Source: Oscillospiraceae bacterium (GTDB taxonomy: Bacteria > Bacillota > Clostridia > Oscillospirales > Oscillospiraceae). Taken from it: DNA of 44,383 nucleotides. Each line of letters opens with the position of its first letter. Positions within the stretch are counted from its first letter, which is position 1. This document shows positions 1-44,383 of this stretch, piece after piece. The translations under genes were made by a program, and so were the position numbers. The stretch is taken from the NCBI GenBank assembly GCA_017538965.1, contig JAFYHU010000048.1, forward strand, positions 1 through 44,383, in the 5' to 3' direction. The notes beneath the pieces were generated by a model. That model saw only the letters and a list, made by a program, of their open reading frames with translations, was not told where the DNA came from and searched no databases.

Positions 1-363
1 AAGGATCCGACCAAGGTGGACCGCAGTGCGGCATATGCGGCGCGCTGGGCGGCGAAGAACGTGGTGGCGGCGGGTCTGGCGAAACGCTGCCAGATTCAGC
101 TGGCCTATGCGATCGGCGTTGCGGAGCCGGTCAGCATCCTGGTCGAGACCTTCGGAACTGGCACGGTGCCGGACGAGGTGCTGAGCAGAGCGGTGTCGGA
201 GGTGTTTGATTTCCGGCCGGGGGCGATTATCCGGGAGCTGGACCTGCGGAAACCGATCTACCGGAAGCTTGCAGCATACGGACACATGGGCAGAGAAGAT
301 CTGGGAGTCAAGTGGGAAGAGTGTAATCGAACGGAAGAGCTGATTGCGAGAGTTGAGAGTTGA
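1..363 (+). CDS. metK: S-adenosylmethionine synthetase, C-terminal part (5' truncated by window edge)
   Basis: The frame is open from base 1. It encodes the end of the C-terminal domain of MetK, which makes S-adenosylmethionine from methionine and ATP in the cytoplasm. Recognisable family segments are [14 protein letters not shown], followed by [12 protein letters not shown] and the FDFRPGAII block, all typical of the last 110 residues of MetK. The last codons read Arg-Val-Glu-Ser-stop and are supplied by a GAGAGTT repeat array rather than by normal MetK sequence, so the natural C-terminus has been slightly replaced. No riboswitch can be assessed because the 5' end lies outside the window. 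Confidence 0.95.
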
Positions 364-380
364 GAGTGGAGAGAAGAGAT
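348..380 (+). repeat. Heptad repeat array, type A, overlapping the metK stop
   Basis: Two GAGAGTT units, one GAGAGTG unit and a GAGAGAAGAGA tail run in direct order from within the last metK codons. The TGA inside each GAGAGTT-GAG junction is the metK stop codon. The same array type recurs after the stop codons of genes ending at 20707, 28115 and 29589, and inside a lipoprotein gene at 7201-7238. Confidence 0.85.
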
Positions 381-390
381 TACCGCTGCG

Positions 391-430
391 GCGGGGAATG
401 CGGAGCGATCTGGGGATCGCTCCCTACGGG
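391..430 (+). repeat. Dispersed hairpin repeat R1 (copy 1)
   Basis: A 9-bp perfect stem (arms GGAGCGATC at 402-410 and GATCGCTCC at 415-423, loop TGGG) lies between GCGGGGAATGC and CTACGGG. Near-identical copies occur around 18468, 20771 and 28229, with a degenerate long form near 31446. All lie between genes and in this orientation. It resembles REP or MITE-like elements in size and structure; no encoded product is possible. Confidence 0.85.
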
Positions 431-505
431 ATCACAAGAGTAGAGAGAAGAGATAAGGAGACGGGCGGAGCTTCGGAGGAAGTTCCGTCCGTCTTGCGCA
501 TGCTA

Positions 506-534
506 TTGACTTCGGAGCGCGGACAGCGTAAAAT
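506..534 (+). promoter_or_regulatory. Sigma-A-type promoter for the polyphosphate genes
   Basis: TTGACT (506-511) and TAAAAT (529-534) are separated by 17 bases, 45 bases ahead of the PPK2 start. It would drive the three following co-directional genes. Confidence 0.7.
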
Positions 535-578
535 AAAGGATACCGAAACACGAAAATCTGCAACGGGAGGAATTCGGA

Positions 579-2048
579 ATGTTAAAAGAATACAAAGGTG
601 CAAAAGATGAGGACAATGACAAGCTGAGAGCCGAGATCAAGGCCCTGCGCGAGCGGCTGATCGGGCAGCAGCAGCTGGTCCGGGAAAAGAAACTGCCCAT
701 CATTGTGCTGATCGAAGGCTGGGCGGCCGCGGGAAAGGGAAGCCTGATCAACGAGATGATCAGCGAGATTGACCCCCGATTCTATAATGTGGTTTCGCCG
801 GTGGTGCTGCCGGAGAAGGAGGAGCGCTATCCCTTCCTGTATCAGTATGCCAAGGCCATCCCTGAGAACGGCAAGATCATGTTCTATGACTCGGGCTGGA
901 TGGAAGGCACCGTGCGGAAGTATCTGCGCCGGGACATCACACGCGACGAATATAAGAAGAGAATTCGCTCGGTCAACGAGTTTGAGCGGCAGCTGCGCGA
1001 CGGCGGCTATCTGGTGCTGAAGTTCTTCCTGCACATCGACAAGGACGAACAGCATAAGCGTCTGTACGCGCTGAAAGAGAATTTCGAAACCGAGTGGCGC
1101 GTTGCCGACGACGACATGTGGCAGCACCGCGAGTATAAGACCTTCCGGGACAGCTATGACGAGTTCATGGATCAGACCGGGAAGATCGTCCCCTGGCATG
1201 TGCTGGACGGGCAGAAAAAGCGCACGGCGACGCGCGACGCGCTGAAGCTGCTGGTGGAATCGATCGACGAGGTGCTGGAAAAGGGCAAATATGTCGGCAA
1301 GCCCTTCAAGGAGAGCTTCCCGCTGAAGAAGATGGAGAAGCTGAGCGAGGTGGACCTGTCGCCCTGCATCGACGACGAGGAATACCGCAAGGAGCTGAAA
1401 AAGCTGCAGAAGCGACTGGGCGAGCTGCACAACACGATCTACCGCAAGAAGATCCCGGTCATCCTCTGCTACGAGGGTTGGGACGCGGCCGGCAAGGGCG
1501 GCAACATCCGCAGGATTTCGAAGCCGCTGGATCCGCGCGGCTTCGACGTGATGCCTATCGCATCGCCCGAACCGCATGAGCTGAACCGGCAGTATCTGTG
1601 GCGCTTCTGGACGAGGCTGCCGCGCAGCGGGCATGTCTGCATCTTTGACCGCACCTGGTACGGACGCGTCATGGTCGAGCGGCTGGAAGGCTTCTGCAGC
1701 GAGGACGACTGGAAGCGCGCCTACAACGAGATCAATGAGTTCGAGCGGCAGCTGACCGACTGGGGCGCCGTGGTGCTGAAATTCTGGATTCACATCGACC
1801 AGGATACGCAGCTCGCGCGTTTTACCGACCGGCAGAACACGCCCGAAAAGCAGTGGAAGCTGACCGAAGAGGACTGGCGCAACCGCGAGAAATGGCCGGA
1901 GTATGAGATGGCGATCGACGAGATGCTGCAGAAGACCAGCACGGAGAACGCGCCGTGGTACATCATCGAGTCGAACGACAAGAAATATGCAAGAATTCGG
2001 ACGCTGAAGATCCTGATCAAAGCGCTGGAAAAGAGAATTGAAGAATAA
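579..2048 (+). CDS. pap: Tandem-domain polyphosphate kinase 2 / polyphosphate:AMP phosphotransferase
   Basis: The 489-residue protein holds two complete PPK2 domains, the architecture of class II PPK2 (PAP), which phosphorylates AMP to ADP with polyphosphate. Domain 1 has a Walker A at residues 47-55 (GWAAAGKGS) and a lid/Walker B region DSGWMEGTVRKY. Domain 2 has EGWDAAGKGG at 299-308 and FDRTWYGRVMVERL. In characterised PAPs the second domain is catalytic; the first here also keeps its lysine, although its lid motif is less canonical. A good ribosome site (GGGAGG) precedes the ATG. PPK1 follows directly, so polymer synthesis and polymer-driven AMP recycling are probably co-transcribed. Length matches the family. 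Confidence 0.93.
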   Translation: MLKEYKGAKDEDNDKLRAEIKALRERLIGQQQLVREKKLPIIVLIEGWAAAGKGSLINEMISEIDPRFYNVVSPVVLPEKEERYPFLYQYAKAIPENGKIMFYDSGWMEGTVRKYLRRDITRDEYKKRIRSVNEFERQLRDGGYLVLKFFLHIDKDEQHKRLYALKENFETEWRVADDDMWQHREYKTFRDSYDEFMDQTGKIVPWHVLDGQKKRTATRDALKLLVESIDEVLEKGKYVGKPFKESFPLKKMEKLSEVDLSPCIDDEEYRKELKKLQKRLGELHNTIYRKKIPVILCYEGWDAAGKGGNIRRISKPLDPRGFDVMPIASPEPHELNRQYLWRFWTRLPRSGHVCIFDRTWYGRVMVERLEGFCSEDDWKRAYNEINEFERQLTDWGAVVLKFWIHIDQDTQLARFTDRQNTPEKQWKLTEEDWRNREKWPEYEMAIDEMLQKTSTENAPWYIIESNDKKYARIRTLKILIKALEKRIEE

Positions 2049-2067
2049 AGTTCAAAGTTCAAAGTTT
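2047..2067 (+). repeat. Heptad repeat array, type B, starting in the PPK2 stop codon
   Basis: AAAGTTC, AAAGTTC and AAAGTTT follow in exact 7-base period, starting at the second base of the TAA stop, then AAAGACGATGG. The same layout occurs after PPK1 at 4213. Confidence 0.8.
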
Positions 2068-2099
2068 AAAGACGATGGATTGGGCGGTTGTGAACAGGT

Positions 2100-4214
2100 A
2101 TGGATAAACAGAAGAAATCGGACAGTATATATATTAATCGCGAAATCAGCTGGCTGAGCTTTAACGAGCGGGTTCTGCTGGAGGCGGCGGACGCGTCGGT
2201 GCCGCTGCTGGAGCGGCTAAAGTTCCTGATGATCTATCAGTCGAACCTTGAGGAATTCTACCGCGTGCGCATCGGCATTCTGACGCATCGGGCGTTGCTT
2301 GAGCCCGACAAGCGGGATCCCCTGTCGGGAATGCTGCCGGACGAGATCATCAACGAAGTGCTGCGCATCACGCGCGAGCAGCAGAGCCTCGCCGAGAGCG
2401 TGTGGAAAGCCATCCGCAGCGAGCTGAAGCGCAGTGGCGTCGAGGTGCTGAACTTCAACAAGATCAACAAGGTCGACGAGCTGATGAGCAAGAAGCTGTT
2501 CGGCGATCTGCGGAATCTGCTGTTTCCGAAGATCATCGAAGCGAATCAGCCATTCCCCTTCCTGTGGGGAGAGGAGAGCTATGTCATCGCCTTCCTGAGC
2601 CGCGGGAACACGCAGCAGATGGTGGTGATTCCGATGCACCGGGTGCCGGCGTATCTGAGCTTTGAGATCGACGGCTGCCAGAAGATCGTCCTGACGGATC
2701 AGCTGGTCCGGCGTTTCCTGCCGCTGCTGCTGAAGAAGGAAAAGATTCTGGAGTCCGCGGTAGTGAAGGTCACGCGGAACGCCGACGTGTTCCTATCGCA
2801 GATCGCAGACAAGGAAGATCTGCGGACGAAAACCTCGAACATGCTGACGAAGCGCAAGCGCGAGGCGCCGGTCCGGGCTATGATCTACGGCAAGCTCAGC
2901 GACGCCTCCCGCGCGACGCTCATCAAGAAGCTCCGGGTGCCCGAGCGCTGCGTCTTCGCGGCGACGGTGCCCTTCGACCTGTCCTTCCGCAGCGCGGTGG
3001 GCAGCCACGAGCATTTCCGCTATGACGAGCGGAAGCCCGCGCGTGAGATCGGACTGAAGAAGGGCGAATACTTCCGCTATATCGACCGGCACGACCTGCT
3101 GATGAGCTATCCCTTCCAGAGCATGATGCCCTTCGTGGACCTGATCTATGAGGCGGCGGACGATCCGGAAGTGCTGTCAATCAAGATTACGCTCTACCGC
3201 ATGTCGGCCAGCAGCAAAATCGCGGCGGCGCTCGCGTACGCGGCGGACAAGGGAAAGGACGTGCTGTGCCTGCTGGAACTGCGCGCGCGCTTTGACGAGC
3301 AGAACAACATCGACTATTCTGAGATGCTGGAGGACGCCGGCTGCCGGGTCATCTACGGGCTGCCGAACCACAAGGTCCACTCGAAGCTCTGCCTGATCAC
3401 CCGCCAGCACGACGGGAATCTCCGGTATATCACGCAGGTCGGCACGGGCAACTATAACGAGATCACCGGCGAACAGTACACCGACCTGTCGCTGATCACG
3501 GCGAATCCGGACGCGGCCCGGGACGCGGAGGCGACCTTCCGGGCGCTCTGCGACGGGGAGCTGCCGCCGGAGGCCCAGACCCTGTGGATCGCGCCACTGA
3601 GCTTCAAGAGCCGGGTGATGGACTATCTCGACCGCGAGATCGCCAAAGGCGCGAACGGCCGGGTGCGCATGAAGATCAACGCCATGAACAACCCCGAGGT
3701 CATGGAGAAGCTGATCGAATGCTCGCAGGCCGGAGTGAAGGTCGAACTGTTCATCCGCGGCATCTGCTGCCTGCGGCCGGGCATCCCGGGCATGACAGAC
3801 AACATCACGGTCAAGAGCGTGGTCGGGCGCTGGCTTGAGCACTCGCGCATCTACTGCTTCGGCGAGGGCGAGGACGAGAGAATGTTCATCGGCTCGGGCG
3901 ACCTGCTGAACCGGAACCTGGAGCGTCGCGTCGAGGCCTTTATCGAAATCACGACCGAGGACACCCGCGAGCAGATCCACGAGATTCTCCGGGCGATTCG
4001 GGAAGACAAAGAAAAATCGCGCGTGATGCAGCCGGACGGCAGCTATCTGCGCGAACAGGGCGGCGAGGGAACCTCGTCGCAGGAGGCACTCTACCAGTAC
4101 TTCAGCAAGAGGAAGGTCTCGCTGGAAGAACCCGCGCAGGAAGCGGCGAAGGCGCCGGCCGAGACAAAACCGGTTGAAGGAGTCTGGGAAAAGTTTTTGA
4201 AATTCTTTAATTAA
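2100..4214 (+). CDS. ppk1: Polyphosphate kinase 1
   Basis: This 704-residue enzyme reversibly polymerises the gamma-phosphate of ATP into polyphosphate. The N-terminal family signature NREISWLSFNERVL is at residues 13-26. The two phospholipase-D-like active-site histidines are visible: H427 in NHKVHSKL (the phosphorylated histidine by homology to E. coli H435) and H581 in LEHSRIYCF. Length is typical (690-720). The start has only a weak ribosome site, consistent with coupling to the PPK2 gene 51 bases upstream. The last 35 residues are a charged, Ala/Glu/Lys-rich tail that is likely disordered. It sits between PPK2 and a ROK kinase. Confidence 0.96.
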   Translation: MDKQKKSDSIYINREISWLSFNERVLLEAADASVPLLERLKFLMIYQSNLEEFYRVRIGILTHRALLEPDKRDPLSGMLPDEIINEVLRITREQQSLAESVWKAIRSELKRSGVEVLNFNKINKVDELMSKKLFGDLRNLLFPKIIEANQPFPFLWGEESYVIAFLSRGNTQQMVVIPMHRVPAYLSFEIDGCQKIVLTDQLVRRFLPLLLKKEKILESAVVKVTRNADVFLSQIADKEDLRTKTSNMLTKRKREAPVRAMIYGKLSDASRATLIKKLRVPERCVFAATVPFDLSFRSAVGSHEHFRYDERKPAREIGLKKGEYFRYIDRHDLLMSYPFQSMMPFVDLIYEAADDPEVLSIKITLYRMSASSKIAAALAYAADKGKDVLCLLELRARFDEQNNIDYSEMLEDAGCRVIYGLPNHKVHSKLCLITRQHDGNLRYITQVGTGNYNEITGEQYTDLSLITANPDAARDAEATFRALCDGELPPEAQTLWIAPLSFKSRVMDYLDREIAKGANGRVRMKINAMNNPEVMEKLIECSQAGVKVELFIRGICCLRPGIPGMTDNITVKSVVGRWLEHSRIYCFGEGEDERMFIGSGDLLNRNLERRVEAFIEITTEDTREQIHEILRAIREDKEKSRVMQPDGSYLREQGGEGTSSQEALYQYFSKRKVSLEEPAQEAAKAPAETKPVEGVWEKFLKFFN

Positions 4215-4233
4215 AGTTCAAAGTTTAAAGTTT
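4213..4233 (+). repeat. Heptad repeat array, type B, starting in the PPK1 stop codon
   Basis: AAAGTTC, AAAGTTT, AAAGTTT in 7-base period begin at the second base of the TAA stop, followed by AATGACGAGGG. Position relative to the stop is identical to the array at 2047. Confidence 0.8.
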
Positions 4234-4253
4234 AATGACGAGGGATAGAGCAA

Positions 4254-5210
4254 ATGAAGAAGTATAATATCTGTCTGGATGTCGGGGGGACCAAGGTTCT
4301 CGGCGTCATCTTCAACGAGAAGCGGGAAATCATTTATCGGCTGAAAAAGCGGTCGAAGACGGGCGAAGCCAACACCAAGAGCGTGGAGGACGTCATCGTC
4401 AGCGTCGTGGAGGAGATGATCAAGGAGTCGGGCATCAAGCGCAGCGAGATCAACGCCATCGCCTCCTGCGCGCCGGGCGTCATCGACCAGCACACGGGCA
4501 TCGTGCTGTTTGCGCCGAATCTGCCGATGCGCAACTACAACATGCGCGCGGTCATGGAGGATAAGTTCGGCGTGCCCTTCTTTGTGGGCAACGACGTCAA
4601 CCTGGGGGTGCTGGGCGAATACAAGTACGGCTGCGGCCGGGGCTATCGGAACATCGTCGGCCTCTTTGTCGGCACCGGGATGGGCGGCGGCCTGATCCTG
4701 GACGGCAAAATGTATACCGGCAATCTCTTCAAGGGGGCGGAACTCGGCCACGTCATTCTGGATCCAGAAGGACCGCTTTGCAACTGCGGACAGCGCGGCT
4801 GCCTCGAGGCCTTCTCGAGCAAGACGGGCATGAGCAACTATATCCGCGAACAGCTGGCGCGCGGCAGGCAGAGCAAGATGGCCGTGGCCGTGGAGAACGG
4901 CACCTTCCGCAGCAAGACGATGAAGAAAGCGCTGGAAGCCGGTGACATCGTAGCCATGGAGGCTGTGGACCGGGCCTGCCACTATCTGGCTGTGGCGACC
5001 GGCAATCTGATCAACACCTTCAGCCCGGATCTGGTCATCTACGGCGGCGGCATGATAGAGGCCTGCGGCGACTTGTTCCTCGGCAAGATTCTTACCGAGC
5101 TGGATCGCTACTGCTGGCCGACGATCCGCGACAGCGTGGACGTAAAAATCGCCGGACTGGGCGACGACTCCGTCCTGTACGGCGATCTGGCGATGATAGA
5201 AGAAGGATAA
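4254..5210 (+). CDS. ROK-family sugar kinase (glucokinase-like)
   Basis: This 318-residue protein has the ROK actin-like fold. The N-terminal phosphate loop is LDVGGTKVLGV (residues 8-18). The catalytic Asp lies in FVGNDVN, the second phosphate motif is FVGTGMGGGLI, and the zinc-binding ROK signature is CNCGQRGCLEAF. It should phosphorylate glucose or a related hexose in the cytosol. It follows PPK1 in the same direction and ends at a strong hairpin, so it belongs to the polyphosphate transcript. This raises the question whether it can use polyphosphate as donor, but I see no sequence feature proving that; ATP is the default. Confidence 0.88.
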   Translation: MKKYNICLDVGGTKVLGVIFNEKREIIYRLKKRSKTGEANTKSVEDVIVSVVEEMIKESGIKRSEINAIASCAPGVIDQHTGIVLFAPNLPMRNYNMRAVMEDKFGVPFFVGNDVNLGVLGEYKYGCGRGYRNIVGLFVGTGMGGGLILDGKMYTGNLFKGAELGHVILDPEGPLCNCGQRGCLEAFSSKTGMSNYIREQLARGRQSKMAVAVENGTFRSKTMKKALEAGDIVAMEAVDRACHYLAVATGNLINTFSPDLVIYGGGMIEACGDLFLGKILTELDRYCWPTIRDSVDVKIAGLGDDSVLYGDLAMIEEG

Positions 5211-5216
5211 ACAAAA

Positions 5217-5244
5217 CAGAAAGCCGCCGAGAGGCGGCTTTCTG
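5217..5244 (+). terminator. Intrinsic terminator after the ROK kinase
   Basis: A perfect 12-bp stem (arms CAGAAAGCCGCC at 5217-5228 and GGCGGCTTTCTG at 5233-5244) closes a GAGA loop 6 bases after the stop. The U-tract is only the TTT within the arm. Confidence 0.8.
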
Positions 5245-5286
5245 CAGAATGGAGCACAGGCGTTGACTTAAGACGCCTTGCACAGT

Positions 5287-5552
5287 CCCGTTCTAAAGTT
5301 TCTGCAATTGCGCGGAAGAGAAACCAATCCCTCGCACGGATGTTTCTCCGCCGCGCTTTTTGCTCCTTTCAAGCTCCATATCGTCTCGCTTCCCCGAAGC
5401 GTCGGGAAAGCTTGCTCATTCCGCTGATCGTCGCTACCGATGGGAACTCGCTTCGCTGGGCTTTCCATCGGTTTTTCTCATTCGCGGCAGAAGGGGGTTG
5501 ATCAGGGGAACCTGTTTCCCTGGCCGCGAAACGGTACAGGCTGAGTGGGAGC
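5287..5552 (-). repeat. Dispersed element R2, copy A, interrupted by an R3 element
   Basis: This is one of three R2 copies (others at 7478-7651 and 16138-16314). The conserved core has arms TTCGCGGC (5481-5488) and GCCGCGAA (5523-5530) around an inner CAGGG/CCCTG pairing, with flanks TGCAATTGCGCGG and ACGGTACAGG. Read on the minus strand it starts 15 bases after the stop of the lipoprotein gene. Compared with copy B it carries about 90 extra bases (5386-5472) that match an element between tRNA-Gln and tRNA-Lys. No ORF is credible in 5245-5567. Confidence 0.8.
5386..5472 (+). repeat. Two-hairpin element R3, copy inside R2-A
   Basis: The first hairpin has arms TTCCCCGA and TCGGGAA around AGCG. 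The second has arms ACCGATGGGA (5436-5445) and TTCCATCGGT (5463-5472) around a loop containing CGCTTCGCTGGGC. The other copy (43098-43182) has different stem sequences that still pair and nearly the same loops. Confidence 0.7.
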
Positions 5553-5567
5553 GAAAAAAACTGTTTT

Positions 5568-7445
5568 TTACCACCAGGCGTTAACGGGGACGGGGGTGCT
5601 GCCCTCAAGGTCATACCAGCCATTGGAGAGCTCGGCGCCGTCCCAGAGGATGCCGGAACAGTCAGTCAGTATGATGGCAGTGCCGCTGATGCCGTGGATG
5701 CTGCAGCCGCGGAAGCTGACGGACTCGGTCAGATAGAGGCGGACGCCGCCCTGCGAGCAGTCATAAATCTCGCAGTCACTGACGCGCAGGTTCGAACAGT
5801 AGGAGGTCTCGATGCCGAGGATGCCGCAGCCGTAGAGCCGGCAGAAAGCGATCTCAATGTCATTGCAGCTTTCGAAGGAGAGGACGCCGCCGGTGCAGGC
5901 ACCCTGCCCCTGCGTATGACCGGCGGTCAGGCCGGAAATACGGATGCCGCTGCAGTCGAGGAAGGCCAGGACGTTCGCATAGCGCGGGACGGCGGCAACG
6001 GTGCAGGAAGCCGGGTCGTCGGATGCGGCACGGATGCTGAGATTCTGCACATTCTGAATGACCAGCTCGGGGCCGTCGTACCAGTCGCGCCAGAAGTAGT
6101 ATTCCCCGCCCAGAACGCCGTAGTCGGAAGCGGCGGAGAGATCGAGGAGATCGGTATCCAGCACGATGGTCCGGTCCGGGCCGAGAGCAGCGAGGAATTC
6201 GTCGGCAGTGAATACGGTCACCTCGCCGCCTGCAGGCACCTCAAGCAGAGGAACGGAAGGCTCGGCGGGCTCCAGGAGAGAGGGATCGGCGCGGTGCCAG
6301 GTCATGGTTTTCAGCTCGTAGGGGCTGAGGCTGCTGCCGTCCGGAGAGCAGGCATAGAGACCGGTCTCGCAGTACCAGGCGAAGGGAACGCCGTCCGGGA
6401 AGCGGTTCTCGGAGAAGGAGCAGGCGTCCACCTCGGCAGCATACTGCTCAAGGTCGAAGACCTGGTCGAAGAAGAGGTTCGACTCCACCCGGTTAGAGAG
6501 GAAGCGGGTGCTGCGGCTGTAGGAATTGTCGAGAAGCATCCGGGCGGTGTTGTCGTGGATGCGGCAGTCCGCGATCAGGAAACCGTCGGAGGTGTTGGCC
6601 GCAAGCAGCGAAAAGACCGGCTCTTCCGTCGAGCCGTTTTCACAGATCTCGCAGTCGGCGAGACGGATATTGCGGCAGGAATCCAGGTAAACGGCATACT
6701 GGCTGCAGTCATAGATGCGCGAGGAGCGGACCGCGAGATCGCGGCAGCGGTTGGCCTGGACGCCGACGGTGCCGCAGCCGAACATGCCGCAGAAGCTGAA
6801 GTCGACATCCCGGCAGTCATCCAGCAGGAAGACGCCGCCCGCACACCAGCCGGGCTGCTCGGTATGGCCGGCGGTCAGCTGCGAGAGCGTGAGGCCTTTG
6901 CAGTTGACGAAGTGCAGGACGTTGGCATAACGGGGGACGGCGGCGATGGTGACGCTGTCCATCCCGGCTCCGCGCAGAGTCAGATTGTCGGCGCCGGTGA
7001 TGACCAGCTCATAGCTCTCGTATCGGTTGTCGTCGTAGACCGGTTCCCAGCGGAGGCAGGGGTTGCCGGTGCTGCGGCCGTAGGAAGAGGCGGTGCTGAG
7101 ATCGTAGGTCCCGGCGGCGAGGCTGATGGCCGTGTCCGGGGCGATCGCGTCAAGCAGCTCGTCCACCGTATTGACGGTGACAACGGCGGAAGCGTTGTCA
7201 GAGTTGAGAGAAGAGAGTGGAGAGTTGAGAGAGAGGGGATTTTCCGCATCGGGCGTGGAGCTTTCGACGGGCTCGGCCGGGAGCTCGGCGGGAACAGGGG
7301 TGTCCGCGGGGGCGGCTGCTTCCGGTGCGGGGGTGGCCGCAGGCTCGGCAGCTTCAGCGGACTGCAGAGCCGGGGCGGCGGTGCCGCAGGCGGAAAGAAG
7401 CAATACAGCGAGAAGAACAGCAATCAATTTTGCGCTTGTTTTCAT
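5568..7445 (-). CDS. Secreted lipoprotein with two right-handed parallel beta-helix domains
   Basis: A 625-residue protein. Residues 1-20 form a lipoprotein signal ending in the lipobox LLSAC, followed by a Glu/Pro/Ala-rich linker, so it is exported and lipid-anchored. Two homologous halves follow. Each opens with an 'elldal(a)pdttI.L..gtydLs' type block, then short hydrophobic turns rich in C, D and N (NosD/pectate-lyase-like coils), and contains matching AGHTEQPGWCAGGVF and AGHTQGQGACTGGVL segments. Such solenoids usually bind or cleave polysaccharide; no catalytic residues are identifiable. The linker segment PLSLNSPLSSLNS is encoded by a heptad array on the opposite strand. Start supported by AAGGAG 8 bases upstream. 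Flanked by direct copies of R2. Confidence 0.82.
   Translation of the reverse strand: MKTSAKLIAVLLAVLLLSACGTAAPALQSAEAAEPAATPAPEAAAPADTPVPAELPAEPVESSTPDAENPLSLNSPLSSLNSDNASAVVTVNTVDELLDAIAPDTAISLAAGTYDLSTASSYGRSTGNPCLRWEPVYDDNRYESYELVITGADNLTLRGAGMDSVTIAAVPRYANVLHFVNCKGLTLSQLTAGHTEQPGWCAGGVFLLDDCRDVDFSFCGMFGCGTVGVQANRCRDLAVRSSRIYDCSQYAVYLDSCRNIRLADCEICENGSTEEPVFSLLAANTSDGFLIADCRIHDNTARMLLDNSYSRSTRFLSNRVESNLFFDQVFDLEQYAAEVDACSFSENRFPDGVPFAWYCETGLYACSPDGSSLSPYELKTMTWHRADPSLLEPAEPSVPLLEVPAGGEVTVFTADEFLAALGPDRTIVLDTDLLDLSAASDYGVLGGEYYFWRDWYDGPELVIQNVQNLSIRAASDDPASCTVAAVPRYANVLAFLDCSGIRISGLTAGHTQGQGACTGGVLSFESCNDIEIAFCRLYGCGILGIETSYCSNLRVSDCEIYDCSQGGVRLYLTESVSFRGCSIHGISGTAIILTDCSGILWDGAELSNGWYDLEGSTPVPVNAWW
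7201..7238 (+). repeat. Heptad array type A inside the lipoprotein gene (antisense)
   Basis: GAGTTGAGAG, GAGAGTGGAGAGTTGAGAG and a GAGAGGGG end match the intergenic arrays but lie in the opposite direction to the gene. In this direction the array has no stop codon, so it is read in frame as Ser/Leu/Asn-rich residues in the linker before the first beta-helix. Confidence 0.8.
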
Positions 7446-7477
7446 GGGATTCTCCTTCGAAAAAGGATATTATTGTG

Positions 7478-7651
7478 CCCGTTCTTTGGTTCCTGCAATT
7501 GCGCGGCAGGGAAGGTGGTCCCTCGCACCGAACTCCTGCGCCGCGCATAATAGGAGGATAGGGCTTTTTATTCTATCCATTCGCGGCAGAAGGGGGCTGG
7601 TCAGGGGCTGTACTTACCCTGGCCGCGAAACGGTACAGGCTGCGTGGGAGC
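7478..7651 (-). repeat. Dispersed element R2, copy B
   Basis: Arms TTCGCGGC (7580-7587) and GCCGCGAA (7622-7629) enclose inner CAGGG/CCCTG. The ends match copy A (CCCGTTCT at one side, GTGGGAGC at the other). On the minus strand it begins 6 bases after the thioesterase stop and ends 32 bases before the lipoprotein start. Confidence 0.82.
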
Positions 7652-7657
7652 AGGTTT

Positions 7658-8062
7658 TTATAGATAGGCTATCTCGTAGGTGGAGGTGGCGGAGAGGCGG
7701 CCGTCGCCGGAGATGCAGTCGGCCTGGACGACGCAGACGCGTTTTCCCCTGCGGATCAGGCGCGCTTCACCCCAGAGGCGCTCGCCGGAGGCGGGGCGCA
7801 GGTAATGGATATTGCAGCTCTGCGTGACGATCTTACGGGTCCAGCCGTCCGCCTGCAGGGCCATCAGGCCGGAGGCAACGTCGAGCAGAGTCGCGATGAC
7901 GCCGCCGTGCGCGATGCCGGAGGGATTGAGAAGCTCCGGGCGCAGGGGGCAGCTGATGAGGCAGCGGTCGCTCTGCAGGTCGTCGAAGACAATGCCGCAG
8001 TAGCCGGTGAAACCGCGCATGCGCTCATCCAGACGCGGAGGATCCGAAGCCTGAGCGCTCAT
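7658..8062 (-). CDS. PaaI-like hotdog-fold thioesterase
   Basis: Start chosen at the ATG giving MSAQASD (134 residues). Upstream in-frame starts would overlap the VanW gene by about 90 bases, while AAGGGA sits upstream of this one. The family core NPSGIAHGGVIATLLDVASG (about residues 47-66) is the PaaI-type active-site segment, and the later SCNIHYLRPASG is the beta-strand block. It should hydrolyse acyl- or aryl-CoA thioesters; the substrate is unknown. It lies 25 bases downstream of the VanW gene on the same strand and is probably co-transcribed. The R2 element lies just after its stop. Confidence 0.85.
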   Translation of the reverse strand: MSAQASDPPRLDERMRGFTGYCGIVFDDLQSDRCLISCPLRPELLNPSGIAHGGVIATLLDVASGLMALQADGWTRKIVTQSCNIHYLRPASGERLWGEARLIRRGKRVCVVQADCISGDGRLSATSTYEIAYL

Positions 8063-8087
8063 GGCAGGGTTTCCCTTGGGGGCGGAA

Positions 8088-9698
8088 TCAGTTGTGGTCA
8101 TAATAGGTGTCCATGGCGAGGCCGCCGCCCGGAAGTTCGGGATTGAGAATCTCATCGGCAACCATATTCCCGTCGGCATCGTAGACGAGGCGGTGGGTCA
8201 GCGTACGGCTGCCTTCGCCCATGTCGTCGGAGAAGTAGTATCTCTCGTGATCGAGCTTGATCTTGTAGCCGGGACGGTTCGGATCGGCAGGATCGACAAA
8301 ACGGTCATAGATCATGGACCAACCCCAGGAGTTGTCAAACTCGATGGGCATATAGTCCGTGTCCTCCAGGGTGCCCCAGATTTCAAAGGTGAGCTCGCGG
8401 AGATAGCTGTCCTCGTCGACGTCGGAGTAGGAGACGATCTTGATCGGATAGTGTTTGTTGTTGCGGAACTTCAGGTCCATGATGTTGCCGCCGTCGGGGA
8501 TCGTGACGGTGGCATCGGTGCCCAGCTGCATGTAAGAGACCGGAAAATAGTGGTTGGTGCGCTCGACGGTCTCGAGGAAGGCGAAGAGCGTGGCGGCATA
8601 GAGCGTGCTCGAAACCTGGCAGGCGCCGCCGCCGATCTCGTCCTTCACGTCGCCGTCCACGTAGGCGGGGGCGGGGAGGAAGCCGGCTTCTGTCGTGCGC
8701 GCGCCGACGACTTCGTTATACGAGAAAACGTCGCCGGGATAGAGGATGGTGCCGTCGATTTTGGAGCTGGCGAGCTGGACATTGCTGATGCGGTTCGGGG
8801 AGGAGTTCCAGTAGCTGGTGGTGCAGGCGCCCAGCAGGTCATGGAAGAGGGAATCCCGCAGTTTCTGGGCGGTCACGTCCGGCCAGGTGACGGCAATCGG
8901 GATGTCGACCTCTTCCGCCGGGGCGGCGGCTTCCCAGAGCTGGCGGGCCTGCGAAACGTCAAAGCTGACGCCGACGACCTCGTTGATGACGTCGAACTTC
9001 CCGTCGTCGGTGAAGGCGGCGTCCTTCGGCTCCTTCAGGAGATCGGTATGGATGCGGTCAAAGTCCGGGCAGACAAGCTCGTGCGCCAGCGTGCTGAAGC
9101 CGATCTTCGGCTCGCCGAACTGGATGGCCCGGACCACGGCGGCCAGAAGCGCGTCCTGGTCCAGCTGCAGCTGGCCCCAGCCCTTCTTCAGGACCAGGCG
9201 CTCGCCTTCGTAGTCCGGCGTGTATTCCGCCTCGCCCAGGGAGGCGACGACGTCTGCGTTATTCTGCTCGATCAGAGAGCGGAGGTAGGCATAGTCGGCA
9301 TTCGCGGCGGGGAGAACCAGCTCGGTCGGGCGGAGCTTGCACTTCAGATACGCGAAAAAGTCCTCAAAGAAGTTCCCTTCGCGGCCGCAGGAGAAGACCC
9401 AGTCGGCCACCTGGTCCGCGGGCATCACAAGGCCGCTGCGGATCGGATCGACCTCAAAGCTCTGCCCGGCGAGGGTGGTCACGGTCAGGGGTTCGGAGAG
9501 GCGCTCGTCCCATCCGGAGGCTTTCAGCGTATCCGCGATCTGCTCTTTCGTCATGCCGCCGACCTCGAGCCCGTTGAGCGTAAGATTCGGAAAGCTGGTA
9601 TCGAGGCGCGAGACGTGCCAGGCCCCGTAAAGGCCGCCGGCACCGATCAGAATCAGCAGGATCAGGAGCACGGCGAGGATGATCATAAACTTTTTCAT
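8088..9698 (-). CDS. VanW-family cell-envelope protein
   Basis: A 536-residue membrane-anchored protein. Residues 4-27 form one hydrophobic helix after MKK, leaving the rest outside the cell. The middle (about 45-290) has two weakly similar segments of the type often called peptidoglycan-binding in VanW/YoaR proteins. The VanW domain proper (about 300-460) shows FSYNEVVGARTTEAGF, the invariant GGGACQVSSTLYAA, and HYFPVSYM. VanW proteins occur beside glycopeptide-resistance and wall genes, but their reaction is unknown. A GGAGG site precedes the ATG. The product reads into the thioesterase gene. Confidence 0.9.
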   Translation of the reverse strand: MKKFMIILAVLLILLILIGAGGLYGAWHVSRLDTSFPNLTLNGLEVGGMTKEQIADTLKASGWDERLSEPLTVTTLAGQSFEVDPIRSGLVMPADQVADWVFSCGREGNFFEDFFAYLKCKLRPTELVLPAANADYAYLRSLIEQNNADVVASLGEAEYTPDYEGERLVLKKGWGQLQLDQDALLAAVVRAIQFGEPKIGFSTLAHELVCPDFDRIHTDLLKEPKDAAFTDDGKFDVINEVVGVSFDVSQARQLWEAAAPAEEVDIPIAVTWPDVTAQKLRDSLFHDLLGACTTSYWNSSPNRISNVQLASSKIDGTILYPGDVFSYNEVVGARTTEAGFLPAPAYVDGDVKDEIGGGACQVSSTLYAATLFAFLETVERTNHYFPVSYMQLGTDATVTIPDGGNIMDLKFRNNKHYPIKIVSYSDVDEDSYLRELTFEIWGTLEDTDYMPIEFDNSWGWSMIYDRFVDPADPNRPGYKIKLDHERYYFSDDMGEGSRTLTHRLVYDADGNMVADEILNPELPGGGLAMDTYYDHN

Positions 9699-9730
9699 GG
9701 GAAACCTCCGGAAATCGAGTCAACTTTATT

Positions 9731-9759
9731 ATATTACCATCTTTTGAGCCTGCTGACAA
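9731..9759 (-). promoter_or_regulatory. Putative promoter for the VanW gene
   Basis: On the minus strand TTGTCA (9759-9754) and TAATAT (9736-9731) are 17 bases apart, with the start codon 33 bases on. The opposite direction serves the efflux operon. Moderate match only. Confidence 0.45.
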
Positions 9760-9918
9760 GTCCGGCGGCGAACACGGCGGCGAAAAGCGGAGAAAAAGGG
9801 AAAACGGAAAGGAAGAGTTCACAGAATGTTCACAAAAGAGCACAGCACCGTTCACCATCCGCGGAGGAGATTGCGGTAAACTGTCGGGCAGATGTTTTTT
9901 GTCGGAGGAAGGGCTTCC

Positions 9919-11691
9919 ATGGACGAGAAGAGAAGGAACGACGACGCGCTGTTCGAGGCGCTGAACAAGGCGAAGAAAAGGAAGAAAAGACGGCGCTGGA
10001 TCACGGCGCTCATTATTATCGGGATCATCGCGGCCGCGCTGATGATCACGGTCAGCACGCTGCGCAAAAAGGTCGAGGCGCGCATGGCCGTAGACGAGGA
10101 CGAGGTCCTGCGTTATCAGGCCGCCTACGGCAGCATAAGCACGCGGGTGAGCGGCTCGGGGAACATCGAGGACGTCGATACCGAGATTGTTACGGTGCCC
10201 GAAGGCGTCGAGATCGACGAAGTCGTCGTGAAGGCGAACACGAAGCTCAAAGAGGGCGACGTGATCGCGACGCTGGAGCTGAGCAGCGTGCTGAGCACGA
10301 TCGCCTCCGTGCAGGACGAGATCAGCGAGCTGGACGAGCAGCTGGCCGACACCGGCAACAGCAGCGTCTCTTCGAGCATCACGGCGGGCGTGACCGGACG
10401 GCTGAAGAAGCTTTACATCGCGCCGCAGACGGACGTGGCATCCTGCATGGTTGAAAACGGCGCCCTGGCGCTGATTTCGCTGGACGGCCGGATGGCCGCG
10501 GAGATCGAAAACGAAACCCTGCAGAGCGGGGACAAGGTCACGGTCGAACGTGCAGACGGCAAGACCGTCGAGGGGACCGTCGAAAAGAACGTAAACGGCA
10601 TCGCGACCGTCCTGGTGACGGACAAGGGGCCGGAGCTGGACGAACATGTGCGCATTCTGGACGCGGAGGGAAAGACGCTGGGCGAGGCGAAGCTTGCGAT
10701 CCACAGCATTTTCCGCGTGACGGGCTATGCCGGGACGGTGGCCTGGGTCGGCGTCCGGGAGAATCAGGACATCTATCCTGCCACCACGATCTGCAGCCTG
10801 ACCGACACGGCGACCGGCGCGAAATACAACAGCATTCTCAAGCAGCGCGGCGAGAAGGAAGAAACCCTGGTCGAGCTGCTCGGCCTGTATCAGGGCGGGG
10901 CGCTGCGCGCGCCCTTTGACGGGACCGTCATTCGGATCGACTATGACGAGAACAAGGACAGCAGCAGTTCGTCGGCCGCCTCCGCGCAGAGCGCGATGAG
11001 CGGCTTCGGCGCCTACGGCATGAGCGGCAGCCAGAGCTCCTCGGCTTCCGGAAGCAGCGACGACGAGGAAGAGGTCGACGGCACGGCCGTGGTCAAAATG
11101 ACGCCGGACCGGAGCATGAAGGTCAAGATCAGCGTCGACGAAAACGACATCCTGTCGCTGGAGAAGGGACAGACGGCCGAGGTGACCATCGACTCGGTCG
11201 GGGAGCAGGTCTTCGACGGCGTCGTGACCGAGGTCGACCGGACGGCCGCGAGCAGCAGCTCGGGCGTGACCTCGTACACGGCGGAGGTGACCTTTGCCAA
11301 GGAGAAGGGCATGCTGGGCGGCATGACGGCCGATGTGGTCATCAAAATCCAGGGGACCGAAAACGTGCTGATCATCCCGACCGACGCGGTCAACAAGACG
11401 GCTGTGGGCGCCTTCGTCTATACGGAATATGACGAGGAAAACAAGCGCTTCGGCGGCATCACACCCGTGGAGATCGGCATCACGAACGACGACGAGACCG
11501 AAATCCGCAGCGGCCTGAGCGAGGGCACGACCGTCTACTACACCGAAAAGGAAGACAGCAATCCCTTCATGATGATGGGCGGGCCCGGTATGAGCGGCAT
11601 GGGCGGCCCCGGCATGAGCGGTATGGGCGGTTCACGCCCGAGCGGCAGCGGACGCCCGAACGGCGGCCCAGGCGGCGGATTCCCGGGCTGA
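9919..11691 (+). CDS. HlyD/YknX-like membrane-fusion adaptor of an ABC exporter (adaptor 1)
   Basis: Start set at ATG 9919 (MDEKRRND) because CGGAGGAAGGG lies 7 bases ahead; the ATG 27 bases upstream lacks a site. The 590-residue protein has a very basic N-terminus, one membrane helix (about residues 28-47), then lipoyl-like and beta-barrel segments (SGSGNIEDVDTEIVTVPEGV, AEVTIDSVG) typical of efflux adaptors. Unusual parts are an acidic Ser/Ala-rich loop near residues 350-390 and a Gly/Met/Ser-rich tail (GMSGMGGPGMSGMGG) that looks disordered. It would link the exporter to the outer membrane face or cell wall. First of five tightly spaced genes. Confidence 0.85.
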   Translation: MDEKRRNDDALFEALNKAKKRKKRRRWITALIIIGIIAAALMITVSTLRKKVEARMAVDEDEVLRYQAAYGSISTRVSGSGNIEDVDTEIVTVPEGVEIDEVVVKANTKLKEGDVIATLELSSVLSTIASVQDEISELDEQLADTGNSSVSSSITAGVTGRLKKLYIAPQTDVASCMVENGALALISLDGRMAAEIENETLQSGDKVTVERADGKTVEGTVEKNVNGIATVLVTDKGPELDEHVRILDAEGKTLGEAKLAIHSIFRVTGYAGTVAWVGVRENQDIYPATTICSLTDTATGAKYNSILKQRGEKEETLVELLGLYQGGALRAPFDGTVIRIDYDENKDSSSSSAASAQSAMSGFGAYGMSGSQSSSASGSSDDEEEVDGTAVVKMTPDRSMKVKISVDENDILSLEKGQTAEVTIDSVGEQVFDGVVTEVDRTAASSSSGVTSYTAEVTFAKEKGMLGGMTADVVIKIQGTENVLIIPTDAVNKTAVGAFVYTEYDEENKRFGGITPVEIGITNDDETEIRSGLSEGTTVYYTEKEDSNPFMMMGGPGMSGMGGPGMSGMGGSRPSGSGRPNGGPGGGFPG

Positions 11692-11704
11692 ACGGAGGGA
11701 GATC

Positions 11705-12376
11705 ATGATCGAACTGCGTGATGTTTCCAAGATCTATCAGATCGGCGACGAGCGCGTGCATGCCCTGGACCACGCCAACCTGCACGTGCGTCCGAAGGAA
11801 TTCGTCAGCATCATCGGGCCCTCGGGCTCCGGAAAATCGACGCTGATGAACATCATCGGCTGCCTGGACGTGGCGGATGCGGGCGAATACCTGCTGGACG
11901 GCATGCCGATCGAGGCCTATTCGGAGAACGAACTGGCCGAGATCCGCAACCGGAAGATCGGCTTCGTGTTTCAGAGCTTCAACCTGATTCCGAAGCTCTC
12001 GGCCGAGGAGAACGTCGAGCTGCCGCTGATTTACCAGAAGGTCAGAAAAAGCGAGCGGCAGGAGCGCGTGAAGAAGGCGCTCGAGCGGGTCGGCCTGCAG
12101 AACCGGGCCAAACATCTGCCGACCGAGCTCTCGGGCGGGCAGCAGCAGCGCGTCGCGATCGCGCGGGCGATGGTAACCGAGCCCTCGCTGATCCTCGCGG
12201 ACGAGCCGACGGGGAACCTGGACTCGAAGACCAGCCGGGAGATCCTGGGGATGTTTCAGGAGCTCCACGAGCAGGGCAACACCATCGTGCTGATCACCCA
12301 TGACAACGACATCGCCCGCCAGGCCAGGCGCATCGTGCACATCCTGGACGGCAGGCTGACGGAGGTGACGCTCTGA
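11705..12376 (+). CDS. ABC exporter ATPase (MacB/LolD/YknY type)
   Basis: The 223-residue nucleotide-binding subunit has Walker [10 protein letters not shown] at 38-46, Q-loop Q90, signature LSGGQQQR at 142-149, Walker B LILADEP with E167, and switch histidine H199. It powers the permease encoded next, whose ATG overlaps its TGA by one base (TGATG). The [16 protein letters not shown] opening is typical of MacB/LolD-like ATPases that transmit force to an extracytoplasmic domain rather than pump through a channel. Confidence 0.95.
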
Positions 12377-13566
12377 TGCTCTCTCTGAAGATGGCCCTGC
12401 GCAGCATCGGGGCGAACAAGCTGCGCGCGGCCCTGACCATGCTGGGCATCATCATCGGCGTGATGGCGCTGGTGGTGCTGGTGAGCCTGGTGGACAGCGC
12501 GACGAGCTCGATCACCGACGAGGTGTCGAGCCTGGGCAGCAGCCTGCTCACGGTCACGGTCTCGGACGACAAGGGAAGGCCCGTGAGACTTGAGGACCTG
12601 GAGAAATGGGTGGACGAAGAGCCATCCATCGCGGCGGTAGCGCCCTACGCGAGCACCTCGGCGACCGGCAAGTACGGCACCGAGAGCGCGAGCTTCAACG
12701 TCTACGGCGTGACGCCGGACGAATACAAGATTCAGAACATGCAGCTGACGCTCGGACGCTTCATCGCTGCGAGCGACGTGCAGAACAACACCCGGGTCTG
12801 CGTGGTGCCGGCGCAGACGGCAGTCGATCTGATCGGCTACAGCGACTGTCTGGGGAAGGAAATCTCCCTCAACGGCATCAAATTTACGGTGGTCGGCGTG
12901 CTGAAGGACGAGGACGAGTCGCTCGCGAGCATCCTGATGGGGAGCCTCAAGAGCGCCTACATCCCCTATACTTCGCTGGTACGCCTGAGCACGGACGTCG
13001 GCGCGACGGTCTCGACCTTCTACATCGGCGCGGCCGACGGCTTTACGCTCGACCAGGCCGAGAAGGTCATGACCGGCATCCTGATGGAGCGTTTTGACGA
13101 GGACGAGGACGCGTTTTCCATCTCCTCGCAGAACATGATCGAGGAGGCCATGGAGAGCATCGGGAGCCTGCTGAACATCCTGCTGGGCGGCATCGCGGCC
13201 ATCTCGCTGATCGTCGGCGGCATCGGCATCATGAACATCATGCTGGTGACCGTGACCGAGCGCACGCGCGAGATCGGCATCCGCAAGGCCATCGGCGCGA
13301 GCCGGCGGACAATCCTGGTGCAGTTTCTGATCGAGGCGGTGGTCCTGTGCATGATGGGCTGCGCGCTGGGGATTTTCGTGTCCTGGGGCATTCTGCAGAT
13401 CATCTCGACGATCACGGCGAGCGCTTCGATCTCCTTCCGTCTGAACGCGGAGGTCGTGCTGATTTCGGTGCTGTTCTGCTTTCTGATCGGGGTCATTTTC
13501 GGCCTGTACCCGGCGAACAAGGCCGCGAAGATGAAGCCGATCGATGCCCTGCACTACGGCGGCTGA
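12376..13566 (+). CDS. ABC exporter permease (MacB/FtsX/YknZ type)
   Basis: A 396-residue protein with the MacB topology: one N-terminal helix (ANKLRAALTMLGIIIGVMAL), a large extracytoplasmic MacB_PCD domain (about 45-260), then three C-terminal helices. The conserved GGIGIMNIMLVTVTERTREIGI segment and IGASRRTI coupling loop contact the ATPase. Translation is coupled to the ATPase by a one-base overlap. Substrate unknown; relatives export peptides, lipids or toxic compounds. It lacks the fused ATPase of Gram-negative MacB, as usual in Bacillota. Confidence 0.94.
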   Translation: MLSLKMALRSIGANKLRAALTMLGIIIGVMALVVLVSLVDSATSSITDEVSSLGSSLLTVTVSDDKGRPVRLEDLEKWVDEEPSIAAVAPYASTSATGKYGTESASFNVYGVTPDEYKIQNMQLTLGRFIAASDVQNNTRVCVVPAQTAVDLIGYSDCLGKEISLNGIKFTVVGVLKDEDESLASILMGSLKSAYIPYTSLVRLSTDVGATVSTFYIGAADGFTLDQAEKVMTGILMERFDEDEDAFSISSQNMIEEAMESIGSLLNILLGGIAAISLIVGGIGIMNIMLVTVTERTREIGIRKAIGASRRTILVQFLIEAVVLCMMGCALGIFVSWGILQIISTITASASISFRLNAEVVLISVLFCFLIGVIFGLYPANKAAKMKPIDALHYGG

Positions 13567-13578
13567 GAGGATGAGCGC

Positions 13579-15528
13579 ATGAAGAAGAAAACAGTCAGAA
13601 GAATCATCGGCTGGACCGTTCTGGCGCTGGTGGCGGCGGGGCTTGCGCTGCTGCCGACCCTGGTCCGGCAGACGGCCGGGCAGGAGCAGGCCAGCGTCCT
13701 GACGGCGAAGGCCGAACAGGGCGAGGTGGAATATACCCTCGCCGGGGGCGGCACCCTGACCGCGGAGGACCCGGTCGAGGTCAAGGTCCCGGATACGGTC
13801 GAGATTCTGAACTATCTCGTGGAAAACGGGGACCGCGTGGAAGCAGGACAGGCCCTGGCCGAGGCGGACCGGGTGACCCTGCTGGGCGCGATGAGCGAAG
13901 TCCAGGACAGCCTGGACGCGCTCTCCGAGCAGATGCGCGAGGAGGGGAGCAGCGGCGCCATAACGACCCTGAGCGCGCAGACCGCAGGCCGCGTGAAAGC
14001 GATCTGGGTGCAGAAGGACGACGACGTGCGGCAGGCCATGCTGGAGCACGGCGCGCTGATGGTGCTGTCGCTGGACGGGATGATGGTGACGGAGATCGAA
14101 ACCGGTCTTCCCGTGCCGGCCGGCACGGCGCTGAATCTGCAGCTCTCGGACGGGAAGACCGTGACCGGCATCGTGAAAACCGTGCTGGACGGAAAACTGA
14201 CCGTCACGCTCAGCGACGACGGGCCGAAGCTCGGCGACACGGTGACGGCCTTTACGAAGGACGGCGTCGAGCTCGGAAGCGGGACCCTGGCCGTGCACAG
14301 CGCCTGGAATGTGGTCGCAGTGGACGGGATCGTGTCGTATGTTTACGTGCGGGAAAACCAGACCGTCTATTCCGGCAGCAGCCTTCTGCGCGTAGAAGGC
14401 GTTGCGGGCAGCGCGGAGTATCAGGCGCTGGCCGCGAAGCGCGGGAAGTACGAAGAGCTGATGGCGGACCTGTTCAGCCTGTATACAGACAACATTGTGC
14501 GGGCGCCGGAGGCGGGCTTCGTCAGCGGCATCGATGACAGCAAGATCAAGAACACAGCGGCAGCAGAAAACACGGCGCAGATCAAACTGCTGGCGGCGAC
14601 AACATCGGATACAGTTTCTGCGTCGGATGACACAACACCGCAAAACACACCGGGAAGCTTTTTGGGCACCATCCTGGCGAACAACGGAGACGGCTCCTTT
14701 TCGGCGCTGGTTGTCCCGGCAAGCGGAGATTCGGCCGCCATTATCGGACTCTTTGCGGGAAAAGGAACGGCCGCGCCGTTTTACAGCAACGATCCTGCCA
14801 GCGTGCCGGGTCCGGGCACCTTTGTGTCCATCCAAAGCAATGAGACCGCCGTGGTGACGCCGGCCGACATCAGCACTGTCCTCATGGGCGGCGGCACCGG
14901 CGGCATGCCCACGGGAGGCGGGATGGGCGGCTTCTCGATTCCGTCCGGCATGGGCGGAATGGCCGGTATGGGCGGGTTGACCGGAGCCCAGACCGAGGAA
15001 GAGGAAGACGACGGTCTGTACGAGACCGAAAAGAAGACCATCCTCTCGATCACGCCGGACAACGCCATGACGGTGACCATCGACGTGGACGAGCTGGATA
15101 TCCTGCAGTATCAGACCGGCATGAAGGCAGACGTGACCGTGGACGCACTGGCGGACCGCAGCTTTACCGCCGAGGTGATCGAGATCAATCCGATCGGCGA
15201 AAACAGCGGCGGCAACAGCAAGTACCGGGTCAAACTGCGGCTGGACCGCGCACCGGATATGCTGGACGGGATGAACGCCTCGGTCGTCGTACACGGGAGC
15301 AGCAAGACCTGTCTGCTTCTGCCGGCTGCGGCGGTGTACAGTCAGGGCAGCAAAAGCTATGTGTACGGCGCGCTTGACAGCAAGACGGGGAAGCCGACCC
15401 TGGAAATCCCGGTGACGACGGGGCTTTCGGACGGGGAGAAGGTCGAGATTGTGAGCGGGTTGACGGAAAACCAGCCGGTGTTCTATGAATACTACACCGG
15501 CACGACTGAAAGTGAAGAAGCAGTATGA
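13579..15528 (+). CDS. Second HlyD/YknX-like adaptor (adaptor 2)
   Basis: A 649-residue paralogue of the first adaptor in the same operon. One membrane helix (about residues 8-25, TVLALVAAGLALLPTLV) is followed by AEQGEVEYTLAGGGTL and beta-barrel blocks such as MKADVTVDALADRSFTAEV. It shares the domain order of adaptor 1, including a low-complexity Gly/Met insert (MGGGTGGMPTGGGMGG) followed by an acidic TEEEEDDG stretch, here internal rather than C-terminal. Twelve bases separate it from the permease, and its stop overlaps the rhomboid start by four bases. Two different adaptors per exporter suggest a hetero-oligomer. Confidence 0.8.
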   Translation: MKKKTVRRIIGWTVLALVAAGLALLPTLVRQTAGQEQASVLTAKAEQGEVEYTLAGGGTLTAEDPVEVKVPDTVEILNYLVENGDRVEAGQALAEADRVTLLGAMSEVQDSLDALSEQMREEGSSGAITTLSAQTAGRVKAIWVQKDDDVRQAMLEHGALMVLSLDGMMVTEIETGLPVPAGTALNLQLSDGKTVTGIVKTVLDGKLTVTLSDDGPKLGDTVTAFTKDGVELGSGTLAVHSAWNVVAVDGIVSYVYVRENQTVYSGSSLLRVEGVAGSAEYQALAAKRGKYEELMADLFSLYTDNIVRAPEAGFVSGIDDSKIKNTAAAENTAQIKLLAATTSDTVSASDDTTPQNTPGSFLGTILANNGDGSFSALVVPASGDSAAIIGLFAGKGTAAPFYSNDPASVPGPGTFVSIQSNETAVVTPADISTVLMGGGTGGMPTGGGMGGFSIPSGMGGMAGMGGLTGAQTEEEEDDGLYETEKKTILSITPDNAMTVTIDVDELDILQYQTGMKADVTVDALADRSFTAEVIEINPIGENSGGNSKYRVKLRLDRAPDMLDGMNASVVVHGSSKTCLLLPAAAVYSQGSKSYVYGALDSKTGKPTLEIPVTTGLSDGEKVEIVSGLTENQPVFYEYYTGTTESEEAV

Positions 15529-16103
15529 AGAAAATCAAGATCACCAACAATGCGCCGATTATCCTGGCCTTTTCTCTGGCCAGCCTGGCTGCGCTGATTC
15601 TGCATTATCTCACAGGGGGAAAGAGTACGAACCTGCTGTTCATGTCGTATCATTCTTCCCTTGCGTCCCCGCTGACCTATGTGCGGTTTTTTACGCATGC
15701 GCTGGGACATGCCGGCTGGCAGCATTTTCTCGGCAACATCTCGATGATTCTGCTGCTCGGACCGATGCTGGAGGAGAAATACGGATCAAAGAAGATCCTT
15801 GCCATTATGCTGATCACGGCGTTCACGGCGGGCGTCGCGAACTACATTCTGTTTCCACGGGTCGGAATTATGGGGGCGAGCGGAATTGTCTTTGCCTTTA
15901 TCATGCTGACCTCCTATACCAGCTTCCGTGAGGGAGAAATCCCGATTACGGTCATCCTGGTCGCCCTTATTTTTATCGGGCAGGAGATCTGGAGCGGGAT
16001 CACGGTATCGGACAATGTTTCCAATTTTTCGCATATTCTGGGCGGCATCACAGGCTCGGTGATCGGGTACAGGCTGAACGTGAAGAAGAAAGCGGAAAAC
16101 TGA
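15525..16103 (+). CDS. Rhomboid-family intramembrane serine protease
   Basis: A 192-residue polytopic protein. The catalytic dyad is visible: S119 in IMGASG and H170 in SHILGGITG, with the oxyanion-side motif HAGWQHFLGN in the second helix. It would cleave transmembrane helices of other membrane proteins. Its ATG lies in the ATGA overlap with adaptor 2, so it is translationally coupled to the exporter operon, which makes the adaptors or the permease candidate substrates (inference). The length fits a minimal six-helix rhomboid. Confidence 0.9.
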   Translation: MKKIKITNNAPIILAFSLASLAALILHYLTGGKSTNLLFMSYHSSLASPLTYVRFFTHALGHAGWQHFLGNISMILLLGPMLEEKYGSKKILAIMLITAFTAGVANYILFPRVGIMGASGIVFAFIMLTSYTSFREGEIPITVILVALIFIGQEIWSGITVSDNVSNFSHILGGITGSVIGYRLNVKKKAEN

Positions 16104-16137
16104 GAAAGACGATAGAGCACCTGCGGGCGCGGGAATT

Positions 16138-16314
16138 GCTCCCATACAGGTCATCTCGTTTCGCGGCCAGGGAAGCGATTGCCCCTGACCAGCCGATTGC
16201 TGCCGCGAATGGATAGAATAGAAAAGCTTCCATTTCCATATAAAACGCGGCGGGGGAACGTAGGTGCGAGGGACCAGCTGCAATTCCGCGTAAATGCAGA
16301 AAGCTAAAGACGGG
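16138..16314 (+). repeat. Dispersed element R2, copy C
   Basis: Reverse complement of copies A and B relative to the window. Arms TTCGCGGC (16160-16167) and GCCGCGAA (16202-16209). It begins 34 bases after the rhomboid stop, so it has the same orientation relative to its upstream gene as the other two copies. It is preceded by CCTGCGGGCGCGGGAATTG, the same prefix that introduces R1 elsewhere. Confidence 0.78.
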
Positions 16315-16353
16315 CTTACAGAATCCATATAACGACAGACGGAGTCAGGCATA

Positions 16354-16539
16354 TCAGGCCTGACTCCGATATTTATTGGAGATTCTCTCCAGCGCGTATC
16401 TCACGGCGTCGATGGTATGGTTGTTCCTGTCCGGATACCCGCTGATCCATTCATCCGCCTTGTTCTTCTCAAACTCGTAGTTCACGAACTCCTCGTAAGC
16501 GTGCGGCGTTCTCCTCTTATCAATTTTCACTGTTGAAAG
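16354..16539 (-). pseudogene. Phage terminase large subunit, C-terminal remnant
   Basis: The minus strand encodes about 60 residues ending YPDRNNHTIDAVRYALERI plus SNKYRSQA and a stop. The 'PDRxNHxIDAxRYA' motif is the C-terminal end of the nuclease domain of PBSX-type terminase large subunits. Nothing upstream continues the protein; the frame runs into unrelated sequence at about 16540. It is a fragment of a lost prophage. Confidence 0.75.
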
Positions 16540-16570
16540 CCCTGGTGTTCTTCCGGGTCTTGTCCGGGTC

Positions 16571-16705
16571 AATAACATCCGTAAGTTTCACTTCTCTCGT
16601 AACCCGATGATTGTTGAGTTGCTGAATGAGTATGACCTTGTGAAGGAGTTCGGTGAGGACGTTGACAGAATTTTCAGAGATATGGCGGAAGCGGGTCTTG
16701 TGTGA
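16571..16705 (+). pseudogene. C-terminal remnant of an AlbA_2-type ATP-binding regulator
   Basis: In frame to the TGA at 16703 the plus strand reads NNIRKFHFSRNPMIVELL and then NEYDLVKEFGEDVDRIFRDM, ending AEAGLV. The 'RNP.I...L.....VKEFG.GVDRI' pattern is that of the histidine-kinase-like ATPase segment of AlbA_2/divergent-AAA transcriptional regulators. There is no start, and the 5' part is replaced by terminase-derived sequence on the other strand. A broken gene fragment; moderate certainty. Confidence 0.55.
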
Positions 16706-16791
16706 CTGTCCCCAGTGCAATCCAAGCATGATGAGTAGGAATCATAGGGTGACATTATCACTTGTTAACAACACATGCTTTTTTCATATAT

Positions 16792-16819
16792 TGACGCAAA
16801 TCGTGCCCTATGTTACACT
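16792..16819 (+). promoter_or_regulatory. Promoter of the TIR/binding-protein gene
   Basis: TTGACG (16792-16797), 16-base spacer, TACACT (16814-16819), with TG one base before the -10 (extended -10). It lies 48 bases before the ATG and downstream of the phage debris, so the gene appears to have its own promoter. Confidence 0.6.
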
Positions 16820-16866
16820 GCCGCTTGACAGATTATGACTCGCTGACAGTAAAAAGAGGACGAATC

Positions 16867-18432
16867 ATGGCTGATATCTTTATTTCCTACCGTCGTGACG
16901 GCGGTGACATGGCCGCAATGCATATCTACCAGGCACTGAAGGAACGGGGGTATGACCTGTTCTATGATGTGGAGGTCCTGCGCTCCGGGAAATTCAACGA
17001 GGCACTGCTGAAACAGATTCAGAGCTGCAAGGACTTTATTATTGTTCTTTCTCCTCATGCGTTGGATCGATGTGAAGATAAAAACGACTGGGTGCGTCAG
17101 GAGATTGCCGAGGCAATCAAAGAGAAGAAAAACATCATTCCCGTCATGATGAACGGGTTTCAGTTTCCGGAGAATCTCCCGGAAGATATCAATGAGCTTC
17201 GATTCCATGCAGGCTTGACATCCAGCACGGAATATTTCCAGGAGAGCATCAATCGGCTGTGCAATAGATTTCTGACGGTAAAACCCCGAAAAAAAGGGAA
17301 ATGGATTGTGCCGGCAATTGTCGGGGCAATCCTGTGTGCTTTGGTCATTGGGATTCTTGTAAAGCCGGGTACAAAGCCTTCTCGGAAGGAATCCGATTCT
17401 TCCGCACAGGGCTCGACGATTTACGTTCTGGGCCCGACGCCGGACCATGGCTGGACGGCTCAGGCCGGCGCTTTTGCCTCGGTCAAGTGCGACGAGATCA
17501 ACAAGGAAGGCACCTACAAGGCCGTCTACATTCCCGCCTCTTCCGGTGAAGAGCAGGTCGACCAGTGCAACACCATCATCGCAAACGGTGACGCAGCGGT
17601 CGTCGTCATGATGGCGCTGGACGATTCTGCCAAGGCCGGTCAGGAAGCCCTGCATGCGGAAGAGATCCCATTCATCTCCTTTGACCGTATCATCGAGACC
17701 ACCGAAGAATATGCCGCACTGAACTACTCCGGCAACAACCGGCAGTGCGGTGCCGGCATCGCCTACTGGCTGCAGAAGAACGGCATGGAGCCGGGCGACA
17801 CGGTCGTTGTGCTTTACGGTGACAACGGAATCGCCTGCTCGCGCCGTCAGGAAGGCTTTGAGCAGTTTCTCCGCGGCGAGCTGAAATATGAGGACGAGCT
17901 CAAGGGCGAGTTCGAGACCACCGAAGTCTGGAAGCAGGACGCTTTGGACGACATCTTTAACGGCTACACCGTCGTCTGCAACTGGTCTTCGGACGGCGCC
18001 TACAGCTATGTCGAGCAGAAGTTCGATGAGATCGTCGCGACCGCGAAGGCCAACGCCGGCGAGCTCTTCATCTACTCCATGGACGATGAGATGATCTTCG
18101 GCGTCCTCAATTATCTGGAAGCGGGCGCTTCCGCCGAGACGCTGGCCGATCTGGAAAAGCTCGAGGTCTATATCTCCGCGATCGGCGGCATGCAGGAGCT
18201 GTATGACATCATGGCCGGCACCGACGGGCAGAGCGCGTTGGCGGACAAGTACTTTGACGACATGATGTCCGTGTCCTTCAACCCAAAGATGATGCAGACC
18301 GCCATTGAGCTCGGCGTCAAGTTGGCCGACGGCGACTGGGATTATGAGGTCGGCTCCGGCGAGTATGCGCCGGTGTTCATCGTCGACAAGACCAACGCCG
18401 CCGAGATTGAAGGCTTCCTGGGTCACGCCTGA
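16867..18432 (+). CDS. Transmembrane receptor-like fusion: cytoplasmic TIR domain, one helix, extracellular sugar-binding-protein domain
   Basis: Start ATG 16867 with AGAGGA 6 bases upstream gives 521 residues. Residues 1-136 are a bacterial TIR domain: ADIFISYRRDGGD at the start, YDLFYDVEVL, FIIVLSPHAL, and DWVRQEIAEAI carrying E79, the position of the catalytic glutamate of NAD-cleaving TIR domains. A basic stretch KPRKKGK precedes one helix (146-165), predicting TIR inside. Residues 183-521 form a type-1 periplasmic sugar-binding fold (Peripla_BP_4), with TPDHGWTAQAGAF, SFDRIIE, GDTVVVLYGDNG and SRRQEGFEQFL. No permease or ATPase is adjacent. Inference: a sensor coupling an outside ligand to TIR signalling or NAD depletion. 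Sampled base composition is lower in the TIR half. Confidence 0.85.
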   Translation: MADIFISYRRDGGDMAAMHIYQALKERGYDLFYDVEVLRSGKFNEALLKQIQSCKDFIIVLSPHALDRCEDKNDWVRQEIAEAIKEKKNIIPVMMNGFQFPENLPEDINELRFHAGLTSSTEYFQESINRLCNRFLTVKPRKKGKWIVPAIVGAILCALVIGILVKPGTKPSRKESDSSAQGSTIYVLGPTPDHGWTAQAGAFASVKCDEINKEGTYKAVYIPASSGEEQVDQCNTIIANGDAAVVVMMALDDSAKAGQEALHAEEIPFISFDRIIETTEEYAALNYSGNNRQCGAGIAYWLQKNGMEPGDTVVVLYGDNGIACSRRQEGFEQFLRGELKYEDELKGEFETTEVWKQDALDDIFNGYTVVCNWSSDGAYSYVEQKFDEIVATAKANAGELFIYSMDDEMIFGVLNYLEAGASAETLADLEKLEVYISAIGGMQELYDIMAGTDGQSALADKYFDDMMSVSFNPKMMQTAIELGVKLADGDWDYEVGSGEYAPVFIVDKTNAAEIEGFLGHA

Positions 18433-18467
18433 TTCTTCATTTTGAGCAATGACAGAGACTGACAGCG

Positions 18468-18552
18468 GCGGGGAATGCGGAGCGATCTGGGGATCGCTCC
18501 CTACGGGCGTGGAGTTTTTCACGCTTTCCGCGCGTCGTTATGCTCCCTACGG
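18468..18552 (+). repeat. Dispersed hairpin repeat R1 (copy 2, long form)
   Basis: Arms GGAGCGATC (18479-18487) and GATCGCTCC (18492-18500), then CTACGGG. A second part with GCGCGTCGTTATGCTCCC and CTACGG follows and recurs at 31450-31522. It lies 36 bases after the stop of the TIR gene. Confidence 0.8.
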
Positions 18553-18751
18553 ATGTTGAGATAAGGATAGAGAGGATTGGAACGATGATTCAAACCCCAT
18601 GGCGTAAGCCGGGGGTTTTTGGCGCAGAGGGTTCGGGATCAGGGAGCGGTTTCGAAATCAAAACGACCACAAAAGATGAGGAGAAAGCCGATTTCCTTTT
18701 GGCGGCGGCGCAGAGAAGAGAGACGGAGGATAGCCGCGGAAGCGGGAGGAA

Positions 18752-18782
18752 AGTTGTCAACAGAACCGTCCCCCTGACAACT
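18752..18782 (+). repeat. Hairpin around AGAACCGTCCCC, next to a short heptad tract
   Basis: Arms AGTTGTCA (18752-18759) and TGACAACT (18775-18782) enclose a loop with AGAACCGTCCCC; the same word occurs near 29656. A short type-A tract (GGAGAGTGGAGAGAAGAGG, 18785-18804) follows. The rest of 18553-18894 holds no supported gene. Confidence 0.5.
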
Positions 18783-18807
18783 CGGGGAGAGTGGAGAGAA
18801 GAGGGCC

Positions 18808-18835
18808 TTGACAATTCTGAAGAACAGAGCATAAT
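18808..18835 (+). promoter_or_regulatory. Promoter for the Lin0512 gene
   Basis: TTGACA (18808-18813), 16-base spacer, CATAAT (18830-18835), 59 bases before the ATG. The heptad tract abuts its upstream side. Confidence 0.65.
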
Positions 18836-18894
18836 GCAGTTGAAAAGAAGTCTTGGAGACAATCGGAGAAACAGGATAAAGGAGAGGAGAAAAC

Positions 18895-19254
18895 ATGGCA
18901 TTCAAAAGACTGTTGATTGAAATCGGGCAGGGAGTGGATATGCACGGCGGCGATCAGAACAACGCCGTCCGCAAGGCCGTACAGGACGCCGTCCACCACT
19001 GCTGCATGGCCGGCATCTCGGAAATCTTCGAGATTCAGGACAGGAAGACGCAGGCGAAAGTCCACGCGGACATCTATGCGCCGCATCCCGAACGGGTGGA
19101 TCCCGCCGTCGTGACCGACTATCTGAGCTGGTGGGCCGTGGATGCCGAAGTGCACCCGGGCGGGGCCAACCCGCGGGGCATCGCCTTTGACGGCGACGCG
19201 GAGACCGAAATCACCGTCGCGCTTGTGGTCCTGACCGTATACGTCGACGTCTGA
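18895..19254 (+). CDS. Lin0512-family protein
   Basis: A 119-residue protein matching the Lin0512 family: KRLLIEIGQGVDMHGGDQNN, then AVRKAVQDAVHH, and a C-terminal half PHPERVDPAVV with GEAEITVALVVL-like strands (here DAETEITVALVVLTVYVDV). The biochemical function of the family is not established; the fold is a compact ring-forming domain. Ribosome site GGAGAGGAG lies 6 bases ahead of the ATG. It is 34 bases before the ROK-family gene, so it is probably part of the sugar locus, where it may have a helper or regulatory role. Confidence 0.85.
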   Translation: MAFKRLLIEIGQGVDMHGGDQNNAVRKAVQDAVHHCCMAGISEIFEIQDRKTQAKVHADIYAPHPERVDPAVVTDYLSWWAVDAEVHPGGANPRGIAFDGDAETEITVALVVLTVYVDV

Positions 19255-19288
19255 AGCGCTGTTCACTGACAGCGGAGGAGGGATTGGC

Positions 19289-20707
19289 ATGCAGGTTTGC
19301 GGGATTTCCTTTGATTATCATGAGAAGCCGGAACTGGATCCCGGGTTCGTCCCCTTCGGGCCCTGGAGAAAGGCCTATCTGCAGGAGGCGGACCGCCCGA
19401 TCTCCATCGGGATAGAGCGCGAGGACGGAAAGCTTTCCGTGTTTCACACCTCACTGCGGGGAGAAGCTTTCCGGGAGGCCAATTTCCGCTTTCTGGAGCG
19501 GACGGTCAAGCTGCTGCTCTGGTGCGTGGGCGGGTTCCGCGTCCTGCTCTCCGGCTGCGGCGAGCTGACGGAGGAGCTCAGGCGGGCGTACGGAAAGGAC
19601 GGCGCGCGCTTTTTCGACGCCGATTTCATGGAGACCGTCTACGAGAAGCCCTTTGCAATCGTCGACTGCGAGGAGAGCAGCTTCCCCGCTGCAAGGGAGG
19701 AAGCGATCCGGCTCGGCGGTCATCTGGACGGCTGCCGCATCGGCTTTGACGCGGGCGGCTCGGACCGCAAGGTCTCCGCCGTCATCGACGGGAAGAGCGT
19801 TTACTCGGAAGAGGTCGTCTGGTTCCCGAAGCTCTCGGAGGACCCGGACTATCAGTATCAGGGGATCGTGGAGGCCTTCCGGACGGCGGCGTCGAAGCTG
19901 CCGCGGGTGGATGCGATCGGCGTGAGCTCCGCGGGCGTATTCGTCAACAACCGGACAATGGTTTCCTCGCTGTTCATCAAGGTGCCGAAGGAGCGCCGCG
20001 AGGAAGTCAAGAGCGTGTACGAGCGGGCGGCGCGGGAGATCGGCGACGTGCCGATCGCCGTGGCAAACGACGGCGACGTGACCGCGCTGGCCGGCGCCAT
20101 GAGCCTGGACACGGGCAGGGTGCTGGGCATCGCCATGGGCACGAGCGAGGCGGCCGGATACGTGAACGCGGACCGGAGAATCCTCGGATGGATCAACGAG
20201 CTGGCCTTTGCCCCGGTCGACCTGCAGGAGGATGCGCCGCAGGACGAGTGGTCCGGCGACTTTGGCGTGGGCTGCAAATACCTTTCCCAGGACGCGGTGA
20301 TCCGCCTGGCTGCGCGCGCCGGGATCGATCTGGAGGATACGCTCAGCCCGGCGGAAAAGCTGAAGGAAGTACAGAGGCTCGCGGAGAGCGGGCATGAGGG
20401 CGCGCGGGAGGTGTTCCGCAGCATCGGCTGCTATCTGGCGCACACGCTGAGCCTCTATGCGACGGTGTACGACATCGGAACCGTTCTGGTGCTCGGGCGC
20501 GTGTCGGCGGGCATCGGCGGCGATCTGCTGATGGCGGAATGCCGGCGGGTGCTCGAGGCGGAATACCCGGAGCTGGCGGCGACAATCCGCGTTATGCTGC
20601 CGGATGAAAAGGTGCGCCGCGTGGGACAGAGCATCGCGGCGGCGAGCCTGGCAGCGGCGGAGCATCGCAGCGGCGGAGCCGCTGCAGAGTTGAGAGTGGA
20701 GAGTTGA
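19289..20707 (+). CDS. ROK-family protein with an extra N-terminal domain
   Basis: A 472-residue protein. The last 320 residues have the ROK/actin-like ATPase fold: IGFDAGGSDRKVSAVI (phosphate 1), GVSSAGVFVNN, VANDGDVTALAGAM (catalytic Asp), GIAMGTSEAAGYV and VLVLGRVSAGIGGDLL. The usual CxCGxxGCxE zinc motif of ROK kinases is not visible. The first 150 residues are an additional domain (SFDYHEKPELDPGF, LLLWCVGGFRVLLSG) that I do not recognise. It may be a sugar kinase or a sensor. Ribosome site GGAGGAGGG is 6 bases before the ATG. The C-terminal Arg-Val-Glu-Ser is encoded by a heptad array. Confidence 0.75.
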   Translation: MQVCGISFDYHEKPELDPGFVPFGPWRKAYLQEADRPISIGIEREDGKLSVFHTSLRGEAFREANFRFLERTVKLLLWCVGGFRVLLSGCGELTEELRRAYGKDGARFFDADFMETVYEKPFAIVDCEESSFPAAREEAIRLGGHLDGCRIGFDAGGSDRKVSAVIDGKSVYSEEVVWFPKLSEDPDYQYQGIVEAFRTAASKLPRVDAIGVSSAGVFVNNRTMVSSLFIKVPKERREEVKSVYERAAREIGDVPIAVANDGDVTALAGAMSLDTGRVLGIAMGTSEAAGYVNADRRILGWINELAFAPVDLQEDAPQDEWSGDFGVGCKYLSQDAVIRLAARAGIDLEDTLSPAEKLKEVQRLAESGHEGAREVFRSIGCYLAHTLSLYATVYDIGTVLVLGRVSAGIGGDLLMAECRRVLEAEYPELAATIRVMLPDEKVRRVGQSIAAASLAAAEHRSGGAAAELRVES

Positions 20708-20830
20708 GAGTTGAGAGACGAGAGTGGAGAGTTGAGAGTTGAGAGACGGGGGAAGGGCGCCTGCGGGCGCGGGGATTGCGGAGCGATCTGGGGATCGCTC
20801 CCTACGACGAGGGGGATCGCTCCCTACGGG
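20690..20830 (+). repeat. Composite repeat: heptad array A plus R1 (copy 3)
   Basis: GAGAGTT/GAGAGTG units run from inside the ROK-family stop to about 20745, then GACGGGGGAAGGGCGCC, CTGCGGGCGCGGGG and the R1 hairpin (arms 20780-20788 and 20793-20801), followed by a second partial R1 end (GGGATCGCTCCCTACGGG). It sits between two genes of the sugar locus. Confidence 0.85.
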
Positions 20831-20854
20831 ATTGCAGGAGAAGAGAGATAAGAG

Positions 20855-21973
20855 ATGAAGTTTTATAATGCGATGGTTTTTACGCCGGGGGGATGGGTGA
20901 AAGGCGGATTTCGCGTTGAGAACGGGCGCTTTGCCGAAATCCTCCCCGGTCTGAACGAGGGGGATGAAAATCTCGGCGGTGCGAAGGTGATCCCCGGTCT
21001 GGTGGACATTCATACACACGGCAATTCCGGCGCAGACTTCTCCGACGGCGACCCGGACGGGCTGAAGACCATGGCGGCCTATTGCGCCCGCAGCGGGATC
21101 ACGGCCTTCGCGCCGACCTCCATGACGCTGCCCTTCGAGAAACTCGCCGCGGCCTTTCAGACCGCGCGGGCGCTGCACGACGATCCTCCCGCGGGCTGCG
21201 CACGGGTGGCGGGCATCCATATGGAGGGCCCCTTCTTCTCGGAAAAGAAAAAGGGCGCGCAGAACGGCGAATATCTGCGCGACCCGGATTATGAGGCCTT
21301 TGAAGAGCTGCAGCGCGGCTGCGGAGGCCTGATCCGCATCGTGGACCTCGCGCCGGAGCTTCCGGGCGCGGCGGAATTCGCGGCGAAGGCCTCCGGGATC
21401 TGCCGGGTCTCCGTCGCCCATACCGACGCCGATTACGAGCAGGCCGCCGCGGTGTTCGACGCGGGCGCGTCGCATCTGACGCATCTGTTCAACGCGATGC
21501 CGCCCATCCACCACCGCAAACCCGGCGTGATCGGCGCGGCAAGCGAGCGGGAGAACGTTGCCGCAGAGCTGATCTGCGACGGAATCCACGTGCACCCCTC
21601 GGCCGTGCGGATGGCCTTCCGGCTGTTCCCGGGGCGCATCTGCCTGATCTCCGATTCGCTGCGCTGCGGCGGCATGCCGGACGGCGAGTATGAACTGGGC
21701 GGGCAGCAGGTCTTTCTCAAAGACGGCGTTGCGCGTCTTGCAGACGGCACGATCGCGGGCGCGTCCTCGAACCTCTTTCAGGACATGCGCAACGCGATCC
21801 GCTTCGGAATTCCGGAGGAAGAGGCCATCCGGGCCGCGACGATTCTGCCGGCACGGGAGATCGGAGCCGGGGAGGAAATCGGGTCCGTCGAAGCGGGAAA
21901 ATACGCCGATTTCGTCGTCTGCGGCGAGGACCTCAGCCTGCGTTCGGTGTGGCTGGGCGGCCAAAGGATCTGA
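20855..21973 (+). CDS. nagA: N-acetylglucosamine-6-phosphate deacetylase
   Basis: A 372-residue amidohydrolase that converts GlcNAc-6-phosphate to glucosamine-6-phosphate and acetate in the cytosol. Family motifs in order: VIPGLVDIHTHGNSGADFSD (metal-binding HxH region, about residues 46-65), GIHMEGPFFSEKKKGAQ (metal ligand Glu), SVAHTDADYEQ, THLFNAMPPIHHRKPG and LISDSLRCGG. Length is typical. It links the transporter downstream to amino-sugar breakdown. The ribosome site is weak (GGAGAAGAGAG) and the upstream gap is filled by repeats. Confidence 0.95.
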   Translation: MKFYNAMVFTPGGWVKGGFRVENGRFAEILPGLNEGDENLGGAKVIPGLVDIHTHGNSGADFSDGDPDGLKTMAAYCARSGITAFAPTSMTLPFEKLAAAFQTARALHDDPPAGCARVAGIHMEGPFFSEKKKGAQNGEYLRDPDYEAFEELQRGCGGLIRIVDLAPELPGAAEFAAKASGICRVSVAHTDADYEQAAAVFDAGASHLTHLFNAMPPIHHRKPGVIGAASERENVAAELICDGIHVHPSAVRMAFRLFPGRICLISDSLRCGGMPDGEYELGGQQVFLKDGVARLADGTIAGASSNLFQDMRNAIRFGIPEEEAIRAATILPAREIGAGEEIGSVEAGKYADFVVCGEDLSLRSVWLGGQRI

Positions 21974-22040
21974 ACAGAATACACAAAAAACGGGCTCGGG
22001 TTTTGTAAAAAACACCGGGCCCGAAATCGTCCGCTCCCGT

Positions 22041-22069
22041 TTGACAAAACTTGGACAGAGGACTATAAT
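22041..22069 (+). promoter_or_regulatory. Perfect consensus sigma-A promoter of the ABC importer
   Basis: TTGACA (22041-22046), 17-base spacer and TATAAT (22064-22069) match the consensus at all twelve positions, 61 bases before the binding-protein ATG. It predicts high basal expression of the importer. Confidence 0.85.
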
Positions 22070-22130
22070 ACAGACATGATTGTCGGGGAAAAACCGGCAA
22101 AACAGCAAAAACGGAAAAGGAGAAAACAGT

Positions 22131-23393
22131 ATGAAGAAAAAGCTATTCGCACTCTTCCTGATCGTCGCGCTCATGCTCTGCATGGTTCCCGCGGCGTTCG
22201 CAGCGGACGATGAGATCACGCTGGATGTCATCATCTGCCAGTACGGCCCGAACACCAACGACTGGTTCCTGGGCACGGGCATGGATGGTTCCAACTTCGT
22301 CGACAAGTTCGAAGCGGCCAACCCGGGCATCAAGCTGAATCTGGATGTGGTGTCCTGGAACGATGTCTACACAGAAGTAGACACCCGCGTTGCAAATGAC
22401 AACGCGCCCGACATCCTGAACATCGACGTCTTCGCGAACTATGCGACGGAAGGTCTTCTGATGCCGGTGAAGGACTACTGCCCGGACGATCTGTTCGAGG
22501 ACTTCTTCCCGAACTTTATCGAACAGTCCAATATTGACGGCACCATTTGGGCGGTTCCCGACCTCGCCTCCATGCGCGCCCTTTGGTATAATGCAGATAT
22601 TCTTGAGGAAGTCGGCGTTGAGCCTCCCACCACATGGAGTGAACTTGAAGATGCCTGCCAGGCTATTCTCGACTACTATGACGGTGAGATCTATCCCTGG
22701 GGCATTGACATGACCACCGATGAAGGCCAGGCTGCCTTTGCCTACTATACCTTCAACAACGGCGGCGGATTTATTGATGAGAACGGCGACTGGGCTGTCA
22801 ACTCCGAAGAGAACGCCGAAGCGATTGACTTCGCCCTTGGGCTTGTGGAAGACGGCTTTACCAACCCGAATCCGGCCACCCAGACCCGCTATGACCTGCA
22901 GGATATGCTTGCAGCCGGCAAGCTCGCGATGATGATCGGACCGAACAATATGCCGACTTATGTATCTGACAAAGGCGGCGAGATCAATCTGGGTTATGTG
23001 AGCATCCCCTGTGCTGACGGCAAGACGGCGTCCGGTGTCGGCGTCATGGACCGCGTGATGGCCTTCAAGGATGATTCCGCACCCGATCAGGAAGCCCGCA
23101 ACGCGGCGATCGCTGCGTTCCTCAAGTTCTTCTATGATCCTGAGAACTATGTCGGCTGGGTCAGCATGGAAGGCTTCCTGCCCGCTGTGAACTCCTCTGT
23201 TGCCGCTCTGATCGAGTCTGACGCTTCGTTTGAAGGATGGCTCAATATGCTGGATACCTTCCACACCTATCCGAGCTCCAAGGCGGAGTGGGATCAGTGC
23301 AAGCAGGGTGTCATCGCTGCCGAGCAGAATGCCCTGACAGGCGCGGATATCCAGGCTGAACTGGATGCGCTGCAGGCTGAACTTGTGGGATAA
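22131..23393 (+). CDS. Extracellular solute-binding protein, family 1 (sugar ABC importer)
   Basis: Start ATG 22131 gives a clean signal peptide (KKKLFALFLIVALMLCMVPA, cleavage after AFA) and follows AAAAGGAG by about 10 bases. The 420-residue protein has the MalE/UgpB-like fold: NPGIKLNLDVVSWNDVY, DNAPDILNIDVFANYA, ALWYNADILEEVGVEPPTTW, and LAMMIGPNNMP. It lacks the usual lipobox cysteine, so it may be released or held by the permeases; this is unusual for a Gram-positive binding protein. It captures an oligosaccharide outside the cell and delivers it to the two permeases downstream. NagA upstream points to a GlcNAc-containing ligand (inference). Confidence 0.92.
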   Translation: MKKKLFALFLIVALMLCMVPAAFAADDEITLDVIICQYGPNTNDWFLGTGMDGSNFVDKFEAANPGIKLNLDVVSWNDVYTEVDTRVANDNAPDILNIDVFANYATEGLLMPVKDYCPDDLFEDFFPNFIEQSNIDGTIWAVPDLASMRALWYNADILEEVGVEPPTTWSELEDACQAILDYYDGEIYPWGIDMTTDEGQAAFAYYTFNNGGGFIDENGDWAVNSEENAEAIDFALGLVEDGFTNPNPATQTRYDLQDMLAAGKLAMMIGPNNMPTYVSDKGGEINLGYVSIPCADGKTASGVGVMDRVMAFKDDSAPDQEARNAAIAAFLKFFYDPENYVGWVSMEGFLPAVNSSVAALIESDASFEGWLNMLDTFHTYPSSKAEWDQCKQGVIAAEQNALTGADIQAELDALQAELVG

Positions 23394-23422
23394 GGAGCAG
23401 CCCACAAACGCATGAATTCCCG

Positions 23423-23449
23423 GGGCCGGCTGATCAGGTCAGCCGGCCC
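23423..23449 (+). promoter_or_regulatory. Intercistronic stem-loop between binding protein and permeases
   Basis: Arms GGGCCGGCTGA (23423-23433) and TCAGCCGGCCC (23439-23449), loop TCAGG, no U-tract. Such hairpins after a binding-protein gene commonly stabilise its mRNA or partly attenuate the permease genes. Confidence 0.7.
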
Positions 23450-23473
23450 TGTCTGTATAAGGAGGGAACCGCA

Positions 23474-24361
23474 ATGAACACCGGGCTGAACCGAACCAGG
23501 TGGGAGCCCTATGTATGGCTGCTTCCCAGCCTTTTGCTGATCTCGATCTTTGTCGTTTTCCCGATCCTGATCGTCTTCAAGCTCTCCTTCAGCGAGATTT
23601 CCAAGGCCGGTGTGATCGGCGGCTTCGTGGGCTTTGACAACTATGTCGAGGCGGTGCATTTGCCGGCCTTCAAGACCGTGATGCTCAACACCCTCTGGTG
23701 GGTGCTCTCGGTCGTCCTTCTGTCCACGCTGCTCGGCTTCATCATCGCGATGGTGCTGAACCAGAAGTTTCGCGGGAGGAAGATCGCCCGATCCATCCTG
23801 GTCTTCCCCTGGGCGACTTCGCTGGTCATTCAGGCGTCGGTATGGAACTATATCATCAAGTACGAATACGGCAACCTGAACAACGTGCTGCTGAACCTCG
23901 GCATCATCCAGCAGGCGATCAACTGGCGCTCGAGCTATCAGATCGAGTTTGTCTGGGAGTGCTGGGTCGGTATCTTCGTCACGGTTCCCTTTGTCACTTT
24001 CTGTGTGCTCTCGGGGCTGCAGTCGATCGACGACTCGCTCTACGAGGCGGCCATCGTGGACGGGGCCGGCTTCTGGGACAAGCTGCGCCATGTGACGCTG
24101 CCGATGGTGCGCCCCTCGCTCACGGTGAGCACGGTGCTGAACATCATCTATGTCTTCAATTCCTTCCCGATCGTCTATACCATGACCAAGGGCGCCCCGG
24201 CCCACAAGACGGACACGATGATCACCTATCTCTACATGCTGTCCTTCTATGAGCGGAAGAAAGGGCCGGCGACCGCGCTGTCCGTGATCGGCTTCCTGAT
24301 CCTCTGCCTCTGCGCGGGAATCTACATGGTCTCGGTGATGAGAAAGGAGGAGCAGCTGTGA
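23474..24361 (+). CDS. Sugar ABC importer permease 1 (MalF/LacF-like)
   Basis: A 295-residue membrane protein with six predicted helices, starting with WLLPSLLLISIFVVFPILIV and ending VIGFLILCLCAGIYMVSVM. The cytoplasmic EAA loop is present (DSLYEAAIVDGAGFWDKLR with the HVTLPMVRPSL continuation) and would contact the ATPase. It pairs with the permease encoded next, whose GTG start overlaps its TGA by four bases. No ATPase gene is nearby; a shared MsmX-type ATPase encoded elsewhere is the usual solution. Confidence 0.93.
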   Translation: MNTGLNRTRWEPYVWLLPSLLLISIFVVFPILIVFKLSFSEISKAGVIGGFVGFDNYVEAVHLPAFKTVMLNTLWWVLSVVLLSTLLGFIIAMVLNQKFRGRKIARSILVFPWATSLVIQASVWNYIIKYEYGNLNNVLLNLGIIQQAINWRSSYQIEFVWECWVGIFVTVPFVTFCVLSGLQSIDDSLYEAAIVDGAGFWDKLRHVTLPMVRPSLTVSTVLNIIYVFNSFPIVYTMTKGAPAHKTDTMITYLYMLSFYERKKGPATALSVIGFLILCLCAGIYMVSVMRKEEQL

Positions 24362-25950
24362 GATTTCCGGAAGTAAAGCAGCAGAATCGGAAAATGCTGA
24401 TTCTGTTTCTTGCGGGGCTGATCCTCACGCTCATCCTGATGAGTCTGCCGCTCTACAGCTTTGATGTCGGCGTCTTTACCAAGAAATCGGCGAATACCTT
24501 TGTCGGCGATGAGAAGTATCAGACCGTGAGGGAAGAGGTCGAGGGAGTGGCGGAGGAATATCGCGCGCAGGGCTTCGATGTGGAGATTCAGGAGAACGTG
24601 CTGGAGCGCGTCAACTCCAAGGGCAAGACAACCTCACTCATTACCTTTACTGTCAATCAGCGCTACAGCAAAAATCTCTTTTCCTTTCTGGGAAAGGGCT
24701 TTCCGTCCTCGACCGTGCTGGCGGCGATCCTGGGTCTCATGGCTCTGGCGCTGATCCTGGAGGCGGCAGGCCTCGCGGGAACGGACGATCTGCTGCCGCG
24801 CTATCTGGATAAAAGAACCGCGCGTCTGCGCAGCGCTGCCGTCGCGGCCCTGATCCTGGCTCTGCTGCTCGTGCCGGTTTTCATCCTGATGAACAACGTC
24901 ATCTTCTTTCGGAAACTTTCGCTGTACAGCGCGGGACTGATCACGGAAGGGAAGGAAGCGTTCTATGCAAAGCTGGACAATTTCTTCTTTGACGGACAGA
25001 TGGGCGAGAATGCCGAGGAAGTCTTCAGCGGACTGAAAATCAACACATCGCCGATGCTGTGGCTGATGGCGGCGACGCTGTTCATAGCGCTGGCCGCGGC
25101 GATCTCCCTGCGGCATGGGGAGATCAAAAGCAGTCTGCTTCGCGGCGCGCTGTATGTGTTTGTGGTCATCGTGTGCCTCATCACGCTGTATCCCTATTAC
25201 GTCATGACGATTACGGCGTTTCGCTCGAATGCCGAGACGCTCGACATGTACTTCCTGCATATGGCCCCGACGAAGTGGCTGTGGAGCAACCTGACGGACA
25301 TCGTCCAGCGCGGCGTACCGCGCTATCTGCTGAACTCCCTGTTCGTCGCGGGTGGCGCGACGGCGCTGGCCATGCTCTGCGGGATTCCGGCGGCCTATGC
25401 CATGGCGCGGATGAACTTCGTGGGGAAGAAGGCCTTTCTCGGCTTCGTCATCATGAGCCAGATGTTCTCTCCGGTGGTGCTGCTGATCGGCATTTCGCAG
25501 CTGATGAACACGCTGCACCTCAACAACACGCTCTGGGGCCTCATGCTCATCAACGCGGCCTTCAACCAGGCCTTTGCGATCTGGTTGCTGCGGGGGACCT
25601 TTGTGTCCATCTCCTCGGAGATGGAGCAGGCCGCCCTGATCGACGGCTGCGGAACCGTCGGGGCGCTGATGAAGGTGCTGCTTCCGATGGCGGCCCCGGG
25701 CATCGTGACGGCGCTGATCTTCGTGTTCATCAACGCCTGGAACGAATATACGATCGCGACAATCCTGATCTCCACGGCACAGAACCGGCCGATCACCGTG
25801 GGCATTACGCAGTTCAGCTCCTTCAACATGATCGAGTGGCAGTACATGTTTGCCGCGTCACTGCTGGCGACGATCCCGGTCGTGATCCTCTTCATGAGCA
25901 TCGAGAAACACCTCACCGCAGGCCTGACCTCGGGAGGCGTAAAAGGATAA
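24358..25950 (+). CDS. Sugar ABC importer permease 2 (MalG-like) with long N-terminal extension
   Basis: GTG start with AAAGGAGG 8 bases upstream. At 530 residues it is nearly twice the usual MalG length. The final 270 residues are canonical (ALYVFVVIVCLITLYPYYVM, AYAMARMNF, EAA loop EMEQAALIDGCGTVGALMK, and GLTSGGVKG end). The first 260 residues add a helix, an extracytoplasmic segment (about 45-110, charged), two helices (about 118-180) and a second outside segment. MalF, not MalG, normally carries such an insert. The last 17 codons are duplicated after the stop. Confidence 0.9.
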   Translation: MRFPEVKQQNRKMLILFLAGLILTLILMSLPLYSFDVGVFTKKSANTFVGDEKYQTVREEVEGVAEEYRAQGFDVEIQENVLERVNSKGKTTSLITFTVNQRYSKNLFSFLGKGFPSSTVLAAILGLMALALILEAAGLAGTDDLLPRYLDKRTARLRSAAVAALILALLLVPVFILMNNVIFFRKLSLYSAGLITEGKEAFYAKLDNFFFDGQMGENAEEVFSGLKINTSPMLWLMAATLFIALAAAISLRHGEIKSSLLRGALYVFVVIVCLITLYPYYVMTITAFRSNAETLDMYFLHMAPTKWLWSNLTDIVQRGVPRYLLNSLFVAGGATALAMLCGIPAAYAMARMNFVGKKAFLGFVIMSQMFSPVVLLIGISQLMNTLHLNNTLWGLMLINAAFNQAFAIWLLRGTFVSISSEMEQAALIDGCGTVGALMKVLLPMAAPGIVTALIFVFINAWNEYTIATILISTAQNRPITVGITQFSSFNMIEWQYMFAASLLATIPVVILFMSIEKHLTAGLTSGGVKG

Positions 25951-26049
25951 AAGAACTCCCCCGCCGTAGGCGGGGGAGTTGCTTTCGTTACAGAAGCATC
26001 GAGAAACACCTCACCGCAGGCCTGACCTCAGGAGGCGTAAAAGGATAAA
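25897..26049 (+). repeat. Tandem duplication of the 3' end of the permease gene
   Basis: 55 bases covering the last 17 codons and stop (25897-25951) recur at 25995-26049 with one substitution (CTCGGGAGG against CTCAGGAGG), a 98-base period. Each copy is followed by a GC-rich terminator and TTACAGA. The second copy is a non-coding gene tail. Confidence 0.9.
25954..25980 (+). terminator. Terminator 1 of the ABC importer operon
   Basis: Arms AACTCCCCCGCC (25954-25965) and GGCGGGGGAGTT (25969-25980), loop GTA, 12 bp perfect, immediately after the stop. Confidence 0.85.
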
Positions 26050-26050
26050 G

Positions 26051-26078
26051 AAAATCCCCGCCGACCGGCGGGGATTTT
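26051..26078. terminator. Terminator 2, bidirectional, between importer and kinase
   Basis: Arms AAAATCCCCGCC (26051-26062) and GGCGGGGATTTT (26067-26078), loop GACC. Flanking A and T runs on both sides let it serve the importer and the converging kinase gene. Confidence 0.88.
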
Positions 26079-26079
26079 C

Positions 26080-27138
26080 TTACAGATAGCGGCGGATGGA
26101 TTCCGTCATGCGGTCCCACTTTTTCTCCATGTCGGAGACCAGCTTCAGCTGCGTCCGGCAGCGATCCAGATTGTGCTCCGGATAGGCGATGTGGTAGTAG
26201 TGATCGCCCTCCAGGTAATCGGTCAGGAAGCGCATCCCGTTTTCCAGCGTCATGATTTTTGCCCCGAGGGGGAGAGACTCGATCTCCGCCGCGGTGAGCC
26301 CGCCACAGGCGGGGATGAAACCGCGCGTATAGGTTTCATAGAGGTCCAGACTCATTTCCACCCGGCTGAGATCCTTCTCGTCCTCCGCCGCGGTCGAGGC
26401 GCCGAAGCGGACGGAATCCCCGAAATCATAGGCGACGAGGCCCGGCATGACGGTGTCCAGGTCGATGACGCAGAGCGCCTTCCGGGTAACCGCGTCCAGC
26501 ATGACGTTGTTGAGCTTTGTGTCGTTGTGGGTGACGCGGACGGGAAGCTCGCCGCGCTCGCGCATGCGCTGCAGGGCGCCGGCGTCCTCCTCCCGGTCCA
26601 GAAGGAAGCGGACCTCCGGCATGACGGAGGCGAGCCGGCCGGCCGCATCCGCGTCCACGGCCAGGTGGAACTTGCGGTAGCGGTCGGGCGTGTTGTGGAA
26701 ATTCGGAATCGTCTCACACAGCGTTTCGGCCGGGAAATCCCGCAGCCGGCACTGAAACTGCCCGAACGCGACGGCGCTCTGATAGAAGTCCTCCGGAGAT
26801 TCCGGCGTCTGGAGACAGAGGCTGTCCTCCACAAAATCATAGAGACGCCAGTATTCCCCTTCGCCGTCCCGGCACCAGGTTGCTCCGTCCAGGGTCGGAA
26901 TCAGATGCAGAGAGCTCCGTTCGTCCGTACTCTGCCCGGAGAGAAACTCCGTCACCGCGGTGACATTCCGCATGAGCCCGGGGATGTCCGCAAAAGCGGC
27001 GCGGCTCAGCCGCTGGAGAATATAGCGTTTCTTCGTGTCCGTGACCACGAGAAAGGTCAGATTGATATGCCCCTCGCCGTAAGGGGTGCAGGAAAGCGGA
27101 CGGCCGTTCAGGCAAAAGCGCTCAAGAACCCGATTCAT
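26080..27138 (-). CDS. APH-fold sugar kinase, N-acetylhexosamine 1-kinase-like
   Basis: Start ATG 27138 is preceded by GGAGAGG; upstream in-frame starts lack a site. The 352-residue protein has the aminoglycoside/choline kinase fold: GEGHINLTFLV (nucleotide loop), the Brenner motif THNDTKLNNVMLD with D206, and the metal motif VIDLDTVMPG followed by YDFGDSVRFG. Bifidobacterial NahK, which makes GlcNAc-1-phosphate or GalNAc-1-phosphate, shares the HxDTKxxN and IDLDTxMPG pattern. Given NagA and the importer next door, an N-acetylhexosamine substrate is more likely than an aminoglycoside, but this is inference. Confidence 0.78.
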   Translation of the reverse strand: MNRVLERFCLNGRPLSCTPYGEGHINLTFLVVTDTKKRYILQRLSRAAFADIPGLMRNVTAVTEFLSGQSTDERSSLHLIPTLDGATWCRDGEGEYWRLYDFVEDSLCLQTPESPEDFYQSAVAFGQFQCRLRDFPAETLCETIPNFHNTPDRYRKFHLAVDADAAGRLASVMPEVRFLLDREEDAGALQRMRERGELPVRVTHNDTKLNNVMLDAVTRKALCVIDLDTVMPGLVAYDFGDSVRFGASTAAEDEKDLSRVEMSLDLYETYTRGFIPACGGLTAAEIESLPLGAKIMTLENGMRFLTDYLEGDHYYHIAYPEHNLDRCRTQLKLVSDMEKKWDRMTESIRRYL

Positions 27139-27248
27139 AAACAAAACCTCTCCGAATATTGATCCGTTCTCTCGGGTTCCTATCATAGCAGAGAATCCGG
27201 AAATCTTCAAGCGTATGGAACGCTTCCGCCGAAAATACGAACAGAGTA

Positions 27249-27277
27249 TTGAAGAGGAGGAAAACATTGTGTACAAT
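27249..27277 (+). promoter_or_regulatory. Promoter of the AAC(3)-like gene
   Basis: TTGAAG (27249-27254), 17-base spacer, TACAAT (27272-27277). Its position places transcription start after the upstream in-frame starts, supporting translation from 27327. Confidence 0.6.
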
Positions 27278-27326
27278 GGAAGCGCTTCGAAATCGAAAAA
27301 CCGGACAGGAGGAGACAGAATACCGC

Positions 27327-28115
27327 ATGAACGTGATTACGAAAAAAGAGCTGGCTGACGCGCTGAGAGAACTCGGAATCCGGAGCGGCCAGACACTGAT
27401 GGTCCATACCTCTCTTGGAAAGATCGGCTATGTGTGCGGCGGAGCGCAGACGGTCATCGAGGCCCTGATCGAGGCCGTCGGACCGGAAGGGACCCTCATG
27501 ATGCCGACACAGTCCTGGAAAAACCTGGATCCGGAGGACGGCGTGCATCCGGAGGCGGAGGAGAAGGACTGGCAGACCATCCGGGACTGCTGGCCCGCCT
27601 ATGACAAACGGATTACGCCGACCAACACGATGGGCGCCGTGGCGGAGATGTTCCGCTCCTGGCCGGGGACGATCCGCAGCGATCATCCGGCGCGCTCGGT
27701 AGCAGCCTGGGGAAAGCACGCGGAATATCTGACGGCGGATCATGACCTTTCCAACATCTTCGGAGAGGGTTCTCCGATCGGAAAACTGTATGAACTGGAC
27801 GGATTGGTGCTGCTGATCGGCGTGGGATACGACAAGAACACCTCTCTGCATCTGGCGGACGTCCGGGCGGAATACCCGGGAAAGCACAGCTGCATCGAGC
27901 ACAGCGCCGTGACGGAAGCGGGCAGAAGGGTATGGAAGACCTATGAGACGCTGTTTGTGGACGGCGAGGATTTTCGGGAGATCGGAGACGCTTACGAAAA
28001 AAAGCATGCCGTGCGGCACGGCATGATCGGGAACGCGCAGCTGCGGCTGATGCGGCAGAGAGAACTCGTCGACTTTGCCGTCGCATGGATGGAGAAAAAC
28101 AGAGTTGAGAGTTGA
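27327..28115 (+). CDS. AAC(3)-family N-acetyltransferase
   Basis: A 262-residue protein of the aminoglycoside 3-N-acetyltransferase fold. Family landmarks are LMVHTSLGKIGYVCGGAQTV, GTLMMPTQSW, SDHPARSVAAWGKHAE, GEGSPIGKLYELDGLVLLIG and NTSLHLADV. These cover the acetyl-CoA pocket and the catalytic His region (HPARSVAAWG). Many chromosomal relatives in Bacillota are not resistance enzymes (compare YokD/FrbF types), so the substrate is open. An AGGAGGAG site lies 12 bases before the ATG. The C-terminal RVES is contributed by a heptad array. Confidence 0.85.
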   Translation: MNVITKKELADALRELGIRSGQTLMVHTSLGKIGYVCGGAQTVIEALIEAVGPEGTLMMPTQSWKNLDPEDGVHPEAEEKDWQTIRDCWPAYDKRITPTNTMGAVAEMFRSWPGTIRSDHPARSVAAWGKHAEYLTADHDLSNIFGEGSPIGKLYELDGLVLLIGVGYDKNTSLHLADVRAEYPGKHSCIEHSAVTEAGRRVWKTYETLFVDGEDFREIGDAYEKKHAVRHGMIGNAQLRLMRQRELVDFAVAWMEKNRVES

Positions 28116-28262
28116 GAGTGGAGAGTTGAGAGTTGAGAGACGGGGGAAGGGCGCCTGCGGGCGCAATAGAGAGTTGAGAGAAGAGAGTTGAGAGTTGAGA
28201 GACGGGGGAAGGGTGTTTGCGGGCGCGGGAATTGCGGAGCGATCTGGGGATCGCTCCCTACG
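28100..28262 (+). repeat. Composite repeat: two heptad-array units plus R1 (copy 4)
   Basis: GAGAGTT/GAGAGTG units from inside the AAC(3) stop, then GACGGGGGAAGGGCGCC and CTGCGGGCGC. This whole block repeats (about 28168-28226, with GGGTGTTTGCGGGCG), and then the R1 hairpin follows (arms 28236-28244 and 28249-28257). Confidence 0.85.
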
Positions 28263-28309
28263 AGCGAAAAGAAGAGAGAGACGGGTGCCGGCCGTTGCTG
28301 CGGGGAGGG

Positions 28310-28804
28310 TTACCAGGAAAGGCGGTGGAGGGAGCCGGAGGTTTCCAGGCCGGCATAAGCGGTGTGACGGAGCGCCTCGTACAGGGCGACGGCCACGGCG
28401 TTTGACAGATTCAGGGAACGCTCGCCGCCTGCCATCGGGATGCGTACGCAGAAATCCGGATGACGGACCAGCAATTCCTCCGGCAGACCTGCGCTTTCCT
28501 TGCCGAACATCAGATAATCCCCGTCCCGGTAGTCCCCGTCGGCAATCGTTTTCCGGGCCTTGGTCGTCAGGTACCAGACGCGGGCGTCCGGATGCGCGGA
28601 ATAAAAGGCATCCAGATTGTCATATTCGTGAACATCCAGGCGCGGCCAGTAATCCAGACCGGCCCGGCGGACGCTTTTTTCGTCGGTCCGGAAGCCCAGC
28701 GGACGGATGAGATGCAGGCTTGAACCCGCGCAGAGACAGGTGCGGCCGATGGCACCGGTGTTGCCGGGCTGTTCCGGCTCATGAAGAACAATGTGAATAC
28801 TCAT
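28310..28804 (-). CDS. trmL: tRNA (cytidine(34)-2'-O)-methyltransferase
   Basis: This 164-residue SpoU/SPOUT enzyme matches TrmL (YibK/CspR), which methylates the wobble ribose of leucine tRNAs. Motifs: HIVLHEPEQPGNTGAIGRTC (motif 1, with N and R), DYLMFGKESAGLPEELL (motif 2, knot glycine) and IPMAGGERSLNLSNAVAVAL (motif 3, SAM-binding trefoil knot). Length is typical for the minimal form without an extra RNA-binding domain. A GGAGGGTG ribosome site precedes the ATG, and a perfect promoter lies upstream. Confidence 0.95.
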   Translation of the reverse strand: MSIHIVLHEPEQPGNTGAIGRTCLCAGSSLHLIRPLGFRTDEKSVRRAGLDYWPRLDVHEYDNLDAFYSAHPDARVWYLTTKARKTIADGDYRDGDYLMFGKESAGLPEELLVRHPDFCVRIPMAGGERSLNLSNAVAVALYEALRHTAYAGLETSGSLHRLSW

Positions 28805-28827
28805 CAGACACCCTCCAAAATCGTCTC

Positions 28828-28856
28828 ATTATAACCATGGGATTGCGGCGTGTCAA
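28828..28856 (-). promoter_or_regulatory. Perfect consensus promoter of trmL
   Basis: On the minus strand TTGACA (28856-28851) and TATAAT (28833-28828) lie 17 bases apart, 24 bases before the ATG, giving a very short leader. Confidence 0.85.
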
Positions 28857-28890
28857 TGAGGGCGAAAGAGAGCGGGAGGAGGCGGAAAGG

Positions 28891-29589
28891 ATGAATCTGG
28901 CGAAATACGACGGAAAGTATGTCTGCATTCAGAGCATATGTGGGGACACTTTCCTGGGTCGTGCAGCATATGAGAACCGCGAATTTCTGGAATGCGAATA
29001 CGGCGGAGACGAAGACGGTTTTTTCATTGAAGACTTCCTGATCTACCGTTCTCAGATCAAATCCATAGAGGAGACAGAAGTGCACGGTACGGCGGAACTG
29101 TGGACGGAACGACTGATCCTGCGAAGAGTCCGCCCGGAGGACGCAGAGGAGCTGTATCGCCGGCTGGGGACGGATCCGGAGACGGCTTGGCATTTCGGAC
29201 GGAATCCCTACGCGACTTTGGAAACGGCACGGGAGACCGTGCGCGGATTGATCGACAGCTACAGGGACGAGCATGTCTATTCGTGGGTGATGGACTATGA
29301 GGATGTTCTTACGGGAACGATAGAAGCCTTTGCCGGCAAGGACGATTCTGTCGAGGTAAGCTTCCGCGTCGTGCGGGGCTGGGAGGGCCGCGGTTTTGCA
29401 ACAGAGGCTTTGAAGAAGGTGCTGGAATACCTGACGGAAAACGAAGGCATCCCCTGCGTGACTGCCCGATGCGCGGCCGAGGATATCGGAGCGCAGAAGG
29501 TGCTTGAAAAGGCGGGAATGAAGCGGATCGGGACGGAGAACGACGGCAGCACGGTCAAGTATGGATTGACCACAGAGGGCGGAGAGTAG
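28891..29589 (+). CDS. GNAT acetyltransferase with a small N-terminal domain
   Basis: Start ATG 28891 with GGGAGGAGG upstream; longer starts would overlap the trmL promoter. Of 232 residues, the first 65 form a small beta-rich domain (KYDGKYVCIQSICGDTFLGR and CEYGGDEDGFFIEDFLIYRSQI) that resembles the Lsm/SH3-like 'GKxVxIxxxDGxxFxG' proteins common in Clostridia. The rest is a RimJ/RimL-type GNAT: TERLILRRVRPEDAEELYR, the acetyl-CoA loop VRGWEGRGFATEAL, and EDIGAQKVLEKAGMKRIG. Predicted to acetylate a protein or small-molecule amine; substrate unknown. A heptad array begins at its TAG stop. Confidence 0.82.
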   Translation: MNLAKYDGKYVCIQSICGDTFLGRAAYENREFLECEYGGDEDGFFIEDFLIYRSQIKSIEETEVHGTAELWTERLILRRVRPEDAEELYRRLGTDPETAWHFGRNPYATLETARETVRGLIDSYRDEHVYSWVMDYEDVLTGTIEAFAGKDDSVEVSFRVVRGWEGRGFATEALKKVLEYLTENEGIPCVTARCAAEDIGAQKVLEKAGMKRIGTENDGSTVKYGLTTEGGE

Positions 29590-29627
29590 AGAGTGGAGAG
29601 TGGAGAGTTGAGAGACGGGGGATTTTT
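29583..29627 (+). repeat. Heptad array A at the stop of the GNAT gene
   Basis: GAGAGTAGAGAGTGGAGAGT and then GGAGAGTTGAGAGACGGGGG start at the stop codon, which is TAG within the array. A CCGCTGCGGCGGG palindrome follows, matching the metK-side copy, then AGAACCGTCCCC. Confidence 0.8.
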
Positions 29628-29684
29628 CCGCTGCGGCGGGAGGAAAAAGACGAAAGAACCGTCCCCGCGTCTGAAAGTATTTTA

Positions 29685-29713
29685 TTGTTTTGAAGAATCT
29701 GCTGTGGTAGAAT
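29685..29713 (+). promoter_or_regulatory. Putative promoter for the EamA-like gene and alcohol dehydrogenase
   Basis: TTGTTT (29685-29690), 17-base spacer, TAGAAT (29708-29713), 43 bases before the ATG. The -35 match is weak. Confidence 0.45.
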
Positions 29714-29756
29714 AATATGAGAGCGGGGATACGAAGGGAAGCGGGAGGAAATACGT

Positions 29757-30185
29757 ATGGTTTCTTATATCTGGCCGATTGCATTGGTCGTGTTCTCAAA
29801 TGTGATGTATCATATCTGTGCGAAATCTGTCCCGAAAGAGATGAATGCGTTTGCTTCTCTGACCGTTACTTATCTGGTCGGAGCCGCGGCAAGCGGTATC
29901 CTGTACTTTGTCCTTGATCACGAGGGCGGTCTGCTTCGGGAATTCGGCAAGCTGAACTGGGCTCCGTTTGTGCTCGGCGTTGCGATCGTCGGGCTGGAAG
30001 CCGGATGGATTTATGCCTATAAGGCGGGATGGCAGGTCAGCATCGGGTTTATCGTCCAGAGTGCTTTCATGGCCGTCGCCCTGATCTTTGTCGGATATCT
30101 TCTTTACCATGAAGCGCTGACCTGGAACAAACTGCTCGGGGCGGCAATCTGCCTGATCGGTCTTGTGTTTATCAATTTAAAATGA
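29757..30185 (+). CDS. Small EamA/DMT-type membrane protein
   Basis: A 142-residue protein with about five hydrophobic helices. It resembles one half of a drug/metabolite transporter (EamA repeat): opening IWPIALVVFSNVMYHICAK, middle FVLGVAIVGLEAGWIYAYKAGW, end YHEALTWNKLLGAAICLIGLVFINL, the last being the characteristic EamA C-terminal pattern. Half-size members work as dimers. Substrate unknown. GCGGGAGG precedes the ATG. Twenty-six bases separate it from the alcohol dehydrogenase gene, so the two are probably one transcript. Confidence 0.8.
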   Translation: MVSYIWPIALVVFSNVMYHICAKSVPKEMNAFASLTVTYLVGAAASGILYFVLDHEGGLLREFGKLNWAPFVLGVAIVGLEAGWIYAYKAGWQVSIGFIVQSAFMAVALIFVGYLLYHEALTWNKLLGAAICLIGLVFINLK

Positions 30186-30211
30186 TTAAAGAATAAACGG
30201 AGGTAGTAAAA

Positions 30212-31417
30212 ATGTTCAAAAATGCGTATTATCGTTCTTATCAAAGCGTGTTTGACGTGGGTATGCGGCTTATGAGCTGGCGACGGCCGGAGGTGGTTTC
30301 CGGGTCCGGCAGCATCGGAAAGATTCCCGAGCTGTTAAACCGGGAACAGGTGAAAAACGTCATGGTTGTAACCGGACCCTCCGTCGGGAAGAAGCTTGCT
30401 CCGAAAATCCTGGCGGCGCTCGACGATGCGGGAATCCGCTACGTCCTGTTTGCAGAGGTGGAATCCAACCCCACAGTCAATACGGTGAATAAAATTCAGG
30501 AACTCTACCTGTCGAACAACTGCGAAGGCTTTATCGCTCTCGGAGGCGGATCGCCGATGGATGCGGCAAAAGGTGCCGCGGCGCGTGTGGTACGGCCCAA
30601 TGTCAAAGTAGGCCAGATGGCTGGCCTCATGAAAGTATGGAAGAAGATTCCGCCCTTTATCGCGGTACCCACGACGGCGGGCACCGGGTCAGAGACGACC
30701 ATCGCGGCGATCATCACCGACAGCGACACGCACCACAAGTATGCCATCATGGATCCTCATCTTATCCCGAAATACGCAGTGCTGGATCCGGATCTGACGG
30801 CGGGATTACCGCCGAAGGTCACGGCTACCACCGGGATGGATGCTCTGACCCATGCGGTCGAAGCCTATACCAACTGCGCCTATAACACGGATGAGACCAT
30901 TCGTGCGGCGGAAGAGGCGGTTGTTGAGATTTTCCGCTATCTGGAACGCGCATACCGTGACGGCAGCGATATGGAGGCACGAACCCAGATGCTGATCGCT
31001 TCTTTCAAGGCAGGATTTGCCTTTACGCATGCCTGCGTCGGAAACGTCCATGCCATTGCCCATACGCTCGGCGGACTTTACAACACGCCGCACGGGCTGG
31101 CGAATGCGGTTATTCTCCCGATCGTCATGGAGGACTACGGCGAAGCAGTCTATGAAAAGCTGGCACATCTGGCGGAACTGACCGGCGTAAAGGACAGCGG
31201 AAACACGGAAGAAAAGGCGAAGGCCTTTATTGCCGAAATCCGTGCCATGAACAAGCGCATGGAGATTCCGACCGGCTTTGATTTCATCAAGGAGGAAGAC
31301 ATTCCCCAGATGATCACATGGGCGCTCGCCGAGACCAATCCGTTTTACCCCGTTCCCGTAATCTATGATCGCCGGCGCTGCGAAAAGGTGATCCGTCGGA
31401 TTATCAGCGAAGCCTGA
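30212..31417 (+). CDS. Iron-containing alcohol dehydrogenase
   Basis: A 401-residue group III alcohol dehydrogenase. The nucleotide-binding GGGSPMDAAKGAA (about residue 110) and VPTTAGTGSETT motifs are present. The metal site is formed by the Asp and His of TGMDALTHAVEAY and the two His blocks ACVGNVHAIAHTLGG and YNTPHGLANAVILP. It would reduce aldehydes to alcohols with NAD(P)H in fermentation. A CGGAGG site precedes the ATG. The first 35 residues (SYQSVFDVGMRLMSWRRPEV) are characteristic of a clostridial subfamily. A strong terminator follows after a repeat. Confidence 0.93.
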   Translation: MFKNAYYRSYQSVFDVGMRLMSWRRPEVVSGSGSIGKIPELLNREQVKNVMVVTGPSVGKKLAPKILAALDDAGIRYVLFAEVESNPTVNTVNKIQELYLSNNCEGFIALGGGSPMDAAKGAAARVVRPNVKVGQMAGLMKVWKKIPPFIAVPTTAGTGSETTIAAIITDSDTHHKYAIMDPHLIPKYAVLDPDLTAGLPPKVTATTGMDALTHAVEAYTNCAYNTDETIRAAEEAVVEIFRYLERAYRDGSDMEARTQMLIASFKAGFAFTHACVGNVHAIAHTLGGLYNTPHGLANAVILPIVMEDYGEAVYEKLAHLAELTGVKDSGNTEEKAKAFIAEIRAMNKRMEIPTGFDFIKEEDIPQMITWALAETNPFYPVPVIYDRRRCEKVIRRIISEA

Positions 31418-31423
31418 GAACGA

Positions 31424-31522
31424 AGGGCAGAGCGCCTGCGGACGCGGGATTACGGAGCGATCTGGGGGCAGCAAGCTTGGTTCGTCGCACGTTTCTCGCG
31501 CGTCGTTATGCTCCCTACGAGG
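31424..31522 (+). repeat. Degenerate long-form R1 (copy 5)
   Basis: Begins GGGCAGAGCGCCTGCGGAC and GCGGGATTACGGAGCGATC, lacks the GATCGCTCC arm, and ends with GCGCGTCGTTATGCTCCC plus CTACG as in the copy at 18468. It lies 7 bases after the alcohol dehydrogenase stop. Confidence 0.7.
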
Positions 31523-31569
31523 CGCGAGGATTTGAGTGAAGAAGGAACTGAATTGAGAGACAGATTAAC

Positions 31570-31614
31570 CCGGGTGGAGATCAGCATCTAAGCTGTTCTC
31601 CACCCGGTTTTTTT
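31570..31614. terminator. Terminator of the alcohol dehydrogenase transcript
   Basis: Arms CCGGGTGGAGA (31570-31580) and TCTCCACCCGG (31597-31607), 11 bp perfect, followed by a run of seven T. It may also insulate the converging membrane-protein operon. Confidence 0.88.
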
Positions 31615-31629
31615 CGGATGATATTGATA

Positions 31630-32475
31630 TCAGGGGTCGGGGTCGTCGGTGACGGTGGGAAGAACGGAGGGATGCTTGGCTCTGGTGGGGAGTCGGCGTC
31701 TCGGAAAGCGGACGGAAATGTTGATGCCCAGAATTTGATTGACCAGCCATACGGAGAAAAAGAGAACCAGAAGCGGGATCAGACAGGAGGTCACGATCAT
31801 GACGGCAAGGCTTTCGATAAAGCGATTCAGGATCTCGCCGCCGCGTTCCGCAAGACTGGTCGTGCTTTCGGACAGAACACCGAGGACTTTCTGAATGGCG
31901 TTCTGGTCTTCGCCGGCTTCGCTGAGGAGAGCGGTGTCTTCGGCGAGTTCCTCTGCGGCGGAGATCGTGCTGTCGATCGAGGCTTGATAGGTGTTATAGA
32001 TCTTGTCCGAGACATGGATGCTCAGGGGAATGACAAAAAACAGGGCGAGGCTGACGGCGGCGATTTTCTGCAGAATCGGTTTGAGACTGTCAAAATTGCG
32101 GAAGAAGCTCAGGGTATAGAGAATGCAGACGGCGGGAAGAATATAGCGGAATACCCCGGAGCCGAGGATGGTCAGGAGATACTTTTCGGCATAAAGAACG
32201 CAGAGGATCAGAATGCCGTATTCGGAGAAATCGGCGAGCTTCTCCGCGATCGGCGTGCCGATGTCGCCGGGGATCGCGGTGATGCCGGCCGAAGCGGCCG
32301 TGGAGGAGGCGGTGAGCTTCAGAACGCTCTGCACCTTGCTGTCGATTGACTCGAAAATGTTCGCATAGGTATCCGGGGCCGAGAGATAGCGGCCCAGAAT
32401 GAAAAACGACAGGACGGCAAGGAGAATGCAGAGAACGATTTTCGACGCGATATTCAGGCCTTTTTCACGATTCAT
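31630..32475 (-). CDS. Polytopic membrane protein of unknown function
   Basis: A 281-residue protein with about five helices: IASKIVLCILLAVLSFFILG, YGILILCVLYAEKYLLTIL, YILPAVCILYTLSFF, IAAVSLALFFVIPLSI and VMIVTSCLIPLLVLFFSVWL. Between the fourth and fifth lies a long polar segment (about 155-220, rich in Glu, Ser, Ala) likely outside or coiled. The tail is basic then acidic. I do not recognise a family. Its ATG overlaps the stop of the DUF4230 gene (ATGA), so the two products are probably made in equal amounts and may work together. Confidence 0.75.
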   Translation of the reverse strand: MNREKGLNIASKIVLCILLAVLSFFILGRYLSAPDTYANIFESIDSKVQSVLKLTASSTAASAGITAIPGDIGTPIAEKLADFSEYGILILCVLYAEKYLLTILGSGVFRYILPAVCILYTLSFFRNFDSLKPILQKIAAVSLALFFVIPLSIHVSDKIYNTYQASIDSTISAAEELAEDTALLSEAGEDQNAIQKVLGVLSESTTSLAERGGEILNRFIESLAVMIVTSCLIPLLVLFFSVWLVNQILGINISVRFPRRRLPTRAKHPSVLPTVTDDPDP

Positions 32476-33152
32476 GGATAGATCCTCCCGATCTCAAGAG
32501 AGTATTCATTCAGGTCCACCAGACTTCCGACAAGCTTCTGTATGATGAACTGCGCGTTTTCGGAAGCACGGATCAGGATGCCTTTTTCCAGCGCCTTCTG
32601 ACGGGCCATATCGTCGATGGACTTGAGAGCATCGTTAAAATTATCGAGGGTGAGAGGGTTCCCGATTCCTTCCTTCTCGGAATACTTTTTGAAGCTGTCG
32701 AAATCGATCTCCACGCTCATGATCTCCGCTTCCGGCACGAGCACGAAGATGCGTTTGGTGTCATCCATCTTTTCAACCCGGACGTCCGAGAGGTCGATGC
32801 CGGCGGAAACGACGCCGTCATAGCTGATCAGGAAATTGGAATTTGTAAAGCCGAGGTTGATGTTCCAGAGCTTCTTGACGCTGGAATAGTTGACCACCTC
32901 GGTAAAATAGTATTCCTCGGTGACAAGCCTGCCGACATCCTGAAGGCCTTCCCGGATCATCTCGGAGGTCACTTCTTTCTCAATCTGGATGATTGAGGGA
33001 CGGTCCGGTTTGGGGGAGGAGACAACCGCGGGAGTCGCATCGGGGAACAGGCTGTCGGACTGCGGAAAACGGCTGCTGCTCCACAGAATGACGCCCACGA
33101 TCAAGATCACCATGACAATGATCAGAATGATATAAGCTGTCGTTTTTTTCAT
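32472..33152 (-). CDS. DUF4230-domain membrane-anchored protein
   Basis: Start ATG 33152 (MKKTTAYIILII) has AAAGGA 7 bases upstream; the longer frame has no site. It encodes 226 residues: a signal-anchor helix (about 5-25), a short Pro/Ser-rich linker, then a DUF4230 domain with LVTEEYYFTEVVNYSSVKKL and FLISYDGVVSAGIDLSDVRV, and a C-terminal helix-rich part. DUF4230 proteins are surface-anchored with unknown function. Coupled by ATGA overlap to the membrane protein and 46 bases after the C69 peptidase gene. Confidence 0.82.
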   Translation of the reverse strand: MKKTTAYIILIIVMVILIVGVILWSSSRFPQSDSLFPDATPAVVSSPKPDRPSIIQIEKEVTSEMIREGLQDVGRLVTEEYYFTEVVNYSSVKKLWNINLGFTNSNFLISYDGVVSAGIDLSDVRVEKMDDTKRIFVLVPEAEIMSVEIDFDSFKKYSEKEGIGNPLTLDNFNDALKSIDDMARQKALEKGILIRASENAQFIIQKLVGSLVDLNEYSLEIGRIYP

Positions 33153-33198
33153 ATCGGATCCTTTCTTTCTGATTGCTTGCTGTGTTTTCCGTGTGCGG

Positions 33199-34821
33199 TC
33201 AGGGAGCGGGGATAAAGCCGTAGGCAGCGGGGTCAAGCGTCACTTCCATGGGCGGGATCGTCTTCAGGGTGTCCAGGATCTCATGCGTTTTCGGATCCCT
33301 GTTGTTTTTCAGCGTATCGCAGTTCTTCGCCATGGTCCACATGACCTCGTTCAGCAGGGCTTTCGCATCCGAGAAGGCCTGTTCCTGCATCCGGCAGCAA
33401 TACGCCGTGAGCAGCGCGGCGGCGGCATCGGGGTCTTCTTCTGCGGCGGCCTGCTTCAGGACCTCCGCCATGCCGGCTGTCATACCGGCTTCGGCTTCCT
33501 GCCAATAGCGGCTCACCGGGATGCCGTAGATCGGGCGGGCGCTTCGGTCCACGCAGAGGGTGTTGAGCTCCTTGAAGGCAAACCAGGGGTACTCCTGAAT
33601 GTTGAACTGTCCTGCTTCCTCTGCGGGCTGGTTCCGACCGTAGCTGTCGCCGATGCGCGTGACGGCATTGGAAACAGGCACAAACACGCCGTATACCGCC
33701 GGCGCCGTGCACTCCCAGAGCACCGTGGACATCTGCGGCGGAAGCGCGGGATCGGTCTGCAGAATGTGGGCGCTCATGGCCGTGTCGGTGCCGATGACCC
33801 GCATGTCGGTTCGGCCTGTTTCGTCCGGACTGTATTTCGTCCCTTCATAGCGGTTCCGAAGCAGGTTCATCACGTCCCTCACGGAGACGTTCCTGTCCGG
33901 ATCGAAGCAGAGCGGATAGAAGGCTTCGTGCGCGTAATCGTCTCCGAACAGGGACGGGGCCAGGACCTGATGCGCAATCCAGGTGCGCATGTGGCTGTAG
34001 TTGATCGTCATATCCGAACCGGAATAGGTCTGGAAGAGGTTCAGCTCGCCGTTATCTCCGTACCTGGCGAAGCCGTTTTCCGCCGGCAGGCTCTCCAGCT
34101 CCGCGGACGTGAGGGCGCATTCATAATCCGAGAGATATTCCAGGCTGAATTCGTTGCCGAAAGCACAGACCTTGTCCGCGGGCAGCTTCACCGCGGCATA
34201 CTGGTGGCCAGTGTACATCTCGACGTACCAGGTTTCCTGCTGATCGGCAATGAAGGCGATGCAGGATTCGCGGCTGCCGTAGGTATCCAGGATCTTCATC
34301 AGCAGGTCCAGGGCTTCCCGGGCCGTCGTACTCTGACATACGACCAGATCGTCCGCGTTGTCCTCCGTAATGCCGTTTTCGTCCAGGGGATCCGCGGAGA
34401 GCGCCTGTTCATTGGCAAAGGCCGTAATGGACATGATCATCGACACCCCGTATTCGTTGGCGCAGACCGCGGCATCCAGGACGGGGCCGTTAATCGCCTG
34501 CGTGGCGGCCATCCAGGGTGTGGAAATGTATTGACAGGTGGTCGGAGGAAGGTCATAGAACATCGTACAGGCCTCATCGACCGGCATCTGCCTGCCCGGC
34601 TCGTCCTCCACGCGGTCCGTCACGGCGATGTTGTTGGCGAGCACCTCGGGGTAGTCGTTGCACTTGGCGATGATGACGGTGCCGTCCTCGCTCACCTCCT
34701 GCCCCACGTAGACGGCGGTGCAGGCAAATGCGGTCACGGACAGCGAAGAGAGAATCACGATTGCCAGAAGAACGGCAAGCAGAATTTTCCCGGCGTTTCC
34801 GGGTTTGCAGCTGTCATTCAT
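33199..34821 (-). CDS. Secreted C69-family dipeptidase (Ntn hydrolase)
   Basis: The second of two close ATGs (34821) is chosen because AAGGAG lies at proper distance. The 540-residue protein has a signal peptide ending TAFA, after which C34 (ACTAVYVG) becomes the N-terminal nucleophile, as in C69/U34 PepD-like Ntn hydrolases. Further family blocks: DGTVIIAKCNDYPE, VCANEYGVSMIMS, LMKILDTYGSRESCIAFIAD, WYVEMYTGHQYAAVKLP, and RTDMRVIGTDTAMSAHI. It should cleave dipeptides outside the cell, supplying amino acids. First gene of a three-gene minus-strand operon with the DUF4230 and membrane proteins. Confidence 0.92.
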   Translation of the reverse strand: MNDSCKPGNAGKILLAVLLAIVILSSLSVTAFACTAVYVGQEVSEDGTVIIAKCNDYPEVLANNIAVTDRVEDEPGRQMPVDEACTMFYDLPPTTCQYISTPWMAATQAINGPVLDAAVCANEYGVSMIMSITAFANEQALSADPLDENGITEDNADDLVVCQSTTAREALDLLMKILDTYGSRESCIAFIADQQETWYVEMYTGHQYAAVKLPADKVCAFGNEFSLEYLSDYECALTSAELESLPAENGFARYGDNGELNLFQTYSGSDMTINYSHMRTWIAHQVLAPSLFGDDYAHEAFYPLCFDPDRNVSVRDVMNLLRNRYEGTKYSPDETGRTDMRVIGTDTAMSAHILQTDPALPPQMSTVLWECTAPAVYGVFVPVSNAVTRIGDSYGRNQPAEEAGQFNIQEYPWFAFKELNTLCVDRSARPIYGIPVSRYWQEAEAGMTAGMAEVLKQAAAEEDPDAAAALLTAYCCRMQEQAFSDAKALLNEVMWTMAKNCDTLKNNRDPKTHEILDTLKTIPPMEVTLDPAAYGFIPAP

Positions 34822-34917
34822 GGGCATTGCTCCTTTCCGGTCATGCTCCGGTTCCGGTTTTCACAGATCTTCATTGTAGCATGTCCGTCAAGATATGAAA
34901 AGAGGGAAGTGCGGGAA

Positions 34918-34945
34918 TTGACACAGGAGGGAATCGTGGTATAAT
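34918..34945 (+). promoter_or_regulatory. Consensus promoter of the secreted-protein/C11 genes
   Basis: TTGACA (34918-34923), 16-base spacer, TATAAT (34940-34945), 33 bases before the ATG at 34979. All twelve consensus bases are present. Confidence 0.82.
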
Positions 34946-34978
34946 CGAAATATACGCGGAAAGGGAAAGGAGAAGCGC

Positions 34979-35632
34979 ATGAAAAGAGTTTTGAGCGTTT
35001 TTCTGGCGGCGGTTCTGCTGCTGGGCTGCCGGGCCTTTGCGGCGGATGACTTTTCGGCCGGAGAAGACCGGATCGAGAACAGCGCGGAGACGGGGAAGAC
35101 CACGGACGAGGTCACGATCCTGGAGGACTCGGTGCGGATTCTGACGGAAGACGGCCTGTCGATTTCGTATGTGCGGCCGACCCAGAACGTCGTCACGCTG
35201 ACGCAGGATCTGGAACAGCAGACACTGCTTTACCTGCTTTTCTATTCCAACAACCTGCGCGCCAAGGCGGCGGAGTACATCGAGGAGGGCATGCATCTGA
35301 ACGTCTATGACCTCGACTCCGATACGGATATCTATATCTATACCGAAGCAACCCTGCTTTCCTCACTCGCGCCGAATCTGACCGCGATGTCCGAGGACGA
35401 CGTGGTCGTAATTCAGAATTATCTGAAGAACAACGATCTGGCCGGGGCCAATTCGGTTACGGCGGGCATGATCGGGAGCAATCTGTGGATCTTTGCCGAT
35501 TACGGAACGGCGGCGATCATGCTGACCTTTGTCAACGGAATCCAGATCGACTGCATTTTCCGCTATGTCGACGACAGCGGCCCGATTCCGGGCCTGACCC
35601 TGCTCGACGGGCTGACCGTGACGGCACGGTGA
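34979..35632 (+). CDS. Exported protein of unknown function
   Basis: A 217-residue protein with a signal peptide (MKRVLSVFLAAVLLLGC then RAFA). LLGC could be a lipobox, but AFA followed by AD is also a good ordinary cleavage site, so anchoring is uncertain. The mature part is acidic with alternating hydrophobic strands (VVTLTQDLEQQTLLYLLFYS, LNVYDLDSDTDIYIYTEA, IMLTFVNGIQIDCIFRYV). I do not recognise a family. GGAAAGGAG lies 6 bases before the ATG. It precedes the C11 proteases in the same direction, so a link to secreted proteolysis is possible. Confidence 0.72.
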   Translation: MKRVLSVFLAAVLLLGCRAFAADDFSAGEDRIENSAETGKTTDEVTILEDSVRILTEDGLSISYVRPTQNVVTLTQDLEQQTLLYLLFYSNNLRAKAAEYIEEGMHLNVYDLDSDTDIYIYTEATLLSSLAPNLTAMSEDDVVVIQNYLKNNDLAGANSVTAGMIGSNLWIFADYGTAAIMLTFVNGIQIDCIFRYVDDSGPIPGLTLLDGLTVTAR

Positions 35633-35649
35633 CGCAAAAGAGAAGAAAC

Positions 35650-35715
35650 GGCAGACAGAGGCCCTTGCCCGGAGACGGCGGATTTTCCGCTCCGGGCGGA
35701 GGCTTCTGCCTTTTT
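35650..35715 (+). terminator. Branched terminator-like hairpin after the exported protein
   Basis: Outer arms GGCAGA (35650-35655) and TCTGCC (35705-35710), inner arms CCCGGAG (35668-35674) and CTCCGGG (35690-35696), then TTTTT. It may be partial, letting some transcription reach the C11 genes. Confidence 0.65.
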
Positions 35716-35741
35716 CAACAGGACAGAAATCCGGAGGAGCT

Positions 35742-38198
35742 ATGAAGAAGATTTTGTCCATATGGATCATCGCAGCGATGCTGGTTTCGCTGCCGGGGAC
35801 GGCCTTTGCCGGAAAGGAAGGCGGCTTCGGCGGCCTGCTGAGCAATGTTCAGCAGAGCTATCAGCCGGTCGGGCAGGAAGAAGCGCTTCCGGACGGAGCG
35901 CCGAGCGCCGAGCAGCAGCTGAAGGAGGCGGCGGAAGGGAAGGATCTGACGATCCTGATCTATATGTGCGGGAGCAACCTCGAAAGCTCGCCCCAGAGTT
36001 CGGCCAGCAGAGACATCCGGGAAATCGTCGCATCGGACTATGACACGGAGAAGATCAACGTGCTGCTGATGGCAGGAGGGTCCAGAAAATGGCACCTCGA
36101 AGGCATCGGCGGCGAGAAGACGGGCATCTATTCGGTGCGGCCGGACGGCATCACGAAGCTCTGGGAGTCCGGGACGAGCATGAACATGGGAGAGCCGAGC
36201 ACCTTGTCGACCCTCCTGCGCTACGGCGTTAAATACTTCCCGGCCGAAGAGTACGCGGCCATCCTCTGGGACCACGGCTCGGGGGCCATCGGAGGCGTCT
36301 GCCAGGACGAGACGACGAACGACTCGCTGAGTCTGAGCGAGCTGAGAACCGCGATGCGAAACAGTCCCTTTGCCGAGGAGAAGCTGGAATGGCTGGGCTT
36401 TGACGCCTGTCTGATGGCTTCGACCGAGGTTGCGATCATGATGGCGCCGTTTGCCGACTATCTGATCGCATCGGAGGAGACCGAGCCGGGCTACGGCTGG
36501 AACTACAGCTTTCTGAAGGGCGCGGAGAAGGACCGGGACGGCGCGGAGACCGGAAAGCGGATCGTCGACAGCTACTTCGACTGGTACGAGGAGAACGGAA
36601 GCAGCAACAACCTGACGCTTTCGTGCATCGACCTGAGCGAGGCCGAGCAGCTGGCCGAACAGACCGACCGCTTTTTCCGCGAGGTACGGCAGAACGCGTT
36701 TCCGGACCGGAAGAACGAACTGAGCAAGGCCGTGCGCCGGGCGAAGGCCTTCGGGAGCGTCGACGAGAACGCGAGCGCGGATGCGGACAACACAAACGCG
36801 AACGTGTACGATCTGCTGGATCTGGGCGATCTGGTTTCCTGCCTGCAGACGGATCAAATCGCGGAGGGAGAGGCGCTGCTACGCTTCCTGAAGGACGAGG
36901 TCGTGGTGTATACGCGCAACAACATAGACGCGGATCTCGCAGGGATGACGGTGTATCATCCGCTGCGGGCGAAGAACCACTTTCTAACGAACCTCTCCAC
37001 CTACCGCGGCTTCGGCATCCTGCCGGAGTATGTGAGCTATATCGACGAGTTCGGCCGCATGCTGCTGGAGACCCCGGCGGCCAGCTTCTCGGGCCTGCTG
37101 GCGAGCGTGCAGAACAGCGGAAAAGCGCAGCGGGTGATGTTCTCGCTTCCGCTCAGCGAGACCCAGCGGAACAACCTGGAAAAGGCGCAGCTGCTGGTGC
37201 TGCAGCGCGCGGGGGAGCAAGAGAACGCGTATCATCTGGTTTCCGTGTCCAACGACCCGTATATCAACCGGAAAGGGAACCTGAACGGTGCGTTTGTGTT
37301 CCGGAATCTCTTCCTGACGGAGGAGGACGGGAGCATGGTAAGCGGGTCGGTGCCGCTGGGCTTTACGCTGAATGAGGACGGGCAGATTTCGGTGCCGGTC
37401 ACGCTGGTGACGGAGGACGAGAGCGGAGAGACGGAGACGAAGGCCTATCTGGTCGGCAGCGAAGAGGAGGACGGCAGCCTGACCGTGAATTCGCTGCTGG
37501 TTTACGACGAGCTGGCGCAGTGCTATACCACGCGCAGCCTTGTCGACCTTGACACCCTGAAGGAGATTCACTTCAGCTGCGTCGACCGGGCCGTGACCCG
37601 CAATGCCGACGGCGCCATCCTCGGCTTTGAGGACTGGAACATCGTCGGGAAGACGGAGCAGGTCTGGCGGGCGGAGGAACCCTATTCGCTGCGCTTTCTG
37701 GAGGACAGTCTGGACGAGGAGACGCTGTACGCAGCCTTTGCCCTGACCGACCTGCAGAGCAACCGTTATACGAGCGAACTGGTCCGGTTTACGGGCGAGA
37801 ACGGACCGGGAACGGTGCAGTTTCGGTATACGGACCGGAACCGGCTGCTTATGCTGCGCAATCTGTTCTGCGATCCGGTGGACGAACAGGGAAGCGTATG
37901 GCTGTCGATCGATGTGACCAACATGACGATGAACGAGGTCGTGGTCGGGCTGTCCAAGCTGACGATCGACGGCTTCGAAGTCGACGGAGATACCGTGGTG
38001 TACGGAACAGGGCCGAACTACGGGCTGCTGACCGACGAGACGCAGACGCTGTTTGTGATTCTGGACGCGGAACAGCTGGCGGGGATTCGGGAACTCAGGG
38101 CGCTGCGGTTTCAGCTGACGGTTACCGACGCCGTGACCGAAGAGGTGCTGGGCACGGTGCTGGTCAGAGCCAGTGTACAGGTTACGTTAAAAAGTTGA
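35742..38198 (+). CDS. Secreted clostripain-related (C11) cysteine protease, large
   Basis: An 818-residue protein with a signal peptide ending AFA (residue about 23). The C11 catalytic domain (about 65-420) shows LTILIYMCGSNLESS, RDIREIVAS, VLLMAGGSRKW, the catalytic His H178 in WDHGSGAIGG and the nucleophile C223 in WLGFDACLMAS. C11 proteases cut after Arg/Lys. The remaining 400 residues are beta-rich with no recognised domain (SVPLGFTLNEDGQISVPVTL, TKAYLVGSEEEDGSL). Strong site GGAGGAG before the ATG. A shorter paralogue is coupled directly downstream. Confidence 0.9.
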   Translation: MKKILSIWIIAAMLVSLPGTAFAGKEGGFGGLLSNVQQSYQPVGQEEALPDGAPSAEQQLKEAAEGKDLTILIYMCGSNLESSPQSSASRDIREIVASDYDTEKINVLLMAGGSRKWHLEGIGGEKTGIYSVRPDGITKLWESGTSMNMGEPSTLSTLLRYGVKYFPAEEYAAILWDHGSGAIGGVCQDETTNDSLSLSELRTAMRNSPFAEEKLEWLGFDACLMASTEVAIMMAPFADYLIASEETEPGYGWNYSFLKGAEKDRDGAETGKRIVDSYFDWYEENGSSNNLTLSCIDLSEAEQLAEQTDRFFREVRQNAFPDRKNELSKAVRRAKAFGSVDENASADADNTNANVYDLLDLGDLVSCLQTDQIAEGEALLRFLKDEVVVYTRNNIDADLAGMTVYHPLRAKNHFLTNLSTYRGFGILPEYVSYIDEFGRMLLETPAASFSGLLASVQNSGKAQRVMFSLPLSETQRNNLEKAQLLVLQRAGEQENAYHLVSVSNDPYINRKGNLNGAFVFRNLFLTEEDGSMVSGSVPLGFTLNEDGQISVPVTLVTEDESGETETKAYLVGSEEEDGSLTVNSLLVYDELAQCYTTRSLVDLDTLKEIHFSCVDRAVTRNADGAILGFEDWNIVGKTEQVWRAEEPYSLRFLEDSLDEETLYAAFALTDLQSNRYTSELVRFTGENGPGTVQFRYTDRNRLLMLRNLFCDPVDEQGSVWLSIDVTNMTMNEVVVGLSKLTIDGFEVDGDTVVYGTGPNYGLLTDETQTLFVILDAEQLAGIRELRALRFQLTVTDAVTEEVLGTVLVRASVQVTLKS

Positions 38199-38980
38199 AA
38201 AACGGGAGAAGATGGTTCGCGGCTGTGCTGCTGGCGGGGATGCTGCTTCTGCCGGGTGGAGCTGCGCGGGCGGAAGAGAAAGAGATGCACAGCACGACGG
38301 TGATGGTGTATCTGTGCGGGAGCGACCTCGAAAGCCGCTTTGGTGCCGCAACCGATGACATCCGCGAAATGGCTGCCTCGCGCTTTGACAGCCGGTATAC
38401 GACGGTGCTGATCATGGCGGGCGGCGCGCGGGCCTGGAAGAGCGGGCAGGATGCGAAGAAAACCGCGATCATCGAGCTCGGCGCGCACGGCATGCGCAAG
38501 GTCCAAAGCAGCGAAGAGCCGATGAACATGGCGGATGCGGCGACGCTGAAGGCATTTCTGGAGTACGGATATGCACAGTACCCGACAGAGAGACATGCGC
38601 TGATCCTGTGGGGGCACGGCGGCGGCCCGGAGGAAGGCCTGTTCGCAGACGAACTGCACAGAGAAGACAGCCTGACGCTGGACGAGATTCGGACAGCGCT
38701 TTCCGAAGGCATCCCGGCAGGGGAAAAGCTGGAGTGGATCGGCTTTGACGCCTGTCTGATGGCATCGGATGAGACGGCCCGTGCTGTGGAGGATTATGCG
38801 GACTTCCTGATCGCCTCACAGGAACGGGAAGACATCAGCGGATGGAACTATTCCTTCCTGAAGGGACTGGAGGAAGACGCAGACGGCGGGGAAACGGGGC
38901 AGCGCATTATCGAAGCGTATGCTGCGGACACCGCCGAGGAACAGGAAGAAAAAACACTCGAGTGCATCAGGCTCAGATAA
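38195..38980 (+). CDS. Second C11 protease, short (catalytic domain only)
   Basis: A TTG start at 38195 overlaps the previous stop (TTGA) and gives a proper signal peptide (KNGRRWFAAVLLAGMLLLPG, cleavage after ARA). The 261 residues hold the C11 core: TVMVYLCGSDLESRFG, VLIMAGGARAWKSG, H141 in WGHGGGPEEG and C187 in WIGFDACLMAS, then WNYSFLKGLEEDADGGETG. It stops at TLECIRLR, where the larger paralogue continues as CIDLSEAEQ and on for 500 residues. So it is either truncated or a deliberately minimal protease. There is no ribosome site, so expression relies on coupling. A terminator starts 2 bases after the stop. Confidence 0.78.
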   Translation: MKNGRRWFAAVLLAGMLLLPGGAARAEEKEMHSTTVMVYLCGSDLESRFGAATDDIREMAASRFDSRYTTVLIMAGGARAWKSGQDAKKTAIIELGAHGMRKVQSSEEPMNMADAATLKAFLEYGYAQYPTERHALILWGHGGGPEEGLFADELHREDSLTLDEIRTALSEGIPAGEKLEWIGFDACLMASDETARAVEDYADFLIASQEREDISGWNYSFLKGLEEDADGGETGQRIIEAYAADTAEEQEEKTLECIRLR

Positions 38981-38981
38981 G

Positions 38982-39010
38982 CAAAACAGACCGCGGAGCG
39001 GTCTGTTTTG
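38982..39010. terminator. Bidirectional terminator between C11 and GNAT genes
   Basis: Arms CAAAACAGACCGC (38982-38994) and GCGGTCTGTTTTG (38998-39010), loop GGA, 13 bp perfect with A and T ends on both strands. Confidence 0.88.
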
Positions 39011-39014
39011 GCTT

Positions 39015-39566
39015 TCAGGGGACGTTCTGTTTTCGCTCTTCCCGAAGAATCGCATATTCCAGTTCGTCTTCCCAGTGCGCTTTTCCGTTTTTTACGTATC
39101 TGCATTTCCTGCGGTAATAAGCCTCGCGGCGCATGCCGCATCTCTCCATCATTTTCCAGGAGGCAATGTTGTCCGGATGACAGAGGCCGGTAACCCGGTG
39201 CATGTGGAGAACGTCGAAGCAGTGGTCCATCATCGCAAGGGCCATCTCTCCGGCATAGCCTTTGCCCCAGTACGGCTTCAGCAGGAGCCCGCCGATCATG
39301 GCAGATTCCGCTTCCCCGTCGATCAGGATATGCGCGCGGCCGATCTTCTTCTGTTCACTTTTCAGGATGACCGCCATTTCCAGATCGACGGGCGGTTCCT
39401 TTTTCCACTCCGCGTGAATCCAGCGCAGAAAGCTTTGCGACTGTTCGAGAGTCATCGGGTCAAAGGGCGTGTAGCGCATGATCTCCGGATCGGAATACAG
39501 AGCGTGGACGATATCCAGATCCTCTTCCGTAAAGGGCCGCAGAAGCAGGCGGGATGTTTCAATCAT
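39015..39566 (-). CDS. GNAT N-acetyltransferase (RimJ/RimL type)
   Basis: A 183-residue acetyltransferase: ETSRLLLRPFTEEDLDIVHA at the start, SDPEIMRYTPFDPMTLEQS, the acetyl-CoA loop LKPYWGKGYAGEMALAMMDH, and the terminal motif HPDNIASWKMMERCGMRREA. Substrate cannot be read from the sequence. AAGGAGG lies 10 bases upstream of the ATG. It converges on the C11 genes across a shared terminator. Confidence 0.9.
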   Translation of the reverse strand: MIETSRLLLRPFTEEDLDIVHALYSDPEIMRYTPFDPMTLEQSQSFLRWIHAEWKKEPPVDLEMAVILKSEQKKIGRAHILIDGEAESAMIGGLLLKPYWGKGYAGEMALAMMDHCFDVLHMHRVTGLCHPDNIASWKMMERCGMRREAYYRRKCRYVKNGKAHWEDELEYAILREERKQNVP

Positions 39567-39670
39567 ACAGGGTCAGCCTCCTTGAGGTGCAATCATTGTT
39601 CCTGCTCTTCGCGTTTCAGCAGCTTCCGTGCCGAATGAACCGTTTCCACAGGATGGGAAAAAGCAGGAAT

Positions 39671-39706
39671 AAAACCGACGCCCCGGGACTCTTCCCGGGG
39701 CATCGG
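39671..39706 (-). terminator. Terminator after the small membrane protein gene
   Basis: On the plus strand, arms CCGACGCCCCGGGA (39675-39688) and TCCCGGGGCATCGG (39693-39706), 14 bp with one wobble, loop CTCT. On the minus strand it ends in TTTT (39674-39671). Confidence 0.82.
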
Positions 39707-39729
39707 TCTGCCGGTCCGGCTTTCCGTCT

Positions 39730-39978
39730 TCAGTCTTTCCCGAAGATTTTGAAGCAAAGCGGACACTTTGCTCTGGCCTTGGACTCCAGCTTCCTGTTGA
39801 TAATCTTCGCCGCGATCTCATAGCGGAAGTTGTACACCACCGCTACGCCGCAGCAGACCAGCACCAGGCATACCAGTTTGACCAGCAGCTTTTTGGCCCT
39901 TTTCCTGGCCTTCTCCCGGGCTTTCGCCTTTATCCTGGCCTCTACCCATTCACGGATCTTCTTAATTAGTTTCATCAT
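39730..39978 (-). CDS. Small basic single-pass membrane protein
   Basis: 82 residues (or 81 from the second ATG), with GGAAGGAG 6 bases upstream. The N-terminal third is a strongly basic amphipathic stretch (IREWVEARIKAKAREKARK), followed by one membrane helix (LVKLVCLVLVCCGVAVVYNF) and a tail with a CPLC pair (AKCPLCFKIFGKD). Positive-inside rule puts the basic part in the cytoplasm. No family recognised. It has its own terminator, so it is a real gene rather than a chance frame. Confidence 0.65.
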   Translation of the reverse strand: MMKLIKKIREWVEARIKAKAREKARKRAKKLLVKLVCLVLVCCGVAVVYNFRYEIAAKIINRKLESKARAKCPLCFKIFGKD

Positions 39979-40169
39979 GTCGGTCTCCTTCCGTATCTCA
40001 GAGTTTTCTCTCCTGTACCTGTATCATAATCTTTTCTTCCCGTTCTGTCAATTGCGAACTTGCCGGGAATCATTTTCCATGTCCCAGTGATTCTTTTTCT
40101 CAAATTAGACCTGAGATGAATCATGTGACCGTGATGATCTGATTCAAGATGTTCCCAAACCAGCGGATT

Positions 40170-41222
40170 TTACTCTGCGTCGCGACGGGTATAGAACGTG
40201 CTCCGACCGACGCCGTGTTTGATCAGGAACCCATCGTCAACAAGCTTTTTGATGGAACTTTCCACCGAGGTTTTGCTCAGACCGGGGCACATGGCCTGGA
40301 TCTCCGCCTTAGTAAACTTTCCGATCCGTCCCATGACTGCACGGCGCACGGTTTCGATCGCGGGCAGTTTCTCTCCGACCAGGTCCACCCGTGCCTCAAA
40401 GTCCCGATATGCCGCAAGGATCGTGGAAAGCAGATACTTGATAAAGGGTGTGGGATCGTCCTGTTCCTCATACCATCCCGTCTGGCTCAATTCCAGGGCG
40501 TCGTAGTATGCGTCCTTGGTACGAGCGATCTTGCTTTCAAGGGAAATATAGCGCCCGATCGGGTATCCGCAGCGATACAGAAGCAGGGTGGTCAGCAGCC
40601 GGCTCATGCGGCCGTTTCCGTCGTTGAAGGGATGGATGCAGAGGAAATCGTGGATGAACACGGGAATTAGGATCAGCGGATCGATCTCCTGTGTATCGGC
40701 TACCCGGTTGAAGCTCTCGCAGATCGCCTCAACGGCGGTCGGGGTCTCATATGGGGCAAGCGGAGTAAACAGCACAAAGCTATGACCAGCCGCATCTGTC
40801 GCGCTGATATAGTTCTGCGTATTCTTGAAGGAGCCGCCAATCCCGCGCTCGGAATACTTGAACAGATCCCGGTGAAGCTGAAGTATATATCCCGGACGCA
40901 GAGGAATATACTCGTAATTCTCATGAATCGTGTTCAGCACGTCTCTGTATCCGGCGATCTCACGCTCGTCGCGGTTCCGGGGCGTGGTTTTTTCTGCGCA
41001 GAGCTGCTTGAGCCGTGTATTGGTCGTGCGGATTCCCTCAATCTCATTGGAAGCTTCCGTGCTCTGGATCTTTGCAATCTCTACCAACCGTTCCAGATCC
41101 TCCGGCTGGCGCCTGAGAAAAAGTTCCTGCCGCCCTTTATACTCGTGGATCTGCGCGACATATCCCAGGACCTCATTGTCCCAGGTCCTGGCTTTTAAAT
41201 TGGAATAATCAAATGTACGCAT
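40170..41222 (-). CDS. Fic-family protein (probable AMP transferase) with C-terminal winged helix
   Basis: A 350-residue protein. Residues 54-63 contain the N-terminal inhibitory helix motif SxxxEG (S58, E62, G63), placing it in class II Fic proteins. The Fic core has the complete active-site motif HPFNDGNGRMSR at 197-208 with H197 as base, so AMPylation of a hydroxyl target is expected when inhibition is relieved. The last 65 residues (IGKFTKAEIQAMCPGLSKTS and VESSIKKLVDDGFLIKHGVG) form a winged helix, likely DNA-binding. A large palindrome over its promoter fits autoregulation. No antitoxin gene is adjacent, consistent with self-inhibition. Confidence 0.92.
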   Translation of the reverse strand: MRTFDYSNLKARTWDNEVLGYVAQIHEYKGRQELFLRRQPEDLERLVEIAKIQSTEASNEIEGIRTTNTRLKQLCAEKTTPRNRDEREIAGYRDVLNTIHENYEYIPLRPGYILQLHRDLFKYSERGIGGSFKNTQNYISATDAAGHSFVLFTPLAPYETPTAVEAICESFNRVADTQEIDPLILIPVFIHDFLCIHPFNDGNGRMSRLLTTLLLYRCGYPIGRYISLESKIARTKDAYYDALELSQTGWYEEQDDPTPFIKYLLSTILAAYRDFEARVDLVGEKLPAIETVRRAVMGRIGKFTKAEIQAMCPGLSKTSVESSIKKLVDDGFLIKHGVGRSTFYTRRDAE

Positions 41223-41241
41223 GTTATCACCCGCTGAAATA

Positions 41242-41283
41242 ACTTTTCTCCCGAATTATAGCCAAATTCGGGAGAAAAGTCAA
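41242..41283 (-). promoter_or_regulatory. Fic promoter with a 16-bp perfect inverted repeat as likely operator
   Basis: On the minus strand TTGACT (41283-41278) and TATAAT (41260-41255) are 17 bases apart. Perfect arms ACTTTTCTCCCGAATT (41242-41257) and AATTCGGGAGAAAAGT (41265-41280), 7-base centre, span from the -35 through the -10. A protein bound there would block the promoter. Confidence 0.85.
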
Positions 41284-41360
41284 GTGTCGGGCGTATCCTA
41301 TTTGCAGCCATCGAAGGGAAAATAGAAACGATTCCATATAGAGAAGGTTTTTTTCTCATA

Positions 41361-41413
41361 AGTCAGACACCCTGCCTATCACAAAATTCGCAAAACAGGC
41401 AGGGTGCCTGACT
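41361..41413. repeat. Long hairpin H1 (copy of H2)
   Basis: Arms AGTCAGACACCCTGCCT (41361-41377) and AGGCAGGGTGCCTGACT (41397-41413), one wobble, with a loop containing TCACAAAATTCGCAAAA, then TTTTT. Its counterpart at 42893 has a similar loop and a partly different, still paired, stem. Confidence 0.8.
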
Positions 41414-41433
41414 TTTTCTCACAGAATAGGGAG

Positions 41434-41464
41434 AACCCCCGAAAACACTACGTTTTCGGGGGTT
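41434..41464 (-). terminator. Terminator beside the outer tRNA-Lys fragment
   Basis: Arms AACCCCCGAAAAC (41434-41446) and GTTTTCGGGGGTT (41452-41464). It is the same terminator that follows intact tRNA-Lys at 42965-42995. Confidence 0.8.
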
Positions 41465-41486
41465 TTGGTGCTCCAGCGGGGACTCG
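41465..41486 (-). repeat. Outer attachment-site remnant: 22-bp tRNA-Lys 3' end
   Basis: TTGGTGCTCCAGCGGGGACT plus CG equals the 3' end (CCA, acceptor and half T arm) of tRNA-Lys at 42995. The following 80 bases (to about 41565) are GC-rich and unassigned. Confidence 0.8.
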
Positions 41487-41573
41487 CCCGCCTGCGGGCG
41501 GGCCGGGTCGCGGCTCTGAGGCGCTCCCAGCGCCTCATTCACTACCGCTCCCAACGAGTCCCCTTGGGCAAAA

Positions 41574-41599
41574 AAAATACCCTCGAAAGAGGGTATTTT
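41574..41599 (-). terminator. Terminator beside the inner tRNA-Lys fragment
   Basis: Arms AAAATACCCTC (41574-41584) and GAGGGTATTTT (41589-41599), loop GAAA. On the minus strand it is followed by a T run. Confidence 0.82.
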
Positions 41600-41602
41600 C
41601 TG

Positions 41603-41652
41603 TTGGTGCTCCAGCGGGGACTCGAACCCCGGACACCCTGCTTAAAAGGCAG
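41603..41652 (-). repeat. Inner attachment site: 50-bp tRNA-Lys 3' half
   Basis: Identical over 50 bases to 42995-43044, covering CCA to the anticodon stem of tRNA-Lys(TTT). Beyond it the match ends (GTTCGAACGCG). The two copies flank the recombinase gene as attL/attR-like direct repeats about 1.39 kb apart. 41653-41930 holds no supported gene. Confidence 0.88.
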
Positions 41653-41936
41653 TTCGAACGCGTTCGCGTTCGCTGAAACTCTCGAATACCTGTGTTTCTT
41701 GGCTACTTCGGTATTGGTACTCCTGTCTAGTACGGTATCAAGCGTCATGCTATTTGCGAACATATCATATCAGAATGCCATGTAAAACGCAAGAAAAAGT
41801 TGAAAAACGCGAACTTTCTATAGGTGTTTAACGAACTATAAGCAGGAACCAGCCAGAAGTCGCAGGATTCCTGCTTTTTTCTCTTCCTTTTTCTTTCAGA
41901 ATAGGAATTGCCGATACATTGAATGTGCACTTTCAA

Positions 41937-41982
41937 AGCATCTTTGAGCATGTCAGAGCATCTTTCTATCATCTATGAGCAT
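41937..41982 (+). repeat. Helically phased AGCAT direct repeats at the end of the recombinase gene
   Basis: AGCAT occurs at 41937, 41947, 41957 and 41978 (consensus GAGCATCT), spaced 10, 10 and 21 bases. The last copy overlaps the 3' end of the recombinase gene. Phasing with the DNA helix suggests protein binding sites, for instance recombinase arm sites. Confidence 0.55.
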
Positions 41983-42869
41983 CTGAAAACATCAGAGAAA
42001 GGAGAGATATTATCAAAGCTCTTGGCAATATCAGAGTCATAGATTTTACAGTAATGCTTTGTCATCTGAAGGGTGGAATGCCCAAGAAGCTTTTGGAGCG
42101 TGAAAGCATCTCCCTGACAATCAACAAGGAATTTCCTGGCAAAGGAATGGCGAAAGGAATGCAAACTGGTTTTCTGAACACCACGCCGGTGGTTATATCT
42201 ACAGATTGCATTGCGCAGACAAGTTCCTGTCAGCATTTCTCCAAATTGATTGCAGAACAGGTAATCAGACGGAGAACCCTGCCTTATGGTCATATAGTCA
42301 CGGAGGACATTAACCATTTGAGAGCAAAGGGGGATAATCTGAACTTTTCCTGTTTTGGTATGACGGAAAGAAACCTGTCTTGCCGAAAGGTCTACATCCC
42401 TGTTTTGGATGTTCCTGATTGTGGCAGCGCGGCATCCGCAATTCAACAGGAAATTGATAATGACCCAATTGCGATATTCCGTGAAATCACAGTCTTTGCT
42501 TGGCTTTCGGAGGAGTTTCAGCAGTTCTTCGTCCGTATAAGTTTCCTTGACTGTCTCTTTGTCTTTGATCGGCGGCATGACAACAGAAGTATATCCTTGC
42601 CCCCGACACCATTTCAGAAAAGTTCTCAGAACTCTTGTGTAACTGCTGATGGAATTATGGGCAAGCTCACTCTTTCGCATGGATACAACGACATTATTGA
42701 TATCATCCTGCGTCAGCTCTTCGATTAGAATGCTCTCATCCAGATGCTTCCCGATAGAATGCCAATGCTGGTGATATGTCTGGATGGTTTTCTCGGAGAC
42801 ACCCTCTGCTGTCTTTGCCGCCACGAATCTTGGAAATAGTTCGTTTAACGAAAGCGTGTCATGGTTCAT
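41973..42869 (-). CDS. Tyrosine recombinase (integrase)
   Basis: ATG at 42869 is preferred; a TTG at 42890 would add seven residues but sits against a hairpin. The 298-residue protein has an N-terminal SAM-like core-binding domain (LFPRFVAAKTAEGVSEKTIQ) and a catalytic domain with all expected residues: Arg in LLNCGCRAATIRNI, Lys in RHTKTGKVQ, the HxxR box LHSFRHSFARKF, His in LLGHSTLQMTKHY and the nucleophile Tyr in KIYDSD or KHYCKIY. It lies between direct repeats of the tRNA-Lys 3' half, so it likely catalysed integration there. No excisionase or cargo is present. AT-richer than its surroundings. Confidence 0.92.
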   Translation of the reverse strand: MNHDTLSLNELFPRFVAAKTAEGVSEKTIQTYHQHWHSIGKHLDESILIEELTQDDINNVVVSMRKSELAHNSISSYTRVLRTFLKWCRGQGYTSVVMPPIKDKETVKETYTDEELLKLLRKPSKDCDFTEYRNWVIINFLLNCGCRAATIRNIQNRDVDLSARQVSFRHTKTGKVQIIPLCSQMVNVLRDYMTIRQGSPSDYLFCNQFGEMLTGTCLRNAICRYNHRRGVQKTSLHSFRHSFARKFLVDCQGDAFTLQKLLGHSTLQMTKHYCKIYDSDIAKSFDNISPFSDVFRCS

Positions 42870-42892
42870 TTCAATCTTCTTTTTCTTCAAAA

Positions 42893-42943
42893 TTCAGAGC
42901 GCCTGCCTTTCACTAAAATCGCAAAATAGGCAGGCGCTCTGAA
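42893..42943. repeat. Long hairpin H2 upstream of the recombinase gene
   Basis: Arms TTCAGAGCGCCTGCCT (42893-42908) and AGGCAGGCGCTCTGAA (42928-42943), 16 bp perfect, with a loop containing TCACTAAAATCGCAAAA. It separates the tRNA terminator from the recombinase start and could act as terminator or protein site. Confidence 0.8.
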
Positions 42944-42964
42944 AATTTTCAGCAAGATAGGAAG

Positions 42965-42995
42965 AACCCCCGAAAACTCAAGGTTTTCGGGGGTT
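42965..42995 (-). terminator. Terminator of the tRNA cluster
   Basis: Arms AACCCCCGAAAAC (42965-42977) and GTTTTCGGGGGTT (42983-42995), directly after the tRNA-Lys CCA end on the minus strand. Confidence 0.85.
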
Positions 42996-43071
42996 TGGTG
43001 CTCCAGCGGGGACTCGAACCCCGGACACCCTGCTTAAAAGGCAGGTGCTCTACCTCCTGAGCTACTGGGGC
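42996..43071 (-). tRNA. tRNA-Lys (anticodon TTT), CCA encoded
   Basis: 76 bases from GCCCCAG to CTGGAGC-A-CCA. The anticodon arm CCTGC/GCAGG has loop CTTTTAA, and the T arm GGGG/CCCC has loop TTCGAGT. The acceptor stem has a C3-A70 mismatch. Its 3' half is the attachment site of the neighbouring recombinase element. Confidence 0.93.
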
Positions 43072-43097
43072 GACGTCAGAGCAAGCTTCACATCCAT

Positions 43098-43182
43098 TCG
43101 CTTCCGCGAAGTGTCGCGAAAGCTCAGTCGTTCCGCTGCTCTTCCTTTCAAACGCAGACCCGCTTCACTGGGCTCTGCGTTT
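43098..43182 (+). repeat. Two-hairpin element R3, copy in the tRNA spacer
   Basis: Hairpin 1 has arms TTCCGCGA and TCGCGAA around AGTG. Hairpin 2 has arms AAACGCAGA (43150-43158) and TCTGCGTTT (43174-43182) around a loop with CGCTTCACTGGGC. It pairs with the copy at 5386 by structure and loop sequence. It widens the gap between tRNA-Gln and tRNA-Lys. Confidence 0.7.
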
Positions 43183-43205
43183 GTGAACGAGGGAAGTTAG
43201 CCGGC

Positions 43206-43234
43206 AGTTTCATGCGGCGCTGCCGCATGAAACT
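43206..43234. other. Perfect hairpin just 3' of tRNA-Gln
   Basis: Arms AGTTTCATGCGGC (43206-43218) and GCCGCATGAAACT (43222-43234), loop GCT, without a clear U-tract. It may help processing of the tRNA precursor or end part of the transcripts. Confidence 0.6.
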
Positions 43235-43235
43235 T

Positions 43236-43309
43236 TGGCTGGGATGGCGGGACTCGAACCCACTATATCGGAGTCAAAGTCCGGTGTGTTACCATTACAC
43301 TACATCCCA
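43236..43309 (-). tRNA. tRNA-Gln (anticodon TTG), CCA encoded
   Basis: 74 bases, TGGGATG pairing with CATCCCA, discriminator G, CCA. Anticodon loop CTTTGAC gives TTG. The outermost anticodon-stem pair is a C-A mismatch. Confidence 0.93.
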
Positions 43310-43363
43310 AAGTCTGGTTGAGGGGGTTGTGAATGAGCCCGGCGCAGCCGGGCCCATTCTTTG

Positions 43364-43440
43364 TGGGGTGGGATATGGGGCTCGAACCCACGACACCCGG
43401 AACCACAATCCGGTGCTCTACCAACTGAGCTAATCCCACC
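43364..43440 (-). tRNA. tRNA-His (anticodon GTG), CCA encoded
   Basis: 77 bases including the extra G at position -1, opposite discriminator C, the identity pair of tRNA-His. Anticodon arm CCGGA/TCCGG with loop TTGTGGT. Acceptor GTGGGAT/ATCCCAC. Confidence 0.95.
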
Positions 43441-43445
43441 ATCTC

Positions 43446-43522
43446 TGGCACGCCAAGAGGGATTCGAACCCCCGACCTACTGCTTAGAAGGCAGTTGCTC
43501 TATCCTGCTGAGCTATTGGCGC
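43446..43522 (-). tRNA. tRNA-Arg (anticodon TCT), CCA encoded
   Basis: 77 bases, acceptor GCGCCAA with TTGGCGT (G1-U72 wobble), discriminator G, CCA. Anticodon arm ACTGC/GCAGT with loop CTTCTAA. Confidence 0.94.
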
Positions 43523-43543
43523 ATATCGCAGGCAGGTGGAGAA

Positions 43544-43617
43544 TGGAGCGGGTGATGGGAATCGAACCCACGTATCCAGCTTGGAAGGCTGGTGTTCTAC
43601 CATTGAACTACACCCGC
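43544..43617 (-). tRNA. tRNA-Gly (anticodon TCC), CCA encoded
   Basis: 74 bases, acceptor GCGGGTG with CACCCGC, discriminator T, CCA. Anticodon arm CCAGC/GCTGG with loop CTTCCAA. First tRNA of the cluster. Confidence 0.95.
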
Positions 43618-43642
43618 ACGGCCAAAGCTTTTCAGCCACGAA

Positions 43643-43671
43643 ATGATATCACAACAAAAGGCCGGTGTCAA
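43643..43671 (-). promoter_or_regulatory. Promoter of the tRNA cluster
   Basis: On the minus strand TTGACA (43671-43666), 17-base spacer, TATCAT (43648-43643), 26 bases before tRNA-Gly. It would drive Gly-Arg-His-Gln-Lys as one precursor. Confidence 0.8.
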
Positions 43672-43770
43672 TCCTTTTTTTCTGCCTATTTTAGCCTCAG
43701 GTCATTGCGGCAGGGCGGGATTTGTGATACACTGATAATATAATCAACAACACGGAAGAGGGTGGCTCCG

Positions 43771-44383
43771 TTGGCAAGAAATGAATGGTATCGGGAGATG
43801 GCGGTCTATCAGATCTGGACACGCAGTTTCTGCGACGGAAACGGCGACGGCATCGGAGACCTCTATGGCGTGATGAGCAAGCTGGATTACATCAAATCCC
43901 TCGGAGTGGATGCGATCTGGTTTTCTCCGATTTACCCGTCGCCCAATGCGGATTTCGGATATGACATCTCGGACTATACGGACATCCATCCGGAGTACGG
44001 CACATTGGACGTCTTCCGGGAGCTGCTGGACCGCGCCCACGGGATGGGACTGCGGGTCTTCATGGACCTGGTGATCAACCACACCTCCGACGAGCATCCC
44101 TGGTTCCTGGAAAGCAGAAAATCGCGCGACAACCCCTATCACGATTACTACATCTGGCGCCGCGGCAAATACAGCCGGGGGAAGCGGGTGCCGCCGAACA
44201 ACTGGACCAGCATGTTCGAGGGCGATGCCTGGGAATACGACGAGAATCTGGACGAGTATTATCTGCATCTGTTCGCCAGAAAACAGCCGGATCTGAACAT
44301 GGCAAATCCGAAGGTGCGCGAAGAGGTCAAGCGGATTCTGCGCTTCTGGCTGGATATGGGCGTCGACGGGTTCCGGGAAGACG
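43771..44383 (+). CDS. GH13 alpha-glucosidase, N-terminal part (cut by window edge)
   Basis: The frame starts at TTG 43771 (ARNEWYREMAVYQIW), 6 bases after GAGGGTGG; the first ATG in frame would remove the conserved WWR.AV.YQI-like opening. The 204 visible residues carry the GH13 (beta/alpha)8 barrel start: YQIWTRSFCDGNGDGIGDL, GVDAIWFSPIYPSP, conserved region I DLVINHTSDEHPWF and the beginning of region II GVDGFRED. Closest in style to oligo-1,6-glucosidase/alpha-glucosidase (GH13_31), which hydrolyse alpha-1,6- or alpha-1,4-linked maltooligosaccharides in the cytosol. No signal peptide. Confidence 0.93.
   Translation, partial: MARNEWYREMAVYQIWTRSFCDGNGDGIGDLYGVMSKLDYIKSLGVDAIWFSPIYPSPNADFGYDISDYTDIHPEYGTLDVFRELLDRAHGMGLRVFMDLVINHTSDEHPWFLESRKSRDNPYHDYYIWRRGKYSRGKRVPPNNWTSMFEGDAWEYDENLDEYYLHLFARKQPDLNMANPKVREEVKRILRFWLDMGVDGFRED

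Follow-up and report, generated by a model that had tools for sequence, protein, structure and literature searches.

A TIR domain joined through one membrane helix to a sugar-binding-protein fold in an Oscillospiraceae bacterium, and its possible role as a surface receptor

In the current study, we characterized a gene from an Oscillospiraceae bacterium whose product carries a TIR domain at the N-terminus, a single predicted membrane helix and, at the C-terminus, the fold of a sugar-binding protein. The chances that this protein serves as a ligand-gated, one-component TIR receptor of the cell surface are, in our judgement, about even. The features of the locus, numbered within the 44,383-nucleotide stretch of DNA that was analysed (the window), are as follows:

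16867..18432, + strand: whole gene, 521 codons plus stop (open frame and translation)
16867..17274, + strand: TIR domain, residues 1-136, predicted by the charge rule to be intracellular
17089..17103, + strand: W75-V-R-Q-E79 (alignment with SARM1)
17281..17301, + strand: positive patch KPRKKGK (K139-K145) ahead of the helix (sequence)
17302..17361, + strand: predicted membrane helix, residues 146-165 (hydropathy and model)
17362..17406, + strand: linker, in which the captured domain joins at 17399 (where DNA homology to the free copy in genome G453 begins)
17407..18429, + strand: outer sugar-binding-protein domain, residues 181-521
16791..16819, + strand: promoter-like site, TTGACG, 17 nt, TACACT, with TG before the second hexamer (consensus scan only)
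18495..18519, + strand: terminator-like hairpin 3' of the gene (pattern scan only)
~16372..16539, - strand: partial terminase large subunit of a phage, next to the gene (PHROG phrog_18557, 2.3e-20)

The frame is uninterrupted across 521 amino acids, and Pfam recognised in its translation only TIR models and Peripla_BP_4, both far beyond the level of chance. TIR_2 matched residues 4-116 (1.8e-16; 61.1 bits against a cut-off of 28), and Peripla_BP_4 matched residues 185-489, also above its cut-off (8e-17), over positions 1-256 of the 258 in the profile. The protein's sole hydrophobic segment (residues 147-165; Kyte-Doolittle 2.96) is preceded by the K139-K145 patch and was modelled as a helix at residues 150-164, with a pLDDT of about 60 there. 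A preliminary description had proposed that one gene encodes TIR, helix and sugar-binding protein, that the helix stands behind KPRKKGK and that the Peripla_BP_4 fold is complete, and all three proposals are borne out. In 58 of 64 TIR-helix rows, lysine and arginine were commoner on the N-terminal side of the helix than on its C-terminal side (the reverse in 2, equal in 4; one duplicate row is counted), and by this charge rule the TIR domain would lie inside the cell and the binding domain outside.

The TIR half and the outer half were modelled separately, and their mutual arrangement lies outside both models. The outer part was predicted as a full two-lobed sugar-binding protein, and the predicted TIR part superposes on the TIR of SARM1 (the structural comparison consisting of VIA-align rows), so that the structure prediction called for in the preliminary description came out in favour of both folds. 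In the TIR model, pLDDT was above 90 for most blocks as far as residue 140 and 75-82 at residues ~31-50. In a sequence alignment, E79 falls opposite the SARM1 glutamate known as catalytic (E642), and it is the sole invariant residue among 34 TIR rows; the domain thus combines a TIR fold with the catalytic glutamate, and W75 and E79 sit where they had been placed beforehand. The domain also matched NCBIfam ThcB4 (1e-12; 47.6 bits, below the cut-off of 220, so that the Thoeris family score was not reached) and PADLOC ThsB (1.1e-9). Among the 28 window frames scanned, there was no Pfam match to SIR2, SLOG, Macro or related families, no adjoining gene recognisable as a ThsA-type effector and no known TIR effector, although an effector may be encoded remotely. 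The same genome holds a second SARM1-like TIR (L002:1261-1929, contig C26), 67% identical over 142 residues, in which a hydrophobic stretch precedes the TIR rather than trailing behind it.

Upstream of the gene lie a macA-like gene (profile match), a macB-like gene (by eye), a rhomboid protease gene (Pfam) and then the terminase fragment. The gene had been described as sitting beside phage debris, and this fragment, the one piece examined, agrees with that. Downstream follow a Lin0512 family gene, a ROK-like frame that scores under the Pfam cut-off, nagA and, at 22080-25950, genes for an SBP_bac_1 protein and two permeases. Hence the statement that no importer genes are nearby does not hold, though these belong to another transporter class. 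The region 18895-25950, from Lin0512 through the SBP_bac_1 importer, looks like an operon for uptake and use of an amino sugar. Elsewhere in the window are a gene for a Fic/DOC protein at 40170-41222 on the minus strand (PADLOC SoFic, 1.4e-38) and adjoining PPK2 and PPK1 polyphosphate kinase genes at 579-4214. The TIR gene itself is unaccompanied, with a promoter-like pattern 5' and a terminator-like pattern 3'. Within 16500-18900, both strands, the consensus scan gave 5 promoter-like sites against 1.2 expected, and the pattern scan gave 4 terminator-like hairpins against 2.3 expected.

The outer domain has many free relatives. In 28 free rows (27 distinct) it is matched at 57-87% identity, and these are labelled mostly Bacillota and Actinomycetota, with one spirochaete and one Bacteroidota. 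A peptide-pattern scan of genome_contigs found 28 binding-domain loci, none with a TIR in frame (L028, cut at a contig end, is uninformative); the other 27 have a signal-peptide-like start by eye. Directly 3' in 26 of the 28 a gene encodes two ABC ATPase domains in one protein, which we call RbsA-like by this layout; the contigs of L019 and L024 stop short of this point. A search of 102 genomes of the genus, that of the window included, found a close free copy (71-87% identity) in 10 others, in frames of 372-415 amino acids where uncut and thus too short to hold a TIR, and weaker copies (30-34%) in three further genomes. The nearest free copy is that of G453, with DNA homology from 17399 to 18426 (84%). 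Across the joint, marked here by a slash, G453 reads SASA/EGSTIYVLG and the window SSA/QGSTIYVLG. In this comparison, TIR and helix have replaced the signal peptide as far as roughly the point of cleavage; the window protein has neither the signal peptide nor the free, secreted form of its relatives, but TIR and helix instead.

Since the fusion, constraint on the outer domain looks relaxed. Changes were polarised at sites resolved by G453 and the five nearest rows (two of which, L003 and L126, are the same contig), and 76 differing sites that stayed unpolarised were dropped. On this basis 39 non-synonymous and 20 synonymous changes fall to the fused domain, against 4 and 22 to that of G453 (Fisher p 1.6e-5); the ratio of 39:20 is not clearly below the neutral expectation (one-sided p 0.035-0.21, by transition bias). 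In the protein tree, where window and L121 are sisters (98/95), the fused domain's end branch is 0.13 vs. 0.024 for its sister; the DNA tree groups L121 with others to the exclusion of the window (support 82). With the five nearest outgroup rows, relative-rate counts lay between 31:5 and 35:4; with eleven other rows they were weaker, down to 15:10: they were 20:10 with L006 and with L007 (p 0.099), and about 15:5 to 24:9 with the remaining nine (p >0.1 in 4 of 9). One of 12 control pairs was strongly skewed too (L006/L015, 13:45). Seven changes (numbered within the domain, with 180 to be added for the protein: Y23F, W112R, T142I, V143A, A195S, T230I and V268I) fall at columns that are invariant or at least 90% conserved among the other rows. 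Such changes number 0 to 2 in the six nearest rows and up to 21 in remoter ones, including 21 in L018 and 15 in L029, both diverged. The pattern fits a domain freed from transport that has since either been adapted to sensing or drifted.

If it is drifting, the gene could be a recent, decaying chimera, in which TIR and helix were set by an in-frame accident ahead of an orphaned binding domain and the frame is open only through youth. The relaxed constraint and outer-domain changes compatible with neutral drift speak for this, as do the restriction of the fusion to one genome and the adjoining terminase fragment, which suggests a rearranged spot. We nevertheless regard it as unlikely, given that 1,023 bases have stayed without stop or frameshift despite at least 59 polarised changes (the probability of no stop under drift is 0.035-0.16), that the joint falls exactly at the mature domain, that the outer domain keeps its presumed sugar-contact residues, the anchors of the pocket, in the alignment and the TIR its active-site residues, and that the gene has promoter-like and terminator-like sites of its own.

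Two other explanations are less probable. The contig could have been misassembled, joining a TIR gene to the binding-protein gene of another species; the source assembly is in 91 contigs, and third-position GC shifts sharply at the joint, from 0.57 to 0.82. The outer domain's value, however, lies within the 0.70-0.91 of three neighbouring genes tested, the TIR's lying below, and the joint coincides with the start of the mature binding domain with the frame preserved. Moreover, a plain join is disfavoured because it would show an ordinary free copy, not one with the long end branch and excess amino-acid change described above, and we judge misassembly improbable. It is similarly improbable that the product is a tethered binding protein still feeding an importer, the TIR being carried along or regulating uptake. 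The binding fold is complete, and the genome encodes six two-domain ATPases of the general kind elsewhere. The G453 ATPase, however, which is 79.5-84.3% identical in nine nearer-relative rows (L003 and L126 again being one contig) and 60-71% in three distant rows, has a best match of only 37% in the genome, so that a cognate importer seems absent: no ATPase orthologue was found in this 93.9% complete assembly, and none is adjacent. The importer encoded nearby belongs to another class and has a binding protein to itself, and the strong constraint seen in free, transporting copies is gone.

The preliminary description had called for a search for the architecture across genomes and for conservation of the joint. 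No search found the fusion in a second genome; there was thus nothing to compare, and no argument from conservation can be made. The fusion was absent from IMG/VR (same peptide patterns), from phages, from plasmids (TIR matches only, in three Paraburkholderia records) and from several overlapping draws of whole genomes (E limits 1e-3, 1e-10, 1e-10, 1e-15, 1e-15 and 1e-15), in which at most 3 candidates per genome were scored in the order, class and phylum draws and at most 4 in the family draw. Since the query was this protein, a remote fusion of TIR and binding domain of unrelated sequence could be missed. In 16 relative regions (matches below 35% identity dropped), rhomboid occurred in 6, Lin0512 in 6, the free binding protein in 3 and TIR in 1, never together, and therefore no empty insertion site could be demonstrated.

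The TIR-helix half of the protein has company. TIR_2 matched in 66 of the 102 genus genomes, and about 90 places among the matches listed, together with TIR loci of other searches, gave 108 distinct TIR frames (11 from outside the genus; some cut by the ends of the stretch examined). Exactly one hydrophobic helix after the TIR, with at least 60 residues beyond, was found in 63 of these, one from outside the genus. The outer parts of these 63 match LRR_4 (36), Sel1 (5), RCC1 (4), PepSY (2) and Peripla_BP_4 (1), the last being the window protein itself. The TIR-helix-LRR layout, seen for example in L190:630-1283, L159:2053-2955 and L152:790-1350, is that of Toll-like receptors with the order reversed, and our literature searches brought up no description of it. 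In L071:1435-3111, from the same genus, the TIR shows 50% identity that extends over the helix to residue 163; it is followed by an outer part of ~370 residues without a Pfam match, which gives the impression by eye of an alpha/alpha toroid. L233 (G1095:C1), from the same family, combines a 51% identical TIR and a helix with a different outer part again, which is large and ends PDZ-like by eye; Pfam finds only TIR in this protein. We infer that the TIR-helix module is stable while outer parts are swapped, the window being the binding-protein case. The many TIR-helix-LRR proteins of same-genus relatives make the receptor reading likelier than it would be for an isolated oddity. More tentatively, and with less than even confidence, we suggest that gut Oscillospiraceae possess a modular family of surface receptors, built on a TIR-helix chassis with exchangeable outer domains that are mostly LRR, also RCC1 and Sel1, and in one case an importer-derived, small-molecule-binding domain.

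As a ligand-gated receptor, the protein could have arisen and worked as follows. In a host that, judging from its kin, is probably a gut bacterium, a monoderm relative within the Oscillospiraceae, the sugar-binding protein of an ABC importer would have lost its signal peptide and been joined to the TIR-helix module. The outer domain may bind a small, monosaccharide-like ligand, and binding outside would set the spacing of the TIRs inside, with lobe closure or ligand-driven dimerisation gathering the SARM1-like domains. Gathered TIRs would switch on NAD cleavage or an ADP-ribose-type signal, perhaps in phage defence, stress or surface sensing. SARM1-type TIRs are active on self-association (PMC8635717), and BT1754 provides a precedent for a binding-protein fold as the outer sensor of a one-piece receptor (PMC3404733). 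The one-piece sugar receptor of the preliminary description gains from the TIR/helix/binding fold, the SARM1-like fold, the catalytic-type glutamate and the orphaning from an importer ATPase, and is held back by the single genome and the relaxed constraint.

So far, bacterial TIR enzymes have been described mainly as intracellular alarm enzymes set off by infection (PMC8635717). If the outer domain controls the TIR, the window protein would be a receptor at the bacterial surface that answers with NAD loss or a signal derived from NAD. Ligand screening is straightforward, since the sugar-binding class of the outer domain has been studied well, and a member with a guessable ligand class would open ligand-gated, Toll-like surface TIR receptors of bacteria, including the many same-genus TIR-helix-LRR proteins, to test. 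Even a young accident would show a route to receptors, in which a TIR-helix module supplants a signal peptide.

According to PMC7075850, the domain architectures of prokaryotic TIR groups are typically diverse. As had been supposed, no described system with the order TIR-helix-Peripla_BP_4 was found in a mainly non-subscription literature, nor any account of TIRs with periplasmic or solute-binding proteins, ectodomains or LRR; PMC7075850 and PMC13142454 were among the sources consulted. Several known systems share single elements with the window protein. Thoeris (ThsB/ThcB) resembles it in the ThcB4 and ThsB matches of the TIR, but the window TIR falls short of the family cut-off and no ThsA-type gene was recognised. 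SARM1/TIR-1, an animal NAD hydrolase, is alike in the fold of the TIR domain; its control lies in ARM and SAM domains inside the cell, whereas the window protein has a helix and an outer domain. RbsB-like importer proteins (Peripla_BP_4) have the whole fold in common with the outer domain, but the window protein has no signal peptide, no cognate importer was found, and it is fused to TIR and helix. The BT1754-type hybrid two-component sensors of Bacteroides are one-piece membrane receptors with the same outer-sensor fold (2x7x), and the window protein likewise has an outer binding-protein sensor and a membrane helix. Their output is a histidine kinase with a DNA-binding part, that of the window protein a TIR, and neither a histidine kinase nor a response regulator was recognised in it by Pfam. 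Toll-like receptors likewise have an outer recognition part, one helix and an inner TIR, and here the proposed analogy to animal Toll receptors stands for the layout and fails for the domain order, LRR preceding and TIR following the helix in those receptors; the window protein has the reverse order, no LRR and a TIR of enzymatic type. The TIR-helix-ectodomain proteins of the same genus likewise have the TIR first, one helix, the outer part last and a similar positive patch, but other outer domains, and alignable TIRs ~20-28% identical to that of the window.
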